The notes below the pieces were generated by a model that saw only the letters and a list, made by a program, of their open reading frames with translations, was not told the origin of the DNA and did not search any database. Shown piece by piece: positions 1-64,000 of a DNA stretch of 64,000 bases. The position numbers and the translations under genes were made by a program. Origin of the DNA: Frankia alni ACN14a (GTDB taxonomy: Bacteria > Actinomycetota > Actinomycetes > Frankiales > Frankiaceae); contig NC_008278.1 of NCBI RefSeq assembly GCF_000058485.1, forward strand, positions 1,730,962 to 1,794,961, written 5' to 3'. Each line of letters opens with the position of its first letter. The first letter of the stretch is position 1.

Positions 1-594
1 CGGCGGGGTCTCGGTGAACTCCCAGCGGCCCGCGGCGGTCTGCCGGCCCGCCCCGTTGGCCCGCACCACCCAGTCGGGGGGTGCCAGGACGGTCAGCCGG
101 ACCGGTGCCTTGAGGTCGGGCTGGTCGAAGCAGGCGAACATCCGCTGGGCGTCGTCGAGGAACGTCTGGGCGTACAGGTACACCTCGCCGTCCTCGGGAT
201 CGGTGAACCGGTGCAGGCCCTCGCCCGTGTTCGAATAGCGCATCGTCGCCGTCACCGTGAGCTCGTTCGACCCGGCGAGGTCGGTGAGCGGGAGCCGGTT
301 GCCGTCGAGCGTCGCCGGGTCCAGGACTCGGTCGTTGAGCCGCAGCAGATGCGCGGTCACCGGCTTGACCTCGGCGAACGTCGCCGGGCTGCCGTCGCTC
401 GAAGTCGAGGTCGAGGTCGAGGTCGGGGTCGGAGCCGGGGTCGCCGCTGGTTCGCGCAGGCTGAAGCGCACCCTGGTCGTCGAGCCGAACTCCGTCGACG
501 TGCGGGCCGCCGTCAGGTCCAGCTCGATGTCGTAGCCGTCGACGCGCAGCAGGTTCGCGCGCGTCACGGCCTCGTCCCGGGTGAGGGTGTGCAT
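1..594 (-). CDS. pepN: Aminopeptidase N (M1 family), N-terminal part, runs off the left edge
   Basis: The 198 visible residues match the N-terminal beta-sandwich of actinobacterial M1 zinc aminopeptidases, which remove N-terminal residues from peptides in the cytoplasm. The start reads MHTLTRDEAVTRANLLRVDG, followed by the expected beta-strand pattern and an FTDPEDGEVYLYAQTF segment typical of the family. The zinc site (HExxH plus distal E) would lie beyond the window edge, so catalysis cannot be checked. ATG at 594 is chosen because it gives the standard family N-terminus. A short Thr/Ser-Pro run around residues 53-66 is an insertion encoded by a GTCGAG-like hexamer repeat (about 394-430). 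It is 57 bp downstream of two small membrane-protein genes on the same strand and may be cotranscribed with them. Confidence 0.9.
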   Translation of the reverse strand, partial: MHTLTRDEAVTRANLLRVDGYDIELDLTAARTSTEFGSTTRVRFSLREPAATPAPTPTSTSTSTSSDGSPATFAEVKPVTAHLLRLNDRVLDPATLDGNRLPLTDLAGSNELTVTATMRYSNTGEGLHRFTDPEDGEVYLYAQTFLDDAQRMFACFDQPDLKAPVRLTVLAPPDWVVRANGAGRQTAAGRWEFTETPP

Positions 595-651
595 ACCGCG
601 AACCTACGAGATGGCCGGCCCGGGGGAACGGCGATCCCGCCGGACGTCGGC

Positions 652-1140
652 TCAGGGGTTGGCCGACTCCTGCGCCGGTCGACCCGCGGCCCGCGCCCGC
701 GACGCGGATCCGCGCAGCCAGGTCAGGCCGAGAACGGGCAGGATGACCGGGATGAACAGGTAGCCGCTGCCGTAGTTCGACCAGACCGCCTGGTCGGGGA
801 AGGCCGCCGAGTCCACGACGCTCGCGGTGCCCACGGCGAGCACGCCGGCCAGCTCGGTCGCGCAGGCGGCGACGGCGACCCGATGCCAGGACGCGCCGGG
901 GCGGGCCAGCGCCACCGTCGCGACGACGTAGACCACGGCTGCGAACGCCGAGAGCAGGTAGGCCAGCCGGGCGTGGTCGAACTCGGTGGAGATCTGGACC
1001 GCCGACCGGGAGCAGGCGGCCACCGCGAAGATCGCGTAGACCGTGACGAGGATCCGCCCCGGCCCGCCCGCCGTCCGCGAGCCGCCGCGGCCACGCTCTG
1101 CCGGGCCCGCCGGCCTTGTCTCATCCACCTGTGCCTCCAC
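652..1140 (-). CDS. Small integral membrane protein, four predicted helices
   Basis: A 162-residue protein starting at GTG 1140 (GTG 1128 is an alternative). After a charged, Gly/Arg-rich N-terminus of about 28 residues it has four hydrophobic stretches (roughly residues 30-45, 60-78, 86-106 and 124-142) and a basic tail, consistent with a four-helix inner-membrane protein. I do not recognise a catalytic motif and assign no function. It overlaps the 3' end of the upstream membrane-protein gene by 20 bp, which implies translational coupling, and lies 57 bp before pepN. The paired small membrane proteins may act together, but this is inference. Confidence 0.7.
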   Translation of the reverse strand: MEAQVDETRPAGPAERGRGGSRTAGGPGRILVTVYAIFAVAACSRSAVQISTEFDHARLAYLLSAFAAVVYVVATVALARPGASWHRVAVAACATELAGVLAVGTASVVDSAAFPDQAVWSNYGSGYLFIPVILPVLGLTWLRGSASRARAAGRPAQESANP

Positions 1141-1498
1141 CCGTGCTCTCCCAGACCTGACCGAGCCGGACGACGATGATGGCGACGGCGAGGCACGCGA
1201 TGCCCAGCACCCCGCTGCCCCACCGGGACCGATCGCCCAGGGACCACCACACGCCCACGGGCAGCGCGACGACCGAGGCGATCAGGTACAGCACGAAGTT
1301 CACCGGCTGGTCGGCGTGCGAACCCCCCGCCACGACGACGATCGCGGCGATCACCTGGGCGATCAGGACGGCCTCGACCACCCCGGCCGCGGCCAGCAGC
1401 CCCACCCCGACGGCCCGGTCGCGCCAGGTCTGCAGCAGGCAGGCCACCCCGGCCACGAGCGCGCAGGCGATGGATGCGGCCGCCAGTCCGTCGATCAT
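1121..1498 (-). CDS. Small integral membrane protein, partner of the next gene
   Basis: A 125-residue protein beginning MIDGLAAASIACALVAGVAC at ATG 1498. An upstream in-frame extension to 1570 is Arg-rich and unlike a membrane protein N-terminus, so I reject it. Four hydrophobic segments span most of its length (about residues 5-22, 30-50, 63-82 and 94-110), with short charged loops. No recognised domain. It heads a probable minus-strand unit: this gene, the overlapping four-helix protein and pepN. Confidence 0.7.
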   Translation of the reverse strand: MIDGLAAASIACALVAGVACLLQTWRDRAVGVGLLAAAGVVEAVLIAQVIAAIVVVAGGSHADQPVNFVLYLIASVVALPVGVWWSLGDRSRWGSGVLGIACLAVAIIVVRLGQVWESTGGGTGG

Positions 1499-2080
1499 CG
1501 GCCGTGCCCCGGCCCGCCGTCCACCCGCATCCGTCCGCCCCTTCCGAGCTTGCCGCGCGTCCTGCCGCACGATCGTCCGCGCGCCTGTCTACGACGGATG
1601 GTAGAAGATTGCCGTCGAACCCGTCGGGCGGAACATCGTGCGTGGCGCCATGCCATGCCGCGCCGGGCCCGGCCCGGCTCAGCCCGGCGATCGTGCGGTT
1701 CCGCGGAACCGCGGTTCCGCGGAACCGCGCCGAGCCCGTCGCCCCCGCCCCCGGCCCCGGCCCTTGCCCCTGGCCCCTGGCCCCGGTGGTGCATGACCGC
1801 ACGGATGACGGGAATACCGTCCGCTACCGACATCACATCGTGTCACAACCGTCACACCCCGGATGTCGGCGCGCGTCGGAGGTGGATTGACCGGGCGCTC
1901 TCGGCTTTGTCTCTGCGGATCGGTCGATCGCGGCTCTGCTGTCGCGGCCGGGAAATACCGCCATCCAGCTCGCGCTGTTCCGGGACATCGTCCGCCGTTT
2001 CCTGAGCCGGGTGAACGGTGGCCACGGGGTTCCGTGATCGTGCCTTCTGTCCGGTGAGAGGTGAAATCCGGGGAAGCGGC
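1499..2080. other. 582-bp non-coding stretch with nested palindromes
   Basis: No reading frame here has convincing protein character: those open are Arg/Pro/Gly-rich antisense-type frames. The stretch holds the upstream region of the membrane-protein unit and, at 1695-1728, two overlapping copies of an 18-bp palindrome (separate entry). The remainder shows no element I recognise. Confidence 0.5.
1695..1728. repeat. Two overlapping copies of 18-bp palindrome GCGGTTCCGCGGAACCGC
   Basis: GCGGTTCCGCGGAACCGC occurs at 1695-1712 and again at 1711-1728, sharing two bases. Each copy is a perfect palindrome, so the whole can fold in several ways. A third, slightly shortened copy lies at 11065-11079 in the opposite orientation. 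Flanking bases (CCCGGCGATC a few bases before the palindrome) are shared by both loci, so this is probably a dispersed repeat family and not chance. Function unknown. Confidence 0.75.
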
Positions 2081-2833
2081 TCAACCCGGCGGACGGGGAT
2101 GATCAAGGACGTAGCAGCGGATGGCGGCGATGAACCCGTCCCGTACATCGGTGACGAGCGCGGCCGGCAGGGCAGGCCAGGCCGACCCGTCCGGGACACG
2201 GCCCAGCAGCGTGCATTCGGTGACGACGGACCCCTCTCCGGCGACATGCAGCCGAGCGTCGCCGGCGATCACCCGCAACCCCGCCTCGCGCAGATCCCGC
2301 AGCCGGTCGGCGATCTCGTCGCGTCCGCGCAGCAGACGCGGGAGCGGGCCGGCCGGATCGGCGAGGGGGAATTCCACGACCGCGTCCCGGGCGAACAGTG
2401 CCGCGAGCTCGACCCAGCGACCGCCGCCGGCTCCGGCCAGTATCCGTTCGACCGCTTCCTGACCGGTCATGGTGGTGCCCTGAGTGCCCTGGGTGCCCTG
2501 GGTGCCCTGGGTGCCCTGGGTGGCGTGGGTGCTGGCGCCCTGGTTGGTGAGGGCGTCGAGCAGGCCGGGGAAGCGGGCGTCGACGTCGGCGGCGCGCAGC
2601 CGCATGCGCCGCTGCCGGCCCTCGACGGTCGTCGAGGTCAGGCCGGCCTCGCGCAGGACCCGCCAGTGGTTCGACAGCGTCGACTTCGGGATGTCCAGGC
2701 CCGCCGGGGCGCAGGTGACGTCGGACTGGGTGCGCAGGCGTCGGACGATCTCCAGCCGGACCGGGTCGCCGAGCGCGTGCAGGATCACCGCGAGGTCGAG
2801 ATCCGCGGTGGCCGGGTGGGGCAGGCGTCGCAC
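2081..2833 (-). CDS. ArsR-type repressor fused to an NTF2/SnoaL-like domain
   Basis: A 250-residue protein from GTG 2833. Residues about 8-97 form an ArsR-family winged helix: ALGDPVRLEIVRRL is the classic N-terminal helix and PKSTLSNHWRVLREAGL the recognition helix. Residues about 125-250 look like an NTF2/SnoaL-like alpha+beta cone (AVERILAGAGGGRWVELAAL, then strand-rich C-terminus), a fold that binds small hydrophobic ligands or catalyses simple reactions. The two are joined by (TQG)n encoded by a 9-bp repeat. It is divergent from an F420-type oxidoreductase, with a perfect inverted repeat between the two starts. The likely role is autorepressor of both genes, with the NTF2 half sensing or acting on a related compound. 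The metal-site cysteines of metal-sensing ArsR proteins are not evident. Confidence 0.85.
   Translation of the reverse strand: MRRLPHPATADLDLAVILHALGDPVRLEIVRRLRTQSDVTCAPAGLDIPKSTLSNHWRVLREAGLTSTTVEGRQRRMRLRAADVDARFPGLLDALTNQGASTHATQGTQGTQGTQGTQGTTMTGQEAVERILAGAGGGRWVELAALFARDAVVEFPLADPAGPLPRLLRGRDEIADRLRDLREAGLRVIAGDARLHVAGEGSVVTECTLLGRVPDGSAWPALPAALVTDVRDGFIAAIRCYVLDHPRPPG
2475..2524. repeat. 9-bp minisatellite GTGCCCTGG, about five copies, in frame
   Basis: The repeat encodes TQG units on the minus strand, forming the linker between the ArsR and NTF2-like domains. The unit is a multiple of three, so copy-number change alters linker length without shifting the frame. Confidence 0.85.
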
Positions 2834-2858
2834 GGCGCCAGCATACGACGGACAGTTT

Positions 2859-2883
2859 GATAGTTCGGAAATATCGAACTATC
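2859..2883. promoter_or_regulatory. Perfect inverted repeat, probable ArsR operator in divergent promoter
   Basis: GATAGTTCG (2859-2867) and CGAACTATC (2875-2883) are exact reverse complements separated by seven A/T-rich bases. The site lies between the divergent starts of the ArsR fusion (2833) and the LLM oxidoreductase (2892), only 8 bp before the latter. It is a lower-GC island in very GC-rich DNA, as expected for a promoter. Binding by the adjacent ArsR protein is inference from position and symmetry. Confidence 0.75.
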
Positions 2884-2891
2884 TTTCCGGC

Positions 2892-3839
2892 ATGATCCCC
2901 ATCGGTCTCGTTCTCGAACCGCCCGCTCCCGACGTTCCCAACGCCGTCGACGACCTCGTCGCGCGGGCCCGGTGGGCGGCCGGCACCGGCCTGGCGTCGC
3001 TGTGGCTGGGGCAGGGGTACGGTCTCGACGCGCTGACCGCGCTCGCCCTGCTCGGCCGGGAGATCCCCGAGACCGCGCTGGGCACCGCGGTGACGATCAT
3101 CCCTGGACGGCATCCGATCGCATTGTCCAGCCAGGCTCGGACGACGCAGGCGGCGACCGGCGGGCGGCTACGGCTCGGCCTCGGCAGCGGGCACCGCGCG
3201 TCCGTGGAACAACGTTACGGGCTGCCGTTCGACCGCCCGGCGCTGCGGCTGCGGGAGTACCTGGCGGCGCTGCTCCCGCTGCTGCGCGAGGGCGCCGCCG
3301 ACGTCCGCGGCGAGACCGTCACCGCGGTCACCGGCGGCGTGGACGCGCGGGTGGCCGGGGCCGCGCCGCCGCCGGTCCTGGTCGCCGCGCTCGGCCCCGC
3401 CATGCTGCGCGTCGCCGGCGAGGTGGCGGACGGCACGGTGACCTGGCTGGCGGGGGCGCGGACCGTCGGCGAGTACATCGTCCCGGCGATCACCGACGCC
3501 GCCGCGGGCCGGGCCGCTCCCGAGGTCGCCGTGGGCCTGCCCGTCTGTGTCACCGACCATCCGGACGAGGTGCGCGAGCGTGCGGCCGGGGCGCTGGCGC
3601 TGTTCGACTCCATCCCCTCCTACCGGGCGGTACTGGACCGGGAGGGGGTCGTCACCGCGGCGGAGGTGGCGATCATCGGCGACGAACGGCAGGTCGAGCG
3701 GGAACTCGGCCGGCTCGCCGCCGCTGGAGCGACCCACCTCCTGGCCAACCTGCAGATCGCCGGTGCAGCGGAGCGGGCCCGCACGGTCGAGCTGCTCGGC
3801 GCGCTCTCGCAACCCAGGGCCGCGAACCCGCACCGGTAG
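2892..3839 (+). CDS. F420-dependent LLM-class oxidoreductase
   Basis: A 315-residue TIM-barrel protein of the luciferase-like monooxygenase superfamily. The N-terminal strand (IPIGLVLEPP), GLASLWLGQGYGLDALTALA, the GTAVTIIPGRHPIALSSQA strand-helix and GGRLRLGLGSGHR are hallmarks of the F420-using branch common in mycobacteria and related actinomycetes. Such enzymes transfer hydride between coenzyme F420 and small organic substrates in the cytoplasm; the substrate here is unknown. ATG 2892 is chosen because the upstream in-frame extension reads across the operator and is the antisense of the ArsR gene. No strong Shine-Dalgarno is visible, so translation may be leaderless or weakly initiated. 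Regulation by the divergent ArsR fusion is likely. Confidence 0.85.
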   Translation: MIPIGLVLEPPAPDVPNAVDDLVARARWAAGTGLASLWLGQGYGLDALTALALLGREIPETALGTAVTIIPGRHPIALSSQARTTQAATGGRLRLGLGSGHRASVEQRYGLPFDRPALRLREYLAALLPLLREGAADVRGETVTAVTGGVDARVAGAAPPPVLVAALGPAMLRVAGEVADGTVTWLAGARTVGEYIVPAITDAAAGRAAPEVAVGLPVCVTDHPDEVRERAAGALALFDSIPSYRAVLDREGVVTAAEVAIIGDERQVERELGRLAAAGATHLLANLQIAGAAERARTVELLGALSQPRAANPHR

Positions 3840-3979
3840 CGGCCGGGTGCGAGGGCGCGGGAAGCGCAGGCGGCCCCGCCCCGGTTCGGCTGGATGCGCG
3901 GAAGCGGGTCGGCCGGTGCGGTAGCGTCGGCGTCCCGTTTGGGCAGGGGGCGACGGCCGAGGACCGGAATCGGGGCGGC

Positions 3980-4846
3980 GTGGATGTCGGAGCGAACCTG
4001 CGGCTCGTCGTGGGCCTCGCGTTGCTGCTCGCCGCGGCGGTCGCCTGCCTGACCTGGGCGCGGGTGCCGCGGCGCCGGGACGTGCTGACCGCGTCGGCCC
4101 GCGCGGTGGCCCAGCTCGCGCTCATCGGCCTCGCGTTGCGGGGGGTGTTCGCCGCGCCGGCGGCCGCGGCCGCCGTGCTCGCCGTCATGCTGGCGGCGGC
4201 GGTGGGGACCGCGTCGCGCCGGCTGGTCGGCTTCCCGGCGATCGTCCGCCGGGTCGGCGTGTCCTGCCTGCTGGGCGCGACGGTCGCCCTGGGACTGGTC
4301 TTCGCCGCCGGGGCGGTGGAGGCGACCGTGCGCAACCTCGTCGCCCTCGCCGGCAGCGTGGTCGGCGGGACGATGACGGCCTGCACGCTGACCGGGCGCC
4401 GGCTCGCCGACGGGTTGCGCCGCCGCCGTGACGAGGTGGAGGCGTGGCTGGCGCTCGGCGCGACGCCGCGGCGGGCCGTCGCCGACATCGCCCGCGAGAG
4501 CGTCGCCGAGGCACTCGTCCCGCCGCTCGACCAGACCCGCACCGTCGGGCTCGTCTCGCTGCCCGGGACGTTCGTCGGCGCGCTGCTCGGCGGCGCCTCC
4601 CCGGCCGCCGCCGCCCGCTTCCAGGTGATCATCCTGGTGGCCATGCTGACCGCGCAGAGCATCGCGGCGGTGTCGTTGTCCTACCTGCTCGGCGCGCCGA
4701 CGCAGCTTCCGCCGACGGCGCCGGAACCGACCCCGCGGCGCTCGACTGGCAGGCCGAGCAGGCTGGGCGGGCTGGGGCGGAGGGGCACGCGCCTGTCCCG
4801 TCGATTCCGCCGGCCGGACGCGCCTCGACGAGGACGGCTGCCGTGA
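3980..4846 (+). CDS. FetB/UPF0014-family permease
   Basis: A 288-residue membrane protein from GTG 3980. It shows the FetB pattern: several N-terminal hydrophobic helices, then GGTMTACTLTGRRLADGL and a cytoplasmic helix EVEAWLALGATPRRAVADI, then LPGTFVGALLGGASP and a last helix with an AQSIAAVSLSYLLG segment. FetB pairs with the ATPase FetA in E. coli, where the pair is linked to iron homeostasis under oxidative stress. No fetA-like ATPase gene is adjacent, so the partner must be elsewhere or absent. The C-terminal 50 residues are a basic, Pro/Arg-rich tail beyond the family core. Confidence 0.8.
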   Translation: MDVGANLRLVVGLALLLAAAVACLTWARVPRRRDVLTASARAVAQLALIGLALRGVFAAPAAAAAVLAVMLAAAVGTASRRLVGFPAIVRRVGVSCLLGATVALGLVFAAGAVEATVRNLVALAGSVVGGTMTACTLTGRRLADGLRRRRDEVEAWLALGATPRRAVADIARESVAEALVPPLDQTRTVGLVSLPGTFVGALLGGASPAAAARFQVIILVAMLTAQSIAAVSLSYLLGAPTQLPPTAPEPTPRRSTGRPSRLGGLGRRGTRLSRRFRRPDAPRRGRLP

Positions 4847-4852
4847 CGGGCA

Positions 4853-4900
4853 GATGGCCTGACGGACGGATGGCCTGACGGACGGCTGGCCTGACGGACG
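4853..4900. repeat. 16-bp tandem repeat, three copies
   Basis: Unit GATGGCCTGACGGACG at 4853-4868 and 4869-4884, with a one-base variant at 4885-4900. It lies just after the stop of the FetB-like gene. It is not a multiple of three and not in a coding frame. Confidence 0.8.
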
Positions 4901-4940
4901 GCTACCGTGGCCCGCGGGCGCGCCGGCCGGCGGGCGCGGG

Positions 4941-5381
4941 TCAGTCCGCGGTGGGCTCCAGCACGAAGACCGGGATCTCGCGCTCGGTCTTGCGCTGGTA
5001 CTCGGCGTAGTTCGGGAAGGCGGCGACGGCGCGCTCCCACCACTGCGCCTTCTCGTCACCCGTGACCTCGCGGGCGACGTAGTCGCGCCGGACCGGGCCG
5101 TCCTGGAGCTCGACGTGCGGGTCGCTGAGGATGTTGAAGTACCAGACGGGGTGCTTGGGCGCGCCGCCGAGGGAGGCGACCGCCGCATAGGCGCCCTCGT
5201 GCTCGACCCGCATCAGCGGCGTCTTGCGGATCTTGCCGGACTTCGCGCCGCGGGTGGTCAGGACGATGACGGGCAGGCCCTGCAAGGAGGTGCCCCGGGT
5301 ACCGCCGGAGCTCTCGATCTCCTCGACCTGGTCACGGACCCACTGCGCGGGACTTGGCTCGTACTCTCCGGTGAGTGGCAT
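4941..5381 (-). CDS. Ddn-like F420-dependent nitroreductase family protein
   Basis: A 146-residue protein of the deazaflavin-dependent nitroreductase (Ddn) family. The core is a split beta-barrel: [20 protein letters not shown] is the F420-binding strand-turn, followed by [20 protein letters not shown] and a C-terminal [20 protein letters not shown] segment, all family-typical. Length is normal. Members use reduced F420 to reduce quinones or nitro compounds at or near the membrane. It is convergent with the FetB-like gene upstream and divergent from the glycosylase gene at 5448, leaving a 66-bp promoter region. Confidence 0.9.
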
Positions 5382-5447
5382 GCGTACCAGTCAACACCAC
5401 CGGGTACTGACCGGCCGGGCGGACAGGCCGGCTGGCAGGCTGGACGG

Positions 5448-6515
5448 ATGACCGGCGCACACACCACGGACGGCGGCGAGCTCGCCGCGGCCCGGCTGGC
5501 TGCTCAGGGGTTGGCGGGGACGCCGGCGCGGGACCCCGTCGACGTCGTCGGACGCCTGCTCGCCGTCCAGGCTCAGGATCCCCGCGGCCTGCGGCTGGCG
5601 ATCCGGTCCCGGACCCGTGGGTTACACGCCGCCGACGTCCACCGGGCCCTGACCGACGACCGGTCGCTCGTCGTGACCTGGCTCAACCGCGGCACCCTGC
5701 ACCTCGTCCGGGCCGAGGACTACTGGTGGCTGCGGGAGCTGACCGCGCCGACCATGGCCGCGCAGATCCGTCGCCGGCTGGCGCAGGAGGGCGTCTCGTC
5801 GGACGCCGCGGAGCGGGGCGTGTCCCGGATCGAACGCGCGCTGACCGACGACGGCCCCCTGTCACGCGACGAGCTTCGGAAACGGGTCGAGGCGGCCGGG
5901 GTTCCGACGGCCGGGCAGGCCATGATCTACCTGCTCATCGTCGCGGCGACGCGGGGCCTCGTGGTGCGCGGCCCCGTCGTCGGCACCGAGCAGAACTACG
6001 TGCTGGTCCGCGACTGGCTCGGCGCGCCGCCGCGGGAGTTCGACCGGGACGCCGCCCTCGCCGAGCTGGCCCGCCGCTACCTCGCCGGGCACGGCCCGGC
6101 CGACGATCGCGACCTGTCCCGCTGGGCGGGCCTGCCGCTGCGGGACGCCCGCCGCGGTCTCGCCGCCGTGGCCGACCTGGTGACGCGTGCGGACGGCCGG
6201 CTCGACCTGCCCCGAGGCGACGGGCCGGCGCCGGGCCTGCCGGCGCCACGCCTGCTCGGCCCGTTCGACCCGGTGCTGCACGGCTGGGACCGGCGGGACT
6301 GGTTGGGCGCGGCCGGGCGGGCCGTCACCGTCAACGGCATCTTCCGCCCGGTGATCCTCGTCGACGGTCGGGCGGCGGGAACCTGGTCGATGCCCGCCAG
6401 TCGCGTCGAGCTCGCGCCGTTCACCGACCCGCCGGACTGGGGGCCGGCGGTGGCGGAGGCGCTGCGCGCGGAGGCCGCGGACGTCCGGCGCTTCCTGGCG
6501 TCCCGCCCCGACTGA
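5448..6515 (+). CDS. HTH_42 winged-helix protein, AlkZ/YcaQ-type DNA glycosylase
   Basis: A 355-residue protein of the HTH_42 superfamily (tandem winged helices). The key sequence is LLAVQAQDPRGLRLAIRSR. It contains Q41-A-Q43, matching the QxQ catalytic motif of the AlkZ-like branch, whose members (AlkZ of the azinomycin producer, YcaQ of E. coli) excise bulky alkylated bases and unhook interstrand crosslinks. Further family landmarks are LVVTWLNRGTLHLVRAEDYWW and the C-terminal LLGPFDPVLHGWDRR and NGIFRPVILVDGRAAGTW. ATG 5448 gives the family N-terminus; an in-frame extension back to 5115 is the antisense of the Ddn-like gene. The enzymatic call rests on the motif; some relatives may have no glycosylase activity. 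Confidence 0.8.
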   Translation: MTGAHTTDGGELAAARLAAQGLAGTPARDPVDVVGRLLAVQAQDPRGLRLAIRSRTRGLHAADVHRALTDDRSLVVTWLNRGTLHLVRAEDYWWLRELTAPTMAAQIRRRLAQEGVSSDAAERGVSRIERALTDDGPLSRDELRKRVEAAGVPTAGQAMIYLLIVAATRGLVVRGPVVGTEQNYVLVRDWLGAPPREFDRDAALAELARRYLAGHGPADDRDLSRWAGLPLRDARRGLAAVADLVTRADGRLDLPRGDGPAPGLPAPRLLGPFDPVLHGWDRRDWLGAAGRAVTVNGIFRPVILVDGRAAGTWSMPASRVELAPFTDPPDWGPAVAEALRAEAADVRRFLASRPD

Positions 6516-6544
6516 GCCCGGCGGGGCGGAGCTGGGGAGGACGC

Positions 6545-6862
6545 TCAGGAGGAGAACAGCATCCGGGCGAAGCCGCCGTGCTTGTGGTGGCCGTGACCGT
6601 GGCCGCCATGGCCGCCGTGACCCCACGCCGGCTGGGCGTATCCGGGCTGGGCGAAGTGGCCGGGCTGCGCGTACGGTGCCGGCGCGGGCGGCGGGGGCGG
6701 CGCGGGCTGGGACCACTGCGCCTCGAGCCGGGTGAGCGCCTCCAGCTCGCCGTAGTCCAGGAAGATGCCGCGGCAGCCGTCGCACTGCTCGATCTGGATG
6801 CCATTGCGGTTGTAGGTCCGCATCATCGCGTGGCACTTGGGACACTGCAGCGTGTAACTCAC
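6545..6862 (-). CDS. TFIIB-type zinc-ribbon protein with His/Gly-rich tail
   Basis: A 105-residue protein from GTG 6862. Residues 7-30 carry the zf-TFIIB ribbon (C7-x2-C10 ... C27-x2-C30), followed by the usual GIFLDYGELEAL helix. The rest is low-complexity: a proline run, AQPG(Y/H)AQP repeats and a GHGGHGGHGHGHHKHGG tail that could bind Ni, Zn or Co. The ribbon family is widespread and of unknown function. It follows the phosphotransferase gene by 67 bp on the same strand. Confidence 0.85.
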   Translation of the reverse strand: MSYTLQCPKCHAMMRTYNRNGIQIEQCDGCRGIFLDYGELEALTRLEAQWSQPAPPPPPAPAPYAQPGHFAQPGYAQPAWGHGGHGGHGHGHHKHGGFARMLFSS

Positions 6863-6929
6863 GGGCGCAACCTGCCGTTCGATGCGGGAGACATCCGACG
6901 TCGCCGGTAGCGTACCGACCGCCGCCAGA

Positions 6930-8252
6930 TCATCCGCCGCACAGTCGGGATCGCGACGCGTCGCCAGCCGTCCCCGCGATGCGCGCGCAGGCGTCGACGA
7001 AGGCCAGTCCGACCTCGTCCAGCTCGGTCTCCCAGGCGGCGTCGGGGCGGTCGGCGGCACGGGCGTCCACACCGCGGTGGCGGTCGTCGCGGTGGCGGTC
7101 GTTGAGGTGGGCGGCGTTGAGGTGGGCGGCGACGGCGGTGGCGGCGTACTCGACCGTGAGGGCACGCGCGGGCAGGTCGAGCGCCGCCCAGGGATCGCCC
7201 CGGTCCGTCACCGCCGGGCCGCCGCACGCCGCGTAGGCGTCGAGAAAGCGCGCCCAGATCTCCACCGGCAGCAGGCCGGTCGCGAACCAGGCCGCGGGCC
7301 GGGCCAGGTCCCAGGCCGGATCCCCGAGACCGAGGTCGTCCACGTCGATGATCCGCCAGCCGGCCGCGGGCAGGGCGACAAGCTGCCCGAAGTGCCAGTC
7401 ACCGTGGATCACCGTGGTGGGCCGCCCGGCCCGGATCGCGGCCGGCGGCGACGGCAGCGGGGACAGCGGCGTTGCTGAGGTGAGCGCGGGCGATGCGGTC
7501 GGCGCGGGCCGTGCGGTGGGCGGTGTGGTGGACGGGAGCGGTGCGGCGTGCGGGAGCGGTGCGGCGTGCGGGAGCGGTGCGGCGTGCGGGGGCGGCGCGG
7601 TCGACGGGGGCGGCGGTGGTGAGGGTTCTGTCAGCGTGGTCCAGGCGGCGAGGACGGGATCGACCAGCGGGTGACCGGCGTGGCCGCGCAACCGGTTCAC
7701 CCGGTCGGTGAGCCGGCGCAGCACGGTGGCCGGCGGCAGCTCGGTCAGGTCCGCCGGGCTCACCGGGACGCGGTGCAGCCGGGCCAGCAGCGCCGCGGAC
7801 TGCTCCCAGGGGGCGTCGTCGGCGTCTTCCGTCCCCAGATTCGCCCCGGCTGGCCAGGCGCTGACCTGGTGCGCGCCGACTCGGACCGCGTATGTCCCCG
7901 GCACGGCCGCCAGCTCCAGCGGGGTCAGCAGCACGGGGCGCAGGGCGGGCCGGGCGGCGAAGCGCAGCCGGGCAGCGAGATGCTCTGGATCGACGGTGTC
8001 GGCGTGTGCCTTGAGAATCACCTCGCCGCAGCGCACGATCAGCCGGTCGTCGCGCCGCGACACCACGGCGGGCGGGCCGCCGGCCTGGTCCGGGCGCAGC
8101 CGGCCGGCGAGCCGCGCCATGCCCGCGAGCAGCGCGGCCTCGGCGACGTCCGGCCCGGTCTGCGCAGGCCCAGCCACGTCCGGCCCGGCCTGCGCTGGAC
8201 CGGTTTCCGCCGCGTCGGGCACGCCTGGGTGGGTCGCCTGCGGGTCGGTCAC
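6930..8252 (-). CDS. Aminoglycoside-phosphotransferase-family kinase with low-complexity insert
   Basis: A 440-residue protein from GTG 8252 with the APH/choline-kinase-like fold. The catalytic loop HGDWHFGQLV begins at H283, with D285 as catalytic base. The usual metal-ligand Asn of HGDxxxxN is replaced by Gln. The metal-binding segment IIDVDDLGLGDPAWDLARP follows. Residues about 220-275, between the lobes, are a Pro/Ala/Thr-rich insert that includes three PLPHAA repeats from an 18-bp minisatellite. The last 40 residues are also repeat-like (AAHLNDRHRDDRHRG). The substrate is unknown: family members phosphorylate antibiotics, choline or other hydroxyl compounds. It lies 7 bp after the methyltransferase gene, so the two are an operon. 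Confidence 0.85.
   Translation of the reverse strand: MTDPQATHPGVPDAAETGPAQAGPDVAGPAQTGPDVAEAALLAGMARLAGRLRPDQAGGPPAVVSRRDDRLIVRCGEVILKAHADTVDPEHLAARLRFAARPALRPVLLTPLELAAVPGTYAVRVGAHQVSAWPAGANLGTEDADDAPWEQSAALLARLHRVPVSPADLTELPPATVLRRLTDRVNRLRGHAGHPLVDPVLAAWTTLTEPSPPPPPSTAPPPHAAPLPHAAPLPHAAPLPSTTPPTARPAPTASPALTSATPLSPLPSPPAAIRAGRPTTVIHGDWHFGQLVALPAAGWRIIDVDDLGLGDPAWDLARPAAWFATGLLPVEIWARFLDAYAACGGPAVTDRGDPWAALDLPARALTVEYAATAVAAHLNAAHLNDRHRDDRHRGVDARAADRPDAAWETELDEVGLAFVDACARIAGTAGDASRSRLCGG
7541..7594. repeat. 18-bp minisatellite, three copies, inside the phosphotransferase gene
   Basis: Unit GTGCGGCGTGCGGGAGCG at 7541-7558 and 7559-7576, with a variant at 7577-7594. It encodes PLPHAA units on the minus strand, in the interlobe insert of the kinase. 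Confidence 0.85.
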
Positions 8253-8259
8253 CGCGGGC

Positions 8260-9108
8260 TCAGCGGGCGGGTTTGCGCAGGCGCCAGATGCACTCGGACG
8301 GCCAGCGCCGGGCCCACGCCTCGTCCCCCCGCTCGGGCTGCTCGGGCTGCGTGGCCCGCTCCCGGGTCGACCCGCCCGCGGCCTCCACGTCGTACACCTG
8401 CTGCCCGCCGCGGTCGTCGTGGGCCGGCGCCGGCGGGCGCGGCTCCAGCAGGTCCTCGATGACGAGGCCGCAGTCCCGGAACAGCCTGATCCACGCGCCG
8501 TAGGGCAGGTTCGCGCTGACCAGGCCGTCCGCCTCGGGTAGCAGGCGCAGCGCGAAGTAGTCCCGGGTGAGGCGGGTGCCGGGGGTGTCCCGGCCCGGCC
8601 GCACGGTGATCTCGTAGATCGGGCTGACGTGGCTGAAGGCCAGCAGGCCACCCGGGCGCAGCACCCGGGCCGCCTCTGGCATCGCCCGCAGCGGGTCGGC
8701 GAAGCAGAACGCGCCGTGATCGGCGAAGACGATGTCGAACGACTCGTCGGCGAAGGGCACCGACTCCGCGCTCGCCTGCACCAGCGGGAAGGTCAGCCCG
8801 GTGTCCGCGGCGAGCTTGCGGCTGTGCAGGAGTTGCCGCTCCGACAGATCGAGCCCGACCGCGCGGGCGCCCCGGCGGACCAGCGCCGTCGACCACTGCC
8901 CCCCGCCGCACCCCATCTCCAGCACGTCCCGCCCGGCGACCTCGCCCAGCACGCCCAGGCTGGACTCCGGGATCGCCCACAACCCCCAGGAGATGTCGCC
9001 GGTGAACGCCTGCCGGCGGATCTGCGGGGCGTTCAGACGCTGGTAGTCGTCGGAGATCTCGTTCCACCGAGCCCGGTTGGTGCGTACGTGGGCGTCGCCG
9101 TCGATCAT
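8260..9108 (-). CDS. Class I SAM-dependent methyltransferase
   Basis: A 282-residue methyltransferase. Motif I is VLEMGCGGGQWST (about residue 62), followed by AVGLDLSERQLLHSRKLA, then SVPFADESFDIVFADHGAF (motif II region) and RVLRPGGLLAFSHVSP (motif III). An N-terminal helix WNEISDDYQRLN is typical of this group. The substrate is not evident. ATG 9108 fits the family start. It is the first gene of a minus-strand run with the phosphotransferase kinase 7 bp away and the zinc-ribbon gene beyond. Confidence 0.9.
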   Translation of the reverse strand: MIDGDAHVRTNRARWNEISDDYQRLNAPQIRRQAFTGDISWGLWAIPESSLGVLGEVAGRDVLEMGCGGGQWSTALVRRGARAVGLDLSERQLLHSRKLAADTGLTFPLVQASAESVPFADESFDIVFADHGAFCFADPLRAMPEAARVLRPGGLLAFSHVSPIYEITVRPGRDTPGTRLTRDYFALRLLPEADGLVSANLPYGAWIRLFRDCGLVIEDLLEPRPPAPAHDDRGGQQVYDVEAAGGSTRERATQPEQPERGDEAWARRWPSECIWRLRKPAR

Positions 9109-9384
9109 CCTGGCCTCGTCCTTCTCCCGGCGGACGCGGCTCGGCGTTCCACCCGCGCCGCCGCAGGGCGGGCTCGGGTCAGGACGGGGCGGACCGGGAT
9201 GCCGGGTCGCCGGGCGGGGATCATCCCGATCGGCGGCTGTCGTGATGGATCAGATCGCTCGATCGGCCATCGTATGAGACCGGGACGAACGGGTACGTCC
9301 GGCGTCCGTTCGTATCGGGTGCTCGACGGCGTGGTGCAGACACCGACCGCCACGCTTGAGTCCCGTTCCCAGTGGGGAGGCATC
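9109..9384. other. Non-coding stretch upstream of the methyltransferase
   Basis: I see no protein-like frame. The right end leads into a TnpB/IS605-type right-end sequence. Nothing resembling a TnpB C-terminus (zinc-finger CxxC pair, RxxxD) can be read here on either strand. Confidence 0.5.
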
Positions 9385-9453
9385 TGTTGGTAAGGCGGGA
9401 ACCCCCTGTCGCGAGATGCGGGAATCCTCGGCCTTCAGGCCGAGGAGGACGTC
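9385..9453 (+). ncRNA. IS605/TnpB-type right end (omega-RNA-like), orphan
   Basis: The sequence has the arrangement seen at the right ends of IS200/IS605-IS1341 elements in actinomycetes: GGCGGGAACCCCC, then GATGCGGGAATCC, then a perfect 8-bp stem CCTCGGCC-TTCA-GGCCGAGG (9426-9445), then AGGACGTC. In active elements this is the 3' scaffold of the RNA that guides the TnpB nuclease, and the guide is the next bases. No tnpB or tnpA gene is adjacent, so this is a relic or a solo end. Because it lies 6 bp beyond the stop of the minus-strand secreted-protein gene, its hairpin could also serve as that gene's terminator. Confidence 0.6.
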
Positions 9454-9459
9454 GAGAGT

Positions 9460-9978
9460 TCAGTCCTTGGGGTCGGCGACGGCCGTCGCGGTGCGCGTGT
9501 TGCCGGCGACCGTGGCGCGGACGGTGACGGTCGCGCCCGGGTGGATGTCGGTGGCCTTCGCGGGCTTCCCGTCGGCGCGGAACCTCGTGTCGCCGTCGAT
9601 GACGTACGTGGCCGCGTAGCCGTCCTCGCTGGTCAGGCTGATGGCGGTCGCGCTGATTGCGGTCACCTTCCCCCGCTGCCCCGCGACGACCTGGAAGCCC
9701 TTGGCCGTCTTGATGGTCGCCTCGCCGTGCAGGCCGTGCTCGGCCAGCCGGTACTCGCGCCGCAGCCGGCGTGCCTCGGCCGGCTTCGGGTGGTCCTCGG
9801 TGGTCGGTGATGCCGCCGCGGTGGTCGGAGCCGCCGCGGCGGTCTGCGCTGCCGATGCCGGTGCCGGCGCGGCGGATGCGGCCGTGCCGCTGAACCCGAG
9901 GCCGACCCCCAGCCCGAGCCCGAGCAGCCCCGCCGCCGCCACGGCCGCACCCCGTCGTCCCGTCAGGAACCTGCCCAT
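9460..9978 (-). CDS. Secreted protein with DUF5666-like repeat domain
   Basis: A 172-residue protein from ATG 9978, with GGGAGAGGA upstream as ribosome binding site. Residues 1-36 form a signal peptide (basic MGRFLTGRR start, Ala/Gly/Leu core, ASA-A cleavage region). A Pro/Ala/Thr linker follows. Residues about 100-170 read GKVTAISATAISLTSEDG, YVIDGDTRF and PGATVTVRATVAGNTRTATAV, a small beta-barrel pattern resembling DUF5666 proteins found outside the membrane. The role is unknown. The gene ends against the IS605-like right end. Confidence 0.75.
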   Translation of the reverse strand: MGRFLTGRRGAAVAAAGLLGLGLGVGLGFSGTAASAAPAPASAAQTAAAAPTTAAASPTTEDHPKPAEARRLRREYRLAEHGLHGEATIKTAKGFQVVAGQRGKVTAISATAISLTSEDGYAATYVIDGDTRFRADGKPAKATDIHPGATVTVRATVAGNTRTATAVADPKD

Positions 9979-10201
9979 CTCTGCCGTCCTCTCCCGATGG
10001 CGCCCGCACGCCGTACCTGGACCGGGCGACCCGCGCTCGGTCGCCCGACCGATCGGCGTCGCGCGCCGCTGCGGCGCGCTGGCAGACCCACAATGCGACA
10101 GCAGCATGTGAGCGGGATGCGAACGCGGTCGGGAACGGATCTCAGCCGGCGGGCACCGGTGTCGGGAGGTCGGACCGGCGCCGGCTCTTCCGGCGGACGG
10201 G

Positions 10202-10591
10202 TTACTGGAAGCTGACCGCGGTCGGCCGGACCGCGTAGGCCACCCTGTGCGGCGCATCCGCGGGCGGCCCGTCGAGCTTCATCGCATAGCGGTCGGCGAG
10301 CCGCATGAAGAACTCGGCGAGCGGATCGGGGTCGATCCGCTCGACGACGCCGCGGATCTCCAGGTACCGGTAGGGCGCCTCCGGATCGTTGACGGACACC
10401 GCCACCTGCGGCGTCGCCGTGACGTTGCGGTACTTCTGCCGTGTCGTGGTGTTCGTGAACCACAGGAACGTGCCGTCCCAGAGCATCCACATCGGGTTCA
10501 CCTGGGGGGTACCGTCCGGCCGGATCGTCGCGAGGTGCCCGAACAGCGGCCGCTCCAGCAGATCACGATGACTCTCGGGAATGACTGTCAT
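10202..10591 (-). CDS. PPOX-class F420-dependent split-barrel enzyme
   Basis: A 129-residue protein with the pyridoxamine-oxidase-like split barrel: FGHLATIRPDGTPQVNPMWM, then FLWFTNTTTRQKYRNVTATP, then VSVNDPEAPYRYLEIRG and a C-terminal VAYAVRPTAVSF. This is the F420-dependent actinobacterial group, which reduces small substrates such as biliverdin or unsaturated lactones; the substrate here is unknown. ATG 10591 is preferred over the Arg-rich in-frame extension to 10702 because it gives the family start MTVIPESHRDLLE. An A/T-rich GATATATC palindrome sits just upstream (about 10600-10607). Confidence 0.9.
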   Translation of the reverse strand: MTVIPESHRDLLERPLFGHLATIRPDGTPQVNPMWMLWDGTFLWFTNTTTRQKYRNVTATPQVAVSVNDPEAPYRYLEIRGVVERIDPDPLAEFFMRLADRYAMKLDGPPADAPHRVAYAVRPTAVSFQ

Positions 10592-10811
10592 ATCCCGACG
10601 ATATATCAGTACCTTGATGGTGGGCCCTGCCGACCCGGCGGCCTGGACCGCACGGGGAAGTGAGACCGAACGCGCGAGGTCGGGGAAAGCGCCTCCTTGC
10701 ACCCTCGAGGATCAATGCCCTGACCTGGGCAGTTGCATCACTGCCGGACCGCTGCAACGATCATGTCGCACGCCCCGCAGGTATCCTCTCCGACCTGCGG
10801 CTTTACCATGG

Positions 10812-10968
10812 GGTTCGTGATCATCCCTGGAGGGATCGCAACGCGATCAGGTCTATGAGCTGTCCACGGAGGTCGGTTCGTGATCATCCCTGGAGGGATC
10901 GCAACCCGACCGTCGGCCCGCTCACAGCGCACCATCCGGTTCGTGATCATTCCTGGAGGGATCGCAAC
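10812..10968. CRISPR. Small CRISPR array: three 31-bp repeats, two 32-bp spacers
   Basis: Repeats at 10812-10842, 10875-10905 and 10938-10968 begin GGTTCGTGATCATCCCTGG and end AGGGATCGCAAC. The first two are identical. The third has one C-to-T change (CATCCCT to CATTCCT) that breaks the internal ATCCCTGGAGGGAT palindrome, as is usual for the leader-distal repeat, so the leader would be on the left. The spacers (10843-10874 and 10906-10937) are both exactly 32 bp and differ from each other. No cas gene is in the window. The minus-strand frame through this region is only a repetitive artefact. Confidence 0.85.
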
Positions 10969-11064
10969 CCGCCTGTCGTGTCTGCGGGCGTCGGCAGGTC
11001 AGGCCGCGTAGTGGTCGTGGGGGCGGGGGCATCGCGAGGTCGGGCTCGCTTTCGATGGCGCAGC

Positions 11065-11079
11065 GCGGTTCCGCGGAAC
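11065..11079. repeat. Dispersed palindrome GCGGTTCCGCGGAAC
   Basis: Third copy of the palindrome found twice at 1695-1728, in inverted orientation. The flank on one side (GCCCGGCGATC when read on the minus strand) is also shared, so the repeated element is longer than the palindrome. Confidence 0.6.
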
Positions 11080-11161
11080 ACCTTGATCGCCGGGCGAGCC
11101 GGTTCGGGCTGAGCTGGAGGGGGTGCGATGCGCCGAGGCGGGGGGCGATCGGCTGGAACTG

Positions 11162-11998
11162 TCAGAGGGTGGGGAAGCGCTCGATCCAGCGGCGTTGCCA
11201 GGGGGTCTCGACAGCCCGCGGGTGATGGTGCGCCCGGGTCCAGGTGACGGCGTCCGCGGGGGAGAGGCCGGCCAGCACGGCGAGGCAGGCGAGCACGGTT
11301 CCGGTGCGGCCGACGCCGCCGCCGCAGGCGAGCTCGATGCGGTCGGACGTCTGCGTGTGCGCGTGCAGCGCGCGGATGCGGGCGGCGGCCGTCGCGGGAT
11401 TGCGCGGGAGGAGAAAGTCCGGCCAGTCGATCCACTCGTGCGGCCAGGTCAGCTGACCGTCATGCCGCCGCCGCAGCCGGGCGCCGCCCAGGTAGAGGCC
11501 GCGCTCGGGGTGAGGGCCGGGCGGCGGGGGGTGACGCAGCCCGCGCGGTCGGATCCAGCCTCCGTCCGGCAGCCGGATCGCCCCGGGTAGCGTGCTCGCC
11601 GCGGACGGGTCGCGAGCCGTGGACGGGTCGCTCGCCCCGAGCGGGTCGCTCGCCCCGGCCAGTTCGATGGTGGCGGGCCGTTCGAGGGCGGCGGAAGGCG
11701 CGGCGCTGTCCTCGGCGGGGCGGGCGGCGGGGTCGCCGGATCGGATCGGTCCGGACGACGCGCGTGCGGCCGAGGCCGGTGCGGGGGACTGCGGGCCGCC
11801 GTCCGTCGGATGGGCCGGCGGAACATCGGCACTGGCGGGGGGTGCGCCGGCTCCCTCGGAGGTGGGGGCCGGGGATTCGGGTCGCCGGATGGTGGCCGGC
11901 CCGACGGTGCCCGGCGACGCATCCGCGCCGACCGAGGCGCTGGGGATGCGGGGGATGGCGGGGATGGCGGGGATGCTGCCTGGCTCGGTGGCGGTCAT
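11162..11998 (-). CDS. Dual-specificity/tyrosine phosphatase with long disordered N-terminus
   Basis: A 278-residue protein. The C-terminal half (about 140-278) is a cysteine phosphatase domain with signature C225-GGGVG-R231-TG (CX5R), preceded by a plausible general-acid region (WIDWPDF) and followed by a helix starting TVLACLAVLAG. The first 140 residues are Pro/Ala/Ser-rich with GASDP-type repeats and probably disordered. It removes phosphate from Tyr/Ser/Thr or another phosphomonoester; the target is unknown. It is divergent from the MarR gene with only 33 bp between annotated starts, so shared control is likely. Confidence 0.85.
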   Translation of the reverse strand: MTATEPGSIPAIPAIPRIPSASVGADASPGTVGPATIRRPESPAPTSEGAGAPPASADVPPAHPTDGGPQSPAPASAARASSGPIRSGDPAARPAEDSAAPSAALERPATIELAGASDPLGASDPSTARDPSAASTLPGAIRLPDGGWIRPRGLRHPPPPGPHPERGLYLGGARLRRRHDGQLTWPHEWIDWPDFLLPRNPATAAARIRALHAHTQTSDRIELACGGGVGRTGTVLACLAVLAGLSPADAVTWTRAHHHPRAVETPWQRRWIERFPTL

Positions 11999-12007
11999 GG
12001 GTCCTCC

Positions 12008-12028
12008 GATCCGCGGTAGCCTCGGATC
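12008..12028. promoter_or_regulatory. Inverted repeat between divergent phosphatase and MarR genes
   Basis: GATCCG (12008-12013) and CGGATC (12023-12028) are reverse complements with a 9-bp spacer. They fill most of the 33-bp gap between the two starts, a plausible binding site for the adjacent MarR protein. The arms are short, so chance is possible. Confidence 0.4.
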
Positions 12029-12031
12029 AGT

Positions 12032-12556
12032 ATGGCCGTCCCGGCCATCCGTGGGTCGCCCACCCCAGCGAGTCGAGCGGGCGCAGTGAGGGCCGTGGCC
12101 GCCAGATCCCGCCCGGTCGACGCGAGGGCCGAGCGGCTCGGCCTGGCGATCAAGCGGGCCGAGCAGGTGCTGATCGCGGAGAAGGCCAGGGTGCTGCGGC
12201 CATTGGGCCTCACCGTCGCGCAGTACGTGGCGATGGCCGCGATTGCCGAGACTCCGGGCATCTCGGGTGCGCGGGTCGCCCGGCAGAGCAACGTCACGCC
12301 GCAGACGATGGCCGTGGTGCTGGCCGGTCTGGAGGCGAAGGGGCTGATCGAGCGGCAGCCGTCCGGCGACCACGCGCAGGTCCTCGTCACCCGCCTGACC
12401 CGGGCGGGCCAGGCGCTGTTCCGGCGCGCCGACGCCGCGGCACTCGAGGTCGAGGAGCGGCTCGCCGCCGCGTTCAGTGACGCCGAGCTTGCCACCCTGC
12501 GGGAGCTGCTCGCCCGGGCGACGGCGGCGATCCCCGCCCCGGCCGCGGCCAGCTGA
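12032..12556 (+). CDS. MarR-family transcriptional regulator
   Basis: A 174-residue protein. The MarR winged helix spans about residues 40-150: LGLTVAQYVAMAAIAETPGI (helices 1-2), GARVARQSNVTPQTMAVVLAGLEAKGLIER (recognition helix and start of the wing), then a long dimerisation helix LEVEERLAAAFSDAELATLRELL. ATG 12032 is only 33 bp from the divergent gene; GTG 12086 is an alternative start that would free more promoter space. It probably controls itself and the divergent phosphatase; the ligand is unknown. Confidence 0.85.
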   Translation: MAVPAIRGSPTPASRAGAVRAVAARSRPVDARAERLGLAIKRAEQVLIAEKARVLRPLGLTVAQYVAMAAIAETPGISGARVARQSNVTPQTMAVVLAGLEAKGLIERQPSGDHAQVLVTRLTRAGQALFRRADAAALEVEERLAAAFSDAELATLRELLARATAAIPAPAAAS

Positions 12557-12573
12557 CGTCCCCACTCGCGGGA

Positions 12574-12593
12574 AGGCGGGTGTCATCCCGCCT
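12574..12593 (+). terminator. Hairpin downstream of marR-type gene
   Basis: AGGCGGG-TGTCAT-CCCGCCT, a perfect 7-bp GC stem with a 6-nt loop, 18 bp after the MarR stop. No clear T-tract, as is usual in high-GC actinomycetes. Confidence 0.55.
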
Positions 12594-12650
12594 CGCTGCA
12601 TTGTCATCGCGCCTTGCGGCCGACTGTTGGCCCAGGTCACGGTACGGACG

Positions 12651-12689
12651 ACGACCGCCCGGCGGGAGCTCGTCCGACCGGGCGGTCGT
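12651..12689. terminator. 12-bp perfect hairpin between convergent genes
   Basis: ACGACCGCCCGG (12651-12662) and CCGGGCGGTCGT (12678-12689) pair perfectly around a 15-nt loop. It lies between the convergent MarR and NADH dehydrogenase genes and can act in both directions. Confidence 0.7.
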
Positions 12690-12744
12690 GTGGTGGTGCG
12701 TGCGGCTGCGGACTGCGCGGCCTGTGCCGTGCGACGCGAGTGGT

Positions 12745-14223
12745 CTAGACCCGGGTGGGTTCCCGGCTCTCGGTGCCCTGGGGCGGGACCTGGGTGCGGG
12801 CCGCGCCCGTCCAGGACGGTGCCTCGTCGGCCTTCGGCGGCAGCGACGGGGCGAAGTTCTCCCCGAGGCGTTCCAACGCCGCGCGGGCGAAGATCTGCTG
12901 CTGGGTGACCGTGCGCTCCGAGCGGCCCCGGCCGATGAAGCTGACCGTCCAGTGCAGCAGGGTGGTCAGGCGGTGCTTGAAGCCGATGATGTAGACGAGG
13001 TGCACGGCCAGCCAGACCAGCCAGGCGAAGAAGCCGCTGAACTGGATGTTGCCGATCTTGGCCACCGCGCTGAACCGCGAGATGGTGGCCATGCTGCCCT
13101 TGTCGTTGTACTTGAACGGGTGCCCGGTCTGCTTACCGGCGACCCAGGCCTTGATCTCCTTGGCCGCGTGCCGGCCGCCCTGGATCGCGACCTGGGCGAC
13201 ACCCGGCAGCCGGTTGAGGCTCATCATGTCGCCGATGACGTAGATCTCCGGGTGGCCCGGGAGGGTGAGGTCGGGGAGTACCTCGACGCGGCCGGCGCGG
13301 TCGATGCCGGCGCCGGTCTGCTCGGCGAGCTGCTTGCCGAGCGGGCTCGCGGCGACGCCGGCGGCCCAGACCTTGCAGACCGAGTCGATCCGGCGACGGG
13401 TGCCGTCGCTGTCCTCGACCTCGATGCCGGTGGCGTCGACGTCGATGACCTTGGCCCCGAGCTGCACCTCGACGCCGATCTTCTCCAGCTTGTCGGCGGC
13501 CTTCGCGCCGAGCCGCTCCCCGAAGGGGGGGAGCACGGCGGGCGCGGCGTCGAGCAGGATGACCCGGGCCTTGGTGGGGTCGATGCTGCGGAAGTCGCGG
13601 CGCAGCGTGCGGCGCGACAGCTCGGCGATCTGGCCGGCCATCTCCACGCCGGTGGGGCCGGCGCCGACGACGACGAAGGTCAGCAGCCGCTCGATGTCGG
13701 CCGGGTCGGTCGAGCCCTCGGCGAGCTCGAACATGCCGAAGATCCGGCCGCGCAGCTCGAGGGCGTCGTCGATGCTCTTCATGCCCGGGGCGTGCGTGGC
13801 GAACTGGTCGTTGCCGAAGTACGACTGCCCGGCGCCGGCAGCGACGACGAGGCTGTCGTAGGGGTGGACCGTCGTCCGGCCGAGCAGCTGCGACGTGACG
13901 GTCTTCGCGTTCACGTCGATCGTGGTCACGTCGCCCAGGACGACCTGGGCGTTCTCCTGGCGGCTGAGCACCTCGCGGGTGGTCGGGGCGATCTCGCCCT
14001 CCGACAGGATGCCGGTCGCCACCTGGTAGAGCAGCGGCTGGAACAGGTGATGGGTGGTCTTTGCGACGAGGGTGATCTCGACGGGCGCCTTGCGAAGAGC
14101 CTGCGCGGTGAACAGGCCCCCGAAGCCCGAGCCAATGATCACTACGCGGTGCGGGGAGCTCTGCCGCCCCTCGAGCCGTTCCGGTTCGTCGGCATGCCCT
14201 GTGCGGGCGCTGTCCGTGCTCAC
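12745..14223 (-). CDS. ndh: Type II NADH dehydrogenase (NDH-2)
   Basis: A 492-residue non-proton-pumping NADH:quinone oxidoreductase. The FAD-binding dinucleotide fold begins at residue 27 (VVIIGSGFGGLFTAQAL). HHLFQPLLYQVATGILSEGE is the family quinone/FAD signature, and the NAD-binding fold is FVVVGAGPTGVEMAGQIAEL (about 186-205). IYVIGDMMSL holds the FAD-contacting Asp. A hydrophobic segment near residues 393-412 (FFAWLVWLAVHLVYIIGF) is the membrane anchor. It feeds electrons from NADH to menaquinone. Length is close to that of mycobacterial Ndh. Transcription probably ends at the hairpin 12651-12689. Confidence 0.95.
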   Translation of the reverse strand: MSTDSARTGHADEPERLEGRQSSPHRVVIIGSGFGGLFTAQALRKAPVEITLVAKTTHHLFQPLLYQVATGILSEGEIAPTTREVLSRQENAQVVLGDVTTIDVNAKTVTSQLLGRTTVHPYDSLVVAAGAGQSYFGNDQFATHAPGMKSIDDALELRGRIFGMFELAEGSTDPADIERLLTFVVVGAGPTGVEMAGQIAELSRRTLRRDFRSIDPTKARVILLDAAPAVLPPFGERLGAKAADKLEKIGVEVQLGAKVIDVDATGIEVEDSDGTRRRIDSVCKVWAAGVAASPLGKQLAEQTGAGIDRAGRVEVLPDLTLPGHPEIYVIGDMMSLNRLPGVAQVAIQGGRHAAKEIKAWVAGKQTGHPFKYNDKGSMATISRFSAVAKIGNIQFSGFFAWLVWLAVHLVYIIGFKHRLTTLLHWTVSFIGRGRSERTVTQQQIFARAALERLGENFAPSLPPKADEAPSWTGAARTQVPPQGTESREPTRV

Positions 14224-14487
14224 GATCCTTCTCCGCTCAACCTTTGACTCCCAGCGGTGCCCGTTGGCGCCGCGGAGACCTTATCCCCGATAGCACGTCG
14301 GTCTCCACCAACTATTTTCCGCCGTATACCGGCCGGTGGATCGTGTTCATCGTCACCTCCGAGTCGGAAACATCGACCACGGACTATGTGGCGTGGAACA
14401 CACTCTCGGCGGCGGGCGGTAGGCTTAGCCCGGACCTTGATCGACGCGTGCGGCCGGTCCCACTACCGGTCGCTGGGGAGGTGCCGC

Positions 14488-15102
14488 GTGCCGGCTCGGA
14501 AATACGGCCCGACGGCGCCCGCGGTCGACCATACCGTCCGCAGCCTGGCCGAGGTCGGCGGGGATCTGTCTGGGCAGGAGCATGATCACGTCGCCTTCGT
14601 CGACCTCGACCTGACCGAGGTGCCGACCACGGGCGCGGTTCTGGACTCCTGCACCTTCCGCGGGGTCCGGTTCAACGCATCGGGTTATTCAGATACCGCT
14701 TTCATCAACTGCGTCTTCGTCCGGTGCTCCTTCTTCGACACGAGCTTCGACGCGTGCAAGTTCACCGGCAGCCTGTTCGACGGATGCACGCACGACCTCA
14801 TGAAGGTCGGCGGCGGGGATTGGTCCTTTGTTGGTCTGTCGCGGGCAAAACTGAGTCGCGCGTCCTTCGTCGGGGTCCGGATGCGGGAGGCGGACCTGAC
14901 GGGTGCGCGCTGCGATGGCGCCACACTGCGTGACAATGATCTTTCCGGTGCGCTGTGGGAGGGGGCCGACCTGTCCGGGGCAGACCTGCGCGGCAGCGAC
15001 CTGTCCGCGCTGGATCCGCTGGCCGTCACGCTGCGGGGTGCCCGCATCGATCCCTGGCAGGCCATCGTCGTCGCGACCGCGCTCGGCCTCGCGGTGGACT
15101 GA
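14488..15102 (+). CDS. Pentapeptide-repeat protein
   Basis: A 204-residue protein from GTG 14488, preceded by GGGGAGG at optimal distance. From about residue 50 it has repeated A(D/N)LXX-like units (CTFRGVRFNASGYSDTAFIN, ASFVGVRMREADLTGARCD, LSGADLRGSDLSAL) predicted to form a right-handed quadrilateral beta-helix. A non-repeat stretch near residues 95-115 (HDLMKVGGGDWSFVGL) interrupts the helix. Some such proteins mimic DNA and protect gyrase from quinolones (MfpA, Qnr), but most have no known role and I make no such claim. The upstream region (14224-14487) is the divergent promoter shared with ndh. Confidence 0.85.
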   Translation: MPARKYGPTAPAVDHTVRSLAEVGGDLSGQEHDHVAFVDLDLTEVPTTGAVLDSCTFRGVRFNASGYSDTAFINCVFVRCSFFDTSFDACKFTGSLFDGCTHDLMKVGGGDWSFVGLSRAKLSRASFVGVRMREADLTGARCDGATLRDNDLSGALWEGADLSGADLRGSDLSALDPLAVTLRGARIDPWQAIVVATALGLAVD

Positions 15103-15200
15103 CCCCGGGGTCGTCCCGAGCGCCCCTGGCCGCGGGCCGCCGTCCCCTCGCGGGAATTGCTCACGATGCCTATCGTGCAGGTAGGGAAGGTGGGCGTCGT

Positions 15201-16358
15201 ATGGATCTCGATCCCCTGATCACCCTCGCGGGGTTCGTCGTCGGCGCGGTCGTCGGGATGACCGGCATGGGCGGTGGCGCCCTGATGACGCCGGTGCTGG
15301 TGTTGGTGTTCGGCGTCCACCCGCTCGCCGCGGTGTCCAGCGACCTGGTCGCCTCGGCCGTGATGAAGCCGGTCGGCGCCACCGTCCACCTCCGTCGCGG
15401 CACGGTCCACCGGGGCCTGGTCGGCTGGCTGTGCCTGGGCTCGGTGCCGGCCGCCTTCAGCGGCGTGCTCGTCCTGCGGGCGCTGGGCGACTCCGACGCC
15501 GTCCAGGAACGGATCAAGGTCGCCATGGGGGCGCTGCTCGTCCTCGCGGCGGCGGGGATGCTGGCGAAGTCCCTGGTCGACCGCGGCCGGCCGCCGGCGC
15601 CCGCGGGCGAGGTCGTCATCCGGCCCCGCCCGCTGCCGACCGTCCTGATCGGCGCCATCGGCGGGCTGGTCGTCGGGCTGACCTCGGTGGGCTCCGGCTC
15701 GCTCATCGTCGTGCTGCTGCTCGGCCTCTACCCGCGCATCCGGTCCTCCCAGCTCATCGGCAGCGACCTCACCCAGGCGGTCCCCCTGGTGGCCGCCGCG
15801 GCGCTGGGGCACCTGCTGTTCGGGGACTTCCAGCTCGGCCTGACCGGTTCGCTGCTGCTCGGCTCCCTGCCCGGGGTCTATCTGGGAGCGCGGATCTCCG
15901 CCGGAGCGGCGACGAGCCGGATCATCCGGCCCGCGCTCGTCGTCGTGATCTCGCTCAGCGGCCTGAAGCTGGTCGGCGTGCCGACGGTCTGGCTCGGCGG
16001 GATCCTGTTCGCGATGCTCGGCACGGCGATGGTCGTCCTGGCGCTGCGCCGCCATGCCCGGGCCGCCGCCGACGCCGATGTCGCCGCCGGCCCAGCCGAT
16101 GGTCCCGTCGGGGTGGCCGTGGCCGCGGGGATCGGGCCCGGCGCGTGGCCGACCGGAGCGTCCCCGGTGAGGGCCGTCGCCCGAGATCGCTGGGAGATCA
16201 CCGACGTGCGGGTGCTCGTCGCGTCCACGGCCGGGAGCCCGGCCGGGATGGCGGTGGGGATCTCAGCCGCGCAGCGGGTCGCGGGCGAACGCCGCCATCC
16301 CCGCGGCGAAACCTACCCGCGCCCGGTAGCCGAGCAGCTCGGCGGCGCCCACCGATGA
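15201..16358 (+). CDS. TSUP/TauE-SafE family permease with C-terminal extension
   Basis: A 385-residue membrane protein. The first 285 residues show the TSUP double repeat: LAGFVVGAVVGMTGMGGGAL near the N-terminus and IGAIGGLVVGLTSVGSGSL at the start of the second half, each with the Gly-rich motif of the family, and eight or so helices. Family members export or import sulfite, sulfonates or other anions. About 100 extra residues follow the last helix (ALRRHARAAADADVAAGPAD...). They are Ala/Gly/Pro-rich and encoded partly (last 96 bp) on the antisense of the convergent epimerase gene. The tail is probably disordered. Confidence 0.85.
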   Translation: MDLDPLITLAGFVVGAVVGMTGMGGGALMTPVLVLVFGVHPLAAVSSDLVASAVMKPVGATVHLRRGTVHRGLVGWLCLGSVPAAFSGVLVLRALGDSDAVQERIKVAMGALLVLAAAGMLAKSLVDRGRPPAPAGEVVIRPRPLPTVLIGAIGGLVVGLTSVGSGSLIVVLLLGLYPRIRSSQLIGSDLTQAVPLVAAAALGHLLFGDFQLGLTGSLLLGSLPGVYLGARISAGAATSRIIRPALVVVISLSGLKLVGVPTVWLGGILFAMLGTAMVVLALRRHARAAADADVAAGPADGPVGVAVAAGIGPGAWPTGASPVRAVARDRWEITDVRVLVASTAGSPAGMAVGISAAQRVAGERRHPRGETYPRPVAEQLGGAHR

Positions 16359-17306
16359 GGCGACGATGTGCCGCACGTCGCCGATCCGGTAGCCGCCGGT
16401 CACGACGGGCGACGGGCCGCCGACGGCACGGGCCAGCGCGTCGGCCATGTCCCCGACGGTGCGCGGTGTCCCCGAGCCGATGTTCAGGGCCGTGAGGCGG
16501 CCGGGCCGGTCCGGGCGGCGTGCCGCCAGCAGGTTGGCGTGCGCAACGTCGTGGACGTGGACGAAGTCCCGCAGCTGGCCGCCGTCCTCGAACACCCGGG
16601 GTGCACGTCCGGCCGCCAGGGCGCTGCGGAAGATCGACGCGACCCCCGCGTACGGGGTGTCCCGGGGCATCCGCGGGCCGTAGACGTTGTGGTAGCGCAG
16701 GGCGATCACGGTGCCCCCGGTTGCGGCCGCCCAGGCGGCGGCCAGGTGCTCCTGGGCCACCTTGGTCGCCGCGTACACGTTGCGAGGATCGATCGGAGCG
16801 TCCTCGCGGACGGGGACGGACGCGAGCTGCCGGTGGCAGTGCGGGCAGGGCGGTTCGAATCGCCCGGCGTCCAGGTCGGCGCGCACCCGCGGGCCGGGGC
16901 GCACCGCTGCGTGCTCGGCGCAGCGGTAGCCGCCCTCGCCGTAGACGACCATGGAGCTGGCCAGCACGAGGCGCCCGATCCCGGCACGGGCCATCGCGGC
17001 GAGCAGCACGGCCGTTCCAAGATCGTTGTTTGCGGCGTACGCCGGCAGGTCGTCGAGGTCCACCCCCAGGCCCACCATCGCGGCCTCGTGGTACACCACG
17101 TCGATCCCGTCGAGCGCGGCCTCGACCTGGCCGCGGTCGGTGACATTGCCGACGACGAGTTCGGCGCCGCCGTTCACCGCGGGGGCGACCCGGTGCACCG
17201 CCGGCAGCAGGGCGTCGAGGATCCTGACCTCGTCGCCGGCCGCGACGGCCGCGTCCACGATGTGGGAGCCGATGAAGCCGGCGCCGCCGGTGACGAGAAC
17301 CCGCAT
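16263..17306 (-). CDS. NAD-dependent sugar epimerase with CPHC insert
   Basis: A 347-residue extended SDR protein. VTGGAGFIGSHIVDAA is the NAD-binding motif at the N-terminus; catalytic residues are S (LASSMVVYGEGG) and YxxxK (VYAATKVAQEHLA). Between them is an insert with CPHC and a preceding R-rich stretch, as in dTDP-L-rhamnose 4-epimerase-like proteins, which may bind zinc. Later motifs LRYHNVYGPRMPRDTPYAGV and LRDFVHVHDVAHANLLA fit sugar-nucleotide epimerases. It probably acts on a dTDP- or UDP-sugar for cell-wall or glycolipid synthesis. The 3' end overlaps the convergent permease gene by 96 bp. Confidence 0.9.
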   Translation of the reverse strand: MRVLVTGGAGFIGSHIVDAAVAAGDEVRILDALLPAVHRVAPAVNGGAELVVGNVTDRGQVEAALDGIDVVYHEAAMVGLGVDLDDLPAYAANNDLGTAVLLAAMARAGIGRLVLASSMVVYGEGGYRCAEHAAVRPGPRVRADLDAGRFEPPCPHCHRQLASVPVREDAPIDPRNVYAATKVAQEHLAAAWAAATGGTVIALRYHNVYGPRMPRDTPYAGVASIFRSALAAGRAPRVFEDGGQLRDFVHVHDVAHANLLAARRPDRPGRLTALNIGSGTPRTVGDMADALARAVGGPSPVVTGGYRIGDVRHIVASSVGAAELLGYRARVGFAAGMAAFARDPLRG

Positions 17307-17384
17307 GGAGCCGACGCTATCCGCGCCGGCCGCCGCCGGATCTTACGATCCGCGGACGGCGCTGCATCCCGCCCGCTGCGGCGG

Positions 17385-18524
17385 TCAGGACGTCGGGAGG
17401 GCGACGACGAAGCGGCAACCCCCCGGCTGGTTGTGCACGCTGACGGCGCCGCCGTGCGCCTCGATGATCCCGCGCACGATCGCCAGGCCGATGCCCGAGC
17501 GCATCCGCGGCTGCCCGGGCCCGTCGTCGCCCTCCGGTGTTCGCGCGGGCTCCCCGCGGAAGCCCAGGTCGAACACCCGGGGGAGGTCCTGCGGCGGGAT
17601 ACCGCCGCAGCGGTCCGCCACGGCGAACAACGCGCGGTCCGCGGCCATGGTGGCGCTGACCTCCACCGTTCCGTCGTCCGGGGTGTGCCGGATGGCGTTG
17701 ACCAGCAGGTTCGTCAAGGCCCGCCCAACCTCGACGGCGTCGGCGTCGACGCAGCCGGAGTCGTCGGCACTGCCACGCACGACGACCCCGCGCGCCCGCG
17801 CGATCGGATCGACGGCCGCGACCGCGTCCGACACCACGTCCGCGACGCGCACCTTTGCCAGGCTCAGCCGCAGCGCCCCGGCCTGCAGGCGGGCCAGCTC
17901 GAACAGGTCGTCGACCATCCCGGTGAGCCGCTCGGCCTCGGTGAGCACCCGGCGGTGGTAGCGGTCCGTGGTCTCGGGATCGGTGATCAGGCCGTCCTGG
18001 AACGCCTCGGCCATCGCCCGGATCCCCGCCAGCGGGGTCCGCAGGTCGTGGCTGATCCAGGCGACGAGCTCCCGGCGGCTCGCCTCCAGGGCCCGTTCGC
18101 GGGCGAGCGACTCGACCAGCCGGGTGTTCGTGGCGTCGAGCGTGGCGGCGAGCGTGGCGAGTTCCGTCGTCGGGACGCGCCCCGCGCCACGGTAGCCGGG
18201 ATCGCCGAGGCTCGCCGCCGCCCGGGTGAGGGCACCGGTCCCGGCCACAACCGGACGCCCGACGCGCAGCGCGAAGGCGGAGGCGACCACCGCCGAGACC
18301 ACGACGACGATCAGGACTACGCGCAGGTCGTGATCGGAGAGGAACATCATCCGTGCCGTCACGGCGACACCCACGACGACGGCGACGATCGGCCACACGC
18401 ACAGCGCCGCGGCCATCGCCCACAGCGGCCGGCGGCGCAGCGTGAGCAGCAGCGGCACGCCGCTGACGGCCGCGGCCGTCGAGCAGCCCAGCGCGATCCC
18501 CGCGACCTCCAACTCGGCGATCAT
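17385..18524 (-). CDS. Sensor histidine kinase
   Basis: A 379-residue membrane kinase starting MIAELEV at ATG 18524. The N-terminus has about three hydrophobic helices (5-28, 36-57, 69-90) with almost no extracytoplasmic domain, so it probably senses an intramembrane or membrane-protein signal. A HAMP-like stretch follows, then the H-box SHDLRTPLAG with H159, the N-box NLLVNAIRHTPDDG, and the G-boxes (DRCGGIPPQ; GIGLAIVRGIIEAHGG). It is 31 bp downstream of the response regulator gene and clearly its partner. An upstream in-frame extension is Arg-rich and rejected. Confidence 0.9.
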   Translation of the reverse strand: MIAELEVAGIALGCSTAAAVSGVPLLLTLRRRPLWAMAAALCVWPIVAVVVGVAVTARMMFLSDHDLRVVLIVVVVSAVVASAFALRVGRPVVAGTGALTRAAASLGDPGYRGAGRVPTTELATLAATLDATNTRLVESLARERALEASRRELVAWISHDLRTPLAGIRAMAEAFQDGLITDPETTDRYHRRVLTEAERLTGMVDDLFELARLQAGALRLSLAKVRVADVVSDAVAAVDPIARARGVVVRGSADDSGCVDADAVEVGRALTNLLVNAIRHTPDDGTVEVSATMAADRALFAVADRCGGIPPQDLPRVFDLGFRGEPARTPEGDDGPGQPRMRSGIGLAIVRGIIEAHGGAVSVHNQPGGCRFVVALPTS

Positions 18525-18555
18525 CGCATCCCCGCGATCCCTGGACCGCCGCCGT

Positions 18556-19290
18556 TCATCCCGCCTGCCGTGGGTCGCCCGGCGACGCCTCCGCTCCGGC
18601 CACCGCCGGCGGGGCGTCGTAGCGGTAGCCAACGCCCCACACGGTGACGAGCAGGCGGGGGGCGGTCGGATCGTCCTCGATCTTCTCCCGTAGCCGGCGG
18701 ATGTGCACGGTCACCGTCGACGGGTCGCCGTAGCTCCAACCCCACACCTGTTCGAGCAGCTCGACCCGGGTGAAGGCGTGGCCGGGCCGGCGCAGCAGGA
18801 AGGCCAGCAGGTCGAACTCGCGGACGGTGAGCCCGAGTGGCACCTCGTGGCGGGTCGCGGTCCGCGCCGCCGGGTCGACGACCAGGGCGCCGGCCCGCAG
18901 GACGCCGGGCTCCGGGGCCGCGGCGGCTTCGGCCGCCCGCCGCAGCACCGACCGCACCCGCAGGGTCAGCTCCCGCGGGGAGAACGGTTTGGTCACGTAG
19001 TCGTCGGCGCCGACCTCCAGGCCGGTGATCCGGTCCGCCTCGTCGGCACGCGCGGTGAGCATGATGACCGGGACGGGTCGGCGGGCCGTCAGCCGGCGGA
19101 AGACTTCGAGGCCGTCGAGGCCGGGCAGCATCAGGTCGAGGACGACGAGGTCGGGCGGCCGGGCCTCGGCGGTGCGCAGGGCGCTCGGGCCGTCCGCGGC
19201 GCGGTCGACGTCGAAGCCGGCGTTGCGCAGGTAGCGGTCGACGACCTCGGCGACGAGGGCGTCGTCGTCGACGACGAGGACGCGGGCCAT
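18556..19290 (-). CDS. OmpR/PhoB-type response regulator
   Basis: A 244-residue regulator starting MARVLVVDDDALVAE at ATG 19290. Receiver domain: acidic pocket D8-D10, phosphoacceptor D52 in VVLDLMLPG, and conserved K101 in TKPFSP. The C-terminal winged helix (about 140-230) ends with VHIRRLREKIEDDP and TVWGVGYRYDAP, typical of the OmpR family. It is the first gene of a two-gene unit with the kinase and is divergent from the GT2 operon; possible binding sites are in the 243-bp gap. Confidence 0.93.
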   Translation of the reverse strand: MARVLVVDDDALVAEVVDRYLRNAGFDVDRAADGPSALRTAEARPPDLVVLDLMLPGLDGLEVFRRLTARRPVPVIMLTARADEADRITGLEVGADDYVTKPFSPRELTLRVRSVLRRAAEAAAAPEPGVLRAGALVVDPAARTATRHEVPLGLTVREFDLLAFLLRRPGHAFTRVELLEQVWGWSYGDPSTVTVHIRRLREKIEDDPTAPRLLVTVWGVGYRYDAPPAVAGAEASPGDPRQAG

Positions 19291-19348
19291 GCGGCCACGA
19301 TAGGCAGCCCGGGCCGCCCTCGCCCCGCCTGGCGCGGATGTTCCCCGC

Positions 19349-19545
19349 TTCGTAATGTCCCGCGGACGGTGGGGATGGCCGGGTGTCCGCACGGGGGCCG
19401 ACCAGTCGCCGTCGGCGGCGCTCCCGACCGCCTCCGTCGCACCGATGAGCCAGGTCAGCGGGCCGACGTTCGCCGAGGGCCGTCCTCGTTCCGTAATGAT
19501 CGATCATGGTTGCCCGGCACTACAGTCCTGATCATGTTTACGGAA
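19349..19545. promoter_or_regulatory. Repeated TTCGTAATG-like sites in divergent promoter region
   Basis: TTCGTAATG (19349-19357) and TTCCGTAATG (19489-19498) are near-direct repeats. The second also forms an inverted repeat TTCCGTAA (19489-19496) with TTACGGAA (19538-19545), and a 12-bp palindrome ATGATCGATCAT covers 19496-19507. These A/T-rich sites lie between the response-regulator and GT2 starts and are candidates for binding by that regulator. No experimental consensus supports this. Confidence 0.45.
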
Positions 19546-20235
19546 AGTGATGGTGGCCGGACGTCGGTGGACGTCGTCCTGCCCTGCCTGGACGAGGCCG
19601 GGGCGCTGCCCTGGGTACTCGACCGGATCCCGGCGGGCTACCGGGCGATCGTGGCCGACAACGGGTCGCGCGACGGATCCGCCGAGGTTGCCCGTGGCCG
19701 GGGCGCGACGGTCGTCGCCGTGCCCGAGCGCGGCTACGGGGCGGCCGTGCACGCCGGCCTGCTGGCCGCGGACGCCGACGTCGTCTGCGTGTGCGACGCC
19801 GACGCCTCGCTCGACCCGGCCCGGCTGCCCGACCTCGTCGCCCTGCTCGCCTCCGACCTGGTCGACCCGACCGCCGGCCGCGCCGATCTGGTCCTCGGCC
19901 GGCGCCGCCCGACCTCGCTGCGGGCCTGGCCGCCGCCCGCCCGGCTCGGCAACGCCGCCGTCGCCCGCCGCCTGCGCCGCCGCGGCGTGCCGGTGCGCGA
20001 CCTGGGGCCGATGCGGGCCGCCCGACGCGCCGATCTGCTCGGCCTGTCGATCGCGGACCGTCGCTTCGGCTACCCGCTGGAGCTGCTGCTGCGCGCCACC
20101 CAGGCGGGCTGGCGCATCGCCGAGACGGACGTCGCCTACACCCCCCGGATCGGCCGGTCCAAGGTCACCGGGACGCCGCTCGGTGCCGCCCGCGCGGCCC
20201 GGGACATGTCGGCGCTGCTGGCGAGCATCCGGTGA
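19534..20235 (+). CDS. Family 2 glycosyltransferase (GT-A)
   Basis: A 233-residue glycosyltransferase beginning MFTESDGGRTSVDVVLPCLD. GT-A features: the nucleotide-binding strand VDVVLPCLDEAGALPWVLDR, DNGSRDGSAEVA, and a D-x-D-like VCVCDADASLDPA. The C-terminal KVTGTPLGAARAARDM helix is typical of dolichol-phosphate-mannose-synthase-like enzymes without membrane helices. It probably transfers a sugar to a polyprenyl phosphate or another acceptor. It overlaps the next gene by 4 bp (GTGA). Confidence 0.88.
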   Translation: MFTESDGGRTSVDVVLPCLDEAGALPWVLDRIPAGYRAIVADNGSRDGSAEVARGRGATVVAVPERGYGAAVHAGLLAADADVVCVCDADASLDPARLPDLVALLASDLVDPTAGRADLVLGRRRPTSLRAWPPPARLGNAAVARRLRRRGVPVRDLGPMRAARRADLLGLSIADRRFGYPLELLLRATQAGWRIAETDVAYTPRIGRSKVTGTPLGAARAARDMSALLASIR

Positions 20236-20936
20236 GGCTGCTCGTGATGGCGAAGGAGCCGGTGCCCGGTCGGGTGAAGACCCGGCTCACCCCGCCGCTG
20301 CGCCCGGAGCAGGCCGCGGCCGTCGCGGCGGCGGCGCTCGCCGACACCCTCGCCGCCGTCGCGGCGGTCACCGTCCGGCCCGGATTCGCCGACCTGCGTC
20401 CCGTGCTCGTCCTCGAGGGCGCCGCCGGCCCGTGGCTGGCCACGGCCGGCGGCTTCGGCGGGCTGGCGGTGGCGGCCCAGACGACCGGCCCGTTCGACGC
20501 CCGCCTGGCCGCCGCCTTCGCTGCCGAGACCGGCCCGGCGCTGCTCATCGGCATGGACACGCCGCAGCTCACCGCCGACCTGCTGGCCGCCTCCTGCCAG
20601 GCACTGCGTTCGGCTGACGCGGTGTTCGGCCCCGCGGCCGACGGCGGCTGGTGGGCCCTGGGCCTCGCCCGACCCGACGGCGACCTCCTGCGCGGCGTGC
20701 CCACGTCCCGCCCCGACACCGGCGCCCGCCAGCGTGCCCGACTTGGCGCCGCCGGCCTCGACGTGACGGTGCTGCCGACGCTGCGGGACGTCGACACCGC
20801 GGCCGACGCGACGGCGGTCGCCCGGCTTGTCCCCGGTGGCCGGTTCGCCGCGGCATGGCGCGCGGCGGACACCCGCGCCGATCTGGACGCTCGGCAGGCA
20901 CCCGGCGCGTCCGCGACCGCTGCCGCGACACGGTGA
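20232..20936 (+). CDS. DUF2064 (TIGR04282-type) glycosyltransferase-like protein
   Basis: A 234-residue protein from GTG 20232. It starts VRLLVMAKEPVPGRVKTRL, the nucleotidyltransferase/GT-A signature of DUF2064, with the later motif LLIGMDTPQLTADLL and FGPAADGGWWALGLARP. Family members often lie beside GT2 genes, as here, and may act on nucleotide sugars; no reaction is established. It overlaps both neighbours by 4 bp, so the three genes are one translationally coupled unit. The C-terminal 15 residues run into the minisatellite of the next gene. Confidence 0.88.
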   Translation: MRLLVMAKEPVPGRVKTRLTPPLRPEQAAAVAAAALADTLAAVAAVTVRPGFADLRPVLVLEGAAGPWLATAGGFGGLAVAAQTTGPFDARLAAAFAAETGPALLIGMDTPQLTADLLAASCQALRSADAVFGPAADGGWWALGLARPDGDLLRGVPTSRPDTGARQRARLGAAGLDVTVLPTLRDVDTAADATAVARLVPGGRFAAAWRAADTRADLDARQAPGASATAAATR

Positions 20937-21772
20937 CCGCGGAAAAGGCGACCGCGGAAAAGGCGACCGCGGGAACGGCGACCGCGGGAACGGCGACCGC
21001 GGAAAAGGCGACCGCGGGAATGGTGACCGCGGCGGGCGATGGATGGGAACCGACTGACATCTACGAGGCGGGACTGCGCTCCACCGCCGGCCGGCTATGG
21101 GCGCACCATCCGGACGGGCGGCGCATCCCGCTGCCGGTGCACCGGTGGCGGGGCACCCTCCCGCCGCGTTCCGAGCCCGAGGCAGTGGCCGCCCTGAGCG
21201 GTGTCACTGTCGGGGGTGTTGCCGGAGCCGGTGCCGCTGGTGGTGGTGGGGCGCTGGCGGCCGGGGATCTGTCCCTGCTGTGGCGCTGCGCGGGGCCGAC
21301 CCTCGACGTGGGCTGCGGGCCCGGACGGCTGGCCGCGGCGCTCGCCGCCCGCGGGGTGCCGGCGCTCGGCATCGACGTCGCGCCGCTCGCCGTGCGGCTG
21401 AGCCGGCAGGCCGGGGCCGTCGCGTTGCGGCGCGACGTGTTCGGCCGGCTGCCGGCCGAGGGTCGCTGGGTCGCGCTGCTGCTGGCCGACGGAAACATCG
21501 GCATCGGCGGGGATCCGGTGCGCCTGCTGCGCCGCGCCGGGCAGTTGCTCGCCCCGACCGGCCAGGTGCTCGTCGAGGTCGAGCCGCCGGGAACTCCGAC
21601 CGGGCCCGTCCGGCTCCGGCTGGAGGACGCCACCGGTCGCATCTCCAAGCCCTTCGCCTGGTGTCTGGTCAGCCTGGACGAGCTGGCCGTTCTCGCGCCG
21701 GCCGCCGGCCTGCTCGTCGCCGGGTCCTGGCAGAGCGCCGGTCGCCACTTCGCCGCCCTGGGCCACGGCTGA
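20933..21772 (+). CDS. SAM-dependent methyltransferase with repeat N-terminus
   Basis: A 279-residue class I methyltransferase with motif I TLDVGCGPGRLAAALAARG (about residue 122) and then ALGIDVAPLAVRLSRQ. ALLLADGNIGIGGDPVRLL holds the motif II region. The first 30 residues are TAEKA/TAGTA repeats encoded by six copies of a 15-bp unit, so the true start may be GTG 20933 (overlapping the previous stop) or a later GTG near 21023 (VTAAGDGWEPTD). The substrate is unknown. It completes the GT2/DUF2064/methyltransferase operon. Its last 104 bp overlap the convergent membrane-protein gene. Confidence 0.85.
   Translation: MTAEKATAEKATAGTATAGTATAEKATAGMVTAAGDGWEPTDIYEAGLRSTAGRLWAHHPDGRRIPLPVHRWRGTLPPRSEPEAVAALSGVTVGGVAGAGAAGGGGALAAGDLSLLWRCAGPTLDVGCGPGRLAAALAARGVPALGIDVAPLAVRLSRQAGAVALRRDVFGRLPAEGRWVALLLADGNIGIGGDPVRLLRRAGQLLAPTGQVLVEVEPPGTPTGPVRLRLEDATGRISKPFAWCLVSLDELAVLAPAAGLLVAGSWQSAGRHFAALGHG
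20936..21025. repeat. 15-bp minisatellite, six copies
   Basis: Units of ACCGCGGAAAAGGCG alternate with ACCGCGGGAACGGCG; the last copy reads ACCGCGGGAATGGTG. They encode TAEKA/TAGTA pentapeptides at the methyltransferase N-terminus. Confidence 0.9.
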
Positions 21773-22232
21773 CGCCCGGACGCCCGCGCCGCGCCGCCAC
21801 CGCCCGGACGGCCATGATGAGCGCGGCGCCGGCCCAGACCGCGCCGAGGACGATGGCGAGGTTGCGGCCGTAGGCCAGCGGGTTCACCGAGGGGTTGTCC
21901 GCGGATCCGCCGTAGCCACGCCACAGCGGCAGCGACGCCAGCGCCACCGATCCGCTGACGACAAGCGCGCCCTGCACGACGGCGCGGTAGGGCGCCGGGA
22001 CGAGTCGGCTGAGCGCGAAGCCCACGATCATCGTTGCTGGCACCAACAGCGCGTCGTGGACGACGATCCCGCCGATCAGCCAGGCACCGGCGTTCGTCGG
22101 GCGCGTCGCCCGGGACATCGACAGCAGACCGTCGACGCCGTAGCCCAGGGCCGCGAGCCCCGCCGCCGCGAGCACCACCCGCAGGGCGAGCCCGCCGACG
22201 CTCGGCCCGCTCCTGCCGCCGCCGCTCGTCAC
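21669..22232 (-). CDS. Membrane protein coupled to the molybdoenzyme
   Basis: A 187-residue protein from GTG 22232 with about four hydrophobic helices (LALRVVLAAAGLAALGYGVD; GAWLIGGIVVHDALLVPATM; VQGALVVSGSVALASLPLW; NLAIVLGAVWAGAALIMAV), then a highly basic Arg-rich tail of 40 residues. It overlaps the stop of the molybdopterin oxidoreductase by 4 bp, so the two are translationally coupled and it may be an accessory subunit of that enzyme. I recognise no family. The tail is antisense to the end of the methyltransferase gene. Confidence 0.75.
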   Translation of the reverse strand: MTSGGGRSGPSVGGLALRVVLAAAGLAALGYGVDGLLSMSRATRPTNAGAWLIGGIVVHDALLVPATMIVGFALSRLVPAPYRAVVQGALVVSGSVALASLPLWRGYGGSADNPSVNPLAYGRNLAIVLGAVWAGAALIMAVRAVAARRGRPGVSRGPGRRSGDRRSARTRRRAGRRPARERPARPG

Positions 22233-23470
22233 AGCATCACCACCCGGTGCACCCACTTCGTCTGCAGGACGCCGGGCCGGTCGGGCGCGATGAGCCGGGC
22301 CGGGTAGCCGTGGTCGAGGTCGAGGTCGGCGCCGTCGAGGCCGGTGGCCAACAGGGTCAGCGGATCCCGGGCGTGAGCGGGGCGCACCTCGCTGGCGCGG
22401 TAGCCGCCGCGCGCCTCCAGCGACTCGACCCGGACGGTGGCGTCGACGGGGATGAGCGCCGCGTCGAGCAGGTCGCGCAGCCGGGGGCCGTGCCAGGTCG
22501 CGTCCGCCGACCAGCCCTCGACACAGGTGATCGGCAACCGCACGGTGTGGCGGGGCAGCGCGTGCACCTCGGCGAGGTGGTAGACGACCCGCCGGACGCC
22601 GACGACCTCCAACCGGTACTCCGGATCGCGGGCCGCGGCGGCGACCCGGGCGGCCCGCGCGGTCCGGTTCACCGGGAGCCCCTGCGGGCCGAGGTCGGGC
22701 CGGCGGGGGGCGAGCAGGTCGAGCGGTGCCAGCGCCGGAACCGACTGGCCGGCCGTCGTCGCGACGATGACGGCCGCCGCGGTGCCGGTCGCCACCGCCA
22801 GCCCGCGGCGGGTGAGCCCGCCGGTCGGCGGGCCAGCGTCCTGCATGCCTGCGTGGGGAAGGTCCTCGTATCGATTCCGGCCCACGTTCGCGCGCACGAC
22901 GGTCAGTTTCGCGGCTATATGCACGACCAGGGCGCCGATGATGATCCAGGCGACCCAGTAATGGGTCACGGTGAAGAAGAAACGGAACCGGTACCACTGT
23001 GCGATGTTCGCGATTCCGGACGCGAGCTGGAATATGGCACCGGCGATCAGCGGCACGATCGTGAGTCGTTCAAGGGCATGCCCGACGGATCGCAGCGGCG
23101 GCCATTCCCACAGCCGCGGATACACCGTCCACAGCTTCACTAGCAGCAACGGGACGCTGGCGAGACCGGTCGTGACGTGCAGACCCTGCGTGACCCGGTA
23201 CAGCCAGACCGGCCGGGAGGGCCATTGCAGCCAGTCCGGCGGATGTTGCATGAAATGTGACACGAGCCCAGTCAGGAAACAGGTTCCGAAGGTGATCCCG
23301 AGCGCGATGCCCAGCAGCGACGCCACTCGCGGATCATGCAGCGTGCTCGGGAACGCCCCAGCCCGCAGCGGGCCGCGGCGCATCGCCTCCGGTGGTTCCG
23401 GCAGTCTTGTGGAAAGCAGGCGGGCCCCATCGGTCGGCCGGCCGACGAACACGCGGGAAAACCGTTGCAC
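22229..23470 (-). CDS. Cytochrome-b561-like membrane domain fused to a sulfite-oxidase-type molybdopterin domain
   Basis: A 413-residue protein starting at GTG 23470 (VQRFSRVFVGRPTDG); an upstream TTG at 23494 is possible. Residues about 45-215 contain four membrane helices with histidines (HFMQHPPDWLQWPSRPVWLY, QGLHVTTGLASVPLL, THYWVAWIIIGALVVHIAAK), suggesting a b-type haem or quinone-linked anchor. After a second Arg-Gly start (LTRRGLAVATG) comes an Oxidored_molyb domain with the Mo-ligand cysteine C316 in LPITCVEGW, and HGYPARLIAPDRPG near the end. It probably oxidises or reduces a sulfite- or sulfoxide-like compound on the outer face. Confidence 0.88.
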   Translation of the reverse strand: MQRFSRVFVGRPTDGARLLSTRLPEPPEAMRRGPLRAGAFPSTLHDPRVASLLGIALGITFGTCFLTGLVSHFMQHPPDWLQWPSRPVWLYRVTQGLHVTTGLASVPLLLVKLWTVYPRLWEWPPLRSVGHALERLTIVPLIAGAIFQLASGIANIAQWYRFRFFFTVTHYWVAWIIIGALVVHIAAKLTVVRANVGRNRYEDLPHAGMQDAGPPTGGLTRRGLAVATGTAAAVIVATTAGQSVPALAPLDLLAPRRPDLGPQGLPVNRTARAARVAAAARDPEYRLEVVGVRRVVYHLAEVHALPRHTVRLPITCVEGWSADATWHGPRLRDLLDAALIPVDATVRVESLEARGGYRASEVRPAHARDPLTLLATGLDGADLDLDHGYPARLIAPDRPGVLQTKWVHRVVML

Positions 23471-23583
23471 GAGAGGCAACGTAGGTCGCCGCAACCGGAA
23501 TCCGGCCTGATCGTCGCCTTACGGAACGAGGAACCGCGCCTCGACACCCGGGCATCCCGCCGCTGTCCTGCGAGGCTCGGCGC

Positions 23584-25113
23584 ATGCCGTCAGCCGCCGC
23601 CGTGTCGCGAAGCCGCCCGGACCGTGCCCTGATCGGTGCGGGCGTCGGGCTGGCGGGGGTGCTCGCCACGCAGCTCGCCGTCCGCGCGGTCCCCGGCTAC
23701 CTGCCCGGCCGGGCCGGTGTGTTGCCCGGGGTGCTGGTGTGGTGGGTCCTCGGAATCGCGACGGCCGCGTCACTGGTGCGGACGGCGAACCGGCGGGCCG
23801 CCGCCGGCATGCTGCTGGCCGGGATCCTCGCCGTGCACGCGGTCGCGGCGACCGGACCGCCCCAGCTCTCCGACGACCTGTACCGCTACGCCTGGGACGG
23901 CCGGGTGCAGGCCGCCGGCGTCGACCCCTACCGCTACGGCCCCCTGGACCCGCACCTGGCCGGGCTGCGCGACCAGTGGCTGTTCCCCGATGCCGCCGGC
24001 TGCGCGGCGATCGAGCGGGGCCCGCACTGCATCCGCCTCAACTACCCGCGGGCGCACACCATCTACCCGCCGGTGGCGCAGGCGTACTTCACCGCCGTGC
24101 ACTACCTGCCCGGCCCGCCGCGGGAGCACAAGCTCCAGCTCTACGGCTCGCTGCTGTCGCTGGCGTTGACCGGTCTGGTGATGCGGATGCTCACCACCCG
24201 CGGTCGGGATCCCCGGTACGCGGCGTTCTACGCGCTGTCGCCCCTCGCCGGCCTGGAGGTCGGCTCGGACGCGCACGTCGACGTCCTCGGGGCCCTGCTC
24301 GCGCTGGCCGGCCTCGCCGTGCTCACCCGCCGCTCCGCCCGCCCGCCGGCGGCACCCTCGTCCTCGCCGCAGCCGTCCTCGCCGCAGCCGTCCTCGCCGC
24401 AGCCGGCGTCGCCGTCACGGTGGCGGGCGGCGGCGGCCGGGGCGCTGCTCGGCGCCGCGGTGGCGGTGAAGCTGTACCCGGCGCTGCTGCTGCCGGCCGC
24501 CGCCCGGCGTCGCCCGGTGGCGCTGGTCGGTGCCGCGGCCGGGGTCGTCGGGCTGGCGTATCTGCCGCACCTGCTCGCCGTCGGCACCGGCGTGCTCGGC
24601 TTCCTCCCGCAGTACCTCGACGTCGAGGGCTACGGCCAGGGCGCGCGGTTCCTGCTGCTCGTCGGCGTGCTGCACCTCGGCGGGTCGGCCGCGAAGGCGG
24701 TGGCGGTGGCGGTGCTCGCGGCGGTGACGGTGGCGGTGTGGCGTACCGACCCCGACCGGGTGCCCCCCGAACGGGCCGCACTGTGGACGGTGGGTGCGGC
24801 GTTCCTCGTCGCCACGCCGGTGCAGCCCTGGTATGGCGTGCTGCTGGCGGCGCTCGCCGTCGTCGCCGGGCGGCTGGAGTGGCTCGCCGTGGCCGCCGCC
24901 GCCCATCCCGTCTACCTCTCGCTGTTCACCGATCTACCCGGCGATGCCTGGACCTTGCGGGTGACCTCCTACGCGATGGCCGCCGCGATCGTCCTCGCCG
25001 CGACCGGCCTGCGTCACCGACTCACCGTCCCCGGCCGCCAGGTGGACCGGGACGCGGAACCGACGCTCCTCGCCCTGCCGCTGGATTCTGGAGTGAGGGC
25101 TCCAGAGAGGTAG
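23584..25113 (+). CDS. GT87-type polyprenol-phosphate-dependent mannosyltransferase-like protein
   Basis: A 509-residue polytopic membrane protein with about ten helices. LSDDLYRYAWDGRVQAAGVD, an early loop with paired acidic residues, is the catalytic-type signature of GT-C mannosyltransferases, and NYPRAHTIYPPVAQAYF is the GT87 substrate loop. A Ser/Pro/Gln run (SSPQP repeats, 15-bp unit) sits in a cytoplasmic loop around residues 258-280. Such enzymes add mannose from polyprenol-phosphate-mannose to lipoglycans or glycans on the outer face. The GT2 and epimerase genes nearby could supply the donor. It is divergent from the molybdoenzyme and is followed after 9 bp by a TetR gene. Confidence 0.85.
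   Translation: MPSAAAVSRSRPDRALIGAGVGLAGVLATQLAVRAVPGYLPGRAGVLPGVLVWWVLGIATAASLVRTANRRAAAGMLLAGILAVHAVAATGPPQLSDDLYRYAWDGRVQAAGVDPYRYGPLDPHLAGLRDQWLFPDAAGCAAIERGPHCIRLNYPRAHTIYPPVAQAYFTAVHYLPGPPREHKLQLYGSLLSLALTGLVMRMLTTRGRDPRYAAFYALSPLAGLEVGSDAHVDVLGALLALAGLAVLTRRSARPPAAPSSSPQPSSPQPSSPQPASPSRWRAAAAGALLGAAVAVKLYPALLLPAAARRRPVALVGAAAGVVGLAYLPHLLAVGTGVLGFLPQYLDVEGYGQGARFLLLVGVLHLGGSAAKAVAVAVLAAVTVAVWRTDPDRVPPERAALWTVGAAFLVATPVQPWYGVLLAALAVVAGRLEWLAVAAAAHPVYLSLFTDLPGDAWTLRVTSYAMAAAIVLAATGLRHRLTVPGRQVDRDAEPTLLALPLDSGVRAPER
24361..24405. repeat. 15-bp minisatellite, three copies, in GT87 gene
   Basis: TCCTCGCCGCAGCCG at 24361-24375, 24376-24390 and 24391-24405, encoding SSPQP in a predicted loop. 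Confidence 0.9.
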
Positions 25114-25122
25114 GGTTCGTCG

Positions 25123-25848
25123 ATGAACCCACCCGTCCCCGGCGGTGCCGGCGGTGCCGGCGGCCAGGACGGTCGCCGGATCACCCGCAAGGGCCAGGCC
25201 ACCCGGGCGCGGATCGTCGCGGCCGCCGCCGAGCTCATGTACGCCCGGGGCGTCGCCGGCACCAGCACCGAGGACGTCCGCGTCGCCGCCTCGGTGAGCA
25301 GCTCGCAGCTCTACCACTACTTCGAGGACAAGAACGCGCTGGTCCGCGCCGTGGTCGCCTACCAGACCGAGGCCGTGCTCGCCTTCCAGCAGCCGCTGTT
25401 CAGCCGGCTGGACAGCCTGGCGGGGCTGGCGGCCTGGGCGGACACGCTCGTCGACTTTCACCTCGGTCTGCATCTGCGCGGCGGCTGCCCGCTGGGGTCG
25501 CTGGCCAGCGAGCTCGCCGATGCGGATCCGGTCGCCCGCGAGGCCCTGGCGGCGGCGTTCGCCCGCTGGGAGGCCGCCATCCGGGAGGGTCTGGCGGCCA
25601 TGCGCGCCCGGGGCGAGCTGCGGGACGAGGCGGATCCGGACCGTCTCGCCCTCACCCTGCTCGCCGCGGTGCAGGGCGGTCTGCTGCTCGCCCGGACCCG
25701 CCGCGAGGTGGCGCCGCTGCGGGTCGCTCTCGACACCGTGCTGGACCACATCCGCTCCCTCGTTTCCGACGTCGTCCGTCCGTATCCGGTCGGGTCGGCC
25801 TCGGTCGTGGTGACCTCCGGCGTCCCGGTTCGGGTCGAACGGCACTGA
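25123..25848 (+). CDS. TetR-family regulator
   Basis: A 241-residue repressor. The N-terminal HTH (about residues 24-70) reads RIVAAAAELMYARGVAGTST then VAASVSSSQLYHYFEDKNAL, the canonical TetR recognition helix. The C-terminal ligand domain has DFHLGLHLRGGCPLGSLASE, the pattern of the TetR_C group linked to small aromatic or electrophile stress (a Cys in GGCPLG is conserved in this group). The start ATG 25123 is 9 bp after the GT87 stop, so they may be cotranscribed. A GGCTGG-AG-CCAGCC palindrome follows at 25871-25884, in front of the next gene. Confidence 0.9.
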   Translation: MNPPVPGGAGGAGGQDGRRITRKGQATRARIVAAAAELMYARGVAGTSTEDVRVAASVSSSQLYHYFEDKNALVRAVVAYQTEAVLAFQQPLFSRLDSLAGLAAWADTLVDFHLGLHLRGGCPLGSLASELADADPVAREALAAAFARWEAAIREGLAAMRARGELRDEADPDRLALTLLAAVQGGLLLARTRREVAPLRVALDTVLDHIRSLVSDVVRPYPVGSASVVVTSGVPVRVERH

Positions 25849-25932
25849 CCTGGGCGTTGTTCATGCCGGAGGCTGGAGCCAGCCAACAGCCGAACACGAC
25901 TGCGCACAGGCGCGCAGGGCGGAGGAGGAGCA

Positions 25933-26733
25933 ATGGCCGGTGTGCGGTTTCCCCGTCACAAGCCCGTCACGGTGCCCCGCGAGATGACCATCGTCGAGGC
26001 CGCCCGGTGGATGGACGTGCAGGGGGTGGGATCACTGCTGGTCATGGACGGCGAGGACCTCGTCGGGATCGTCACCGATCGGGACCTGGCGCTGCGGTCG
26101 CTGCGGCGGCGCATCCCCTTCGACGGCCGGGTCGAGGCCGTGATGACCCGCGGCGTCGTCACCCTGGACGTGGACGCCGACCCCGCCGACGTGGTCCGCA
26201 TGTTTCGCGAGCACACCGTCCGGCGACTGCCGCTCACCGACAACGGCCGGGTGGTCGGCCTGATCGCGCTCGACGATGTCGTCGCGGCCCCGGCGTTCGC
26301 CGCGGTGCCGGCCGGTCGGGCCGCCGGTGGCTCCGGAATGGGCGCGCCCACGCCGGTCGCCGCGGCCGGCCCTGAGCCGACCGCCGAACTCGCGGACCTG
26401 CCGGGACTGGCCGATCTCGCCGCGGCGGTGGCCGCCGAGACCCCGCGCTCCCTGCACGAGGGCGGGCTGCCCGGCCCGAAGACCGTCACCTGGCTACCCG
26501 AGCCCCGGCTCGGCCGCTGGCGGGCAGCCGTCGGCGACCGGCTGGTCGTGTCGCCGCCCAACCCCGGCCGGCCGCCGTGCGGCGGGGAGATCCTGGAGGT
26601 CCACTCGCCTGCCGGTGACCCGCCCTACCTGGTCCGATGGGGCGACGGCGGCCACGCCACCTTTGTCTACCCTGGCCCGGACGCCGAGGTGCAGCCTCTG
26701 GGCGGCAACGCCGGGCCGGTGGCCCCGGTCTGA
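25933..26733 (+). CDS. CBS-pair protein fused to DUF1918
   Basis: A 266-residue protein with a strong ribosome binding site (GGAGGAGGAG). Residues about 5-120 form two CBS motifs (MTIVEAARWMDVQGVGSLLV ... GIVTDRDLALR; VVTLDVDADPADVVRMFREH ... GLIALDDVV), which usually sense adenosine nucleotides. After an Ala/Pro linker, residues about 200-260 match DUF1918: VGDRLVVSPP, GGEILEVHSP and DPPYLVRWGDGGHATFVYPG. DUF1918 is normally a stand-alone small protein of unknown role, so the fusion suggests an adenylate-controlled function. Confidence 0.88.
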   Translation: MAGVRFPRHKPVTVPREMTIVEAARWMDVQGVGSLLVMDGEDLVGIVTDRDLALRSLRRRIPFDGRVEAVMTRGVVTLDVDADPADVVRMFREHTVRRLPLTDNGRVVGLIALDDVVAAPAFAAVPAGRAAGGSGMGAPTPVAAAGPEPTAELADLPGLADLAAAVAAETPRSLHEGGLPGPKTVTWLPEPRLGRWRAAVGDRLVVSPPNPGRPPCGGEILEVHSPAGDPPYLVRWGDGGHATFVYPGPDAEVQPLGGNAGPVAPV

Positions 26734-26818
26734 CGGCTCGAGCCCGGCGTCCCCCAGCCGGCGCTCCCCAGCGTCGCAGCGGCCTCGGCTCGGCGGCGGG
26801 CGTCTGGCCGGGGCGCGC

Positions 26819-26883
26819 GTCTGGCCTTCGGGTCTGGCCATCGCGTCTGGCCATCGGGTCTGGCCATCGCGTCTGGCCATCGG
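26819..26883. repeat. 13-bp tandem repeat, five copies, upstream of alcohol dehydrogenase
   Basis: Units GTCTGGCC(A/T)TCG(C/G) at 26819, 26832, 26845, 26858 and 26871, all exactly 13 bp. The unit is not a multiple of three and lies between genes, ending 11 bp before the ATG of the dehydrogenase, so it lies in the leader or promoter. Confidence 0.85.
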
Positions 26884-26893
26884 TGGGACGAGG

Positions 26894-27988
26894 ATGGGCT
26901 TGGTGCTCGCGAGGGCCGCGGGCCAGGGCGAGGGGGGCTCGTTGCGCGCGCTGCGGATGACCCGTCACCAGTCGGCTCCCGAGCTCGTCGAGGTGCCCGA
27001 CCCCGTCCCCGGGCCGGGTCAGGTGCGGCTGCGGGTGGCCGCCGCCGGTGCCTGCCACAGCGACCTGCACCTGATGGAATGGCCGGCGGAGCAGATGGTC
27101 GGGCAGGGTCTGCGCCTGCCGTTCACCCTCGGCCACGAGTCCGCCGGCTGGGTCGACGCCGTGGGCGCCGGGGTCAGCGCGGTGCGGGTGGGTGACGCCT
27201 GCGCCGTCTACGGGCCCTGGGGCTGCGGGCACTGCCGAGCGTGCGCCCGCGGCGCCGAACAGTACTGCGAGGTCACCCACGGGATGGGTGGCCCGGGCCT
27301 CGGTGGGGACGGCGGTATGGCCGAGTACCTGCTCGTCGACGACGTGCGCCACCTCGTCCCGCTCGGCGACCTCGACCCGGTGGCCGCCGCGCCGCTCACC
27401 GACGCCGGGCTCACCCCGTATCACGCGATCCGCAAGGCGCTGCCGCTGCTCGGGCCGGGCTCGACCGCGGTGGTGATCGGGGCCGGCGGCCTCGGTCACC
27501 TCGGCATCCAGATCCTGCGGGCGATCACCTCGGCCCGCGTCGTCGCCGTCGACGTCGCCCCGGGCAAGCTCGTCCAGGCGCTGGCTCTCGGCGCGCACGC
27601 GGCGGTGCCGGCGGGCGAGGACGCGGCCGCCGCGATCCGGGCGCAGACCGTCGGCGGACTGGGCGCGCAGGCCGTGTTCGACATGGTCGGCAGCGCCGCG
27701 ACGATGGCCACCGCCGCGGCTGCCGTCGGGGCCGAGGGACGGATCACCGTCGTGGGCCTGGCCGGCGGGGCGCTGCCGTTCCGGTTCGGGACGGTGCCGT
27801 TCGACGTTGACGTCTCGCTGCCGTACTGGGGCACCCGCGGCGAACTGTTCGAGGTCCTCGACCTCGCCCGCGCCGGCCTGATCCGCGCCCACGTCGAGAC
27901 CGTCCCGCTGGCCGGCATGCCCGCCGCCTACGACCGCCTGCGCGCGGGCGACGTCTCCGGCCGCATCGTCATGGTCCCCTCGGCCTGA
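26894..27988 (+). CDS. Zinc-dependent NAD(P) alcohol dehydrogenase
   Basis: A 364-residue medium-chain dehydrogenase. Catalytic zinc ligands: C in GACHSDLHL, H-E in LGHESAGWV. Structural zinc cysteines: GCGHCRACARGAEQYC. The NAD(P) fold reads AVVIGAGGLGHLGIQILRAI. ATG 26894 gives 16 residues before the usual family start; TTG 26942 (LRALRMTRHQSAPELVEVP), preceded by a GAGGGGGG stretch, may be the true start. It oxidises alcohols or reduces aldehydes/ketones with broad or unknown specificity. A 13-bp tandem repeat lies immediately upstream. Confidence 0.9.
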   Translation: MGLVLARAAGQGEGGSLRALRMTRHQSAPELVEVPDPVPGPGQVRLRVAAAGACHSDLHLMEWPAEQMVGQGLRLPFTLGHESAGWVDAVGAGVSAVRVGDACAVYGPWGCGHCRACARGAEQYCEVTHGMGGPGLGGDGGMAEYLLVDDVRHLVPLGDLDPVAAAPLTDAGLTPYHAIRKALPLLGPGSTAVVIGAGGLGHLGIQILRAITSARVVAVDVAPGKLVQALALGAHAAVPAGEDAAAAIRAQTVGGLGAQAVFDMVGSAATMATAAAAVGAEGRITVVGLAGGALPFRFGTVPFDVDVSLPYWGTRGELFEVLDLARAGLIRAHVETVPLAGMPAAYDRLRAGDVSGRIVMVPSA

Positions 27989-28306
27989 GCGGGACGTGGC
28001 GGGCCCGGGTTCAGGTCACGGGGTTGATTCCAGCGATCGCCTGCGCGCGAGCTCGTTCTGACCGAAGCCGAACCCTCGATGCTCGGGACGAGCGCGCACA
28101 TCGTGGGCGTGGCGCGCAGGCCGTCGGGGCTCGATGTCTGCTTCGCGCAGGTGAGTGCACCTGTGGGTGGGGTGACGGGCCGGGCGATCCGGACGTGAGG
28201 TGTCCGTTCTGCGTAATCGGCAATACCCCGCGTGGTGACGAAGGCTGCGGTGGTGGACAATTCACTCACGTTAGGTCGTCGATCGGACCGGGCAGGGGAT
28301 GAGCGG
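27989..28306. other. 318-bp region between dehydrogenase and DUF574 gene
   Basis: Frames here are short and unlike proteins. One minus frame ends with an RDLNPGP-type string, which is common in spurious calls, and no tRNA cloverleaf can be drawn. Presumably it holds the promoter and leader of the DUF574 gene. Confidence 0.4.
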
Positions 28307-29128
28307 ATGATGGATGAAACGCCCGGGTGGGCCGCGGGTGTCGACGTCGATCGGCCGAGCGCCGCGCGGATGTACGACTACGCGCTCGGCGGGTCGCACA
28401 ACTTCGCCGCGGACCGGGAGGCCACCCAGGCGGTGATCGCCGCGTTCCCGGACGGCCCGCTGGTGGCGCGGTCGAACCGGCTGTTCCTGCACCGGGCGGT
28501 CCGCTTCCTCACCGCCGAGGCGGGGATCACCCAGTTCCTCGACCTCGGCTCGGGCGTGCCGACCGTCGGCAACGTGCACGAGGTCGCCCAGGGGATCAAC
28601 CCGCAGGCGCGGGTCGTCTACGTGGACATCGACCCGGTGGCGGTCGTCCACTCCCGGATGCTGCTCGCCGACAACCCGCTGGCCACGGTGCTGCAGGCGG
28701 ACATCCGCGAGCCGGCCTCCATCCTCGGGTCGAGCGAGGTCACCGGGCTGCTCGACCTCTCCCGGCCGGTCGCGGTGCTGATGGTCACCGTGCTGCACTT
28801 CGTCGCCGACGGCGACGACCCGGCCGGGATCATCGAAGCCTTCCGGGCGGCGACGGTGCCCGGCAGCTACCTGGCGGTGTCCCACGTGACCGCCGACGAG
28901 CGGGCCGAGCAGGTGCACGGCGCGGGCAAGGTGTACGAGTCGACGCCGACCGGGGTCACCCCGCGGTCCCGGGCGACGATCGCCGCCCTGCTCGCCGGCT
29001 ACGACCTGGTCGAGCCGGGGCTGGTCTACCTGCCGTCCTGGCGGCCGGACGAGGCGCACGGCGGGCGCGACCCGCTGGCCGCCGATCCGAGCCGGGCCGT
29101 GGCGCTGGCCGCCGTCGGCCGTCGGTAG
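28307..29128 (+). CDS. DUF574 (PF04672) SAM-dependent methyltransferase
   Basis: A 273-residue member of the actinobacterial DUF574 family. Landmarks: DRPSAARMYDYALGGSHNFA at the N-terminus, motif I FLDLGSGVPTVGNVHEVAQ, VVYVDIDPVAVVHSRMLL (acidic loop) and VLMVTVLHFVADGDDP. ATG 28307 is supported by GGCAGGGG upstream. The target is unknown; actinomycetes carry many paralogues, often next to regulatory genes. It is followed after 14 bp by a GGDEF/EAL protein, which suggests a shared transcript. Confidence 0.9.
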   Translation: MMDETPGWAAGVDVDRPSAARMYDYALGGSHNFAADREATQAVIAAFPDGPLVARSNRLFLHRAVRFLTAEAGITQFLDLGSGVPTVGNVHEVAQGINPQARVVYVDIDPVAVVHSRMLLADNPLATVLQADIREPASILGSSEVTGLLDLSRPVAVLMVTVLHFVADGDDPAGIIEAFRAATVPGSYLAVSHVTADERAEQVHGAGKVYESTPTGVTPRSRATIAALLAGYDLVEPGLVYLPSWRPDEAHGGRDPLAADPSRAVALAAVGRR

Positions 29129-29142
29129 TCCATCCGACAGGC

Positions 29143-31587
29143 GTGGAGAAGAGGTACCTGTCCCCGGCTGCCCGCAGCCGCGGGGTGGTGCGTTTCGCGC
29201 GGGTGTGGGCGCGTGCCATCGTCGGTGCGAGCTACCCGGCCACCGGCCTGCTCGCCGTGGAGGAGCGGCTGCTCGGCCTGACCGAGCGGCTCGTCGATGC
29301 CCTGCTCGACGAGCCCTGGGCTCACGAGCCGCCCACTGATGAGCCGCCCACTGACGAGCCGTTCGCTGACGAGCCGTTCGCTCAGGAGCCGTTCGCTGAC
29401 GAACCGCTTGCCGGGGAGCCGGCCGCGGTCGGGGCCGCCATCGCGGACTACACCTTCGGCGCCGCGGACGCGCTGGCCGCCACGATCCGCGTCTGCGGCG
29501 CCCGGCTGCTTCCCGAGCTGGGCCTCGACGCGGATGGCGAGCTCACCGGCCGCGTCGCCGCCCTGCAGGGAGCCCTGGCGCACGGATACACCCGCGCCCT
29601 GCGCGAGCGAATCCTCGCCGGCCAGGACTCGATCCACCGCGCCGCCCACCTGGCCACCGACGCCCGGTTCCAGATGATCTTCAACGGGGCCGCGATCGGG
29701 ATCGTGCTCGCCGACGCCGCCGGGCGGATCGTCGACGCCAACGACGCCTTCCTGCAGATGCTCGCCGTCGCCCCGCACCGGGTGCACGGTCGGGCGCTGC
29801 ACGAGTTCGCGCATCCCGACGACGCCGCCGGTCTGCGCGACGCCCACGCTGCCCAGCGGCTCGCCGGACCGGCGCACCTGCGCACGGAGCTGCGCTTCGC
29901 CGGGCCCGTCGGCGCCACGGTGCGGGCCGAGCTGACCACCACCTGCCTGCGCCAGGCCGACGGACGTGGCGAGATCCAGCTCTCGATGATTGTGGACGTC
30001 ACCGAACGTCACCGGTTACAGGGCCGCTTACACCGGCAGGCCCGGCACGACCCGCTGACCGGGTTGCCCAACCGGACGGTGCTCGCCGAACGGGTCACCG
30101 AGTTGATGGCCGCCGAGCCGGACCGACGCCTCGGGCTGTGCTTCATCGACCTCGACGGGTTCAAGGCGGTCAACGACAGCCTCGGGCACGACGCCGGCGA
30201 CCGGCTGCTCGTCGCGGTCGCCGGGCGGCTCACCGCGGCGCTGCCCCCGGGCCAGCTGCTCGTCCGGATGGGTGGGGACGAGTTCGTCGTCCTCCTCGCC
30301 GACACGGCCGGCATCGACGACGTCACCGCCACCGCCCGCGCCGTGCTCGCGGCGCTGGCGGAGCCCGTCCGGGTCGGCGACCAGTCGTTGTCGATCGGCG
30401 CGAGCATGGGCCTGGTCGAGCGACCCGCGGCCGACGGCGACCTCGCCGATCTGCTGCGCGCCGCGGACATCACCCTGTACCAGGCGAAGGACGCCGGGCG
30501 GGGGCGGTGGGCCGTCTTCGACGCGGAGCGCAACGCGCGCCAGGTGACCCGGCACACCCTGTCGACGATGCTGCCCGGCGCCGTGGAGCGGGACCAGTTC
30601 ATCGTCGTCTACCAGCCGATCGTCACCCTCGGCGAACAGTCTGGCCGCGTTCGGGCCGGCTGGGCTGGAGTGGCCGGCGGGGCTGGGGTGGCCGGCGGGT
30701 CCGGCGGGTCCGGCTGGGCTGGCGGGGTGATGATCGGGGTGGAGGCGCTGGTCCGCTGGCGGCATCCCCGGTTCGGGCTGCTCGGTCCGGAGGCGTTCAT
30801 CGGCCTGGCCGAGGAGACGGGCCAGATCGTCCCGCTGGGCCGTCGGGTGCTGGAGCTGGCCTGCCGGCAGGCGGCCCGCTGGCGTGAGCTGCGTCCGGAC
30901 GGCGCGGGCGCGCCCTTTGTCAGCGTGAACCTCACCGCTCGCCAGACCCACGAGACCGACTTGGTCGACCAGGTCGGGCGAATCCTCGACGAGACCGGGC
31001 TGCCGCCCGAACTGCTCCAGCTCGAACTCACCGAGAGCGCGTTGATGGGCACGGCCGGCGAGCCTGCGCGGGCCCTGGACGGTCTCGCGGCGATGGGCGT
31101 GCGCATCGCCATCGACGACTTCGGCACCGGCTACTCCAACCTCGCCTACCTGCGCCGGCTGCCGGTGCACACGCTCAAGCTTGCCGGGCCGTTCGTCGAC
31201 GGCTTCGCCTCCGCGCGCGGGCACGACCCCGACGGCGAGAAGATCGTGCGGATGCTCGTCGAGCTCGCCCACTCGCTGCGCCTGACGGTGACGGCCGAGG
31301 GCGTCGAGACCGCCGCCCAGGCCGAGGGGCTGGGGCAGGTCGAATGCGACAGTGCCCAGGGCTACCTGTTCGCGCCGCCGCTGCCGCCCGGTGAGATCAC
31401 CCGCTGGCTGCGTGCCGCTCCCGCCGACGCACCGCCCGCCGACGCACCGCTCGGCGGTGCCCGGCCCGGCGGTGCCCGGCCCGGCGTCGACCCGCCCGCC
31501 GGGGGACGGCCCGCCGAGTCCTCGGCCGTCTCGGTGCTGCCTGTGCCGCGGGCCTGTGGTGCTCCTACCTCCGGATATGTCGGGTGA
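29143..31587 (+). CDS. PAS-GGDEF-EAL cyclic-di-GMP protein
   Basis: An 814-residue protein from GTG 29143 without membrane helices. An acidic DEP(P/F)(T/A) repeat covers residues about 62-95, a helical region follows, then PAS (about 170-290: FQMIFNGAAIGIVLADAAGR). The GGDEF domain has an intact motif starting G377 (VRMGGDEFVV) without an RxxD inhibitory site before it, so a diguanylate cyclase is plausible. The EAL domain starts at E534 (GVEALVRWRHP), with IDDFGTGYSNLAYLRR (D658, D659) intact. The LKID motif reads LKLA (K679, A681), losing a metal-site Asp needed in characterised phosphodiesterases. A Gly/Ala-rich insert precedes the EAL motif. Confidence 0.88.
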   Translation: MEKRYLSPAARSRGVVRFARVWARAIVGASYPATGLLAVEERLLGLTERLVDALLDEPWAHEPPTDEPPTDEPFADEPFAQEPFADEPLAGEPAAVGAAIADYTFGAADALAATIRVCGARLLPELGLDADGELTGRVAALQGALAHGYTRALRERILAGQDSIHRAAHLATDARFQMIFNGAAIGIVLADAAGRIVDANDAFLQMLAVAPHRVHGRALHEFAHPDDAAGLRDAHAAQRLAGPAHLRTELRFAGPVGATVRAELTTTCLRQADGRGEIQLSMIVDVTERHRLQGRLHRQARHDPLTGLPNRTVLAERVTELMAAEPDRRLGLCFIDLDGFKAVNDSLGHDAGDRLLVAVAGRLTAALPPGQLLVRMGGDEFVVLLADTAGIDDVTATARAVLAALAEPVRVGDQSLSIGASMGLVERPAADGDLADLLRAADITLYQAKDAGRGRWAVFDAERNARQVTRHTLSTMLPGAVERDQFIVVYQPIVTLGEQSGRVRAGWAGVAGGAGVAGGSGGSGWAGGVMIGVEALVRWRHPRFGLLGPEAFIGLAEETGQIVPLGRRVLELACRQAARWRELRPDGAGAPFVSVNLTARQTHETDLVDQVGRILDETGLPPELLQLELTESALMGTAGEPARALDGLAAMGVRIAIDDFGTGYSNLAYLRRLPVHTLKLAGPFVDGFASARGHDPDGEKIVRMLVELAHSLRLTVTAEGVETAAQAEGLGQVECDSAQGYLFAPPLPPGEITRWLRAAPADAPPADAPLGGARPGGARPGVDPPAGGRPAESSAVSVLPVPRACGAPTSGYVG

Positions 31588-31597
31588 GCAGACCCGC

Positions 31598-31640
31598 TTG
31601 ACTTGGCATGTGACCGCCCTAACATCGTTTACTACGTAAA
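31598..31640 (+). promoter_or_regulatory. Sigma-70-like promoter with overlapping inverted repeat
   Basis: TTGACT (31598-31603) and TAACAT (31620-31625) are separated by 16 bp. TTTAC-TAC-GTAAA (31628-31640) follows directly at the expected transcription start, a good place for a repressor. It is 49 bp before the acyl-CoA ligase ATG. No regulator gene is adjacent. Confidence 0.6.
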
Positions 31641-31688
31641 GGGCGCATTGCGGTCCGTGCCAGCGGGACGGTCGACAGGGAGGGTCAC

Positions 31689-33236
31689 ATGCCAGAGGCT
31701 GCGGCGATGCTCGGCGAGCCGTCCCGGCATCCGGCGGACCGGCTGGCCGTCGTGATGGCCGACGGCAGCGCGCAGCTCACCTTCGGCGAGCTGGAAAGCC
31801 GCAGCCGGCAGGTCGCGCACCTGCTCGCCGGCTATGGTCTGCGTCCCGGCGATCACGTGGCGATCCTGCTACCGAACCGGCCCGAGTACTTCGAGGTCGC
31901 CTGGGGCGCGCAGCGCAGCGGCCTGTACTGGACGCCGGTCAACTGGCACCTCACCGCCGAGGAGACCGCCCACATCGTCGACGACTGCGGGGCGCGGGTG
32001 CTGTTCACCTCCGCCGAGCTGGCCCCGATCGTCAAGCGCGTCCGGGAGTCGGCCACGCGGCTGGAGCACATCGTCATGATCGACGCCGGCCCGGCCGAGC
32101 TCGCCGAGGGCATCCTCGACCACCGCGCCACCCTCGCCGGCCAGCCGGACGCCGAGCCCGCCGGCCAGGTCGAGGGCATCTACATGTTCTACTCGTCGGG
32201 CACGACGGGCCGCCCCAAGGGCATCGAGCCGGCGTTGCCGCTCGACCCGTTCGGCACCGGCCTGGCCATCGACCGCGCGATGGTCGGCTCGTTCGGCTTC
32301 GGCCCGGACAGCGTCTACCTGTGCCCGGCGCCGCTCTACCATGCGGCGCCGACGGGCTGGAGCACCGCGACCCAGCGCCTGGGCGGCACGGTCGTCCTCA
32401 TGGAGCGCTTCGACCCCGTCGAGGCCTTGCGGGCCATCGAGCGCTACCGGGTCACCCACGTCCAGGTCGTGCCGACGATGTTCGTCCGCCTGCTCAAGCT
32501 GCCCGCCGCGCAGCGCACCGCCTTCGACCTGGCCAGCCTGCGCCTGGTTGTGCACGCCGCCGCCCCCTGCCCGCCGGAGGTCAAGCAGCGGGTGATCGAC
32601 TGGCTCGGGCCGATCGTCTTCGAGTACTACGCCGGCAGCGAGGGCGGCGGCATGTGCGCGATCACCTCGCAGGAGTGGCTCACCCACCGCGGTTCGGTGG
32701 GGCGGGCCGTCATCGGCGTCGTGCACATCGTCGACGACGACGGCGCGCAGCTGCCCGTGGGCGAGATCGGGCGGGTCTTCTTCGAGAGCCCGACCCGGAT
32801 GGAGTACCACAACGACCCGGAGAAGACCGCCGCCGCCTACAACGACCGTGGCTGGCTGACCCTCGGCGACCTCGGCCATCTCGACGCCGACGGCTATCTC
32901 TACCTGGCCGATCGCCGCACCGACCTGGTCATCTCCGGCGGGGTCAACATCTATCCGCAGGAGATCGAGAACGTGCTGATCCTGCACCCCGCCGTCGCCG
33001 ACGTCGCGGTGATCGGCGTGCCGGACGCGGAGATGGGGCAGCGGCTGCTCGCCGTGGTCCAACCGACTGCCGAGGCGGTCGTCGGGGCGGAGCTCGCGGC
33101 CGTGCTGCAGGCGTTCGGCCGCGAGCGGCTCGCCGGTTTCAAGGTGCCGCGCACGATCGAGTTCGTCGAGGAACTGCCGCGGCTGCCCACCGGCAAGCTG
33201 CAGCGCGTCCGGCTGCGCGAGCGCTACGTCGGCTGA
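31689..33236 (+). CDS. Acyl-CoA synthetase (AMP-forming, FadD-type)
   Basis: A 515-residue ANL-superfamily ligase. The AMP-binding P-loop is YSSGTTGRPKG (about residue 170). FEYYAGSEGGG is the acyl/AMP motif, GWLTLGDLGHLDADGYLYL contains the conserved Asp, and the hinge and C-terminal lysine region read DLVISGGVNIYPQEIENVL and LPRLPTGKLQR. It activates a carboxylic acid with ATP and CoA in the cytoplasm; chain length is not evident. The nearest other acyl-CoA gene is the convergent enoyl-CoA hydratase. Confidence 0.92.
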   Translation: MPEAAAMLGEPSRHPADRLAVVMADGSAQLTFGELESRSRQVAHLLAGYGLRPGDHVAILLPNRPEYFEVAWGAQRSGLYWTPVNWHLTAEETAHIVDDCGARVLFTSAELAPIVKRVRESATRLEHIVMIDAGPAELAEGILDHRATLAGQPDAEPAGQVEGIYMFYSSGTTGRPKGIEPALPLDPFGTGLAIDRAMVGSFGFGPDSVYLCPAPLYHAAPTGWSTATQRLGGTVVLMERFDPVEALRAIERYRVTHVQVVPTMFVRLLKLPAAQRTAFDLASLRLVVHAAAPCPPEVKQRVIDWLGPIVFEYYAGSEGGGMCAITSQEWLTHRGSVGRAVIGVVHIVDDDGAQLPVGEIGRVFFESPTRMEYHNDPEKTAAAYNDRGWLTLGDLGHLDADGYLYLADRRTDLVISGGVNIYPQEIENVLILHPAVADVAVIGVPDAEMGQRLLAVVQPTAEAVVGAELAAVLQAFGRERLAGFKVPRTIEFVEELPRLPTGKLQRVRLRERYVG

Positions 33237-33255
33237 CGGGCGCCCGGCGCCGCGC

Positions 33256-33342
33256 GGCCGGCCGACCGGCGTCGCCTGCGCCCCAGGGCCGTGGCCGGCC
33301 GGCGTCGCCTGCGCCGCTGCGCTGCGGCCGGCCGGCGTCGCC
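33256..33342. repeat. 33-bp direct repeat, two full and one partial copy
   Basis: CCGGCGTCGCCTGCGCC at 33266-33282 and 33299-33315 (33 bp apart), with CCGGCGTCGCCT again at 33332-33343. It occupies the gap between the convergent ligase and hydratase genes. Confidence 0.7.
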
Positions 33343-34122
33343 TCAGCCGCGGTCGGCGCCCAGACGCGCCCGGTTGCCGGCCATCACCTCGACCCGGCGC
33401 TGCTCGATCTCGGCGAACGCCGGTGGCGTCTCGATCGCGCCGCGTGCCTCGGCGGCGCTCGCCGGGCCGGTGTAGGTGGCGATGCCGTCGCCGTAGACCT
33501 TCTTCAGCCCGCGCGTCATCCGCGGGTCGACCTCGCCCACGGACGCCGCCACCGCCAGCGCCCGCTCGCGCAGCTCCGCGTGCGGCACGACCTCGGTGAC
33601 CAGCCCGATGCGCAGCGCCTCGGCGGCGTCGACGAGCGCGCCCGTCATCGACATCCGCCGGGCGTTGCCGACGCCGACGAACAGCGGCAGGTGCGCGGTC
33701 AGCCCGCCGCCGGGCAACACCCCGACGCGCGCGTGCGTGTCGGCGAACACGGCACGCTCGGAGGCGATGAGGAAGTCGCAGCCCAGTGCGATCTCCAGTC
33801 CGCCGGTGAACGCCGGCCCGTTGACGGCACCGATGACCGGGGTCCGCATCCGCGCGACCTGACCGACGCAGTTGGTGCCCTCGAACTGGTCGAAGTACTT
33901 CTTGCCGTCCCGCGCGGCCTCCTTGAGGTCGACGCCGGCGCAGAACGCCGGGTCGGCGCCGGTGAGGACGACCACATGCACGTCCGGGTCCTCGTCCGCG
34001 GCGACTAACGCCGAATACAGCGCGGTGACGAGCCCGCCGCCGAGCGCGTTGCGGGCCTGGGGCCGGTTCATGGTGATCAGGCGCGTGGTGCCGAGCGTCT
34101 CGGCAATCAGGATCTCACTCAT
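33343..34122 (-). CDS. Enoyl-CoA hydratase/isomerase (crotonase family)
   Basis: A 259-residue crotonase starting MSEILIAETLGTTRLITMNR. FCAGVDLKEAARDG is the first oxyanion-hole segment, and FTGGLEIALGCDFLIASERA holds the second, with the first catalytic Glu position (GLE) present. The usual second Glu region reads GVLPGGGLTAHLPLFVG and lacks it, as in many mycobacterial paralogues, so hydration activity is uncertain. It is convergent with the acyl-CoA ligase. Confidence 0.9.
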   Translation of the reverse strand: MSEILIAETLGTTRLITMNRPQARNALGGGLVTALYSALVAADEDPDVHVVVLTGADPAFCAGVDLKEAARDGKKYFDQFEGTNCVGQVARMRTPVIGAVNGPAFTGGLEIALGCDFLIASERAVFADTHARVGVLPGGGLTAHLPLFVGVGNARRMSMTGALVDAAEALRIGLVTEVVPHAELRERALAVAASVGEVDPRMTRGLKKVYGDGIATYTGPASAAEARGAIETPPAFAEIEQRRVEVMAGNRARLGADRG

Positions 34123-34242
34123 TCGAGGAGTATTTCCCAGCCCCGTCACAGCCGCGACCCTTCCCACCTGCGGCGGTTGTGGTGGCAGAGATGGGGGCTG
34201 AAGCAGCGGCCCGAGGCGGCAGCAGTTGCGGTGGTAGTTGTG

Positions 34243-34284
34243 GTGGCAGTGGCAGTGGCAGTGGCAGTGGCAGTGGCAGTGGCC
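34243..34284. repeat. Hexanucleotide microsatellite (GTGGCA)6 plus variant
   Basis: Six perfect GTGGCA units (34243-34278) and one GTGGCC, within a longer GTGG-rich tract, in the intergenic region before the MOSC gene. In frames that cross it, it would encode simple VAVAVA or His/Cys runs, which I take as non-coding. Confidence 0.9.
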
Positions 34285-34354
34285 GGTGGTGGTGATGGTG
34301 GTGGCCGCCGCGAGGGGCGGCCGCGAGGATATCCGGTGGGGTAGCGTCGCCAGC

Positions 34355-34834
34355 ATGGACCGCGGCGGTCGCCTGGTCGGCATCTACACCGCGGCCGGCC
34401 GCGGCGCGGCGATGCGGGCCCGCTCCCGGGCACGGGTGATCGAGGGCCGCGGCCTGGCCGGGGACCGGTACGCGGCGGGCGCCGGGACCTACTCCGCGTG
34501 GAGCGGCTCCGGGCGGGCGGTGACGCTGATCGCCCGGGAGGCGGTCCGTGCCCTGGTCGACGAGGGCCGGGTCACGCTCGCCGAACACGAGACGCGCCGC
34601 AACCTGGTCACCGAGGGGATCGACCTGCCGGATCTGATCGGTCGGGCGTTCCGCGTGGGGGACGTGGTGCTGTACGGCGCGCGGCCGTGCCCGCCGTGCG
34701 GCTACCTGGAACGTCTGCTCGACCGCCCGGGGCTGTGGCGGGCCCTCGCCGAGCGAGGCGGCCTGCGGGCGGACGTCGTGCGCGGCGGCACGGTCGAGCT
34801 CGGCGCCGCCATCGTCCCGCTGACCACTTCCTGA
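34355..34834 (+). CDS. MOSC-domain protein
   Basis: A 159-residue protein. MOSC features: GLAGDRYAAGAGTYS near residue 35, AVTLIAREAVRAL, RRNLVTEGIDLPDLIGRAF (the conserved R-N-x-x-T/V segment), and GARPCPPCGYLERLL with the conserved cysteine. MOSC domains carry sulfur to the molybdenum cofactor or form part of Mo-dependent reductases (YiiM-like). ATG 34355 is used because the upstream extension is the GTGGCA microsatellite. Confidence 0.88.
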   Translation: MDRGGRLVGIYTAAGRGAAMRARSRARVIEGRGLAGDRYAAGAGTYSAWSGSGRAVTLIAREAVRALVDEGRVTLAEHETRRNLVTEGIDLPDLIGRAFRVGDVVLYGARPCPPCGYLERLLDRPGLWRALAERGGLRADVVRGGTVELGAAIVPLTTS

Positions 34835-35264
34835 CCCGGCGGACCGGCCTCGGCGCTGTATCACAGTAAATCACCACCGGCGACGGTTTGCTTCTCGTCT
34901 CATTCTTTACAATCGGCAAGCACGCCCATCGAATTGAAGGTCTGTCGGGGCGCTTCGCATTCCCCGGTCGGTTCACCGGCGGGTGTTGCGTTCCGGCAGG
35001 TCACGGGTGTTCCCTGTGGGTCGGGTCGCGAACGCGCGCCGGAAACGCGTGACACCGGGCGTGCCGACTGGTTAGTCTAAGCGCGACGATAATTCCACTG
35101 CCGGGGGCGGCGATGGTGCGCGCGGGTGCGTCGGCAGGTCCCGTTCGGAGTGCATCCACGGCAATGACGGGCGCGGCCGGCAGCCGGGGCGCCCTTTGCT
35201 GTCCAGTCGTGCGCGGGGCAAGGCCGGCAGGAATCGACCTCCGCGGCGATCCGCCGACCGGGCG
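34835..35264. other. Lower-GC intergenic region upstream of the RiPP-like operon
   Basis: The first 100 bp are noticeably richer in A/T than the neighbourhood (for example CATTCTTTACAATCGG around 34901). A promoter-like GTGACA (35049-35054), 18-bp spacer, TAGTCT (35073-35078) reads rightward, but it is about 500 bp before the first recognised plus-strand gene. I see no RNA structure I can name. The open frame 35113-35397 is Arg/Ser-rich and not convincing. Confidence 0.45.
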
Positions 35265-35504
35265 TCAGGCTGCGGGCGGGCGCTGGGTGTCGCCGGAACG
35301 ACGGGAGGCCAGGTCGCCGTTCGCCGACCGGTGGCACCGGCAGCCGTGCCAGACCTCGGCGAGGACCGTCAGCAGCTGCAACGCGAACAGGAGGTAGAAC
35401 GATGAACCGGAGCTCGGGCCGCCCGTCGGCACGGCGACCAGAAAGACGAGTATCGGTCGTGAACGGGCGCGTCGGGCGGCCTCGTCGGGAAGAGTTAGTC
35501 GCAT
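35265..35504 (-). CDS. Possible small membrane protein (hypothetical)
   Basis: A 79-residue frame starting MRLTLPDEAARRARSRPILV at ATG 35504. It has a basic N-terminus, then one or two hydrophobic stretches (PILVFLVAVPTG and SFYLLFALQLLTVLAEVWHG), then a CRCH and polar tail. Third-position GC is fairly high. No homologous family comes to mind, and the overlapping plus-strand frame is no better. It is divergent from the RiPP-like operon (start 35597), sharing a 92-bp gap. Confidence 0.35.
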   Translation of the reverse strand: MRLTLPDEAARRARSRPILVFLVAVPTGGPSSGSSFYLLFALQLLTVLAEVWHGCRCHRSANGDLASRRSGDTQRPPAA

Positions 35505-35596
35505 ACCAGTATGGTGCGCGGCCGTGCGGGAAAGTGGCGACCATCTGACGGCGCATCTTCCTGCGTGGTGGTTTCGCAGTTCTTTCGGGGGAGGTT

Positions 35597-36088
35597 GTGA
35601 ACGAGGAGTTGCTCGCCGTGCTGCGGGGAAGGTGCCTGGCGGCGTCGCTGAATGACGCACCCCACTTCGTCGGCTGGCTGAAGACCAACTGGCCGCCGCT
35701 GGCCGGCTGCCAGCCGGCTGATGCGCCTCGACTGGTGCGTCAGCTTCTGGTTGACGCGGCGACGGCGAGTCTCGATCCGCCGAATCTGCTGCCCGTCGTC
35801 AAGATCATGATTGGTGCCTCGGTTGCGGACCCGGCCCGGACCACCCGGCAGCGCATTCTGGGGCTCATGGCAGAGGCGATGCCCAGGCATCGGTCCGGTG
35901 CGCCGGGTCTCGCCTACAGCCCCCGCCGGATGGAACAGTTGGAGCGAGAAGTGATCTGTCCTGCGGTTGAGACGGCACTGCGCCTCTTTCTCGGCAAGAC
36001 GTCACTGCCGGGCACACAGCCCTGGCTGGACTACGACCTGACGATCACACTGCGCGGGCATCACGCGAACCGCGAACTGATCGCGTGA
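35597..36088 (+). CDS. Unrecognised protein, first gene of the RiPP-like operon
   Basis: A 163-residue, mostly helical soluble protein from GTG 35597, preceded closely by GGGGGAGG. I recognise no domain. Visible features: a helical N-terminus (ELLAVLRGRCLAASLNDAPH), a WLKTNWPPL turn, a Leu-rich middle (LVRQLLVDAATASLDPPNLL), and a basic segment MPRHRSGAPGLAYSPRRM. The base composition is less GC-rich than surrounding genes. The next gene starts 1 bp after its stop, and a graspetide-type ligase follows, so it probably serves peptide maturation, recognition or immunity; this is inference only. Confidence 0.7.
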   Translation: MNEELLAVLRGRCLAASLNDAPHFVGWLKTNWPPLAGCQPADAPRLVRQLLVDAATASLDPPNLLPVVKIMIGASVADPARTTRQRILGLMAEAMPRHRSGAPGLAYSPRRMEQLEREVICPAVETALRLFLGKTSLPGTQPWLDYDLTITLRGHHANRELIA

Positions 36089-36089
36089 G

Positions 36090-36461
36090 GTGGAAGCCGA
36101 GAAAGTGCGCGAGCGCATGGAGACGACGGGGGACGTGGCCGACGACCTGCGGATCTACGCCAGTGCCGAGAATACCGACGCCAGCCCGACCCGCTGGCGC
36201 ATCATCTCCGACCAGGAGATCACCCGGGCGACACGCTACTGCTACTGGAGCGCCGCTCGGCCGCTGTTCCTGCGTAGGGCGCAGTTCGACTACTCCGCCT
36301 TCCCCGACGTCGAGCGGCTGGCGTTCGAACTCAAGCCGCGCCTTGGCCGGCGGATGACGGTCGGGCGGCATGACGACCTCGGCGTGATCGAGTTGGAGGT
36401 CGGCTCCTGGGTCAGTCCGGGCAACGCCGTTGAACTCACCTGGCAGGAACGCGCGGGATGA
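36090..36461 (+). CDS. Unrecognised protein, second gene of the RiPP-like operon
   Basis: A 123-residue protein from GTG 36090; ATG 36117 (METTGDVADDLRIYASAENT) is an alternative start. The sequence alternates short strands and aromatic-rich stretches (ATRYCYWSAARPLFLRRAQF) and ends in a strand-rich part (GRHDDLGVIELEVGSWVSPG), suggesting a small beta-rich fold. No family recognised. Its stop overlaps the ATP-grasp start by 4 bp (ATGA), so it is made together with the ligase and may be a partner or peptide-recognition subunit. Confidence 0.7.
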   Translation: MEAEKVRERMETTGDVADDLRIYASAENTDASPTRWRIISDQEITRATRYCYWSAARPLFLRRAQFDYSAFPDVERLAFELKPRLGRRMTVGRHDDLGVIELEVGSWVSPGNAVELTWQERAG

Positions 36462-37420
36462 CCGCGGAGGTGCTGGTCATCGGCCGGCATGACGACCAGC
36501 ATGTGGCGCGATGTGCCGCGGTGCTGGGCGCGGCCGGCCGGACCTGCGAGGTGCTGTGGCTCGGACTCGCCCGCCAGCGATACCGGATTCACGGAGATCT
36601 CGCCTCGATGGAGCTGGGGCTCGACGGCCGCCGCTACCCGCTCGCCGACTACCGGCACGTGCTCTGCCTGCCCATGGCGGTCAACCGACCGAGCATGGTC
36701 GACACCGACGGCGACGAGTTCGGGGAGCGTGAGTGGAACGCCCTGCTCCGATCGGTGCTCGTCCGATCGGCGGCGCACAGTCCGGCCGCGTGGCTGATTC
36801 ATCCCGATGCCGACCTTCTTCAGGATCGCAAGATCGCTCTCCTGCAGTGCGCCGCGCGCGCCTGTCCAGAACTCGCGATACCGCCGACCGTCATCACCAA
36901 CGAGCTGCTCGACGCCGACGTCGCGTTGCTCGGCGATCGAATCGTGGTGAAACCGATCAATGCCTGGCAGGAGGTCTCGCCGGGCCGGTATTTCAACACC
37001 ACCCTGCTGACCGATGCGGCGTTGGCGAAGATTCGTCAGGTCGGGCCGCTCGACACTCTCACTATTTTCCAGCGTTTTCTTCCGCATTCGATTGAGTACC
37101 GGTGTTACTGCGTCCACAACGCCGTTCTGACGGTTCGACTTCAGGTGGCGCCTGGATCGGCGGACTCCCGGCTTCCCGGAGCGTCCCAGGGGGCCACCGT
37201 CACAACCGACGAACAGGATTTCGCGCCGGCCCTGCGAGAGATCACCCGAAGTCTTCGGGTCCATTACTGCTGCTTCGACATGGTGATGGACGGAAGTGGA
37301 AGGAGCTGGCTGACCGATATCAATCCGACCGGATCGTGGCGGTATCTCGAGAACCAGTTCGATTGTGACCTCACGTCCTGGATCCTGGCGACCTGGCTAG
37401 GCAGGAGTACTGATGGATAG
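36458..37420 (+). CDS. ATP-grasp ligase related to graspetide (microviridin-type) maturases
   Basis: A 320-residue protein with the layout of MvdC/MvdD/TgmB-type ligases: an N-terminal pre-grasp domain (VLVIGRHDDQHVARCAAVLG), EFGEREWNALLRSVL, DRKIALLQCAARACPELAIP with K125, and IPPTVITNE. Then K165 in VVKPIN and IEYRCYCVH. The C-terminal Mg/ATP site is FDMVMDGSGRSWLTDINPTG with D274, D287 and N289, followed by SWRYLENQF. Such enzymes activate Asp/Glu side chains of a precursor peptide and form ester or amide crosslinks with Thr/Ser/Lys. The gene lies second before a 25-residue peptide gene and overlaps both neighbours. A glutathione-synthetase-like role is less likely given the pre-grasp sequence. 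Confidence 0.85.
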   Translation: MTAEVLVIGRHDDQHVARCAAVLGAAGRTCEVLWLGLARQRYRIHGDLASMELGLDGRRYPLADYRHVLCLPMAVNRPSMVDTDGDEFGEREWNALLRSVLVRSAAHSPAAWLIHPDADLLQDRKIALLQCAARACPELAIPPTVITNELLDADVALLGDRIVVKPINAWQEVSPGRYFNTTLLTDAALAKIRQVGPLDTLTIFQRFLPHSIEYRCYCVHNAVLTVRLQVAPGSADSRLPGASQGATVTTDEQDFAPALREITRSLRVHYCCFDMVMDGSGRSWLTDINPTGSWRYLENQFDCDLTSWILATWLGRSTDG

Positions 37421-38105
37421 CCCCTTCGCGATTCGTCGCCATGTCCCGAACTCGCCCGACGCGTTGCACTGCGCGCAGGCGAGTCTGATCAGGACTCTGG
37501 AGACTCTCGGTCATGCCGAGCAGATGACCCTCGACCAGGCAGATGAGATCACCGGATTCCGGGAGGGAGTGGAGACCTGGCCGTACTCGATGCTCGCGTG
37601 GCTCGGGGAGAACGGCTATGAGGTTCGACACGAGGATGCACTCGATGCAGTCGCGCTGATGCGGGACGCGGAGACGGAGCTGCGGCGCTCCGGGCTGGAC
37701 GACGAGACGTTGGAGTACTTCCTCGACATCAGCGACTTCTCGCGCGAGGGCGCTGCGATCGCTCGATGTCTCGCGAGCGGTAATCTCACCTTTGTGCCCG
37801 GAATCCCCGACCCGAGGCGTCTGACGGACCGCATCGATGCACGGTGGCTTCCGCTGCTGAGTCTGGACGCGGCGGTGCTGGCCGAGCGTGAACGCGACGG
37901 TTTCGAGGGGCACATGGTGCTGGTCACCGGCTTTGTCGGGCAGTGTGCCGTGATCCAGGATCCGGGACCGCCGAGCAGGTGGGACTGGGTGGTTCCGCTG
38001 TCGCGTGTTTCGGTGGCCCTGAGATCTCCGGCGGATACCTCGGGTACGATCACCTACATTCGAAGAAAAGCAGGGCGGGGAGGAATTCCACATGTCAGTA
38101 CATGA
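37413..38105 (+). CDS. Stand-alone C39-like cysteine peptidase
   Basis: A 230-residue soluble protein with the papain-like C39 pattern: C20 in ALHCAQASLIRTL at the start of the first helix, H167 in DGFEGHMVLVTGF and D183 in VIQDPGPP, giving a Cys-His-Asp triad. ITGFREGVETWPYSMLAWLG between them is typical of the stand-alone C39-like group, not of ABC-transporter leader peptidases. There is no Gln at the usual oxyanion position before the Cys. It has no signal peptide or membrane helix, so it would act in the cytoplasm, presumably cleaving or hydrolysing the modified peptide. It overlaps the ligase by 8 bp and the peptide gene by 14 bp. Confidence 0.8.
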   Translation: MDSPFAIRRHVPNSPDALHCAQASLIRTLETLGHAEQMTLDQADEITGFREGVETWPYSMLAWLGENGYEVRHEDALDAVALMRDAETELRRSGLDDETLEYFLDISDFSREGAAIARCLASGNLTFVPGIPDPRRLTDRIDARWLPLLSLDAAVLAERERDGFEGHMVLVTGFVGQCAVIQDPGPPSRWDWVVPLSRVSVALRSPADTSGTITYIRRKAGRGGIPHVST

Positions 38106-38169
38106 TCTTGTTGCGCAGGAGACCAGCGCTCAGCAGACGGATTCCGAGGACGGCCAGCCGGTAGGTTGA
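38092..38169 (+). CDS. 25-residue candidate RiPP precursor peptide
   Basis: ATG 38092 is preceded at 7 bp by GGGGAGGA (38077-38084), the best ribosome binding site in the operon. The peptide starts MSVHDLVAQETS and ends in SEDGQPVG. The C-terminal 16 residues contain T11, S12, T16 and S18 as hydroxyl donors and E10, D17, E19 and D20 as carboxyl partners, the combination crosslinked by graspetide ligases. MSVHDLVAQ would be a short leader. It is much shorter than known graspetide precursors. It overlaps the peptidase gene by 14 bp in another frame. Alternatives: a small regulatory peptide, or a chance frame, although the Shine-Dalgarno argues against chance. Confidence 0.65.
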   Translation: MSVHDLVAQETSAQQTDSEDGQPVG

Positions 38170-38191
38170 CGACCTTGTTCCGGTGGTGTCG

Positions 38192-38210
38192 GCACCGTCG
38201 TCGTCGGTGC
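38192..38210 (+). terminator. Weak hairpin after the RiPP-like operon
   Basis: GCACCG-7 nt-CGGTGC, 22 bp beyond the peptide stop. The stem is short, so this is only a candidate. Confidence 0.3.
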
Positions 38211-38323
38211 GGCGGGCGCTGACGACCGGACCGCTTCGTCGGCCGCTCGGACAGTCCGGGAGGCGACAGGTGGGGAACCTGCCGCGGCCCGTTCGCCGCG
38301 GAGAGGGGCCGTAGGCTTAGCCG

Positions 38324-38773
38324 GTGTCGTCTTCACAGATATGCGGCGTTCCGTGGTCGGAGGACGGCCCGTCCCCCCGCCCCGTCCGGCCCGCCCGGGC
38401 GCGCGGACGGGTGCTGGCCAGTGGGCTCGCGCTCGGGCTCGCCGTCGGGTTGGGGGCGGCGGCGGGGTGCTCCTCCGACGGGTCCCGCGCGGCGGCGGAC
38501 GTGCGGATCACCGACTGCGTGCGCGACCCCGACAACCACCGGGCGGTGGTGACGGGCGAGGTGCTCAACGGCTCGTCCAAGCGGTCGAACTACGTCATCC
38601 AGGTCGACGTCAAGGCCAACGACAGCAAGATCGAAAGCGGGTTGGCGTCCCTGTTCAGGGTGGACTCGGGTGCCCGCAAGACGTTCACCATCCGGCCGGT
38701 GGGCGCGGACGTCCCCAGCGACACCACGCTGACCTGCACCGTCGCCCACGTCGGGCGGATCGCCGCCGAGTAG
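38324..38773 (+). CDS. Lipoprotein with FxLYD-like domain
   Basis: A 149-residue protein. After an unusually long N-terminal region it has a hydrophobic stretch and lipobox (GLGAAAGCSS) with lipidated C49. The mature part (about 100 residues) is beta-rich: VRITDCVRDPDNHRAVVTGE, VQVDVKANDSK-like strands and a closing CTVAHVG, with two cysteines (in ITDC and LTC) likely forming a disulfide. This resembles small Ig-like FxLYD domains. GTG 38324 is the annotated start, but a later start nearer the signal sequence is possible. It is not obviously part of the preceding operon (154 bp gap). Confidence 0.75.
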   Translation: MSSSQICGVPWSEDGPSPRPVRPARARGRVLASGLALGLAVGLGAAAGCSSDGSRAAADVRITDCVRDPDNHRAVVTGEVLNGSSKRSNYVIQVDVKANDSKIESGLASLFRVDSGARKTFTIRPVGADVPSDTTLTCTVAHVGRIAAE

Positions 38774-38933
38774 CGGTCGGTCGGGTGGCGGTGGCGCGGG
38801 CCGAACGGCCGGAGCCGAGGCGCCGGCAATCGCTTGTCCCCGGGCGTCGTGGCGGCATAGACAGGGAACGGCGCTGGACCAGCGTCACCAGCAGCGAGCA
38901 GTCGCTGGCCCGGGTGATCCGTGGAGGATGCCG

Positions 38934-39416
38934 ATGTCCGACTCCGAGCGTGTGTCCGTCCAGCGGCGGGTACCGGCCGCCGCGAGCGAGATCTTCGCGC
39001 TCATCACGGACCCGCACGGCCATGTGCGCATCGACGGCTCCGGGATGCTCGTCGCCCCGGTCGACGCGAAGCGCCTCGAGCGGGTCGGTGACTCCTTCGA
39101 GATGGACATGGACCGCGAGCCGCTCGGCGACGTCCCCCTCGGCCGCTACAAGGTGATCAACACGGTCACCAGGTTCAGCCGGGACGCGCACCTCGAATGG
39201 GGGGTCGCGGGGGTCGGCATGCCGAACGTCGGTCACGTCTACGGTTACCTGCTCGACCCCGTCGACGCGACCACCACCGACGTGACGTCCTACTGCGACT
39301 GGAGCGGCTCGCCCGAGCGGTGGAAGGCCCGGATCACCTGGCCGGTCGTCCCGGTGGCGTCCCTGGAGAAGTCGTTGGAGAACCTGGCCCGCGTCGTCGC
39401 GGCGTCGGCCGGCTGA
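38934..39416 (+). CDS. SRPBCC-family (START/Bet v1-like) protein
   Basis: A 160-residue protein with the SRPBCC pattern: SVQRRVPAAASEIFALITDP at the N-terminus, central strands (SFEMDMDREPLGDVPLG, YKVINTVTRFSRDAHLEW), and a long C-terminal helix (SLEKSLENLARVVAA). These proteins bind hydrophobic ligands in a deep cavity. ATG 38934 is preferred to ATG 38928 because GGAGG lies at 38923-38927, the right distance only for the former. The last 83 bp overlap the convergent ArsC-like gene. Confidence 0.88.
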   Translation: MSDSERVSVQRRVPAAASEIFALITDPHGHVRIDGSGMLVAPVDAKRLERVGDSFEMDMDREPLGDVPLGRYKVINTVTRFSRDAHLEWGVAGVGMPNVGHVYGYLLDPVDATTTDVTSYCDWSGSPERWKARITWPVVPVASLEKSLENLARVVAASAG

Positions 39417-40266
39417 CCCCCGACGCCGCGCGGTCGGGACCGGGCGGCGTCGGCTGGCCGGCCGAGGCTGTCCGCAGCGGGCGCGGCCGGGGCGGGGCGG
39501 CGGGCAGGCGGCGGGGGCCGGTCTGGCTGCCGGGTGGCTGGTGCTCGCCCCGACCCGGCTGGCTGCGGTACCACTGGTCGTGGTCCCACTGGTCATCGTC
39601 CCACTGGTCACGGTCCCGCTGGTAAAGGTCCAGCCGGACGACGTCGGCGCGATCGAGGTCAGGGGAGTCGAGCCGGTCGGGGTCGGGCCGGTCGCGCAGC
39701 AGGCCGACCCGGGCGGCGACTCCGAGGCTGTAGAGCAGGGAGCGCACCCGGGAGTCGATCTCGTCCCGGATCGGCCGGACGTCCTCGAGCGGCTTCTCGG
39801 CCGGGTCGTCGAGTTCCCAGGCCAGGTACCGGGTGTGTGGATAGATCGGGACGGTGTCGCCGCAGCCCATGGTGATGACGACCGACGCGGCGCGCACGGC
39901 GTCGTCGGTGAGCCGGGTCGGGCAGGCGCCGGACAGGTCGATGCCGACCTCGGCCATGGCCGCGACCACAGGTAGATGCAGGGTCGCCGCGGGCGCGGGG
40001 CCGGCGGAGCGGGCCTGAACCCGACCACGGCCGTGCTGGTCGAGCAGCGCGGCGCCCATCTGCGAGCGCCCCGCGTTGTGCGCGCACACGAACAGCACCT
40101 CGGGTGGTCGCTGCACGGGCACCACGGGCTGGGCGGGCCGCAGCGGGGCGGGGTCGACGGACGTCGAGTGGACGGACGTCGCATCAATGGACATCGCATC
40201 GATGGGCGTCGAGCCGATGGGCGTCGAGTCGAGGGACAACGAGTCGGACGGCGAGCGCCCGGTCAT
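39334..40266 (-). CDS. ArsC/low-molecular-weight tyrosine-phosphatase-type protein with repeat tails
   Basis: A 310-residue protein whose central 140 residues (about 50-200) are an LMW-PTP/arsenate-reductase domain: VLFVCAHNAGRSQMGAALL contains the CX5R-type loop, and SVVITMGCGDTVPIYP matches the ArsC group. The DP acid segment is in WELDDPAEKPLEDVRPI. It may reduce arsenate using a thiol carrier or dephosphorylate protein tyrosine. The N-terminus has STPI/SIDATS repeats and the C-terminal 100 residues DQWDxDQW repeats and Pro/Arg-rich sequence, both atypical. The tail overlaps the convergent SRPBCC gene. No arsenite pump or arsR gene is adjacent. Confidence 0.82.
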   Translation of the reverse strand: MTGRSPSDSLSLDSTPIGSTPIDAMSIDATSVHSTSVDPAPLRPAQPVVPVQRPPEVLFVCAHNAGRSQMGAALLDQHGRGRVQARSAGPAPAATLHLPVVAAMAEVGIDLSGACPTRLTDDAVRAASVVITMGCGDTVPIYPHTRYLAWELDDPAEKPLEDVRPIRDEIDSRVRSLLYSLGVAARVGLLRDRPDPDRLDSPDLDRADVVRLDLYQRDRDQWDDDQWDHDQWYRSQPGRGEHQPPGSQTGPRRLPAAPPRPRPLRTASAGQPTPPGPDRAASGVSRPTPRRRGPGSPTTSPGTPPGRPAR

Positions 40267-40571
40267 CGGGGCCACGGCGTCAGACGACGCGGGGCGCACC
40301 GGGAACGGCGCCGCCGATCGGCCCGGGAGAACTCTCCCCAGGCTGGGCCGACGGTGACGGCGCCCCTGCCGCCGGCCGCATGGACGGGTGTCTCGCCCGG
40401 TGCTGAGCCGCGCCGCCCGAGGGCGTCCGCGCGCTGTTGCCGGTCCGTGGTGTCCACGCATGAATTTCAGGCATTCATCCCATCTTACAGGGACGGCCCG
40501 GGCCGTCATCGGCGAATCCCCGCGGTCGAGGCGGTCGAGGCGGTACGGCCGACGAACTGCGCGGGCCGGTC
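40267..40571. other. Upstream region of the ArsC-like gene
   Basis: A 305-bp gap without a convincing frame. It contains the inverted repeat ATGAAT (40460-40465) and ATTCAT (40473-40478) with a 7-bp spacer, in the most A/T-rich part, a candidate operator or promoter element for the ArsC-like gene. Confidence 0.45.
40460..40478. promoter_or_regulatory. Inverted repeat ATGAAT-N7-ATTCAT
   Basis: Perfect 6-bp arms about 195 bp upstream of the ArsC-like start. The local composition is much lower in GC than its surroundings. The regulator is unknown; an ArsR-type protein would be expected for arsenate genes but none is adjacent. Confidence 0.4.
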
Positions 40572-41357
40572 TCAGTCGAGGCCGTCGAGCAGCGCGGGGA
40601 GGTCGGCGAAGGAGTCGATGACGTGGTCGGGACGCCCGGATGCCGCCGCGAGGGAGTCGGGCCGGAACTTGCCGGTGCGGACCAGCACCCCGGTCAGGCC
40701 GTGGCGGGCGGCGGCGAGCACGTCGTGCTCGACGTCGTCACCGATCATCACCGCCGCCTCGGCCCGCGAATCGAGCGCCCGCAGCGCGGTGGCGAAGAAC
40801 TCCGCCGCCGGCTTGCCGACGACGACCGCCGGCCGGTCGAGCGCCTGCTCCAGACCGTGCAGGTAGGCGCCGGTGTCGAGCTGGAGGCCGCCGTCGGTGC
40901 GCCAGAACAGGTTGCGGTGCAGCGCGACGAGGGGCACGCCGTCCGTCGCCCAGGCGAAGACCTGGTTGACCGCCTCGTAGCTGAACTCCGGCCCGGCGCC
41001 GCCCAGCACGATGACGTCCGGCCGTTCGCCGGGCGCGCTGAACGCCACCCCGTCGAGATCGGCGCGGATGTCGCCGCTGTTGAGCACGTGGCAGCGGGCG
41101 GCCGGGTGGTGCTGGCGCAGGTAGGACGCGGCCATCGCGGGTGCGGTGAACACCTCGCCGGGATCGACCGTGAAGCCCGCGGCCACGAGCGCCGCCGCGA
41201 TCGACGCCCGGTCCCGGGAGGTGGTGTTGGTGACGAACGCAACGCCGAGCCCCGCCGCCCGCAGCCGCTCCAGCGCCTGGGGCGCGCCGGGCAGTGCCTG
41301 CCAGGACACCGTCAGCACGCCGTCGATGTCGATGAGCACGGTCCGGATGCGCGCCAT
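40572..41357 (-). CDS. HAD-superfamily subclass IIA phosphatase
   Basis: A 261-residue phosphatase. Motif I is VLIDIDGVLTVS (nucleophile and acid-base Asp), motif II VTNTTSRD, and motif III/IV VVGKPAAEFF and MIGDDVEHDVLAA. The IIA cap follows motif II (VFTAPAMAASYLRQHHPAAR). Relatives include the NagD and LHPP types that hydrolyse nucleotides, glycolytic phosphates or phosphohistidine. Length is normal for the LHPP-like branch. Arg/Pro-rich frames that extend far upstream are rejected; ATG 41357 gives the family start MARIRTVLIDIDG. Confidence 0.92.
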   Translation of the reverse strand: MARIRTVLIDIDGVLTVSWQALPGAPQALERLRAAGLGVAFVTNTTSRDRASIAAALVAAGFTVDPGEVFTAPAMAASYLRQHHPAARCHVLNSGDIRADLDGVAFSAPGERPDVIVLGGAGPEFSYEAVNQVFAWATDGVPLVALHRNLFWRTDGGLQLDTGAYLHGLEQALDRPAVVVGKPAAEFFATALRALDSRAEAAVMIGDDVEHDVLAAARHGLTGVLVRTGKFRPDSLAAASGRPDHVIDSFADLPALLDGLD

Positions 41358-41368
41358 GGGCCGAGACG

Positions 41369-41908
41369 CTACCGAGTCCGCCGCCCCCGCCCCGTCGGCG
41401 TGGCGGTGGCCGGGTCGGTGGTCGACGCGTCGGTGGTCGACGGGTAGGTGGTCGACGCGTCGGTGATCGGGGCCGCGTGTGCTTCGGCGAGGCCGGCGGC
41501 GGCCAGCCGGTCGAGGGCGCGGGCCAGGACCGCGGTGTCCTCCAGGGTCCGCACCTCGGTGATCTTTCCCCAGCGCATCCGCATGAACTGCATGACGACG
41601 TTGTCGTAGCGGGAGCCGTCCGGCAGGCCGGCGTCGACCGTGACGCGGGTGGCGACGCGGGTCGACCACGGCCAGCCGGCGACGAGCACGTCGTCGACTC
41701 GGAAGACCGTGCCGGGCAGCAGCCGCTCGGTGCGTTGCCACCACAGCCGCAGCGCGGCCGAGGTGTGGCGCTCGCCGGACAGCGCGTGGTCCCCGTAGAA
41801 GCGGTAGGTGAACGTCGGCGCCATCCCAGCGATCATCGACTCCCAGTCGCCGGCGTTGATGGCGGCGAAGGCGGCGCGCACCCTGCCCGCCACGATGCGG
41901 TGGTACAT
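41369..41908 (-). CDS. NTF2/SnoaL-like protein
   Basis: A 179-residue protein starting MYHRIVAGRVRAAFAAINAG. The core (about 130 residues) is an NTF2-like cone: INAGDWESMIAGMAPTFTYR, FYGDHALSGERHTSAALRLW and VDDVLVAGWPWSTRVATRV. The C-terminal 40 residues are STT/DP repeats encoded by a GTCGACGCGTCGGTG-type minisatellite (about 41391-41465) and are probably disordered. It is 11 bp upstream of the HAD gene, so one unit, and is divergent from an HxlR regulator which likely controls it. Confidence 0.85.
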   Translation of the reverse strand: MYHRIVAGRVRAAFAAINAGDWESMIAGMAPTFTYRFYGDHALSGERHTSAALRLWWQRTERLLPGTVFRVDDVLVAGWPWSTRVATRVTVDAGLPDGSRYDNVVMQFMRMRWGKITEVRTLEDTAVLARALDRLAAAGLAEAHAAPITDASTTYPSTTDASTTDPATATPTGRGRRTR

Positions 41909-42017
41909 CGGCCCTCCTGCTTTCGCTGGACCCGCGGGGCCCGGCGCTGGCGCCGGCCGCGGCGAGATGCACGCTAGCCGCAGTAAGTTCAATAGTGCAA
42001 CCCGTTAGGCTCGGGCC

Positions 42018-42521
42018 ATGCGGCAGACGAGTTTCGCGACCATGCAGTGTTCCCTCGCCCGGACCCTGGAGGTGGTGGGCGACTGGTGGTCCCCGTTGGT
42101 GCTGCGCGACCTCTACCTGGGTATTCGTCGCTTCGACGAGCTGGTCACGGATCTGGGGATCTCCCGTAACCTGCTGACCTCCCGGCTGGCCGAGCTGGTC
42201 GCCGGCGGAGTGGTCCGGCGGGTGCGGTATGCCGATCGCCCGCCGCGGTTCGAGTACGAGCTGACCGACGCCGGTCGCGACCTCGTCCCGGTGCTCCTCG
42301 CGATGACCGCTTGGGGGGACCGCTGGGCGACGCCCGAGGGTGGGCCGCCGATCCGGTTCGAGCACGACCGGTGCGGCCAGGAGTTCGTTCCCACGGTGCA
42401 CTGTTCCGCCTGCGGCGAGCCCGTCACCGCTGACGCCGTGCAACCCCGGCCCGGCCCCGGCGGCCGGCGGGCGCCGGGAACGATGGTGCTCCCCGACCTC
42501 CTCGCGGATCGTCCGAGCTGA
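42018..42521 (+). CDS. HxlR-family regulator
   Basis: A 167-residue winged-helix protein. CSLARTLEVVGDWWSPLVLR at the N-terminus is the HxlR hallmark (conserved Cys, W-W), followed by FDELVTDLGISRNLLTSRL (recognition helix) and RFEYELTDAGRDL (wing). The C-terminal part adds DRCGQEFVPTVHCSACGEPV, three cysteines that might bind zinc or sense thiol stress. It is divergent from the NTF2-like gene; the shared 109-bp gap has an A/T-rich AGTAAGTTCAATAGTGCAAC stretch that could be the operator. Confidence 0.9.
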   Translation: MRQTSFATMQCSLARTLEVVGDWWSPLVLRDLYLGIRRFDELVTDLGISRNLLTSRLAELVAGGVVRRVRYADRPPRFEYELTDAGRDLVPVLLAMTAWGDRWATPEGGPPIRFEHDRCGQEFVPTVHCSACGEPVTADAVQPRPGPGGRRAPGTMVLPDLLADRPS

Positions 42522-42554
42522 CCCGGCCGCCATCGGAGGCGACCGTCGCGGGTG

Positions 42555-42600
42555 GATCCCCCGGACGGCGGGTTGATCCCCGGACGGCGGGTTGATCCCC
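42555..42600. repeat. 19-20-bp direct repeat before crotonase gene
   Basis: GATCCCC(C)GGACGGCGGGTT occurs twice in tandem, followed by a third GATCCCC. It lies between the HxlR stop and the crotonase start. Confidence 0.7.
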
Positions 42601-42686
42601 CAAAGGGAGGGTGGACAGGGTCCGCGGGGGTGATGCGGGACCCGGGGGCTACCGGGCATCCTCGACGAGCGGTGGTCGAGCTGCCG

Positions 42687-43661
42687 ATGATGGGGGAAGC
42701 GGTGACCGAGGAGACGGTGAGCGAGGAGGCGGCCGTCGGTGCGGCGGTGAGCAGGCAGGCGGCGGTCGAGGCGGCGGCCGTCGAGGCGGCGGCGGTCGAG
42801 GCGGCGGTCGACGGGTCGGCGTCCGGGGAGCACCGGAGCGGTGGACCGCATCCCGACCTGGCGCAGTTGTCGACCGTGCGGGTGGACCGGCCGCGACCCG
42901 GGGTCGCGCTGGTGCGGCTGCACCGTCCCGAGCGGCTCAACGCGCTGGACCGGCGGATGCTCGGCGAGCTGCGTACCGTCGCCGAGCGGCTCGCCGAGGA
43001 CAGCTCGGTGCGGGCGGTCGTGCTCACCGGCACCGGCCGGGGCTTCTGCTCCGGGTACGACCTCGACGGCGCCGCCGAGTTCCCGGCGCTCGGCGCCACC
43101 GGCGGGCTGGCGCTGCAGGACCTGGCCAACCGGATGCTGCTGGCGTTGCACACGCTGCCGCAGCCGCTGCTCGCGGCGGTCGGCGGTCCGGCGATCGGCG
43201 GTGGCGTGAGCCTCGCCCTGGTCGCCGACATCCGGACCGTGGCCCTCGATGCGTACTTCCAGGTCGCCTTCGTGCGCATCGGCATGTCGGGCGGGGACCT
43301 GGGAGCCTCCTGGCTGCTGCCGCGCATCGTCGGGCGCGGCCTCGCCGCCGAGCTGATGTACACGGCGCGGCCCGTCGGCGCCGAGGAGGCCGTTCGCATC
43401 GGGCTCGCCAACCGGGCCGTGCCCGCCGACCGCCTGCTGGCGGAGACGCTCGACCTCGCCGGACAGATCGCCGCCCACCCGCCGCTGGGTGTGCAGTTGT
43501 CCAAACGAGCGCTCGCGGCCAGCACGGACGCCCCGTCGCTGTGGTCGGCGCTGGAGACGGAGGCCCGCGGTCAGGCGCTGCTGATGGGCCATCCCGACAC
43601 CGCCGCCGCCGTGGCGTCCCTGCGGGCGAGCCTGGCCGCGACCCGCGCCGCGGGAACCTGA
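42687..43661 (+). CDS. Enoyl-CoA hydratase/isomerase with Ala/Glu-repeat N-terminus
   Basis: A 324-residue crotonase from ATG 42687; ATG 42690 and an upstream GTG are also possible. Residues 1-60 are Glu/Ala/Val-rich with VEAAA repeats encoded by a GTCGAGGCGGCG-type minisatellite (about 42765-42812). The catalytic domain reads GVALVRLHRPERLNALDRR, FCSGYDLDGAAEF (oxyanion hole), PAIGGGVSLALVADIR (second oxyanion segment) and MSGGDLGASWLLPRIVG with the Asp found in isomerase-like members. It probably acts on enoyl-CoA in fatty acid or related degradation. It is upstream of the LuxR pair but probably separately transcribed. Confidence 0.88.
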   Translation: MMGEAVTEETVSEEAAVGAAVSRQAAVEAAAVEAAAVEAAVDGSASGEHRSGGPHPDLAQLSTVRVDRPRPGVALVRLHRPERLNALDRRMLGELRTVAERLAEDSSVRAVVLTGTGRGFCSGYDLDGAAEFPALGATGGLALQDLANRMLLALHTLPQPLLAAVGGPAIGGGVSLALVADIRTVALDAYFQVAFVRIGMSGGDLGASWLLPRIVGRGLAAELMYTARPVGAEEAVRIGLANRAVPADRLLAETLDLAGQIAAHPPLGVQLSKRALAASTDAPSLWSALETEARGQALLMGHPDTAAAVASLRASLAATRAAGT

Positions 43662-44099
43662 CGGCCGGAGCAGCGGCGCCCCGTCGTCCTTCCTCGGCAC
43701 TCGGTATTCGGAATTCGGCGTCCATCGTCCGGCCGACGGCCCGGCGGGACCGAGCACGGGCTGTGTGTATCCGAGCGTATTCACCAGCCGGCCGCAATGC
43801 GGAGCCGCCCGGCGGCGAGCCCGGGCCGACCGTTTCGCCGACCGGCCGAGCCGCTCATCTCGGCGTGCCGACGCGGTCCCTTCCTCAGGAGTCCGGCGAA
43901 ATCACGGCGGTACCTCGGCATTTGCCGTGGACGCCATTCGCCTTGACGGCGTGAGCTGCGTCACCTAGTCTTTTGCCGGTAAATCCGACGGCTTGCGTCC
44001 ACGCTTTCCGACCGACCTTTCGGCGGGGTTGTTCGGCGACGTCGAGGAAGCGGCGCAGAGGCGGCCGGCGGGTCTCGCGGACCGGGGAGGTACACCGCT
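43662..44099. other. Upstream region of the tandem LuxR genes
   Basis: A 438-bp stretch without a good frame. Near its right end it has a strong sigma-70-like promoter (43943-43971). The leader between promoter and start is about 125 bp and ends with GGGGAGG in front of the TTG start. Confidence 0.5.
43943..43971 (+). promoter_or_regulatory. Sigma-70-type promoter of the LuxR pair
   Basis: TTGACG (43943-43948), 17-bp spacer, TAGTCT (43966-43971), a good match to the actinobacterial housekeeping consensus, facing the LuxR genes. Confidence 0.65.
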
Positions 44100-45371
44100 T
44101 TGACATCGCCCGCTCCCTCGCTCGTGTCCATGCAGCAGGAGATCCGGCGGCGGCGCGGGGATCTGGTCTGCGCGCTGCGCTCCGCCGCAGCAGGCGGCGC
44201 GTCGCCGGCGCTGACGGCCCGGCTCGATCGCCTGGCCGTTGCGGGCGCCGACGCCGAACTGCGTGCGGAACTCGCCGCAGGCCGTTTTCGGCGGGTCGGC
44301 GAGCTGCTGGCCGAGCTCGGTCCGGCCCAGTCGGCGCTGGGCGCGCAGATGGCGGCGCACCCGGTCGCGGTCCGGCGGCGCATCGACGAGAGCCTCGCCG
44401 CGCTGCGCCGCGAGCCGAGTGCCGCGCGGGTGACCGGGGCCGCGCCGTCGGCGCTGTGCGCGGCTGCCGGGTTCGACCGCGCGTTGATCTCCGGCGTGCG
44501 CGGGTCGAGCTGGCTGCCGATCGCGCTGCACGTGGCGGCGCCCAGCGGCGGCGCGGTGCCGGGCGAGTTTCTGCGGGACGCGGAGGTGACCCTGACGGCC
44601 GCGATGCCGGAGGCCGAGCTCGTTCGCCGGCGGTCGGCTGTGCTCGTGCACCATGCCCGCTCGCCGTGTAGCCGGATCCTGCGGCTGCCCGTCGAGCTCG
44701 CCGGGAGCGACGAGGAGTACGTCGCCGCGCCGATCGTCGCGGGCGGTGCCGTCCTCGGCCTGCTGCACGCCGACGTCCAGCACTCGGGTCGGCCGCTGCG
44801 CCCCGCCGACCGCGACCACGTGCAGGTCTTCGCCGACGGCCTCGGCCTGCTCCTTGAACGGATCACTCTGATGGAGCGCGCGTACCTGCAGCAGGATCGG
44901 ATCGCGCAGGCCCTGCGCGCCGTCCGCGCGACGACCGCGGGGCTCGGCTCCGCGCCGGTGCGCCTGGGCCGCGCGCCCGCGCCCGCGACGCCGCCGACGC
45001 TGCCGGCGCCGTCCCACGGGCTCGGCGCCGTCCGGGCGGGCGCCGTCTCGGCCGGCGCCGTCCCTGGCGGTGCCGTCCCTGGCGGTGCCGACCTGGCCGG
45101 CGTTGCCGCGGCGGCCGGCGTCGCACCGGCGCGGCTGGACGCGGTGGACGCCGCGGCCGGACCCGCCGGGCTTACCCCGCGCGAGCGGGAGGTGCTGCGC
45201 ATTCTTGCCGGCGGAGCGACCAACGCCCAGATCGCCGCCGCGCTCACCGTCTCCGAGACCACCGTGAAGTCCCACGTCAAGCACATCCTGCGCAAGCTGC
45301 GGGCGACGAACCGCTCCGAGGCGGTCGCCCGTTACCTGCATCTGGCCCGCATCGCGCAGCGGGCGCTGTGA
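44100..45371 (+). CDS. LuxR-family regulator with GAF-like sensor domain (first of pair)
   Basis: A 423-residue regulator from TTG 44100 with GGGGAGG at 9 bp. The N-terminus is helical (ALRSAAAGGASPALTARLDR). The middle third has the GAF-like pattern: ALCAAAGFDRALISGVRGSS, then VELAGSDEEYVAAPIVAGGA and VLGLLHADVQHSGRPL. After a Pro/Ala/Gly linker containing a 15-bp repeat (GAVPGGAVPGG, 45057-45086), the C-terminal HTH reads LTPREREVLRILAGGATNAQ, VSETTVKSHVKHILRKL. There is no receiver domain, so control is by ligand, not by phosphorylation. Its stop overlaps the next start (GTGA). Confidence 0.9.
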   Translation: MTSPAPSLVSMQQEIRRRRGDLVCALRSAAAGGASPALTARLDRLAVAGADAELRAELAAGRFRRVGELLAELGPAQSALGAQMAAHPVAVRRRIDESLAALRREPSAARVTGAAPSALCAAAGFDRALISGVRGSSWLPIALHVAAPSGGAVPGEFLRDAEVTLTAAMPEAELVRRRSAVLVHHARSPCSRILRLPVELAGSDEEYVAAPIVAGGAVLGLLHADVQHSGRPLRPADRDHVQVFADGLGLLLERITLMERAYLQQDRIAQALRAVRATTAGLGSAPVRLGRAPAPATPPTLPAPSHGLGAVRAGAVSAGAVPGGAVPGGADLAGVAAAAGVAPARLDAVDAAAGPAGLTPREREVLRILAGGATNAQIAAALTVSETTVKSHVKHILRKLRATNRSEAVARYLHLARIAQRAL

Positions 45372-46639
45372 GCGCGTCCGCCGGCGTCCGCCGGCAGCTC
45401 GTCTTCGCCGCGGGCGCCGCCGATCGTGAGCGCCGGCGGCGTGGGCGGGAGCTCGCCGCCCGCTTCGCCGCGGTGTCCGGGCGGGTGCATGAGGCCCTCG
45501 ACGTCGAGCCGCCCGCCGCGGCGGCCGTCCCGGCCACCCCCGCGGTGCCGGCGGTCGAGGACGCCGTCGACCTGGCCGAGCACTGCCTGGCGCGGTTACG
45601 CGACCTGGGCGACCCCACCGCCGAAGCCATCGCCGACGCCCCCGTGCACGGATCGTCCGCGGGGGCCGCCGGCAGCGGCATGCCCGCGGAGGGCGGCCTG
45701 CGGTTGTGCCTGCTCGTCCTCGAGCTGCACGAGCTCGCCTTCGACCTCGGGCAGTTCGAGCGGGACGCGCGCCACCACCGGCTCGGCGCCGTCTCGGCGG
45801 GGTTGGCGCGGTTGCGCTCGCTGCCCGGCTCGACGCCGCTGCTGGACGAGGCGTGCGGGGAGCTGGTCCGGCGCTGCGGATTCGGCCGGGCGGTGCTGTC
45901 CCGGGTCGAGGACGACGCCTGGTGGCCGTGGATGGCGTACTTCAGCAACGGTGACGAGTTCGAGTCGTGGTTCGCCGGCTGGGTGGACCGACCGATCCCG
46001 CTGCGCGGACGCACCCCGGAGGCCGGGCTGCTGACCGACGGCCAGCCTGTCGCCGTCCTCGACACGGCGCGCGCGGTCGTCCATCGGCCGATCATCGTGG
46101 AGTCGGGCCGGTCCGCGTCCTACGTCGTCGCCCCGCTGCTGCAGGGCACATCCGTCGTCGGGTTCCTGCACGCCGACCATCATCCCGCCGGCCGGCGGGT
46201 CGACGCCTTCGACCGTGATGTCCTGTGGGCCTTCGCCGACGGGTTCAGCCACCTCTACGAGCGGGCCGTGCTCGCCGAGCGGTTGCGGGCCGGCCGGGAT
46301 CAGGCCCGGACGATCCTGTCGTCGGCGGTGGAGTCGATGAGCGCGTTCTGCGACGCGGGCCTCGACCTGTCGCCCCGGGCCGCACTCGGGGCGATGCCCC
46401 CCGTCGCGGGCCCGCCGGCGCCCGCCCGCCCGGGCGACGGCCTCACGGCCCGGGAGTCACAGGTGCTCGACCTGATGGTGGCGGGGGCGGCGAACGCCGC
46501 GATCGCCGCCGCCCTGGTCATCACCGAGGACACCGTGAAGTCGCATGTGAAGCACATCCTGCGCAAGCTCGGTGCGGTGAACCGCGCGCAGGCGATCGCG
46601 ACGGCGCTCGGGCTCGCCGGGCCCGGCCCGCGCGGCTGA
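45368..46639 (+). CDS. LuxR-family regulator with GAF-like sensor domain (second of pair)
   Basis: Also 423 residues, from GTG 45368. Layout parallels the first: N-terminal helices (LELHELAFDLGQFERDARHH), a GAF-like region (DEACGELVRRCGFGRAVLSR, SYVVAPLLQGTSVVGFLHAD) and the HTH LTARESQVLDLMVAGAANAA, ITEDTVKSHVKHILRKLGAV. The two HTHs are closely similar, whereas the sensors differ more, indicating duplication and divergence. Similar GAF-LuxR proteins often control lipid or steroid degradation in actinomycetes. They could act on the nearby acyl-CoA genes; this is inference. Confidence 0.9.
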   Translation: MSASAGVRRQLVFAAGAADRERRRRGRELAARFAAVSGRVHEALDVEPPAAAAVPATPAVPAVEDAVDLAEHCLARLRDLGDPTAEAIADAPVHGSSAGAAGSGMPAEGGLRLCLLVLELHELAFDLGQFERDARHHRLGAVSAGLARLRSLPGSTPLLDEACGELVRRCGFGRAVLSRVEDDAWWPWMAYFSNGDEFESWFAGWVDRPIPLRGRTPEAGLLTDGQPVAVLDTARAVVHRPIIVESGRSASYVVAPLLQGTSVVGFLHADHHPAGRRVDAFDRDVLWAFADGFSHLYERAVLAERLRAGRDQARTILSSAVESMSAFCDAGLDLSPRAALGAMPPVAGPPAPARPGDGLTARESQVLDLMVAGAANAAIAAALVITEDTVKSHVKHILRKLGAVNRAQAIATALGLAGPGPRG

Positions 46640-46661
46640 GCCCGGCGACGCCCCGTGCGCG

Positions 46662-47879
46662 TCAGGCGCCGTCGAGCAGCCCCAGCTCCGCGCGCCCGAG
46701 CAGGTCGTACGCCTGGTCGGTGGTGAGGGGGTGGAAGGGCCCGCCGCGGGCGTCGCGGTACAGGCGCTCCAGGACGTGGCCACGTCGAAACGCCGACCCG
46801 CCGACCAGGCGCAGCGCCGTGTCGGTCACCCGGATCGCTGCCTCCGTGGTGGCGACCTTCGTGACGTCGAGCAACCCCGTGCGGGCGAGCGGATTCCACT
46901 CGGCGTCCCGGCCGTCGAGCAGAATGCGCCCCGTCGTCTCCAGTGCGCGGGCCGCCGTCTCCGTGTCGACCAGCATCCGGCCGAGCCCGTGCTGGATGTA
47001 GCCGATGCCCTTCAACGCGACGTCGGAGCCCTCCATCGTGGCGCCCAGGGACTTCTTGCGCAGGATCTCCCGAGTCGCCGCGTACGCCTTCTCGGCCAGG
47101 CCGCAGTAGACCCCGGCGAAGCTCATCGACGCCCATTCGAACTCGCCGAACAACCCGTTGCGGAAGTTGCCGCCGTAGGCGTCCGCCGGGGCGGCGACAC
47201 CGTCGAACACGAGGGTGTGGGTGCCGGTCGCGCGCATGCCCATCGTGTCCCATGTCTCGACCACGCTGATGCCGGGGCTGTCGATCGGCAGCACGAACAC
47301 CGCCTCGCGCGCGGCGTGGTCGGTGAACTCCGTGGGCAGCTCGCCGGACGGGTCGGTGATCGTCGCGTTGAACGCGACGAGATCGGCGCCGAGGCAGAGG
47401 GTGGCCCAGGTCTTGCGCCCGGTGACCCGCCAGCCGCCGGAACCGTCGGGAACCGCCTTCGTGTCGGCGAGACCGGTCAGGCCGGCCCGATCCTCGCTGA
47501 ACGGTCCGCACACGATCTTCTGTTCGTCGACGACCTCGGCGAACACCCGTTCGCGCATCGGCTCGTCCAGCAGTCCGCGGAAGATCCCGATCATCGTCTG
47601 GTGCATGTTGAAGGCGAGCGCGATGGCCGGGTCGCCCTTGGCGAGCTCCTTCGACACCAGGGTGGTCGTCCAGATGTCCGCGCCCAGCCCCCCGTACTTC
47701 TTCGGCACCGAGAGGGCGACCAGGCCGCTGTCCCGGTAACGGGGAACGAGTTCGGTGGGGAACCGGTTGTCGGCGTCGGCCGCCGGCCCGGCGGCGGCGA
47801 ACTCCTCGGCCAGCGCGCGGGCCGTCGCGAGCACGTCGGCCTGTTCGTCCGGCGTCATCTCCACGTGGTGCTTTCCCAT
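46662..47879 (-). CDS. Acyl-CoA dehydrogenase
   Basis: A 405-residue FAD-dependent dehydrogenase starting MGKHHVEMTPDEQADVL. Domains: N-terminal helices, SVPKKYGGLGADIWTTTLVS, the FAD/substrate beta domain (GRKTWATLCLGADLVAFNAT, MGMRATGTHTLVFDGV), and a C-terminal helical domain (RVTDTALRLVGGSAFRRGHV, LERLYRDARGGPFHPLTTD). The late Gly-Gly-x-A-F and YRDAR region matches members related to HsaA/SfnC-type flavin monooxygenases, so oxygenation is an alternative to dehydrogenation. It is divergent from the Atu-like operon. Confidence 0.88.
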   Translation of the reverse strand: MGKHHVEMTPDEQADVLATARALAEEFAAAGPAADADNRFPTELVPRYRDSGLVALSVPKKYGGLGADIWTTTLVSKELAKGDPAIALAFNMHQTMIGIFRGLLDEPMRERVFAEVVDEQKIVCGPFSEDRAGLTGLADTKAVPDGSGGWRVTGRKTWATLCLGADLVAFNATITDPSGELPTEFTDHAAREAVFVLPIDSPGISVVETWDTMGMRATGTHTLVFDGVAAPADAYGGNFRNGLFGEFEWASMSFAGVYCGLAEKAYAATREILRKKSLGATMEGSDVALKGIGYIQHGLGRMLVDTETAARALETTGRILLDGRDAEWNPLARTGLLDVTKVATTEAAIRVTDTALRLVGGSAFRRGHVLERLYRDARGGPFHPLTTDQAYDLLGRAELGLLDGA

Positions 47880-48226
47880 ACCGCAGCACACTCCTCGTCG
47901 TCGACGGTGTCCCGGTGAACACGCCCCCGCTGAATGCGTCCCGGTCGAGCGAAACGTAGCTCGGCCGGCGCGGGGCGGAATCTCCCTGCGGGAGAACTTC
48001 CGCCCTTCATCGGGGTGACATCGGCACCGCACCGACCCGCTCTCACCGGGCGGAGCCGGCCGGCCCCGTCGCATTCACCCCAAGGAGCAGGGTCTTTACC
48101 CCCGGGGGATGACGCGGTGCCGCCGGCGACGGACCTAACCTGGTGGCCACCGAACCACGGGATTCCCTCGGACCGCCGTCGGGAACCGTCGACCCGGCAG
48201 GAAGCGCCGACAGGGAGCGTTGTCCG
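47880..48226. other. Divergent promoter region of the Atu-like operon
   Basis: A 347-bp gap between the minus-strand dehydrogenase and the first NTF2-like gene. ACCCCCGGGGGAT near 48098-48110 is a palindrome in front of a GACGGACCTAACCTGG stretch that may hold a -10 box. CAGGGAG lies 9 bp before the ATG. No regulator gene is inside the gap. Confidence 0.45.
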
Positions 48227-48691
48227 ATGTCCTCCTACCGTTTCGCCGTACAGTGGCTCAAGGCATTCCGCGAGAGCGCGGAGAAGGTGTGCGCGCTGTA
48301 TGCCGACGAGTTCCTCTTCGAGGACCTGATTCTCGACCAGTCCATCACCGACAAGGCGGAGCTGCACCGGGTCTTCGCCCCGTACGCCAACGCGGACCGG
48401 GACAACGGCATCGGTATCAACCTGTTCCGCATCGACGAGTACCTCGGCGACGCCCGCAGCGGTCTCATCCGCTGGACCTGGGAACCCGACGGAGCCGCGG
48501 CCTTTCTTGGGGTTCCCACCGGCGGGCGGCCCTTCGCCACCTCCGGCCAGACCTTCCACGTCTACGACGCCGACGGGCGCATCCGGCGCGAGTCGACCTA
48601 CTGGGACGCCGTGGCGCCGCTGCACACCCTGGGACTGCCGGTGTCGGCCCACGGCGGGATCACCGCCCCGGTCCTCGCCGCCACCCACTGA
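48227..48691 (+). CDS. NTF2/SnoaL-like ester-cyclase-type protein (first)
   Basis: A 154-residue protein with an NTF2-like cone: RFAVQWLKAFRESAEKVCAL, YADEFLFEDLILDQSITDKA (the E-D pair is typical of the polyketide-cyclase-like group), AFLGVPTGGRPFATSGQTFH and STYWDAVAPLHTLGLP. No signal peptide. Possibly an isomerase, cyclase or hydratase acting on the pathway substrate, or a steroid-isomerase-like enzyme. It opens the 12.7-kb operon and has a close paralogue 48 bp downstream. Confidence 0.85.
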   Translation: MSSYRFAVQWLKAFRESAEKVCALYADEFLFEDLILDQSITDKAELHRVFAPYANADRDNGIGINLFRIDEYLGDARSGLIRWTWEPDGAAAFLGVPTGGRPFATSGQTFHVYDADGRIRRESTYWDAVAPLHTLGLPVSAHGGITAPVLAATH

Positions 48692-48739
48692 TCCGCCGCC
48701 CGCCGAGCCGCCGCCCAGCCGGCGCGAGAGGAGAACCCG

Positions 48740-49309
48740 ATGAGCCAGGCGACCGAGCACGCCGAGCGGTGGGCGCGGGCGATCACCGCCGACACCGACG
48801 CCGCCGTCGCGCTCTACGCCGACGCGGTCCTCTACGACGACCGCCGGGCGGTCGACCACGTCGTGGACACGGCCACCGACCGCACGCAGGTGCGCGAGCG
48901 CCTCGCCCCCTTCGCGAACCAGGATCCGGCCAACGGCCTCGGCATCCACCGCTTCGACGTCCTGGAGGCCATCGAGACCACGGGCGGGGCCGGCGCCCGC
49001 GCCGTGACGATCCTGTGGCGGTGGACGGGCGAACATCTCGCCGGCTTCCGCGGAGTGCCGACCGGCGGGCGCTCCCTGGCCACCCGCGGCCAGACCTGGC
49101 ATCAGCTCGACGCGGACGGCCGCATCGACCGTGAGCTGACCAACTGGAACGACACCCCGGTGCTCCAGCAGCTTGGCCTGCCGGTGCTCACCCCCCACTA
49201 CTGGGTCGCCGACGCCGACGCCGACGCCGGCGCCATCGCGGTCTCGGGCGCGGCCCCGGGCGTCGGCACCCCCACCGCCTCAGCCACCGCCGACGGCGCC
49301 GGTGGCTGA
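48740..49309 (+). CDS. NTF2/SnoaL-like ester-cyclase-type protein (second)
   Basis: A 189-residue paralogue of the preceding protein, from ATG 48740 with GAGAGGAGA upstream. Shared features: ALYADAVLYDDRRAVDHVVD, then FRGVPTGGRSLATRGQTWHQ and LTNWNDTPVLQQLGLPV. It carries a 40-residue Ala/Gly/Asp-rich tail. The two proteins probably form a heteromer or act on successive substrates. A 15-bp repeat lies between it and the ligase gene. Confidence 0.85.
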   Translation: MSQATEHAERWARAITADTDAAVALYADAVLYDDRRAVDHVVDTATDRTQVRERLAPFANQDPANGLGIHRFDVLEAIETTGGAGARAVTILWRWTGEHLAGFRGVPTGGRSLATRGQTWHQLDADGRIDRELTNWNDTPVLQQLGLPVLTPHYWVADADADAGAIAVSGAAPGVGTPTASATADGAGG

Positions 49310-49310
49310 G

Positions 49311-49385
49311 GCGGCCGGGCAGACGGCGGCCGGGCAGACGGCGGCCGGGCAGACGGCGGCCGGGCAGACGGCGGCCGGGCGACAG
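49311..49385. repeat. 15-bp minisatellite GCGGCCGGGCAGACG, four copies and a variant
   Basis: Perfect copies at 49311, 49326, 49341 and 49356, with a degenerate fifth at 49371. It fills most of the 101-bp gap between the second NTF2-like gene and the ligase. The reverse strand reads as RRLPG repeats. Confidence 0.9.
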
Positions 49386-49410
49386 CGAGTCGGCGAGGAG
49401 GGGATCGGTC

Positions 49411-51069
49411 ATGTGGGGCACCCTGCCCGAGGTCTTCGACCGGGCGTGCCTTTACCACGCGGGAGCGACGGCGCTCGTCGACGGCGAGCGGCGGCTCACC
49501 TACCGGCAGATGCGGGAGTACGCGAACCGGGTGGCGCACGGCCTGGCCGCGCTCGGCGTCGGCCGCGGGGACCGGGTGGGTCTGCTGCTGCCCAACGTGC
49601 TGGAGTTCATCCCGACCCAGCACGGCATCTGGAAGGCCGGGGCGGCGCTCGTGCAGATGCCGGCGCGGGCCGCGGCCGCCGGGCATCGGGCCACGCTGCG
49701 CCAGACCGGGGCGACCACGCTGATCTACCACGAACGGTTCGACGACGTCGTCGCCGAGGCCCTCGCCGGCGTGCCGCAGCGGCCCCGGCTGATCCGGCTC
49801 GCCGCGAGCACACCGTCACCGGCTGGACCGGGCGGTCTGGCCGATTCGGCTGGTTCGGCTGGTTCGGCTGATTCGGTGCGCCGCGGCGGTCCCGTCGAGG
49901 CGGTGGACTCCGCCGGGCTCGGCCGCCTCGACTACGCGGCGTACTTCGGTGCCCAGCTCGACGGCCCGCCCGCGACGGTGCCACGCGAGGACGACGAGGC
50001 GTATGTGCTGTTCACCTCCGGCAGCACCGGCGAGCCGAAGGGCGTCGTCACCTCCCATGAGACCTGGGCGCACTACAGCATCACGGCCGGCCTGGAGATC
50101 GGCGACATCCGTCCGGGGGAGGTGTTCGCGCACGGCGCCCCGCTCACCCACTTCACCCAGATCTTCGTCATGCCGACGTTCCTGCGCGGTGGGACGAACG
50201 TGATGCTGCCGGGGCTCGACGTCGACCTGCTGCTGGGCACGGTGCAGCGGGAGCGTGTCACCGCCACGGCCGTGGTGCCGACGATCGTGTACCTGCTGCT
50301 CGACCATCCCGACCGGGCGTCCTACGACCTCTCCTCGCTGCACACGATGATCTACGCCGGGGCGCCGATCGCCCCGGAGCGCCTGCGCGAGGCCCTCGCC
50401 GTGTTCGGCCCGATCTTCGTGCAGACCTACGCGGGTACCGAGCCCGGCTACGTGTCCTGCCTGCGCAAGGAGGACCACCGGGTCGACAGCGAGCCCGGCC
50501 TGCGCCGGCTGGCCTCGGCCGGACGCCCGATCCCGTACGTGCGGGTGAGCATCCAGGACGAGGCCGACCGCCCGCTGCCGATCGGCGAGACCGGGGAGAT
50601 CTGTTCGCGCCAGCTCGGGCAGATGCTGACCTACCTCGACCCCACCCGCAACGCCGAGGCGCTGCGCGACGGCTGGGTCCACACCGGCGACATCGGCCGC
50701 CTGGACGACGACGGCTTCCTCTACCTCGTCGACCGCAAGAAGGACATGGTGGTCAGCGGCGGGTTCAACGTCTTCCCACGCCAGGTGGAGGACGTGCTGC
50801 TCACCCATCCCGCGGTCGCGCAGGCCGCCGTCATCGGCGTGCCGCACGCGAAGTGGGGCGAGGCCGTGCACGCGGTCGTCGTCGCCCGGGCCGGGGCCGA
50901 GGTGACCGAGGCCGACCTGATCGCCCACGTCCGCCGGGAGCTGGGCGGGGTGCCCGCGCCCAAGTCGATCGAGTTCCGCGCCGGCCTGCCGCTCAACGCG
51001 GCCGGCAAGGTCGACAAACGGGCGATCCGCGAGCCGCACTGGGCCGGCCGCGGTCGCCGGATCGGTTGA
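49411..51069 (+). CDS. AMP-dependent acyl-CoA ligase of the Atu-like operon
   Basis: A 552-residue ANL ligase. P-loop FTSGSTGEPKGVV (about residue 205), YAGTEPG for the acyl/AMP site, GWVHTGDIGRLDDDGFLYL with the conserved Asp, and hinge/C-terminal DMVVSGGFNVFPRQVEDVLL and LPLNAAGKVDKR with the catalytic Lys. A SAGSAGSADS low-complexity insert sits near residues 140-155. It would activate the carboxylic acid formed by the aldehyde dehydrogenase in the same operon, like AtuH/citronellate-CoA ligase. Confidence 0.9.
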   Translation: MWGTLPEVFDRACLYHAGATALVDGERRLTYRQMREYANRVAHGLAALGVGRGDRVGLLLPNVLEFIPTQHGIWKAGAALVQMPARAAAAGHRATLRQTGATTLIYHERFDDVVAEALAGVPQRPRLIRLAASTPSPAGPGGLADSAGSAGSADSVRRGGPVEAVDSAGLGRLDYAAYFGAQLDGPPATVPREDDEAYVLFTSGSTGEPKGVVTSHETWAHYSITAGLEIGDIRPGEVFAHGAPLTHFTQIFVMPTFLRGGTNVMLPGLDVDLLLGTVQRERVTATAVVPTIVYLLLDHPDRASYDLSSLHTMIYAGAPIAPERLREALAVFGPIFVQTYAGTEPGYVSCLRKEDHRVDSEPGLRRLASAGRPIPYVRVSIQDEADRPLPIGETGEICSRQLGQMLTYLDPTRNAEALRDGWVHTGDIGRLDDDGFLYLVDRKKDMVVSGGFNVFPRQVEDVLLTHPAVAQAAVIGVPHAKWGEAVHAVVVARAGAEVTEADLIAHVRRELGGVPAPKSIEFRAGLPLNAAGKVDKRAIREPHWAGRGRRIG

Positions 51070-51116
51070 CCGCCGTGCCGAGCCCCGCCTGGGCCCCGTC
51101 GGGAGGAGACCACACC

Positions 51117-51680
51117 GTGCCTGTGCGTACGCGTAGGACCGGACCCGGACCGGCTCACAAACCCGGACCCGGACCCGGCCATGGATCCGGATCGGTGGCC
51201 GGGCCGGATGCCGCCAGCTTCCGGGACGTGCTGTCCCGGTTCGCCACCGGCGTGGTGGTGGTGACGGCGCTGGCCGGCGACCGGCCGGTCGGGCTGACCT
51301 GCCAGTCGTTCACCGCGCTGTCACTGGACCCGCCGATGATCCTGTTCTGCCCGGGCCGGTCGTCGACCTCGTGGCCGGCGGTGGCGGGCGCGGGCCGGCT
51401 GTGCGTCAACATCCTCAGCGCCGACCAGGATCTGCTCAGCGCGGGCTTCGCGCGCAGCGGGGCGGACAAGTTCGCCGGCGTCGCGTGGACGCCGCTGCCG
51501 GGCGGCGCACCCGCCCTGGACGGCGCCGCCGCCCACATCGGCGCGCACATCGCCGCCATCCACGACGGCGGCGACCACCACATCGTCACCTGTCACGTCG
51601 AGAGCGTCCGCGCCGGCGAGCACGACGGCCCGCTCGTCTACTACCGCAGCCGCTACCGGCGGCTGCTGCCGGCCGACTGA
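51117..51680 (+). CDS. Flavin reductase (FMN-binding split barrel)
   Basis: A 187-residue protein from GTG 51117, preceded by GGGAGGAG at 8 bp; an earlier GTG at 51075 is less well placed. The Flavin_Reduct domain starts SFRDVLSRFATGVVVVTALA, then GLTCQSFTALSLDPPMILFC, LCVNILSADQDLLSAGFA and DKFAGVAWTPLPGGAPALDG. It probably supplies reduced flavin to a two-component monooxygenase; the HsaA-like protein at 61179-62384 or the dehydrogenase-like protein at 46662-47879 are candidate partners. The first 35 residues are a Pro/Gly-rich repeat. Confidence 0.9.
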   Translation: MPVRTRRTGPGPAHKPGPGPGHGSGSVAGPDAASFRDVLSRFATGVVVVTALAGDRPVGLTCQSFTALSLDPPMILFCPGRSSTSWPAVAGAGRLCVNILSADQDLLSAGFARSGADKFAGVAWTPLPGGAPALDGAAAHIGAHIAAIHDGGDHHIVTCHVESVRAGEHDGPLVYYRSRYRRLLPAD

Positions 51681-51732
51681 TCTGTACCGGCACGGCCCGC
51701 CGGACCGGACCGGACCGAGGAGGGGAGGCACG

Positions 51733-53328
51733 ATGGGCGTACCGCACCACCCGCTGTTCATCGCCGGACGATGGGTCGACACCGCCGACCGGTACGACCT
51801 GCGCAGCCCCGCGACGGGCGAGCTCGTCGCGACCGCCGCGCGGGGCGGGATCACGCACGTCGACCAGGCGGTCGACGCCGCCGCGGCGGCGCACGCGGCG
51901 GGGGACTGGCGACGTACCCCCCCGGCCGAGCGGGCGGCGCTGCTGCACCGCGTCGCCGACCGGCTGCAGGCGCGGCTGCCCGAGCTCGCGGCGCTGCAGA
52001 GCCGGGAGAACGGCGCCACGATCCGGGTGAGCACCGCCCTGCACCTGGGCCTGTCGATCGCGCACCTGCGCTACCTTGCCGACCTCGCCGGCTCGTACGC
52101 GTTCGAGCGGCCCGGCCCGGCGATGGACCCGCTGCCCACCGCGGGCCTGCTGCGGCGCGAACCGCTCGGCGTCGTCGCCGCGATCGTGCCCTGGAACATC
52201 CCGCTGCTGGTGACGATCTGGAAGGTCGCCCCGGCGCTGGCCGCGGGCAACACCGTCGTGCTCAAGCCCGACGAGCACGCTCCGCTGCTGCCGCTGGAGC
52301 TGGCCGCCGAGTTCGCGGCGGCCGGCCTGCCGGCGGGCGTCCTCAACGTCGTCACCGGCGACGGCGACCCGGTCGGCGCCCACCTCGCCGCGCACCCGAC
52401 GGTGCGCAAGGTGGCGTTCACCGGCTCCACCGAGGTGGGGCGCGCCATCCTGCGCGCGGCCGCCGGCACGGTGAAGCGGGTGACCCTGGAGCTGGGCGGC
52501 AAGGGTCCGAACATCATCCTGGCCGACGCCGACCTGCCGCTGGTGGTGGACGGTGCCCTGTACGCGGCGCTGGCGAACAACGGGCAGGCGTGTGAGGCCG
52601 GCACCCGCCTGCTCGTGCCGGCGGCCCGGCAGGCGGAGATCGTCGAGGCCCTGGTGGACCGCGCCAAGGGCCTGCGCCTGGGCGACCCGCTGGACCCGGC
52701 GACCGACGTCGGACCGGTGATCAGCGCCGGCCAGCGGGACCGGATCCTCGGCCGCCTGGCCGCCGCCCGCGCCGAGGGGGCCACGATCGCCCTCGGCGGG
52801 GCGACGCCGACCGGACCCGGCTTCGACGTCGGGTACTGGGTCGAACCCACCGTGGTCACCGGCGCCGCCGCCACCGCGCGGATCGCCCGCGAGGAGGTCT
52901 TCGGCCCGGTGCTGACCGTGCTGTCGTACGACTCCGTCGACGAGGCGGTGGCGCTGGCCAACGACAGCGACTACGGCCTGTCCGCCGGGGTGTGGAGCGC
53001 CGACGAGGCCCGCGCGCTCGACGTGGCCCGCCGGCTCGACGCCGGGATGGTCTACGTCAACGACTGGCACGTCATCCACCCCGCCTACCCGTTCGGCGGG
53101 ACCAAGCAGAGCGGCCTGGGCCGCGAGGGTGGACCGGACGCGCTCGACGCCTACACCGAGCAGAAGATCATCACACTCGACCGGGCCGGCGGCCTGGCGA
53201 ACCGGCCGGCGTTCGGGCTGGTGCTCGGCGCGCCACCAGAAGGGCTCGGCGCGCCACCGGCAGGGCTTGACGCGTCACCGGCAGGGCTTGGCGCGTCACC
53301 AGAAGGGAACCACGGTGGACTTCGCTGA
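51733..53328 (+). CDS. NAD(P)-dependent aldehyde dehydrogenase
   Basis: A 531-residue ALDH. Catalytic C287 in NNGQACEAGTRLL and general base E253 in TLELGGKGPN; cofactor site FTGSTEVGRAIL; N-terminal PWNIPLLVTIWKVAPALAAG; C-terminal PFGGTKQSGLGREGG. The last 35 residues are four GAPPEGL/DASPAGL repeats from a 21-bp minisatellite (about 53228-53308), beyond the normal family end. It would oxidise an aldehyde such as citronellal to the acid. Its 3' end overlaps the next start by 14 bp. Confidence 0.92.
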   Translation: MGVPHHPLFIAGRWVDTADRYDLRSPATGELVATAARGGITHVDQAVDAAAAAHAAGDWRRTPPAERAALLHRVADRLQARLPELAALQSRENGATIRVSTALHLGLSIAHLRYLADLAGSYAFERPGPAMDPLPTAGLLRREPLGVVAAIVPWNIPLLVTIWKVAPALAAGNTVVLKPDEHAPLLPLELAAEFAAAGLPAGVLNVVTGDGDPVGAHLAAHPTVRKVAFTGSTEVGRAILRAAAGTVKRVTLELGGKGPNIILADADLPLVVDGALYAALANNGQACEAGTRLLVPAARQAEIVEALVDRAKGLRLGDPLDPATDVGPVISAGQRDRILGRLAAARAEGATIALGGATPTGPGFDVGYWVEPTVVTGAAATARIAREEVFGPVLTVLSYDSVDEAVALANDSDYGLSAGVWSADEARALDVARRLDAGMVYVNDWHVIHPAYPFGGTKQSGLGREGGPDALDAYTEQKIITLDRAGGLANRPAFGLVLGAPPEGLGAPPAGLDASPAGLGASPEGNHGGLR

Positions 53329-54469
53329 GACCGCGGAGCTGACGGCCCTGCGCGAGACCGTCGCCGCGATCATCAAACCGTTCGGTGGCGCCTACTACAC
53401 CGAGCGGTCGGCGACCCGGACGCCGACCGCCGAGGCGTGGGGCGCACTGGCCGAGGCCGGCTACCTCGGCGTGAACCTGCCCGAGCGCTACGGCGGGGGC
53501 GGCGGCGGCATCGTGGAGCTCGCCGCCGTGTGCGAGGAGAGCGCCGCGGCGGGCTGCCCGCTGCTGCTCCTGCTGGTCTCGGCGGCGATCTCCGGGGAGG
53601 TGATCGCCCGGTTCGGCGACGAGGGCCAGCGGGAACGCTGGCTGCCCGGCCTCGCCGACGGCAGCCACAAGATCGTCTTTGCGATCACCGAGCCGGGCGC
53701 CGGGTCGAACACCCACCGCCTGGCCACGAGCGCGCGCCGCGCCGGCGACGACTGGCTGCTCAGCGGCCAGAAGTACTACATCTCCGGGTTCGACGAGGCC
53801 GCCGCCGTCCTCGTGGTGGCGCGCACCGGCGTCGACGAGGGCACCGGGCGGGCCCGGCTGTCGCTGTTCGTCGTCCCGACCCGCACCCCCGGGCTGACCG
53901 CGCACCCGCTGCCGGTCGCGGCCCAGCTGCCCGAACGACAGTTCACCCTGTTCCTCGACGACGTGCGGGTGCCGGCCGACGCGCTGGTCGGCACCGAGGG
54001 CGACGGCCTGCGCCAGGTGTTCCACGGGCTGAACCCGGAACGGATCACCGGTGCCGCGCTGTGCGTCGGCATCGCCCGGTACGCCCTCGACCGCGCCGTG
54101 GCCTACGCCCGCGACCGGCGGGTCTGGGACCAGCCCATCGGCGCCTACCAGGGCATCGCGCACCCGCTCGCCAAGGCGCGGATCGAGACCTCGCTGGCCG
54201 CCCTGATGACACGCCGCGCCGCGTGGGCGCACGACCGGGGGCTGCCCGCCGGCGAGCCGTCCAACACGGCCAAGTACGCGGCGGCCGAGGCGGCGCTGGC
54301 CGCCGTCGACCAGGCCATCCAGACCCACGGTGGCAACGGGATGTCGGCCGAGTACGGCCTGGTGCCGCTGTGGGGGCTGGCCCGCACGCTGCGGATCGCG
54401 CCGGTGAGCCGGGAGATGATCCTGAACTACGTCGCCCAGCACGGTCTCGGCCTGCCCCGCTCGTACTGA
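53315..54469 (+). CDS. Acyl-CoA dehydrogenase (citronellyl-CoA-dehydrogenase-like)
   Basis: A 384-residue dehydrogenase from GTG 53315 with AGAAGGGA upstream. FAITEPGAGSNTHRLATSAR and SGQKYYISGFDEAAAVLVVA are the FAD/substrate motifs. GLNPERITGAALCVGIARYA, DQPIGAYQGIAHPLAKA and IQTHGGNGMSAEYGLVPLWG complete the fold. It resembles branched-chain or citronellyl-CoA dehydrogenases such as AtuD. The catalytic Glu cannot be placed with certainty by eye. Confidence 0.9.
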   Translation: MDFAETAELTALRETVAAIIKPFGGAYYTERSATRTPTAEAWGALAEAGYLGVNLPERYGGGGGGIVELAAVCEESAAAGCPLLLLLVSAAISGEVIARFGDEGQRERWLPGLADGSHKIVFAITEPGAGSNTHRLATSARRAGDDWLLSGQKYYISGFDEAAAVLVVARTGVDEGTGRARLSLFVVPTRTPGLTAHPLPVAAQLPERQFTLFLDDVRVPADALVGTEGDGLRQVFHGLNPERITGAALCVGIARYALDRAVAYARDRRVWDQPIGAYQGIAHPLAKARIETSLAALMTRRAAWAHDRGLPAGEPSNTAKYAAAEAALAAVDQAIQTHGGNGMSAEYGLVPLWGLARTLRIAPVSREMILNYVAQHGLGLPRSY

Positions 54470-54481
54470 GGAGACGACACC

Positions 54482-56239
54482 TTGACGACCACCATCCGCG
54501 GGACGACCACCGTCGGCGGGACGACCACCGTCGGCGGGACGACCACCGTCGGCGGGACGACCACCGTCGGCGGGACGACCACCGTCGGCGGGACGACCAC
54601 GACGCCCGGCCCGGGCGCGGCGCACCCCCGCGTCGCCGAGGGGACGGTCCTGCGCTCCCGCCTGGACACCGGCTCCGGGCAGTACCGGACCAACCGGCGC
54701 ACGCAGCTCGGACTCCTGGCCGACCTGTCCGAGCAGCTCGCCGCCGCCCGCGACGGTGGCGGCGAGCGCTACCGCGACCGGCACCGTCGCCGCGGCCGGC
54801 TGCTGGTCCGGGAGCGCATCGAGCTGCTGCTCGACCGGGACTCGGCGTTCCTCGAACTGTCCCCGCTCGCCGCCTGGGGCAGCGGGTTCGCCGTCGGGGC
54901 GAGCGTCGTCACCGGGATCGGCGTGGTGTCCGGGGTCGAGGTGGTCGTCATCGGCCACGACCCGACGGTCCGCGGCGGCGCGATGAACCCGCACTCGCTG
55001 CGCAAGACGCTGCGCGCGCTGGAGATCGCGCGGCGCAACCGGCTGCCCGTGGTGAACCTCGTCGAGTCCGGTGGTGCGGACCTGCCCAGCCAGGCCGACC
55101 TGTTCGTCGGGGCCGGGCGGATCTTCCACGACCTGTCCGCGCTGTCGGCGGCCGGCGTCCCCACGATCGCCCTGGTCTTCGGCACCGCGACGGCCGGCGG
55201 CGCCTACGTGCCCGGGATGTGCGACTACGCCGTCCTCGTCGACGGCCAGGCGAAGGTGTTCCTCGGCGGCCCGCCGCTGGTGCGGATGGCCACCGGCGAG
55301 CAGGCCGACGACGAGGAGCTCGGCGGGGCGGCGATGCACGGGCGGGTGTCCGGGCTCGCCGACCACGTCGCCGTCGACGAGCGCGACGCGATCCGCATCG
55401 GCCGCCGGATCCTGTCCGAGATCAACTGGCGCAAGCTTGGTCGCGGGCCCGAACTGCCCGCCGACCCGCCGCTCTACGACCCCGACGAGCTGCTCGGCAT
55501 CGCCCCGGCCGACCTGCGGCTGCCGTTCGACCCCCGGGAGGTGCTCGCCCGCGTCGTCGACGGCTCCCGGTTCGGCGAGTACAAGCCGGAGTTCGGCACC
55601 CGCCTGGTGACGGGCTGGGCGTCGGTGCACGGGTTCGCCGTCGGGGTGCTGGCCAACGCGGGCGGCATCCTGTTCAGCGCCGAGGCGTGCAAGGCCGCCG
55701 AGTTCATCCAGCTCGCCAACCAGGTCGACACCCCGCTGCTGTTCCTGCAGAACACCACCGGCTTCATGGTGGGCACCGCCTACGAACGCGGCGGCATCAT
55801 CTCCGACGGCGCCAAGATGATCAATGCCGTGACGAACAGCAGCGTCCCGCACCTGACCATCACCATGGCGGCGTCGTTCGGCGCCGGCAACTACGGCATG
55901 TCCGGGCGGGCCTTCGACCCGCGGCTGATGTTCGCCTGGGCCGGCGCCCGCTGCGCCGTCATGGGCGCCGCCCAGCTCGCGGGCGTGCTGTCGATCGTCG
56001 GGCAGTCCGCCGCCGAGGCCGCCGGCCGGCCTTTCGACGCCGCCGCGGACGCCGAGCGGCGGGCGGCGATCGAACGCCAGATCGAGGCCGAGTCGCACGC
56101 GTTCTTCATGAGCGGGCGGCTCTACGACGACGGCGTGCTCGACCCACGGGACACCCGCACCGTGCTCGGCATCGCCCTGTCCGCCGCGCACTCCGCGCCG
56201 ATCGAGGGACGCCGTGGCTACGGCGTCTTCAGGATGTGA
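54482..56239 (+). CDS. Acyl-CoA carboxylase beta (carboxyltransferase) subunit, MCC/GCC type
   Basis: A 585-residue carboxyltransferase from TTG 54482. Residues about 7-37 are five TTTVGG repeats, then the core starts. N-domain: VVNLVESGGADLPSQADLF and FGTATAGGAYVPGMCDYAVL, the latter close to methylcrotonyl-/geranyl-CoA carboxylases. C-domain: NAGGILFSAEACKAAEFIQL, LFLQNTTGFMVGTAYERGGI and SFGAGNYGMSGRAFDPRLMF. It transfers CO2 from carboxybiotin to an unsaturated acyl-CoA; with the partner alpha subunit it fits AtuC. The biotin subunit follows with a 4-bp overlap. Confidence 0.92.
   Translation: MTTTIRGTTTVGGTTTVGGTTTVGGTTTVGGTTTVGGTTTTPGPGAAHPRVAEGTVLRSRLDTGSGQYRTNRRTQLGLLADLSEQLAAARDGGGERYRDRHRRRGRLLVRERIELLLDRDSAFLELSPLAAWGSGFAVGASVVTGIGVVSGVEVVVIGHDPTVRGGAMNPHSLRKTLRALEIARRNRLPVVNLVESGGADLPSQADLFVGAGRIFHDLSALSAAGVPTIALVFGTATAGGAYVPGMCDYAVLVDGQAKVFLGGPPLVRMATGEQADDEELGGAAMHGRVSGLADHVAVDERDAIRIGRRILSEINWRKLGRGPELPADPPLYDPDELLGIAPADLRLPFDPREVLARVVDGSRFGEYKPEFGTRLVTGWASVHGFAVGVLANAGGILFSAEACKAAEFIQLANQVDTPLLFLQNTTGFMVGTAYERGGIISDGAKMINAVTNSSVPHLTITMAASFGAGNYGMSGRAFDPRLMFAWAGARCAVMGAAQLAGVLSIVGQSAAEAAGRPFDAAADAERRAAIERQIEAESHAFFMSGRLYDDGVLDPRDTRTVLGIALSAAHSAPIEGRRGYGVFRM
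54500..54589. repeat. 18-bp minisatellite, five copies, in carboxyltransferase gene
   Basis: GGGACGACCACCGTCGGC repeated at 54500, 54518, 54536, 54554 and 54572, giving TTTVGG units at the N-terminus. Confidence 0.92.
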
Positions 56240-58347
56240 CCGCCGTGAGTCCCACCGACCCCCCAGCGCCCATCGGCCCCCCAGCACCCACCGGCCCGAC
56301 GCGCCCGATCCGCCGGCTGCTCGTCGCCAACCGGGGCGAGATCGCCGCGCGGATCATCCGGACCGCGCACGCGATGGACATCGCCACCGTCGCCGTCCAC
56401 GCCGATCCGGACGCCGACGCCCCGTACGTCGCCGCCGCGGACGAGGCCGTCGCGCTGCCCGGCGCGACGCCGGCCGAGACCTACCTGCGCGCCGACCTGC
56501 TCGTCGAGGCCGCCCTGCGCACCGGGGCCGACGCCGTCCACCCCGGCTATGGCTTCCTCGCCGAGAACGCCGCGTTCGCCCGGGCCTGCGCCGCCGCCGG
56601 CCTGACGTTCGTCGGACCGCCGCCGGCGGCGATCGAGGCGATGGGGTCGAAGACCCGGGCGAAAGAGCTGATGGCCGCCGCCGGGGTGCCGGTCCTGCCC
56701 GGCCTGGTCGTCGACGAGGCCCTGCTCGCCGGCCGCGACGGCGGGACCGTCGCCGCCGAGGCGGGCCTGACATTCCCGCTGCTGGTCAAGGCCGTCTTCG
56801 GCGGCGGCGGGCGGGGGATGCGCATCGCCCGGGACGCCGCGGAACTCGCCGCGGCGGTGGCGGCGGCCCGGCGCGAGGCGGCGTCGGCGTTCGGCGACCC
56901 GACGGTGTTCCTGGAGCATCTCGTCGACCGGCCCCGCCACATCGAGGTGCAGGTCTTCGCGGATTCCCACGGCGAGGTGGTGCACCTGTTCGAGCGGGAG
57001 TGCTCGATCCAACGGCGCTACCAGAAGATCATCGAGGAGGCGCCGTCCGCCGTGGTCGACGCCGGGCTGCGCGAGCGGCTCGGCGCCGCCGCCGTCGCCG
57101 CCGCCGCCGCGATCGGGTACGTCGGCGCGGGCACGGTCGAGTTCGTGCTCGACCGTGCCGGGCGCTTCTTCTTTCTGGAGGTCAACACCCGCCTGCAGGT
57201 CGAGCACCCGGTGACCGAGCAGATCACCGGCCTGGACCTGGTCCGCGCCCAGCTCCTGGTCGCCGAGGGCGCCCCGCTGCCGGCCGAGGTACGCACCGCC
57301 CGGATCACCGGCCATGCCGTCGAGGCCCGGCTGTGCGCCGAGGACGTCGGCGCCGGGTTCCTGCCGGCCGCCGGGACGATCCACCGCTTCGAGGTTCCGA
57401 CCGATCCGGGCATCCGCGTCGACAGCGGCGTCGCGGCGGGGTCCGTCGTCGGCGTCCACTACGACTCGATGATCGCGAAGGTCGTCGCGCACGGGGCGAC
57501 CCGTGACGAGGCGCTGCGCCGGCTCGCCCGGGCGCTGTCGCGGACCCGGGTGCACGGGATCGCCACCAACCGCGACCTGCTCGTGGCCGTGCTGCGCGAC
57601 CCGCGGTTTCGGGCCGGCGAGTTCGACACGGGCTTCCTCGACCGGTGGGACCTCGTCGGGCTCGGCGCGCCCGCGGTGGGCGGGGACGTGCTGGCCACGC
57701 ATCTCATCGCGGCCACCGTCGCCGCCTCGTCGCAGCGCCGGGCGGCGGCGGTCCTGCCGGGCCTGCCCCCCGGCTGGCGCAACGTTCCCGGCGAGCCGCA
57801 ACGCGCCGTGTACACGGTGACGGGCGGCGGGACGGCCGGTGGCACGGCCGGTGAGGTCGAGGTGCTCTACCGGTGGCGGGGCCGGGGTCTCGACGTCAGC
57901 GTCGGCGGGCGGGCGCACGACGTCGGTGTTCACCGGGTCGGACCGGACGGGGTCGATCTCACCGTCGACGGCGTCCGGGCCACGGTGGCGGTGCACCGGG
58001 TCGGGTCGCGGGTCTACCTCGACGGCCGCGGCGCGTCGACGGCCGTCGACGAGATCCCCCGGTTCGTCGAGCCGGGTGCCGCCGCGGCGGCGGGGTCGCT
58101 GGCCGCTCCCATGCCGGGCACCGTCGTGCGCGTCGCGGTGGCGCGGGACGCGGCGGTGGCCGCCGGTGACGTCGTGGTCGTCCTGGAGGCGATGAAGATG
58201 GAACATCCGGTGGTCGCGCCGCACGACGGGGTGGTGAGCACGCTGGACGTCCGGCGCGGGCAGGCCGTCGGCGGCGGTGACATCCTCGCGGTCATCAGCC
58301 CGGTCGAGCCGGTCGGCGCCGTCGTGGCCGGGGCGGTGGCGCCGTGA
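56236..58347 (+). CDS. Acyl-CoA carboxylase alpha subunit: biotin carboxylase plus biotin carrier
   Basis: A 703-residue protein from GTG 56236 (GTG 56245 possible). The biotin carboxylase covers about residues 25-475: LLVANRGEIAARIIRTAHAM, GADAVHPGYGFLAENAAFAR, the ATP-grasp KAVFGGGGRGMRIARDAAEL, and FFLEVNTRLQVEHPVTEQIT. A middle region of about 100 residues precedes the biotinyl domain, where K654 in EAMKMEHP carries biotin and APMPGTVVRVAVA starts the lipoyl-like fold. It carboxylates biotin for the beta subunit. Length and layout match MCC/GCC alpha (AtuF-like). Confidence 0.93.
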   Translation: MTAVSPTDPPAPIGPPAPTGPTRPIRRLLVANRGEIAARIIRTAHAMDIATVAVHADPDADAPYVAAADEAVALPGATPAETYLRADLLVEAALRTGADAVHPGYGFLAENAAFARACAAAGLTFVGPPPAAIEAMGSKTRAKELMAAAGVPVLPGLVVDEALLAGRDGGTVAAEAGLTFPLLVKAVFGGGGRGMRIARDAAELAAAVAAARREAASAFGDPTVFLEHLVDRPRHIEVQVFADSHGEVVHLFERECSIQRRYQKIIEEAPSAVVDAGLRERLGAAAVAAAAAIGYVGAGTVEFVLDRAGRFFFLEVNTRLQVEHPVTEQITGLDLVRAQLLVAEGAPLPAEVRTARITGHAVEARLCAEDVGAGFLPAAGTIHRFEVPTDPGIRVDSGVAAGSVVGVHYDSMIAKVVAHGATRDEALRRLARALSRTRVHGIATNRDLLVAVLRDPRFRAGEFDTGFLDRWDLVGLGAPAVGGDVLATHLIAATVAASSQRRAAAVLPGLPPGWRNVPGEPQRAVYTVTGGGTAGGTAGEVEVLYRWRGRGLDVSVGGRAHDVGVHRVGPDGVDLTVDGVRATVAVHRVGSRVYLDGRGASTAVDEIPRFVEPGAAAAAGSLAAPMPGTVVRVAVARDAAVAAGDVVVVLEAMKMEHPVVAPHDGVVSTLDVRRGQAVGGGDILAVISPVEPVGAVVAGAVAP

Positions 58348-59111
58348 CGTCCACGGCGGTCGGCTACCGCCGCGAGGGACCCGTCGCGTGGCTGACGATC
58401 GACCGCCCCGAGACCCGCAACGCCCTGTCCGCCGAGGTGCGTGCCGGGCTGTGGGAGGCGTTCACCCGGCTCGGCGCGGACGCCGACGCCGCTGTCGGCG
58501 TGCTCACGGCCAGCGGGGACCGGGCCTTCTGCGCCGGCGGCGACCTGCGGGAGATGGCGGGGGAGGGGCTGCGGGTGCCGCCGCCGGACTACCTGCCGCA
58601 GCTCGGCCGCAACATCGACGTCGACAAGCCGGTGATCGCCGCCGTCAACGGGGCCGCCTACGCCGGCGGGTTCCTGCTGACGCAGTGCTGCGATCTCGTG
58701 GTCGCCGCCGAGACCGCCCGGTTCGCCGTCACCGAGGCCCGGGTCGGCCGCGGCGCCCCCTGGGCCGCGCCGCTGCCCTACCTGCTGGCGCCGCGGATCG
58801 CGATGCAGATGCTGCTGACCGGTCAGCCGCTGACCGCGCGGCGCGCCCACGAACTCGGCCTGGTCAACGAGGTCGTCCCCGGCCCGGAGCTGGCCGGCCG
58901 GGCCGGCGAGCTCGCGGCGACGATCGCGGCGAACGCGCCGCTGTCGGTGCGCGCGGCCCGGCGCACGGTCGGACTGCTCGCCGAACTCCCGCTGTCGGCG
59001 GCGTACCGGGAGGCGGAGCGGCTCTGGGAACCGGTCTACCTCAGCGACGACGCGCAGGAGGGCCCGCGGGCGTTCCGCGACGGCCGCCCGCCGGTGTGGA
59101 CCGGCCGCTGA
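58344..59111 (+). CDS. Enoyl-CoA hydratase of the Atu-like operon
   Basis: A 255-residue crotonase from GTG 58344 (GTGA overlap with the previous stop). FCAGGDLREMAGEGLRVPPP and NGAAYAGGFLLTQCCDLVVA form the oxyanion hole. The segment RFAVTEARVGRGAPWAAPLP replaces the usual catalytic region with an ARVGRG pattern, as in AtuE/isohexenylglutaconyl-CoA-hydratase-like members. It would hydrate the carboxylated intermediate. It overlaps the AtuA start by one base. Confidence 0.9.
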   Translation: MTSTAVGYRREGPVAWLTIDRPETRNALSAEVRAGLWEAFTRLGADADAAVGVLTASGDRAFCAGGDLREMAGEGLRVPPPDYLPQLGRNIDVDKPVIAAVNGAAYAGGFLLTQCCDLVVAAETARFAVTEARVGRGAPWAAPLPYLLAPRIAMQMLLTGQPLTARRAHELGLVNEVVPGPELAGRAGELAATIAANAPLSVRAARRTVGLLAELPLSAAYREAERLWEPVYLSDDAQEGPRAFRDGRPPVWTGR

Positions 59112-60916
59112 TGACCCCCGAGACGCCGCGGCGGGCGGTGCGCATCGCGAACTGCTCGGGGTTCTACGGTGACCGGATCGACGCCGCCCGGCTCATGGTC
59201 GACGGCGGCCCGGTGGACGTGCTCACCGGCGACTACCTGGCCGAACTCACGATGCTGATCCTGTGGAAGGCGCGCCGGCGCGACCCCGACGCCGGCTACG
59301 CGCGGACCTTCCTCGTCCAGCTCGAACAGGTGCTCGGCACCTGCCTGGACCGCGGGATCCGGATCGTGGTCAACGCCGGCGGGCTCAACCCCGCCGGGCT
59401 CGCCGCGCAGGTCGCCGCGGTCGCGGGGCGCCTCGGCCTGGCCCCGCGGGTCGCCCACATCACCGGCGACGACCTCGTCGGCCGGCTCGACGAGCTGCGA
59501 GCGGCCGGCGAGCCGCTCACCCACCTCGACACCGGGCGGCCGTTCGCCGGGCTCGCCGCGGACGGCGGGCCGCCGGTGACCGCCAACGCCTACCTCGGCG
59601 GGTGGGGCATCGCCGCCGCGCTGGCCGCGGGCGCCGACGTCGTGGTGGCGCCGCGGGTGACCGACGCCTCCCTCGTCGTCGGGCCGGCGGCCTGGTGGCA
59701 CGGCTGGGCCCGCGACGACTGGGACCGCCTCGCCGGCGCCGTCGCGGCCGGGCACGTGATCGAATGCGGGCCGCAGGCGTGCGGTGGGAACTACCCCTTC
59801 CTGGCCGAGATCACCGACCGGCGCTATCCCGGGTTCCCGATCGCGGAGGTCGCCGCCGACGGCTCCAGCGTCATCACGAAGCATCCCGGCACCGGCGGGC
59901 TGGTCTCCGTCGGGACCGTCACCGCCCAGCTGCTCTACGAGATCGCGCAGCCGGCGTACCCGAATCCGGACGTCGTCGCCCACTTCGACACGATCCGGCT
60001 GGTCGAGCAGGGCCCGGACCGGGTGCGGCTGTCCGGCACCCGGGGCAGCCCGCCGCCGGACACGCTGAAGGTCGCCATGACCTGCCTCGGTGGGTACCGC
60101 AACACGATGACGCTCGTCCTCACCGGCCTCGACATCGAGGAGAAGGCCACCTGGGCCCGCCGGGAGCTGTTCGACCTGCTCGGCGGCGAGGGCGCCGTCG
60201 ACGAGGCGGACGTGCGGCTGCTGCGGTTCGACCGGCCCGACGCCGACGACAACGCCCTGGCCACGGCGCACCTGCGGATCACGGTGAAGGACCGCGACCC
60301 GGCCCGGGTCGGCCGGCGGTTCTCGGACGCGACGACGGCGCTGGCCCTCGGCGGCTACGCGGGCTTCCACACGACCACCCCGCCGACCGAGGCCAGCGCC
60401 TACGGCGTGTACTGGCCGACGCTGGTGCACCGCGACGCCGTCGAGCAGCGCGTGGTCCTCGACGACGGCCGGCAGATCGTCGTCCCGCACAGCCCGTCGG
60501 CGCCGCCCGCCGTCGGCATCCCACCGCTGCCGAGGCCGTCGGCCGTCGCGGGGCGGGGCGCCGTCGCGGGGGGCGATCGGTTGGTCCGGGTGCCGCTGGG
60601 GCTGCTCGCGGGGGCGCGGTCCGGGGACAAGGGCGGCAACGCCAACGTCGGGCTCTGGGCCCGCGACGACGCCGCCTACGCCTGGCTCGCCGCCGAGCTG
60701 ACCGCGGCGCGTTTCGCCGAGCTGGTCCCGGAGGCGCGGGGGCTGACGATCCACCGCTACGAGCTGGCGAACCTGCGGGCGCTCAACGTCGTCGTGGTCG
60801 GCCTGCTCGGCGACGGCGTGGCCGCGGCGACCAGGCCCGACCCGCAGGCCAAGGGGCTCGGCGAGTATGTCCGCTCACGGCTGGTCGACGTGCCGGCCCG
60901 GCTCCTGCCGCGTTGA
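59111..60916 (+). CDS. atuA: AtuA-like acyclic terpene utilisation protein
   Basis: A 601-residue protein with DUF1446 (AtuA) at the N-terminus: IANCSGFYGDRIDAARLMVD, VDVLTGDYLAELTMLILWKA, NAGGLNPAGLAAQVAAVAGR, RVTDASLVVGPAAWWHGWA and AGHVIECGPQACGGNYPFLA. The C-terminal 100 residues (VPLGLLAGARSGDKGGNANV) form the small AtuA-C domain that is sometimes a separate protein. AtuA is needed for citronellol/geraniol growth in Pseudomonas, but its chemistry is not settled. Its presence directly after the carboxylase subunits and hydratase is the main evidence for a terpene-type pathway. Confidence 0.9.
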   Translation: MTPETPRRAVRIANCSGFYGDRIDAARLMVDGGPVDVLTGDYLAELTMLILWKARRRDPDAGYARTFLVQLEQVLGTCLDRGIRIVVNAGGLNPAGLAAQVAAVAGRLGLAPRVAHITGDDLVGRLDELRAAGEPLTHLDTGRPFAGLAADGGPPVTANAYLGGWGIAAALAAGADVVVAPRVTDASLVVGPAAWWHGWARDDWDRLAGAVAAGHVIECGPQACGGNYPFLAEITDRRYPGFPIAEVAADGSSVITKHPGTGGLVSVGTVTAQLLYEIAQPAYPNPDVVAHFDTIRLVEQGPDRVRLSGTRGSPPPDTLKVAMTCLGGYRNTMTLVLTGLDIEEKATWARRELFDLLGGEGAVDEADVRLLRFDRPDADDNALATAHLRITVKDRDPARVGRRFSDATTALALGGYAGFHTTTPPTEASAYGVYWPTLVHRDAVEQRVVLDDGRQIVVPHSPSAPPAVGIPPLPRPSAVAGRGAVAGGDRLVRVPLGLLAGARSGDKGGNANVGLWARDDAAYAWLAAELTAARFAELVPEARGLTIHRYELANLRALNVVVVGLLGDGVAAATRPDPQAKGLGEYVRSRLVDVPARLLPR

Positions 60917-61146
60917 GGTGGCCGGACTACGGACGCCGCCGCCGAGTGGCATCGCGCCGTCCCCGGCCGCGACCACTCGGGCCGGTGGGCCGGCTCGGGA
61001 GCTCCCGGCGCCGTCGCGGCGTGAGCCCCGGCCGAGCCGGCGGGCTCTGGGTCATCGGGAATCTGACCATTGCGCACCTCTCCCTCGCAGTGGACGTCTC
61101 GCAGTGGACGTGTAGGACCCTCGCGGTGAAGTGCAGGACTCGCGGT

Positions 61147-61172
61147 CCCCTGCCCGCAGCCTCGGGCGGGGG
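61147..61172. terminator. Bidirectional terminator between AtuA and the convergent gene
   Basis: CCCCTGCCCG (61147-61156) pairs with CGGGCGGGGG (61163-61172) through ten pairs including one T-G wobble, with a 6-nt loop. It lies seven bases beyond the convergent gene's stop. A pair of CGCAGTGGACGT direct repeats lies just before it (about 61087-61112). Confidence 0.65.
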
Positions 61173-61178
61173 AGGACG

Positions 61179-62384
61179 TCAACGCCGCATGAGCAGCGAG
61201 CCGCCCAGCAGGTAGGCGCCGACCATCTCGAAGTTCGTCGGCGACAGGGTGATGTGCGCGGCCGCGCTGTGGACGTCGCGCAGGCAGCGGTCGAGCCGCC
61301 CGCCCGCGCCCAGCGCGCGGGTGCCGGCCATGCTGTGCAGGCTGTCCACGGCCTTGACCGTGTTCTCGCCGACGGTGGCGGCGGCCAGTCTGATCAGCGC
61401 GGACAGCTCCTCCCCGCCGATCAGGCAGCGCAGGCTGGCATGGTGGGCGGCGTCCTCCAACAGCAGCTCGGCGGAGCGGACCAGTGCCGCGGCGCGGGCG
61501 AGGCCGGCCTGGACGGTGTGGCTGGTGCCCAGGGTCTGCGTCCCCCGGGCGGGGACCGTGCCCACGGCGATGCCCGGGAAGGCGCTCAACGCGTCCTGGG
61601 CGATGCCGAGAATCGTCGACGCCGTGGTGAACGGCCCGAAGTCGTAGTAGGCGATGGGGTAGCCGCGGGAGGGGCGGGCGGCCGGTGGGCGGCGCAGCAG
61701 CCCGCCGTCGACGGTGAACTCCTCGGGCACGAACTGGTCGTCGACGGTGAAGCTGACACTTCCCGTCCCTCGCAGGCCCGTCGTGTGCCAGTCGTCGTCG
61801 AAGCGGACCACGCCGGCGGGCACGAACAGCATCCGGGTCGGCGCGGTCGCCGCCGGCGCGCAATCGCCCCCCGCGAGGCCGTCGGCCGGGGAGTCGCCCT
61901 CCGTGACCAGGGAGGCGCAGACGAGCCAGTCGGCGTGGGTGGATCCGCTCGCGAACGACCAGCGACCCCGCAGCCGGTAGCCGCCGGGCACCGGCTCGGC
62001 CTGACCGGAGGGGTTGATCCCGCCGACCACGAGCCCGTCGCTGTCCTGGAAGAGCTGGCAGGCGACCTGCTCCGGCAGATAGTCCGACATCCGGGAGATG
62101 ACCCCCTGGACCCCCATCTGCCAGGCGACCGAGGCGTCGACACGGGCGAGCGCCTGCAGGACGGCGGAGCCGGTCCGGACGCTGACTCCGCCGCCACCGA
62201 AGGACGGGGACACCCACATGCGGTGGATGTTCTGATCCCGTAGCGCGGCGATGACGGCGGCCGGCGTCACCCTTTCCCGCTCGGCCTGCTCGCGGTGCCG
62301 AACCAGGACGGGAGTGACCTTCTCGACTCGCGAGAGCCACTCGGTCGTCTCTTCATGGGAGTGCGCGGAGCCGCTCCAGGACAC
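61179..62384 (-). CDS. Acyl-CoA-dehydrogenase-fold flavoprotein, HsaA-type monooxygenase candidate
   Basis: A 401-residue protein from GTG 62384 with the ACAD fold: VTPAAVIAALRDQNIHRMWV, WVSPSFGGGGVSVRTGSAVL, GRWSFASGSTHADWLVCASL and TGLRGTGSVSFTVDDQFVPE. These motifs match group D flavin monooxygenases (HsaA, HpaB-like two-component enzymes) better than true dehydrogenases, since SFASGSTHADW and GLRGTGS are their signatures. A flavin reductase in the facing operon (51117-51680) could serve it. It is convergent with AtuA, so it may act on a product or substrate of that operon. Confidence 0.82.
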   Translation of the reverse strand: MSWSGSAHSHEETTEWLSRVEKVTPVLVRHREQAERERVTPAAVIAALRDQNIHRMWVSPSFGGGGVSVRTGSAVLQALARVDASVAWQMGVQGVISRMSDYLPEQVACQLFQDSDGLVVGGINPSGQAEPVPGGYRLRGRWSFASGSTHADWLVCASLVTEGDSPADGLAGGDCAPAATAPTRMLFVPAGVVRFDDDWHTTGLRGTGSVSFTVDDQFVPEEFTVDGGLLRRPPAARPSRGYPIAYYDFGPFTTASTILGIAQDALSAFPGIAVGTVPARGTQTLGTSHTVQAGLARAAALVRSAELLLEDAAHHASLRCLIGGEELSALIRLAAATVGENTVKAVDSLHSMAGTRALGAGGRLDRCLRDVHSAAAHITLSPTNFEMVGAYLLGGSLLMRR

Positions 62385-62949
62385 GTCAGATACCTACTCT
62401 GCTCGGAATGCGCGTCGGGTCTGCGGGCAAAGGCTGGAACGGAGGTGCCGGTAGGCTCTTGACCGGCAGGTTTCCGGCTCTTTGCGGGGACCGGCGGCTG
62501 CTTGTCATTCGTGTTGACGGCTCGATACGGGCCCGCGCCGGGCGGCCCGAAGGTGGCGGGCGGCGGGCGGCGTCCCGGCGGGGTGGGACGCGCGACGAGG
62601 TGGTGCGCCGCGGTCGTAGCGGCGCTGAGCTGCGCGGACATCCGCCGCCCCTTCCTCGTCGGGGCCAGGCGACCACGGGTTGAGGCCACCCGGCGGCCCG
62701 GCGTTCAGCCGCATCTACGGTTGGATCCTAGCAATTTAAACGCAGATGCGGTCCGATATGGGAAGAAGGGTCCGTGGGCGCGGTCCGGTTGGCCGGGACG
62801 GACGGTCCGATGGACCCCAGTGTGACCCCGGGGTTCGAGGGTATTCGCCGGTCGCGACGTTGTCCGAACGGTCGGAAGACGGTCGGGTGACTCGGGTAAC
62901 ACCGTCGTCATGCAACTCGTCCGATACATGGGCTAGATAAGGTCGATTC
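62385..62949. other. 565-bp region upstream of the Mop gene
   Basis: No frame with protein character. The sequence around 62727-62750 (GATCCTAGCAATTTAAACGC) is strikingly A/T-rich for this genome. A -10-like TAGATA (62934-62939) lies 10 bp before the Mop ATG, suggesting a nearly leaderless transcript; the -35 region is poor. Confidence 0.45.
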
Positions 62950-63372
62950 ATGATCCTTAGTATTCGTAACCGATTCACCGGAATTATTACCGAGATAGTC
63001 AGCGGCTCGGTCATGGGAACCGTCACCATGGAGATTCCCGGCGGCCTGTCGCTCGCGGCCACGGTCACGATGGACGCGATCAAGGATCTTGGTATCGGCA
63101 TCGGCACCGCCGTGGAGGCACTCATCAAGTCGACCGACATCGCGGTGGCGACCACCGAGGTGTCGGGGCTGAGTATCCGGAACAAGCTGGCGGGTACGCT
63201 CGTCGGGCTCGACTCCGGCGGAGCGATGTCGGTCGCGAGGATCAAGGTCGGCAAGGATGTGGAGCTCACGGCGGCGATCACTCGGGCGGCGGCCGAGGAG
63301 CTCAAGCTCGAGCCCGGCACGCCGGTCACCGCACTGATCAAGTCCACCGAGGTCTCCTTCTCCGCGGTCTGA
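62950..63372 (+). CDS. Double-Mop (TOBE) molybdate-binding protein
   Basis: A 140-residue protein made of two Mop repeats. The first is ILSIRNRFTGIITEIVSGSV with ATVTMDAIKDLGIGIGTAVE and ALIKSTDIAVAT; the second is LSIRNKLAGTLVGLDSGGAM with AAITRAAAEELKLEPGTPVT and ALIKSTEVSFSAV. Such molbindins store or buffer molybdate or tungstate in the cytoplasm. This fits a genome that encodes a molybdoenzyme (22229-23470) and a MOSC protein (34355-34834), though not adjacent. A perfect 13-bp hairpin terminates it. Confidence 0.93.
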   Translation: MILSIRNRFTGIITEIVSGSVMGTVTMEIPGGLSLAATVTMDAIKDLGIGIGTAVEALIKSTDIAVATTEVSGLSIRNKLAGTLVGLDSGGAMSVARIKVGKDVELTAAITRAAAEELKLEPGTPVTALIKSTEVSFSAV

Positions 63373-63381
63373 CGCACCCTC

Positions 63382-63413
63382 CGCGCCGACCGGCCCACCC
63401 GCCGGTCGGCGCG
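63382..63413 (+). terminator. Strong hairpin after the Mop gene
   Basis: CGCGCCGACCGGC (63382-63394) and GCCGGTCGGCGCG (63401-63413), a perfect 13-bp stem with loop CCACCC, 9 bp after the stop. Confidence 0.75.
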
Positions 63414-63821
63414 CGGCGCCCCGCGCAGGCCCCGCAGCGTTCGCCGGCCCGTCTGCCCGTCTGCCCGTGAGCGCCTGCCTGCCACCGGCCGCCTGCCTGC
63501 CGCCGTCTGGCGAAGTCACCCGATCCGGGTGTCCGGTGCGGTTCGGAAAAGGACGCACTGTTATCGCGACTCAGGGTGGGTACCCCGTAACGCAGGGCCT
63601 GACCACCCGCTGTGCGGTGGATCGCATCGGCATGTCCCCCGGCGGTCGCGATACGCGTCCCTGACGTCGACGCACTGTCACCAAATTCCGGGTGACCGCT
63701 TTCGCGTCGCACGTTCCATCAGCGGTCCGACGTGTGCGGAGGATGCGCGGTGTCCCGGTCCGGCCGCGGTGCCTCGCGGACAGGCCGGATGGACGCCGTC
63801 GACCAGGAGGCGGGAATTCTC
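63414..63821. other. Intergenic region before the last gene
   Basis: A 408-bp stretch with Arg/Pro-rich spurious frames only. It includes CTGCCTGCCACCGGCCGCCTG-like simple sequence near 63474-63500. AGGAGG at 63805-63810 serves the next gene. Confidence 0.4.
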
Positions 63822-64000
63822 GTGGAGATCGCAATCACCGGGGCAACCGGATTTCTGGGTGTGCATCTGGTGCGGGAACTTCTCGAGCGGAATGCGTCGC
63901 TGACGGTGCTGGCCCATGCGGGCTCCGGGGACGCCGCGGACCGGCTCGCCAGGTTCCTGCGGGCCACCGGAGCCAGTCCTCGGCTGATCGACGACCTTCC
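63822..64000 (+). CDS. NAD(P)-binding reductase/epimerase, N-terminal fragment, runs off the right edge
   Basis: About 59 residues of an extended SDR are visible. VEIAITGATGFLGVHLVREL is the Rossmann TGxxGFxG motif and strand/helix, typical of thioester reductase domains and NAD-dependent epimerases; LLERNASLTVLAHAGSGDAA and RLARFLRATGA follow. GTG 63822 is chosen because AGGAGG lies 11 bp upstream and the motif normally starts within a few residues of the N-terminus; an in-frame ATG at 63789 would add MDAVDQEAGIL. Catalytic residues are outside the window. Confidence 0.75.
   Translation, partial: MEIAITGATGFLGVHLVRELLERNASLTVLAHAGSGDAADRLARFLRATGASPRLIDDL

Follow-up and report, generated by a model that had tools for sequence, protein, structure and literature searches.

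The window analysed here, a stretch of 64,000 bp belonging to the single-contig genome of Frankia alni ACN14a (7,497,934 bases), carries a compact group of five + strand open reading frames that the first-pass annotation had put forward as an operon for a ribosomally synthesized, modified peptide. The layout that it described was recovered: the first two frames are separated by a 1-bp gap, the following junctions are overlaps of 4, 8 and 14 bp, and the whole cassette has a size of about 2.6 kb. The genes and accompanying features, in window coordinates, are the following:

35597..36088, + strand: P0001, 163 aa, orphan, putative accessory or partner protein
36090..36461, + strand: P0002, 123 aa, orphan, putative accessory or partner protein
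36458..37420, + strand: P0003, 320 aa, ATP-grasp ligase, a divergent member of the graspetide-maturase superfamily (profile matches, alignment)
37039..37131, + strand: stretch of P0003 with a surviving relic in the relative G012 (L058:1323-1415)
37413..38105, + strand: P0004, 230 aa, predicted cysteine enzyme (peptidase or acyltransferase) of the C39/papain fold with C20/H167/D183 as candidate triad
38092..38169, + strand: P0005, peptide of 25 aa that contains Ser/Thr and Asp/Glu, candidate for the substrate
35402..35548, + strand: 48-aa ORF, second candidate small peptide, AGGAGGT 6 nt before its ATG
35265..35504, – strand: P0024, putative coding frame of 79 aa that includes a hydrophobic stretch and runs divergently from the operon
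34835..38247, no strand: segment holding the operon; five other genomes of the genus lack it between the corresponding flanking genes

The G+C content by codon position of P0001 to P0004 was coding-like, being lowest at position 2 and highest at position 3, and the matches to the anti-Shine-Dalgarno sequence upstream of P0001, P0002, P0003 and P0004 comprised 4, 0, 4 and 5 bases, respectively. Between positions 34800 and 38400, no promoter-like or terminator-like sites above shuffled sequences were found. A defence system was rejected, since searches of PADLOC and PHROGs with the five products gave no match at E ≤ 1; by Pfam and NCBIfam, no transporter or methyltransferase was recognised among them.

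Against NCBIfam, P0003 matched TIGR04187 (ATP-grasp ribosomal peptide maturase) across residues 71-304 with an E value of 1.1e-19 and 70.8 bits, failing the curated cut-off of this TgmB subfamily (350 bits), and further matches were limited at E ≤ 1 to MvdC (TIGR04185, E 2.6e-10), MvdD (TIGR04184, E 0.023) and rimK_fam (E 0.053). The maturase models outscore the RimK-type models, which places P0003 in the graspetide synthetase superfamily (MvdC/MvdD/TgmB), and its solved relatives in the PDB were 5ig8 (E 7e-7), 9bou (1.5e-4) and AMdnB 7m4s (0.025). The earlier grouping of the ligase with ribosomal-peptide maturases was upheld, against RimK-type enzymes, by both profiles and solved relatives. 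Judged by its sequence, P0003 belongs to the superfamily as a remote member that falls short of the named TgmB subfamily. As yardsticks on the same TIGR04187 model, the annotated TgmB of L082 scored 410.3 bits, and the ligases L081, L085 and L079 scored 257, 108 and 31 bits.

The DINP-containing site was verified at residues 287-290 of P0003, within DINPTGSW (287-294). P0003 was aligned with 32 ligases taken from 43 loci, 11 of which were dropped for lack of a tblastn row, L012 being truncated; 31 ligases covered the site, with D or E at position 287 in 31, N at 289 in 30 and P or Q at 290 in 31. The D/E-x-N-P/Q-x-G motif is thereby present in P0003, its G being found in 31 of the 31 covering ligases, and the protein also keeps K165, Q205 and R215 (each in 32/32 ligases), R238 (31), D236 (30) and K125 (29). 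P0003 and L085 were joined in the ligase tree by a branch with a support of 0.74, on account of which no placement of P0003 is claimed.

The MvdC/MvdD-type pre-grasp region formerly attributed to P0003 did not find confirmation, as no Pfam model, the PF21068 pre-ATP-grasp domain included, was matched at E ≤ 1, and the N-terminal part of the deduced protein is unrecognised by the pre-grasp model. In control searches, PF21068 (MvdD pre-ATP-grasp) matched L082 with an E value of 9e-15 and L081 only with 0.005, and left L079 and L085 unmatched at E ≤ 0.1, indicating that this model misses divergent ligases. The distance of P0003 from the TIGR04187 cut-off, together with the lack of a Pfam match, suggests that its substrate may have changed. 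Compared with graspetide (omega-ester peptide) clusters of the TgmB/SAV_5884 type, the locus is alike in the conserved ligase motifs, the small frame nearby and the actinomycete host; it differs in the 70.8 bits of P0003 versus 410 for a canonical TgmB and in the missing PF21068 match. Moreover, the TgmB of L082 is flanked by a tgmA-type precursor and a methyltransferase, neither of which was recognised in the P0003 cassette.

P0003 matches at E ≤ 1e-7 were obtained in 30 of the 393 genomes of the class, own genome included, the best non-self row reaching 30% identity across residues 91-315, and matches at E ≤ 1e-3 in 11 of 97 relatives, again including its own genome; the genome sets searched are samples of the class, not the whole class. 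The plasmid collection yielded 17 remote P0003 records and the phage collection one. By pattern scan, no close relatives were confirmed in the genome collection and none was found in the viral collection, and the YheCD-type ATP-grasp model PF14398 was unmatched in the own genome.

Some of the remote ligases stand in settings of their own. At L109:5502-7060, a frame containing hydrophobic stretches comes after the ligase L085, which gave the best non-self row against P0003. The Sinorhizobium plasmid ligase L081 (L081:3557-5394) likewise has a protein with hydrophobic stretches downstream and, upstream, a 69-aa frame with three repeats EI.TKT.....DD; annotated with hypothetical proteins only, this locus looks like a multicore graspetide locus. 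The Rhodococcus plasmid operon at L079:3150-7481 encodes, beside a maturase-type ATP-grasp that has diverged very far, two hypothetical proteins and one annotated as radical SAM.

The predicted model of P0004 (pLDDT 82.5) adopts a C39/papain fold, its best hit by structure being an endoisopeptidase, and the structure search revealed the fold to be common to acyltransferases as well; in this search, the absence of a family excludes nothing. C20, H167 and D183 occupy the places assigned to them before, and they are conserved in four of the five aligned family members (P0004, its paralogue and the paralogue's two orthologues), all three being gone from the kinase-fused fifth. These observations point to P0004 as a candidate catalytic Cys-His-Asp enzyme of the C39/papain fold, either a cysteine peptidase or an acyltransferase. 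The earlier description of a stand-alone protein agrees with the predicted fold, in which no transporter domain occurs. In fold and in Cys-His-Asp order P0004 resembles the C39 domains of peptidase-containing ABC transporters such as PCAT1 and ComA, but it is a stand-alone protein of 230 aa that has no transporter domain, in an operon with no visible double-Gly substrate. By sequence, no credible PDB match to P0004 was found, a pattern scan of the genome collection confirmed no close relatives, and the plasmid collection returned no match.

P0004 rows at E ≤ 0.01 came from 26 of 393 genomes, and outside G000, G011 and G012 all were partial, with E values of at least 6.7e-5; similarly, the family profile, run against 325 genomes, gave outside these three a single weak partial row (E 2e-4). 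The closest paralogue lies 1.2 Mb from the operon. Relatives of P0004 occupy a second site in the genome (L046:4628-14176), where the triad-bearing paralogue P0010 has a Crp-type regulator on one side and, farther along on the other, a HisB homologue. A PfkB-type kinase at this site is fused to a family copy devoid of any triad residue, and similar genes surround the orthologues of the paralogue in two further genomes of the genus (L047, L048). No P0003-like gene was present within 15-20 kb of the paralogue or its two orthologues, which indicates that the P0004 domain is not tied to graspetides.

The acyltransferase side of this fold brings in another chemistry, in which P0003 would activate a small molecule or amino acid and P0004 would make the amide by acyl transfer. 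Models for such small-molecule amide transfer are butirosin BtrJ/BtrH, lincosamide CcbD, closthioamide CtaG and phytochelatin synthase. We consider this improbable for the present pair: P0003 is nearest to ribosomal-peptide maturases, and the five products include neither a recognisable carrier protein nor a recognisable small-molecule enzyme.

In the graspetide-type cassette that we prefer, P0001 and P0002 would act as accessory or partner proteins. The statement that neither belongs to a known family held, as both were unmatched in Pfam and NCBIfam and credible relatives were absent from the collections searched. P0001 gave rows in 2 of 393 genomes, itself and one weak row (E 6.7e-4) that was judged to be chance and runs antisense to a called gene; P0002 gave rows in 4 of 296 genomes, itself and three weak ones with E values between 8e-4 and 0.006 that, among the alignments listed, were also attributed to chance on their partial alignments and contexts. 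The plasmid collection contained no match to either, and the single-sequence structure model of P0001 (pLDDT 41) was uninformative. In 12 loci around other ligases, including L109 and L079, tblastn with P0001, P0002 and P0004 returned zero rows at E ≤ 0.1. PMC13097080 reports that certain graspetides depend on partner proteins and that some groups have proteases encoded nearby; the present locus is alike in encoding extra proteins with the ligase, but the groups described there are PPIase-associated and 2OG-oxygenase-associated, in contrast to P0001 and P0002, which match no family.

The last frame, P0005, has the sequence MSVHDLVAQETSAQQTDSEDGQPVG and is preceded by GGAGG 8 nt ahead of its ATG, a motif placed 4-9 nt upstream of 14 of the 930 ATGs in the window; matches of at least 5 bases to the anti-Shine-Dalgarno complement accompany 15 of the 214 ATG ORFs of 20-60 aa. 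Its G+C at codon positions 1, 2 and 3 (0.76, 0.40 and 0.60 across 25 codons) shows a weaker pattern than that of the four larger genes. The ribosome-binding site and the coupling to P0004 moderately support the frame as a gene. P0005 occurs once in the own genome, at the operon locus only, it has no family match in Pfam or NCBIfam, and no leader motif or double-Gly site is visible in it. The first-pass annotation had taken it as the substrate: the hydroxyl and carboxyl residues are indeed there, and the role itself could not be demonstrated. P0005 is a plausible best single candidate inside the operon, and that it is the actual substrate may be held tentatively, with clearly less than even confidence.

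A second small frame, the 48-aa ORF at 35402-35548, was not in the earlier list; it ends 48 bp before P0001, has no family match, and carries the strongest Shine-Dalgarno sequence (AGGAGGT) among the 214 short ATG ORFs in the window. P0024 overlaps it from the minus strand and fits the local phase pattern; this frame was unmatched in Pfam, transposases included, and gave rows in 5 of 58 genomes, itself and four weak ones. Frankia_peptide (PF14407) was also unmatched in the own genome; its positive control was unmatched anywhere, so this null says little.

Another possibility is that the true target of ligase and peptidase is not P0005 but the 48-aa ORF, a part of P0001 or P0002, or a host protein or peptide that P0004 cuts, P0005 then being a chance frame or a regulatory peptide. 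The top ribosome-binding site of the 48-aa ORF and the Glu, Tyr, Lys and Thr of its C-terminal part speak for it, as do the peptidase-bearing ATP-grasp loci for which, in the part of PMC8939145 available, precursors are unpredictable; against it stand the Arg-rich composition, weak codon-position bias and minus-strand overlap of that ORF, together with the overlap of P0005 with P0004, its good ribosome-binding site and its Ser/Thr and Asp/Glu residues. On balance such a substrate is a serious possibility, though a rather unlikely one. A related and far more speculative idea, which shares with it a target outside the operon, sees in the five genes a miniature system for peptide tagging, made of parts other than those of pupylation, in which P0003 would activate a carboxylate of P0005 and join the peptide to proteins instead of to itself, P0001 and P0002 would be adaptors, and P0004 would remove the tag, as its endoisopeptidase match could suggest; we regard this as very improbable indeed.

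Regarding the history of the locus, 9-116 bases separate the same flanking genes in the same-genus genomes G002, G003, G009, G011 and G012, versus about 3.4 kb here. The segment has a G+C content of 61-71% in 500-base windows and its flanks 69-79%, the lower value being consistent with an older import. When the loci around the downstream gene P0008 were compared in 11 relatives, one of them, that of G012, matched the segment at E ≤ 1e-3; the six loci beyond those five genomes do not show both flanks close and speak weakly. This relic (L058:1323-1415) corresponds to window positions 37039-37131 within P0003; the 94 aligned columns are 77% identical and include two one-base gaps, its position and orientation are as expected, and its score of 74 was reached by none of 100 shuffles (maximum 31). 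It follows that at least the ligase, if not the whole cassette, was once at the same site in the G012 lineage and was then largely deleted, and a recent insertion into one strain only was discarded on the strength of this relic. The spacers of G011, G002 and G009 held no relic above shuffles (their scores being reached by 7, 5 and 17 of 100), and that of G003 is 9 bases long. In the tree of the flanks, G011 stands beside the own genome (support 78) and G012 outside (support 58), an order that would require separate losses, the support of the tree being weak. A mobile element was likewise rejected: no target-site duplication or terminal repeat was recognised, the window has no tRNA, and the five products and P0024 gave no match to a transposase or to any other family of Pfam.

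The absence of the segment from five relatives and the decayed relic in one of them are also what a cassette decaying in its own strain, and non-functional there, would leave. We hold this to be quite unlikely, as the five frames are open, their overlaps intact, and the ligase motifs and peptidase triad residues complete. The search for the five-gene set in other actinomycete genomes, proposed earlier as a check, did not recover it in any other genome searched, one relative keeping a relic of the ligase, and therefore co-conservation cannot back a joint pathway.

Several of the elements found here have counterparts in print. The part of PMC8939145 (Makarova et al. 2022) available places branches 7 and 8 of ATP-grasp ligases mostly with peptidases of several unrelated families, with no predictable precursor, and proposes for them a logic in which a host protein or peptide is cut by the peptidase; its branch 4 has small unconserved proteins. 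Compared by description only, the present locus is like branches 7 and 8 in a ligase that adjoins a peptidase with no recognisable precursor, and unlike them in its P0004-family peptidase, undescribed in that part of the source. By PMC8939145 and PMC13097080, peptidases beside ATP-grasp ligases, as well as loci with no recognisable precursors, are already published, non-C39-transporter peptidases among them, so that the peptidase, seen earlier as unusual, has precedents. PMC10885120 is a review that covers the removal of leaders by C39 and C1A proteases, and PMC13039773 presents NosP as the first specific protease in the biosynthesis of microviridins. Among titles and opening lines of abstracts, the published literature did not treat this locus, which may stand in a table, locus names and supplements being outside that scope.

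Taken together, we lean, with a confidence just above even, to the operon being a divergent graspetide-type peptide-modification cassette, a reading that retains the ligase grouping and the transporter-less C39/papain fold of the earlier interpretation and leaves aside P0005 as an established substrate. Against this reading count the distance of P0003 from the TIGR04187 cut-off and its lack of a Pfam match, the very small size of P0005 with neither leader motif nor double-Gly site visible, the missing transporter and methyltransferase, the P0004 paralogue away from any P0003-like gene, and the absence of the gene set from the other genomes searched. We infer the joint action of the five products as follows. 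P0003 with ATP would activate a side-chain carboxylate as an acyl phosphate and join it to a peptide hydroxyl or amine; P0004, as a stand-alone cysteine enzyme, would cut the modified (or donor) peptide; P0001 and P0002 would assist; and the substrate would be P0005 or, alternatively, the upstream 48-aa ORF or a host protein cut by P0004.

If this is true, a highly divergent ligase, and perhaps a very short substrate too, would be added to the graspetides, together with a C39-like family that in the genomes searched was confined to three, all of the same genus. The cassette is small enough to be expressed whole. Moreover, the relic in G012 indicates that at least the ligase, if not the complete cassette, was formerly more widespread at the same chromosomal site and has since been lost.
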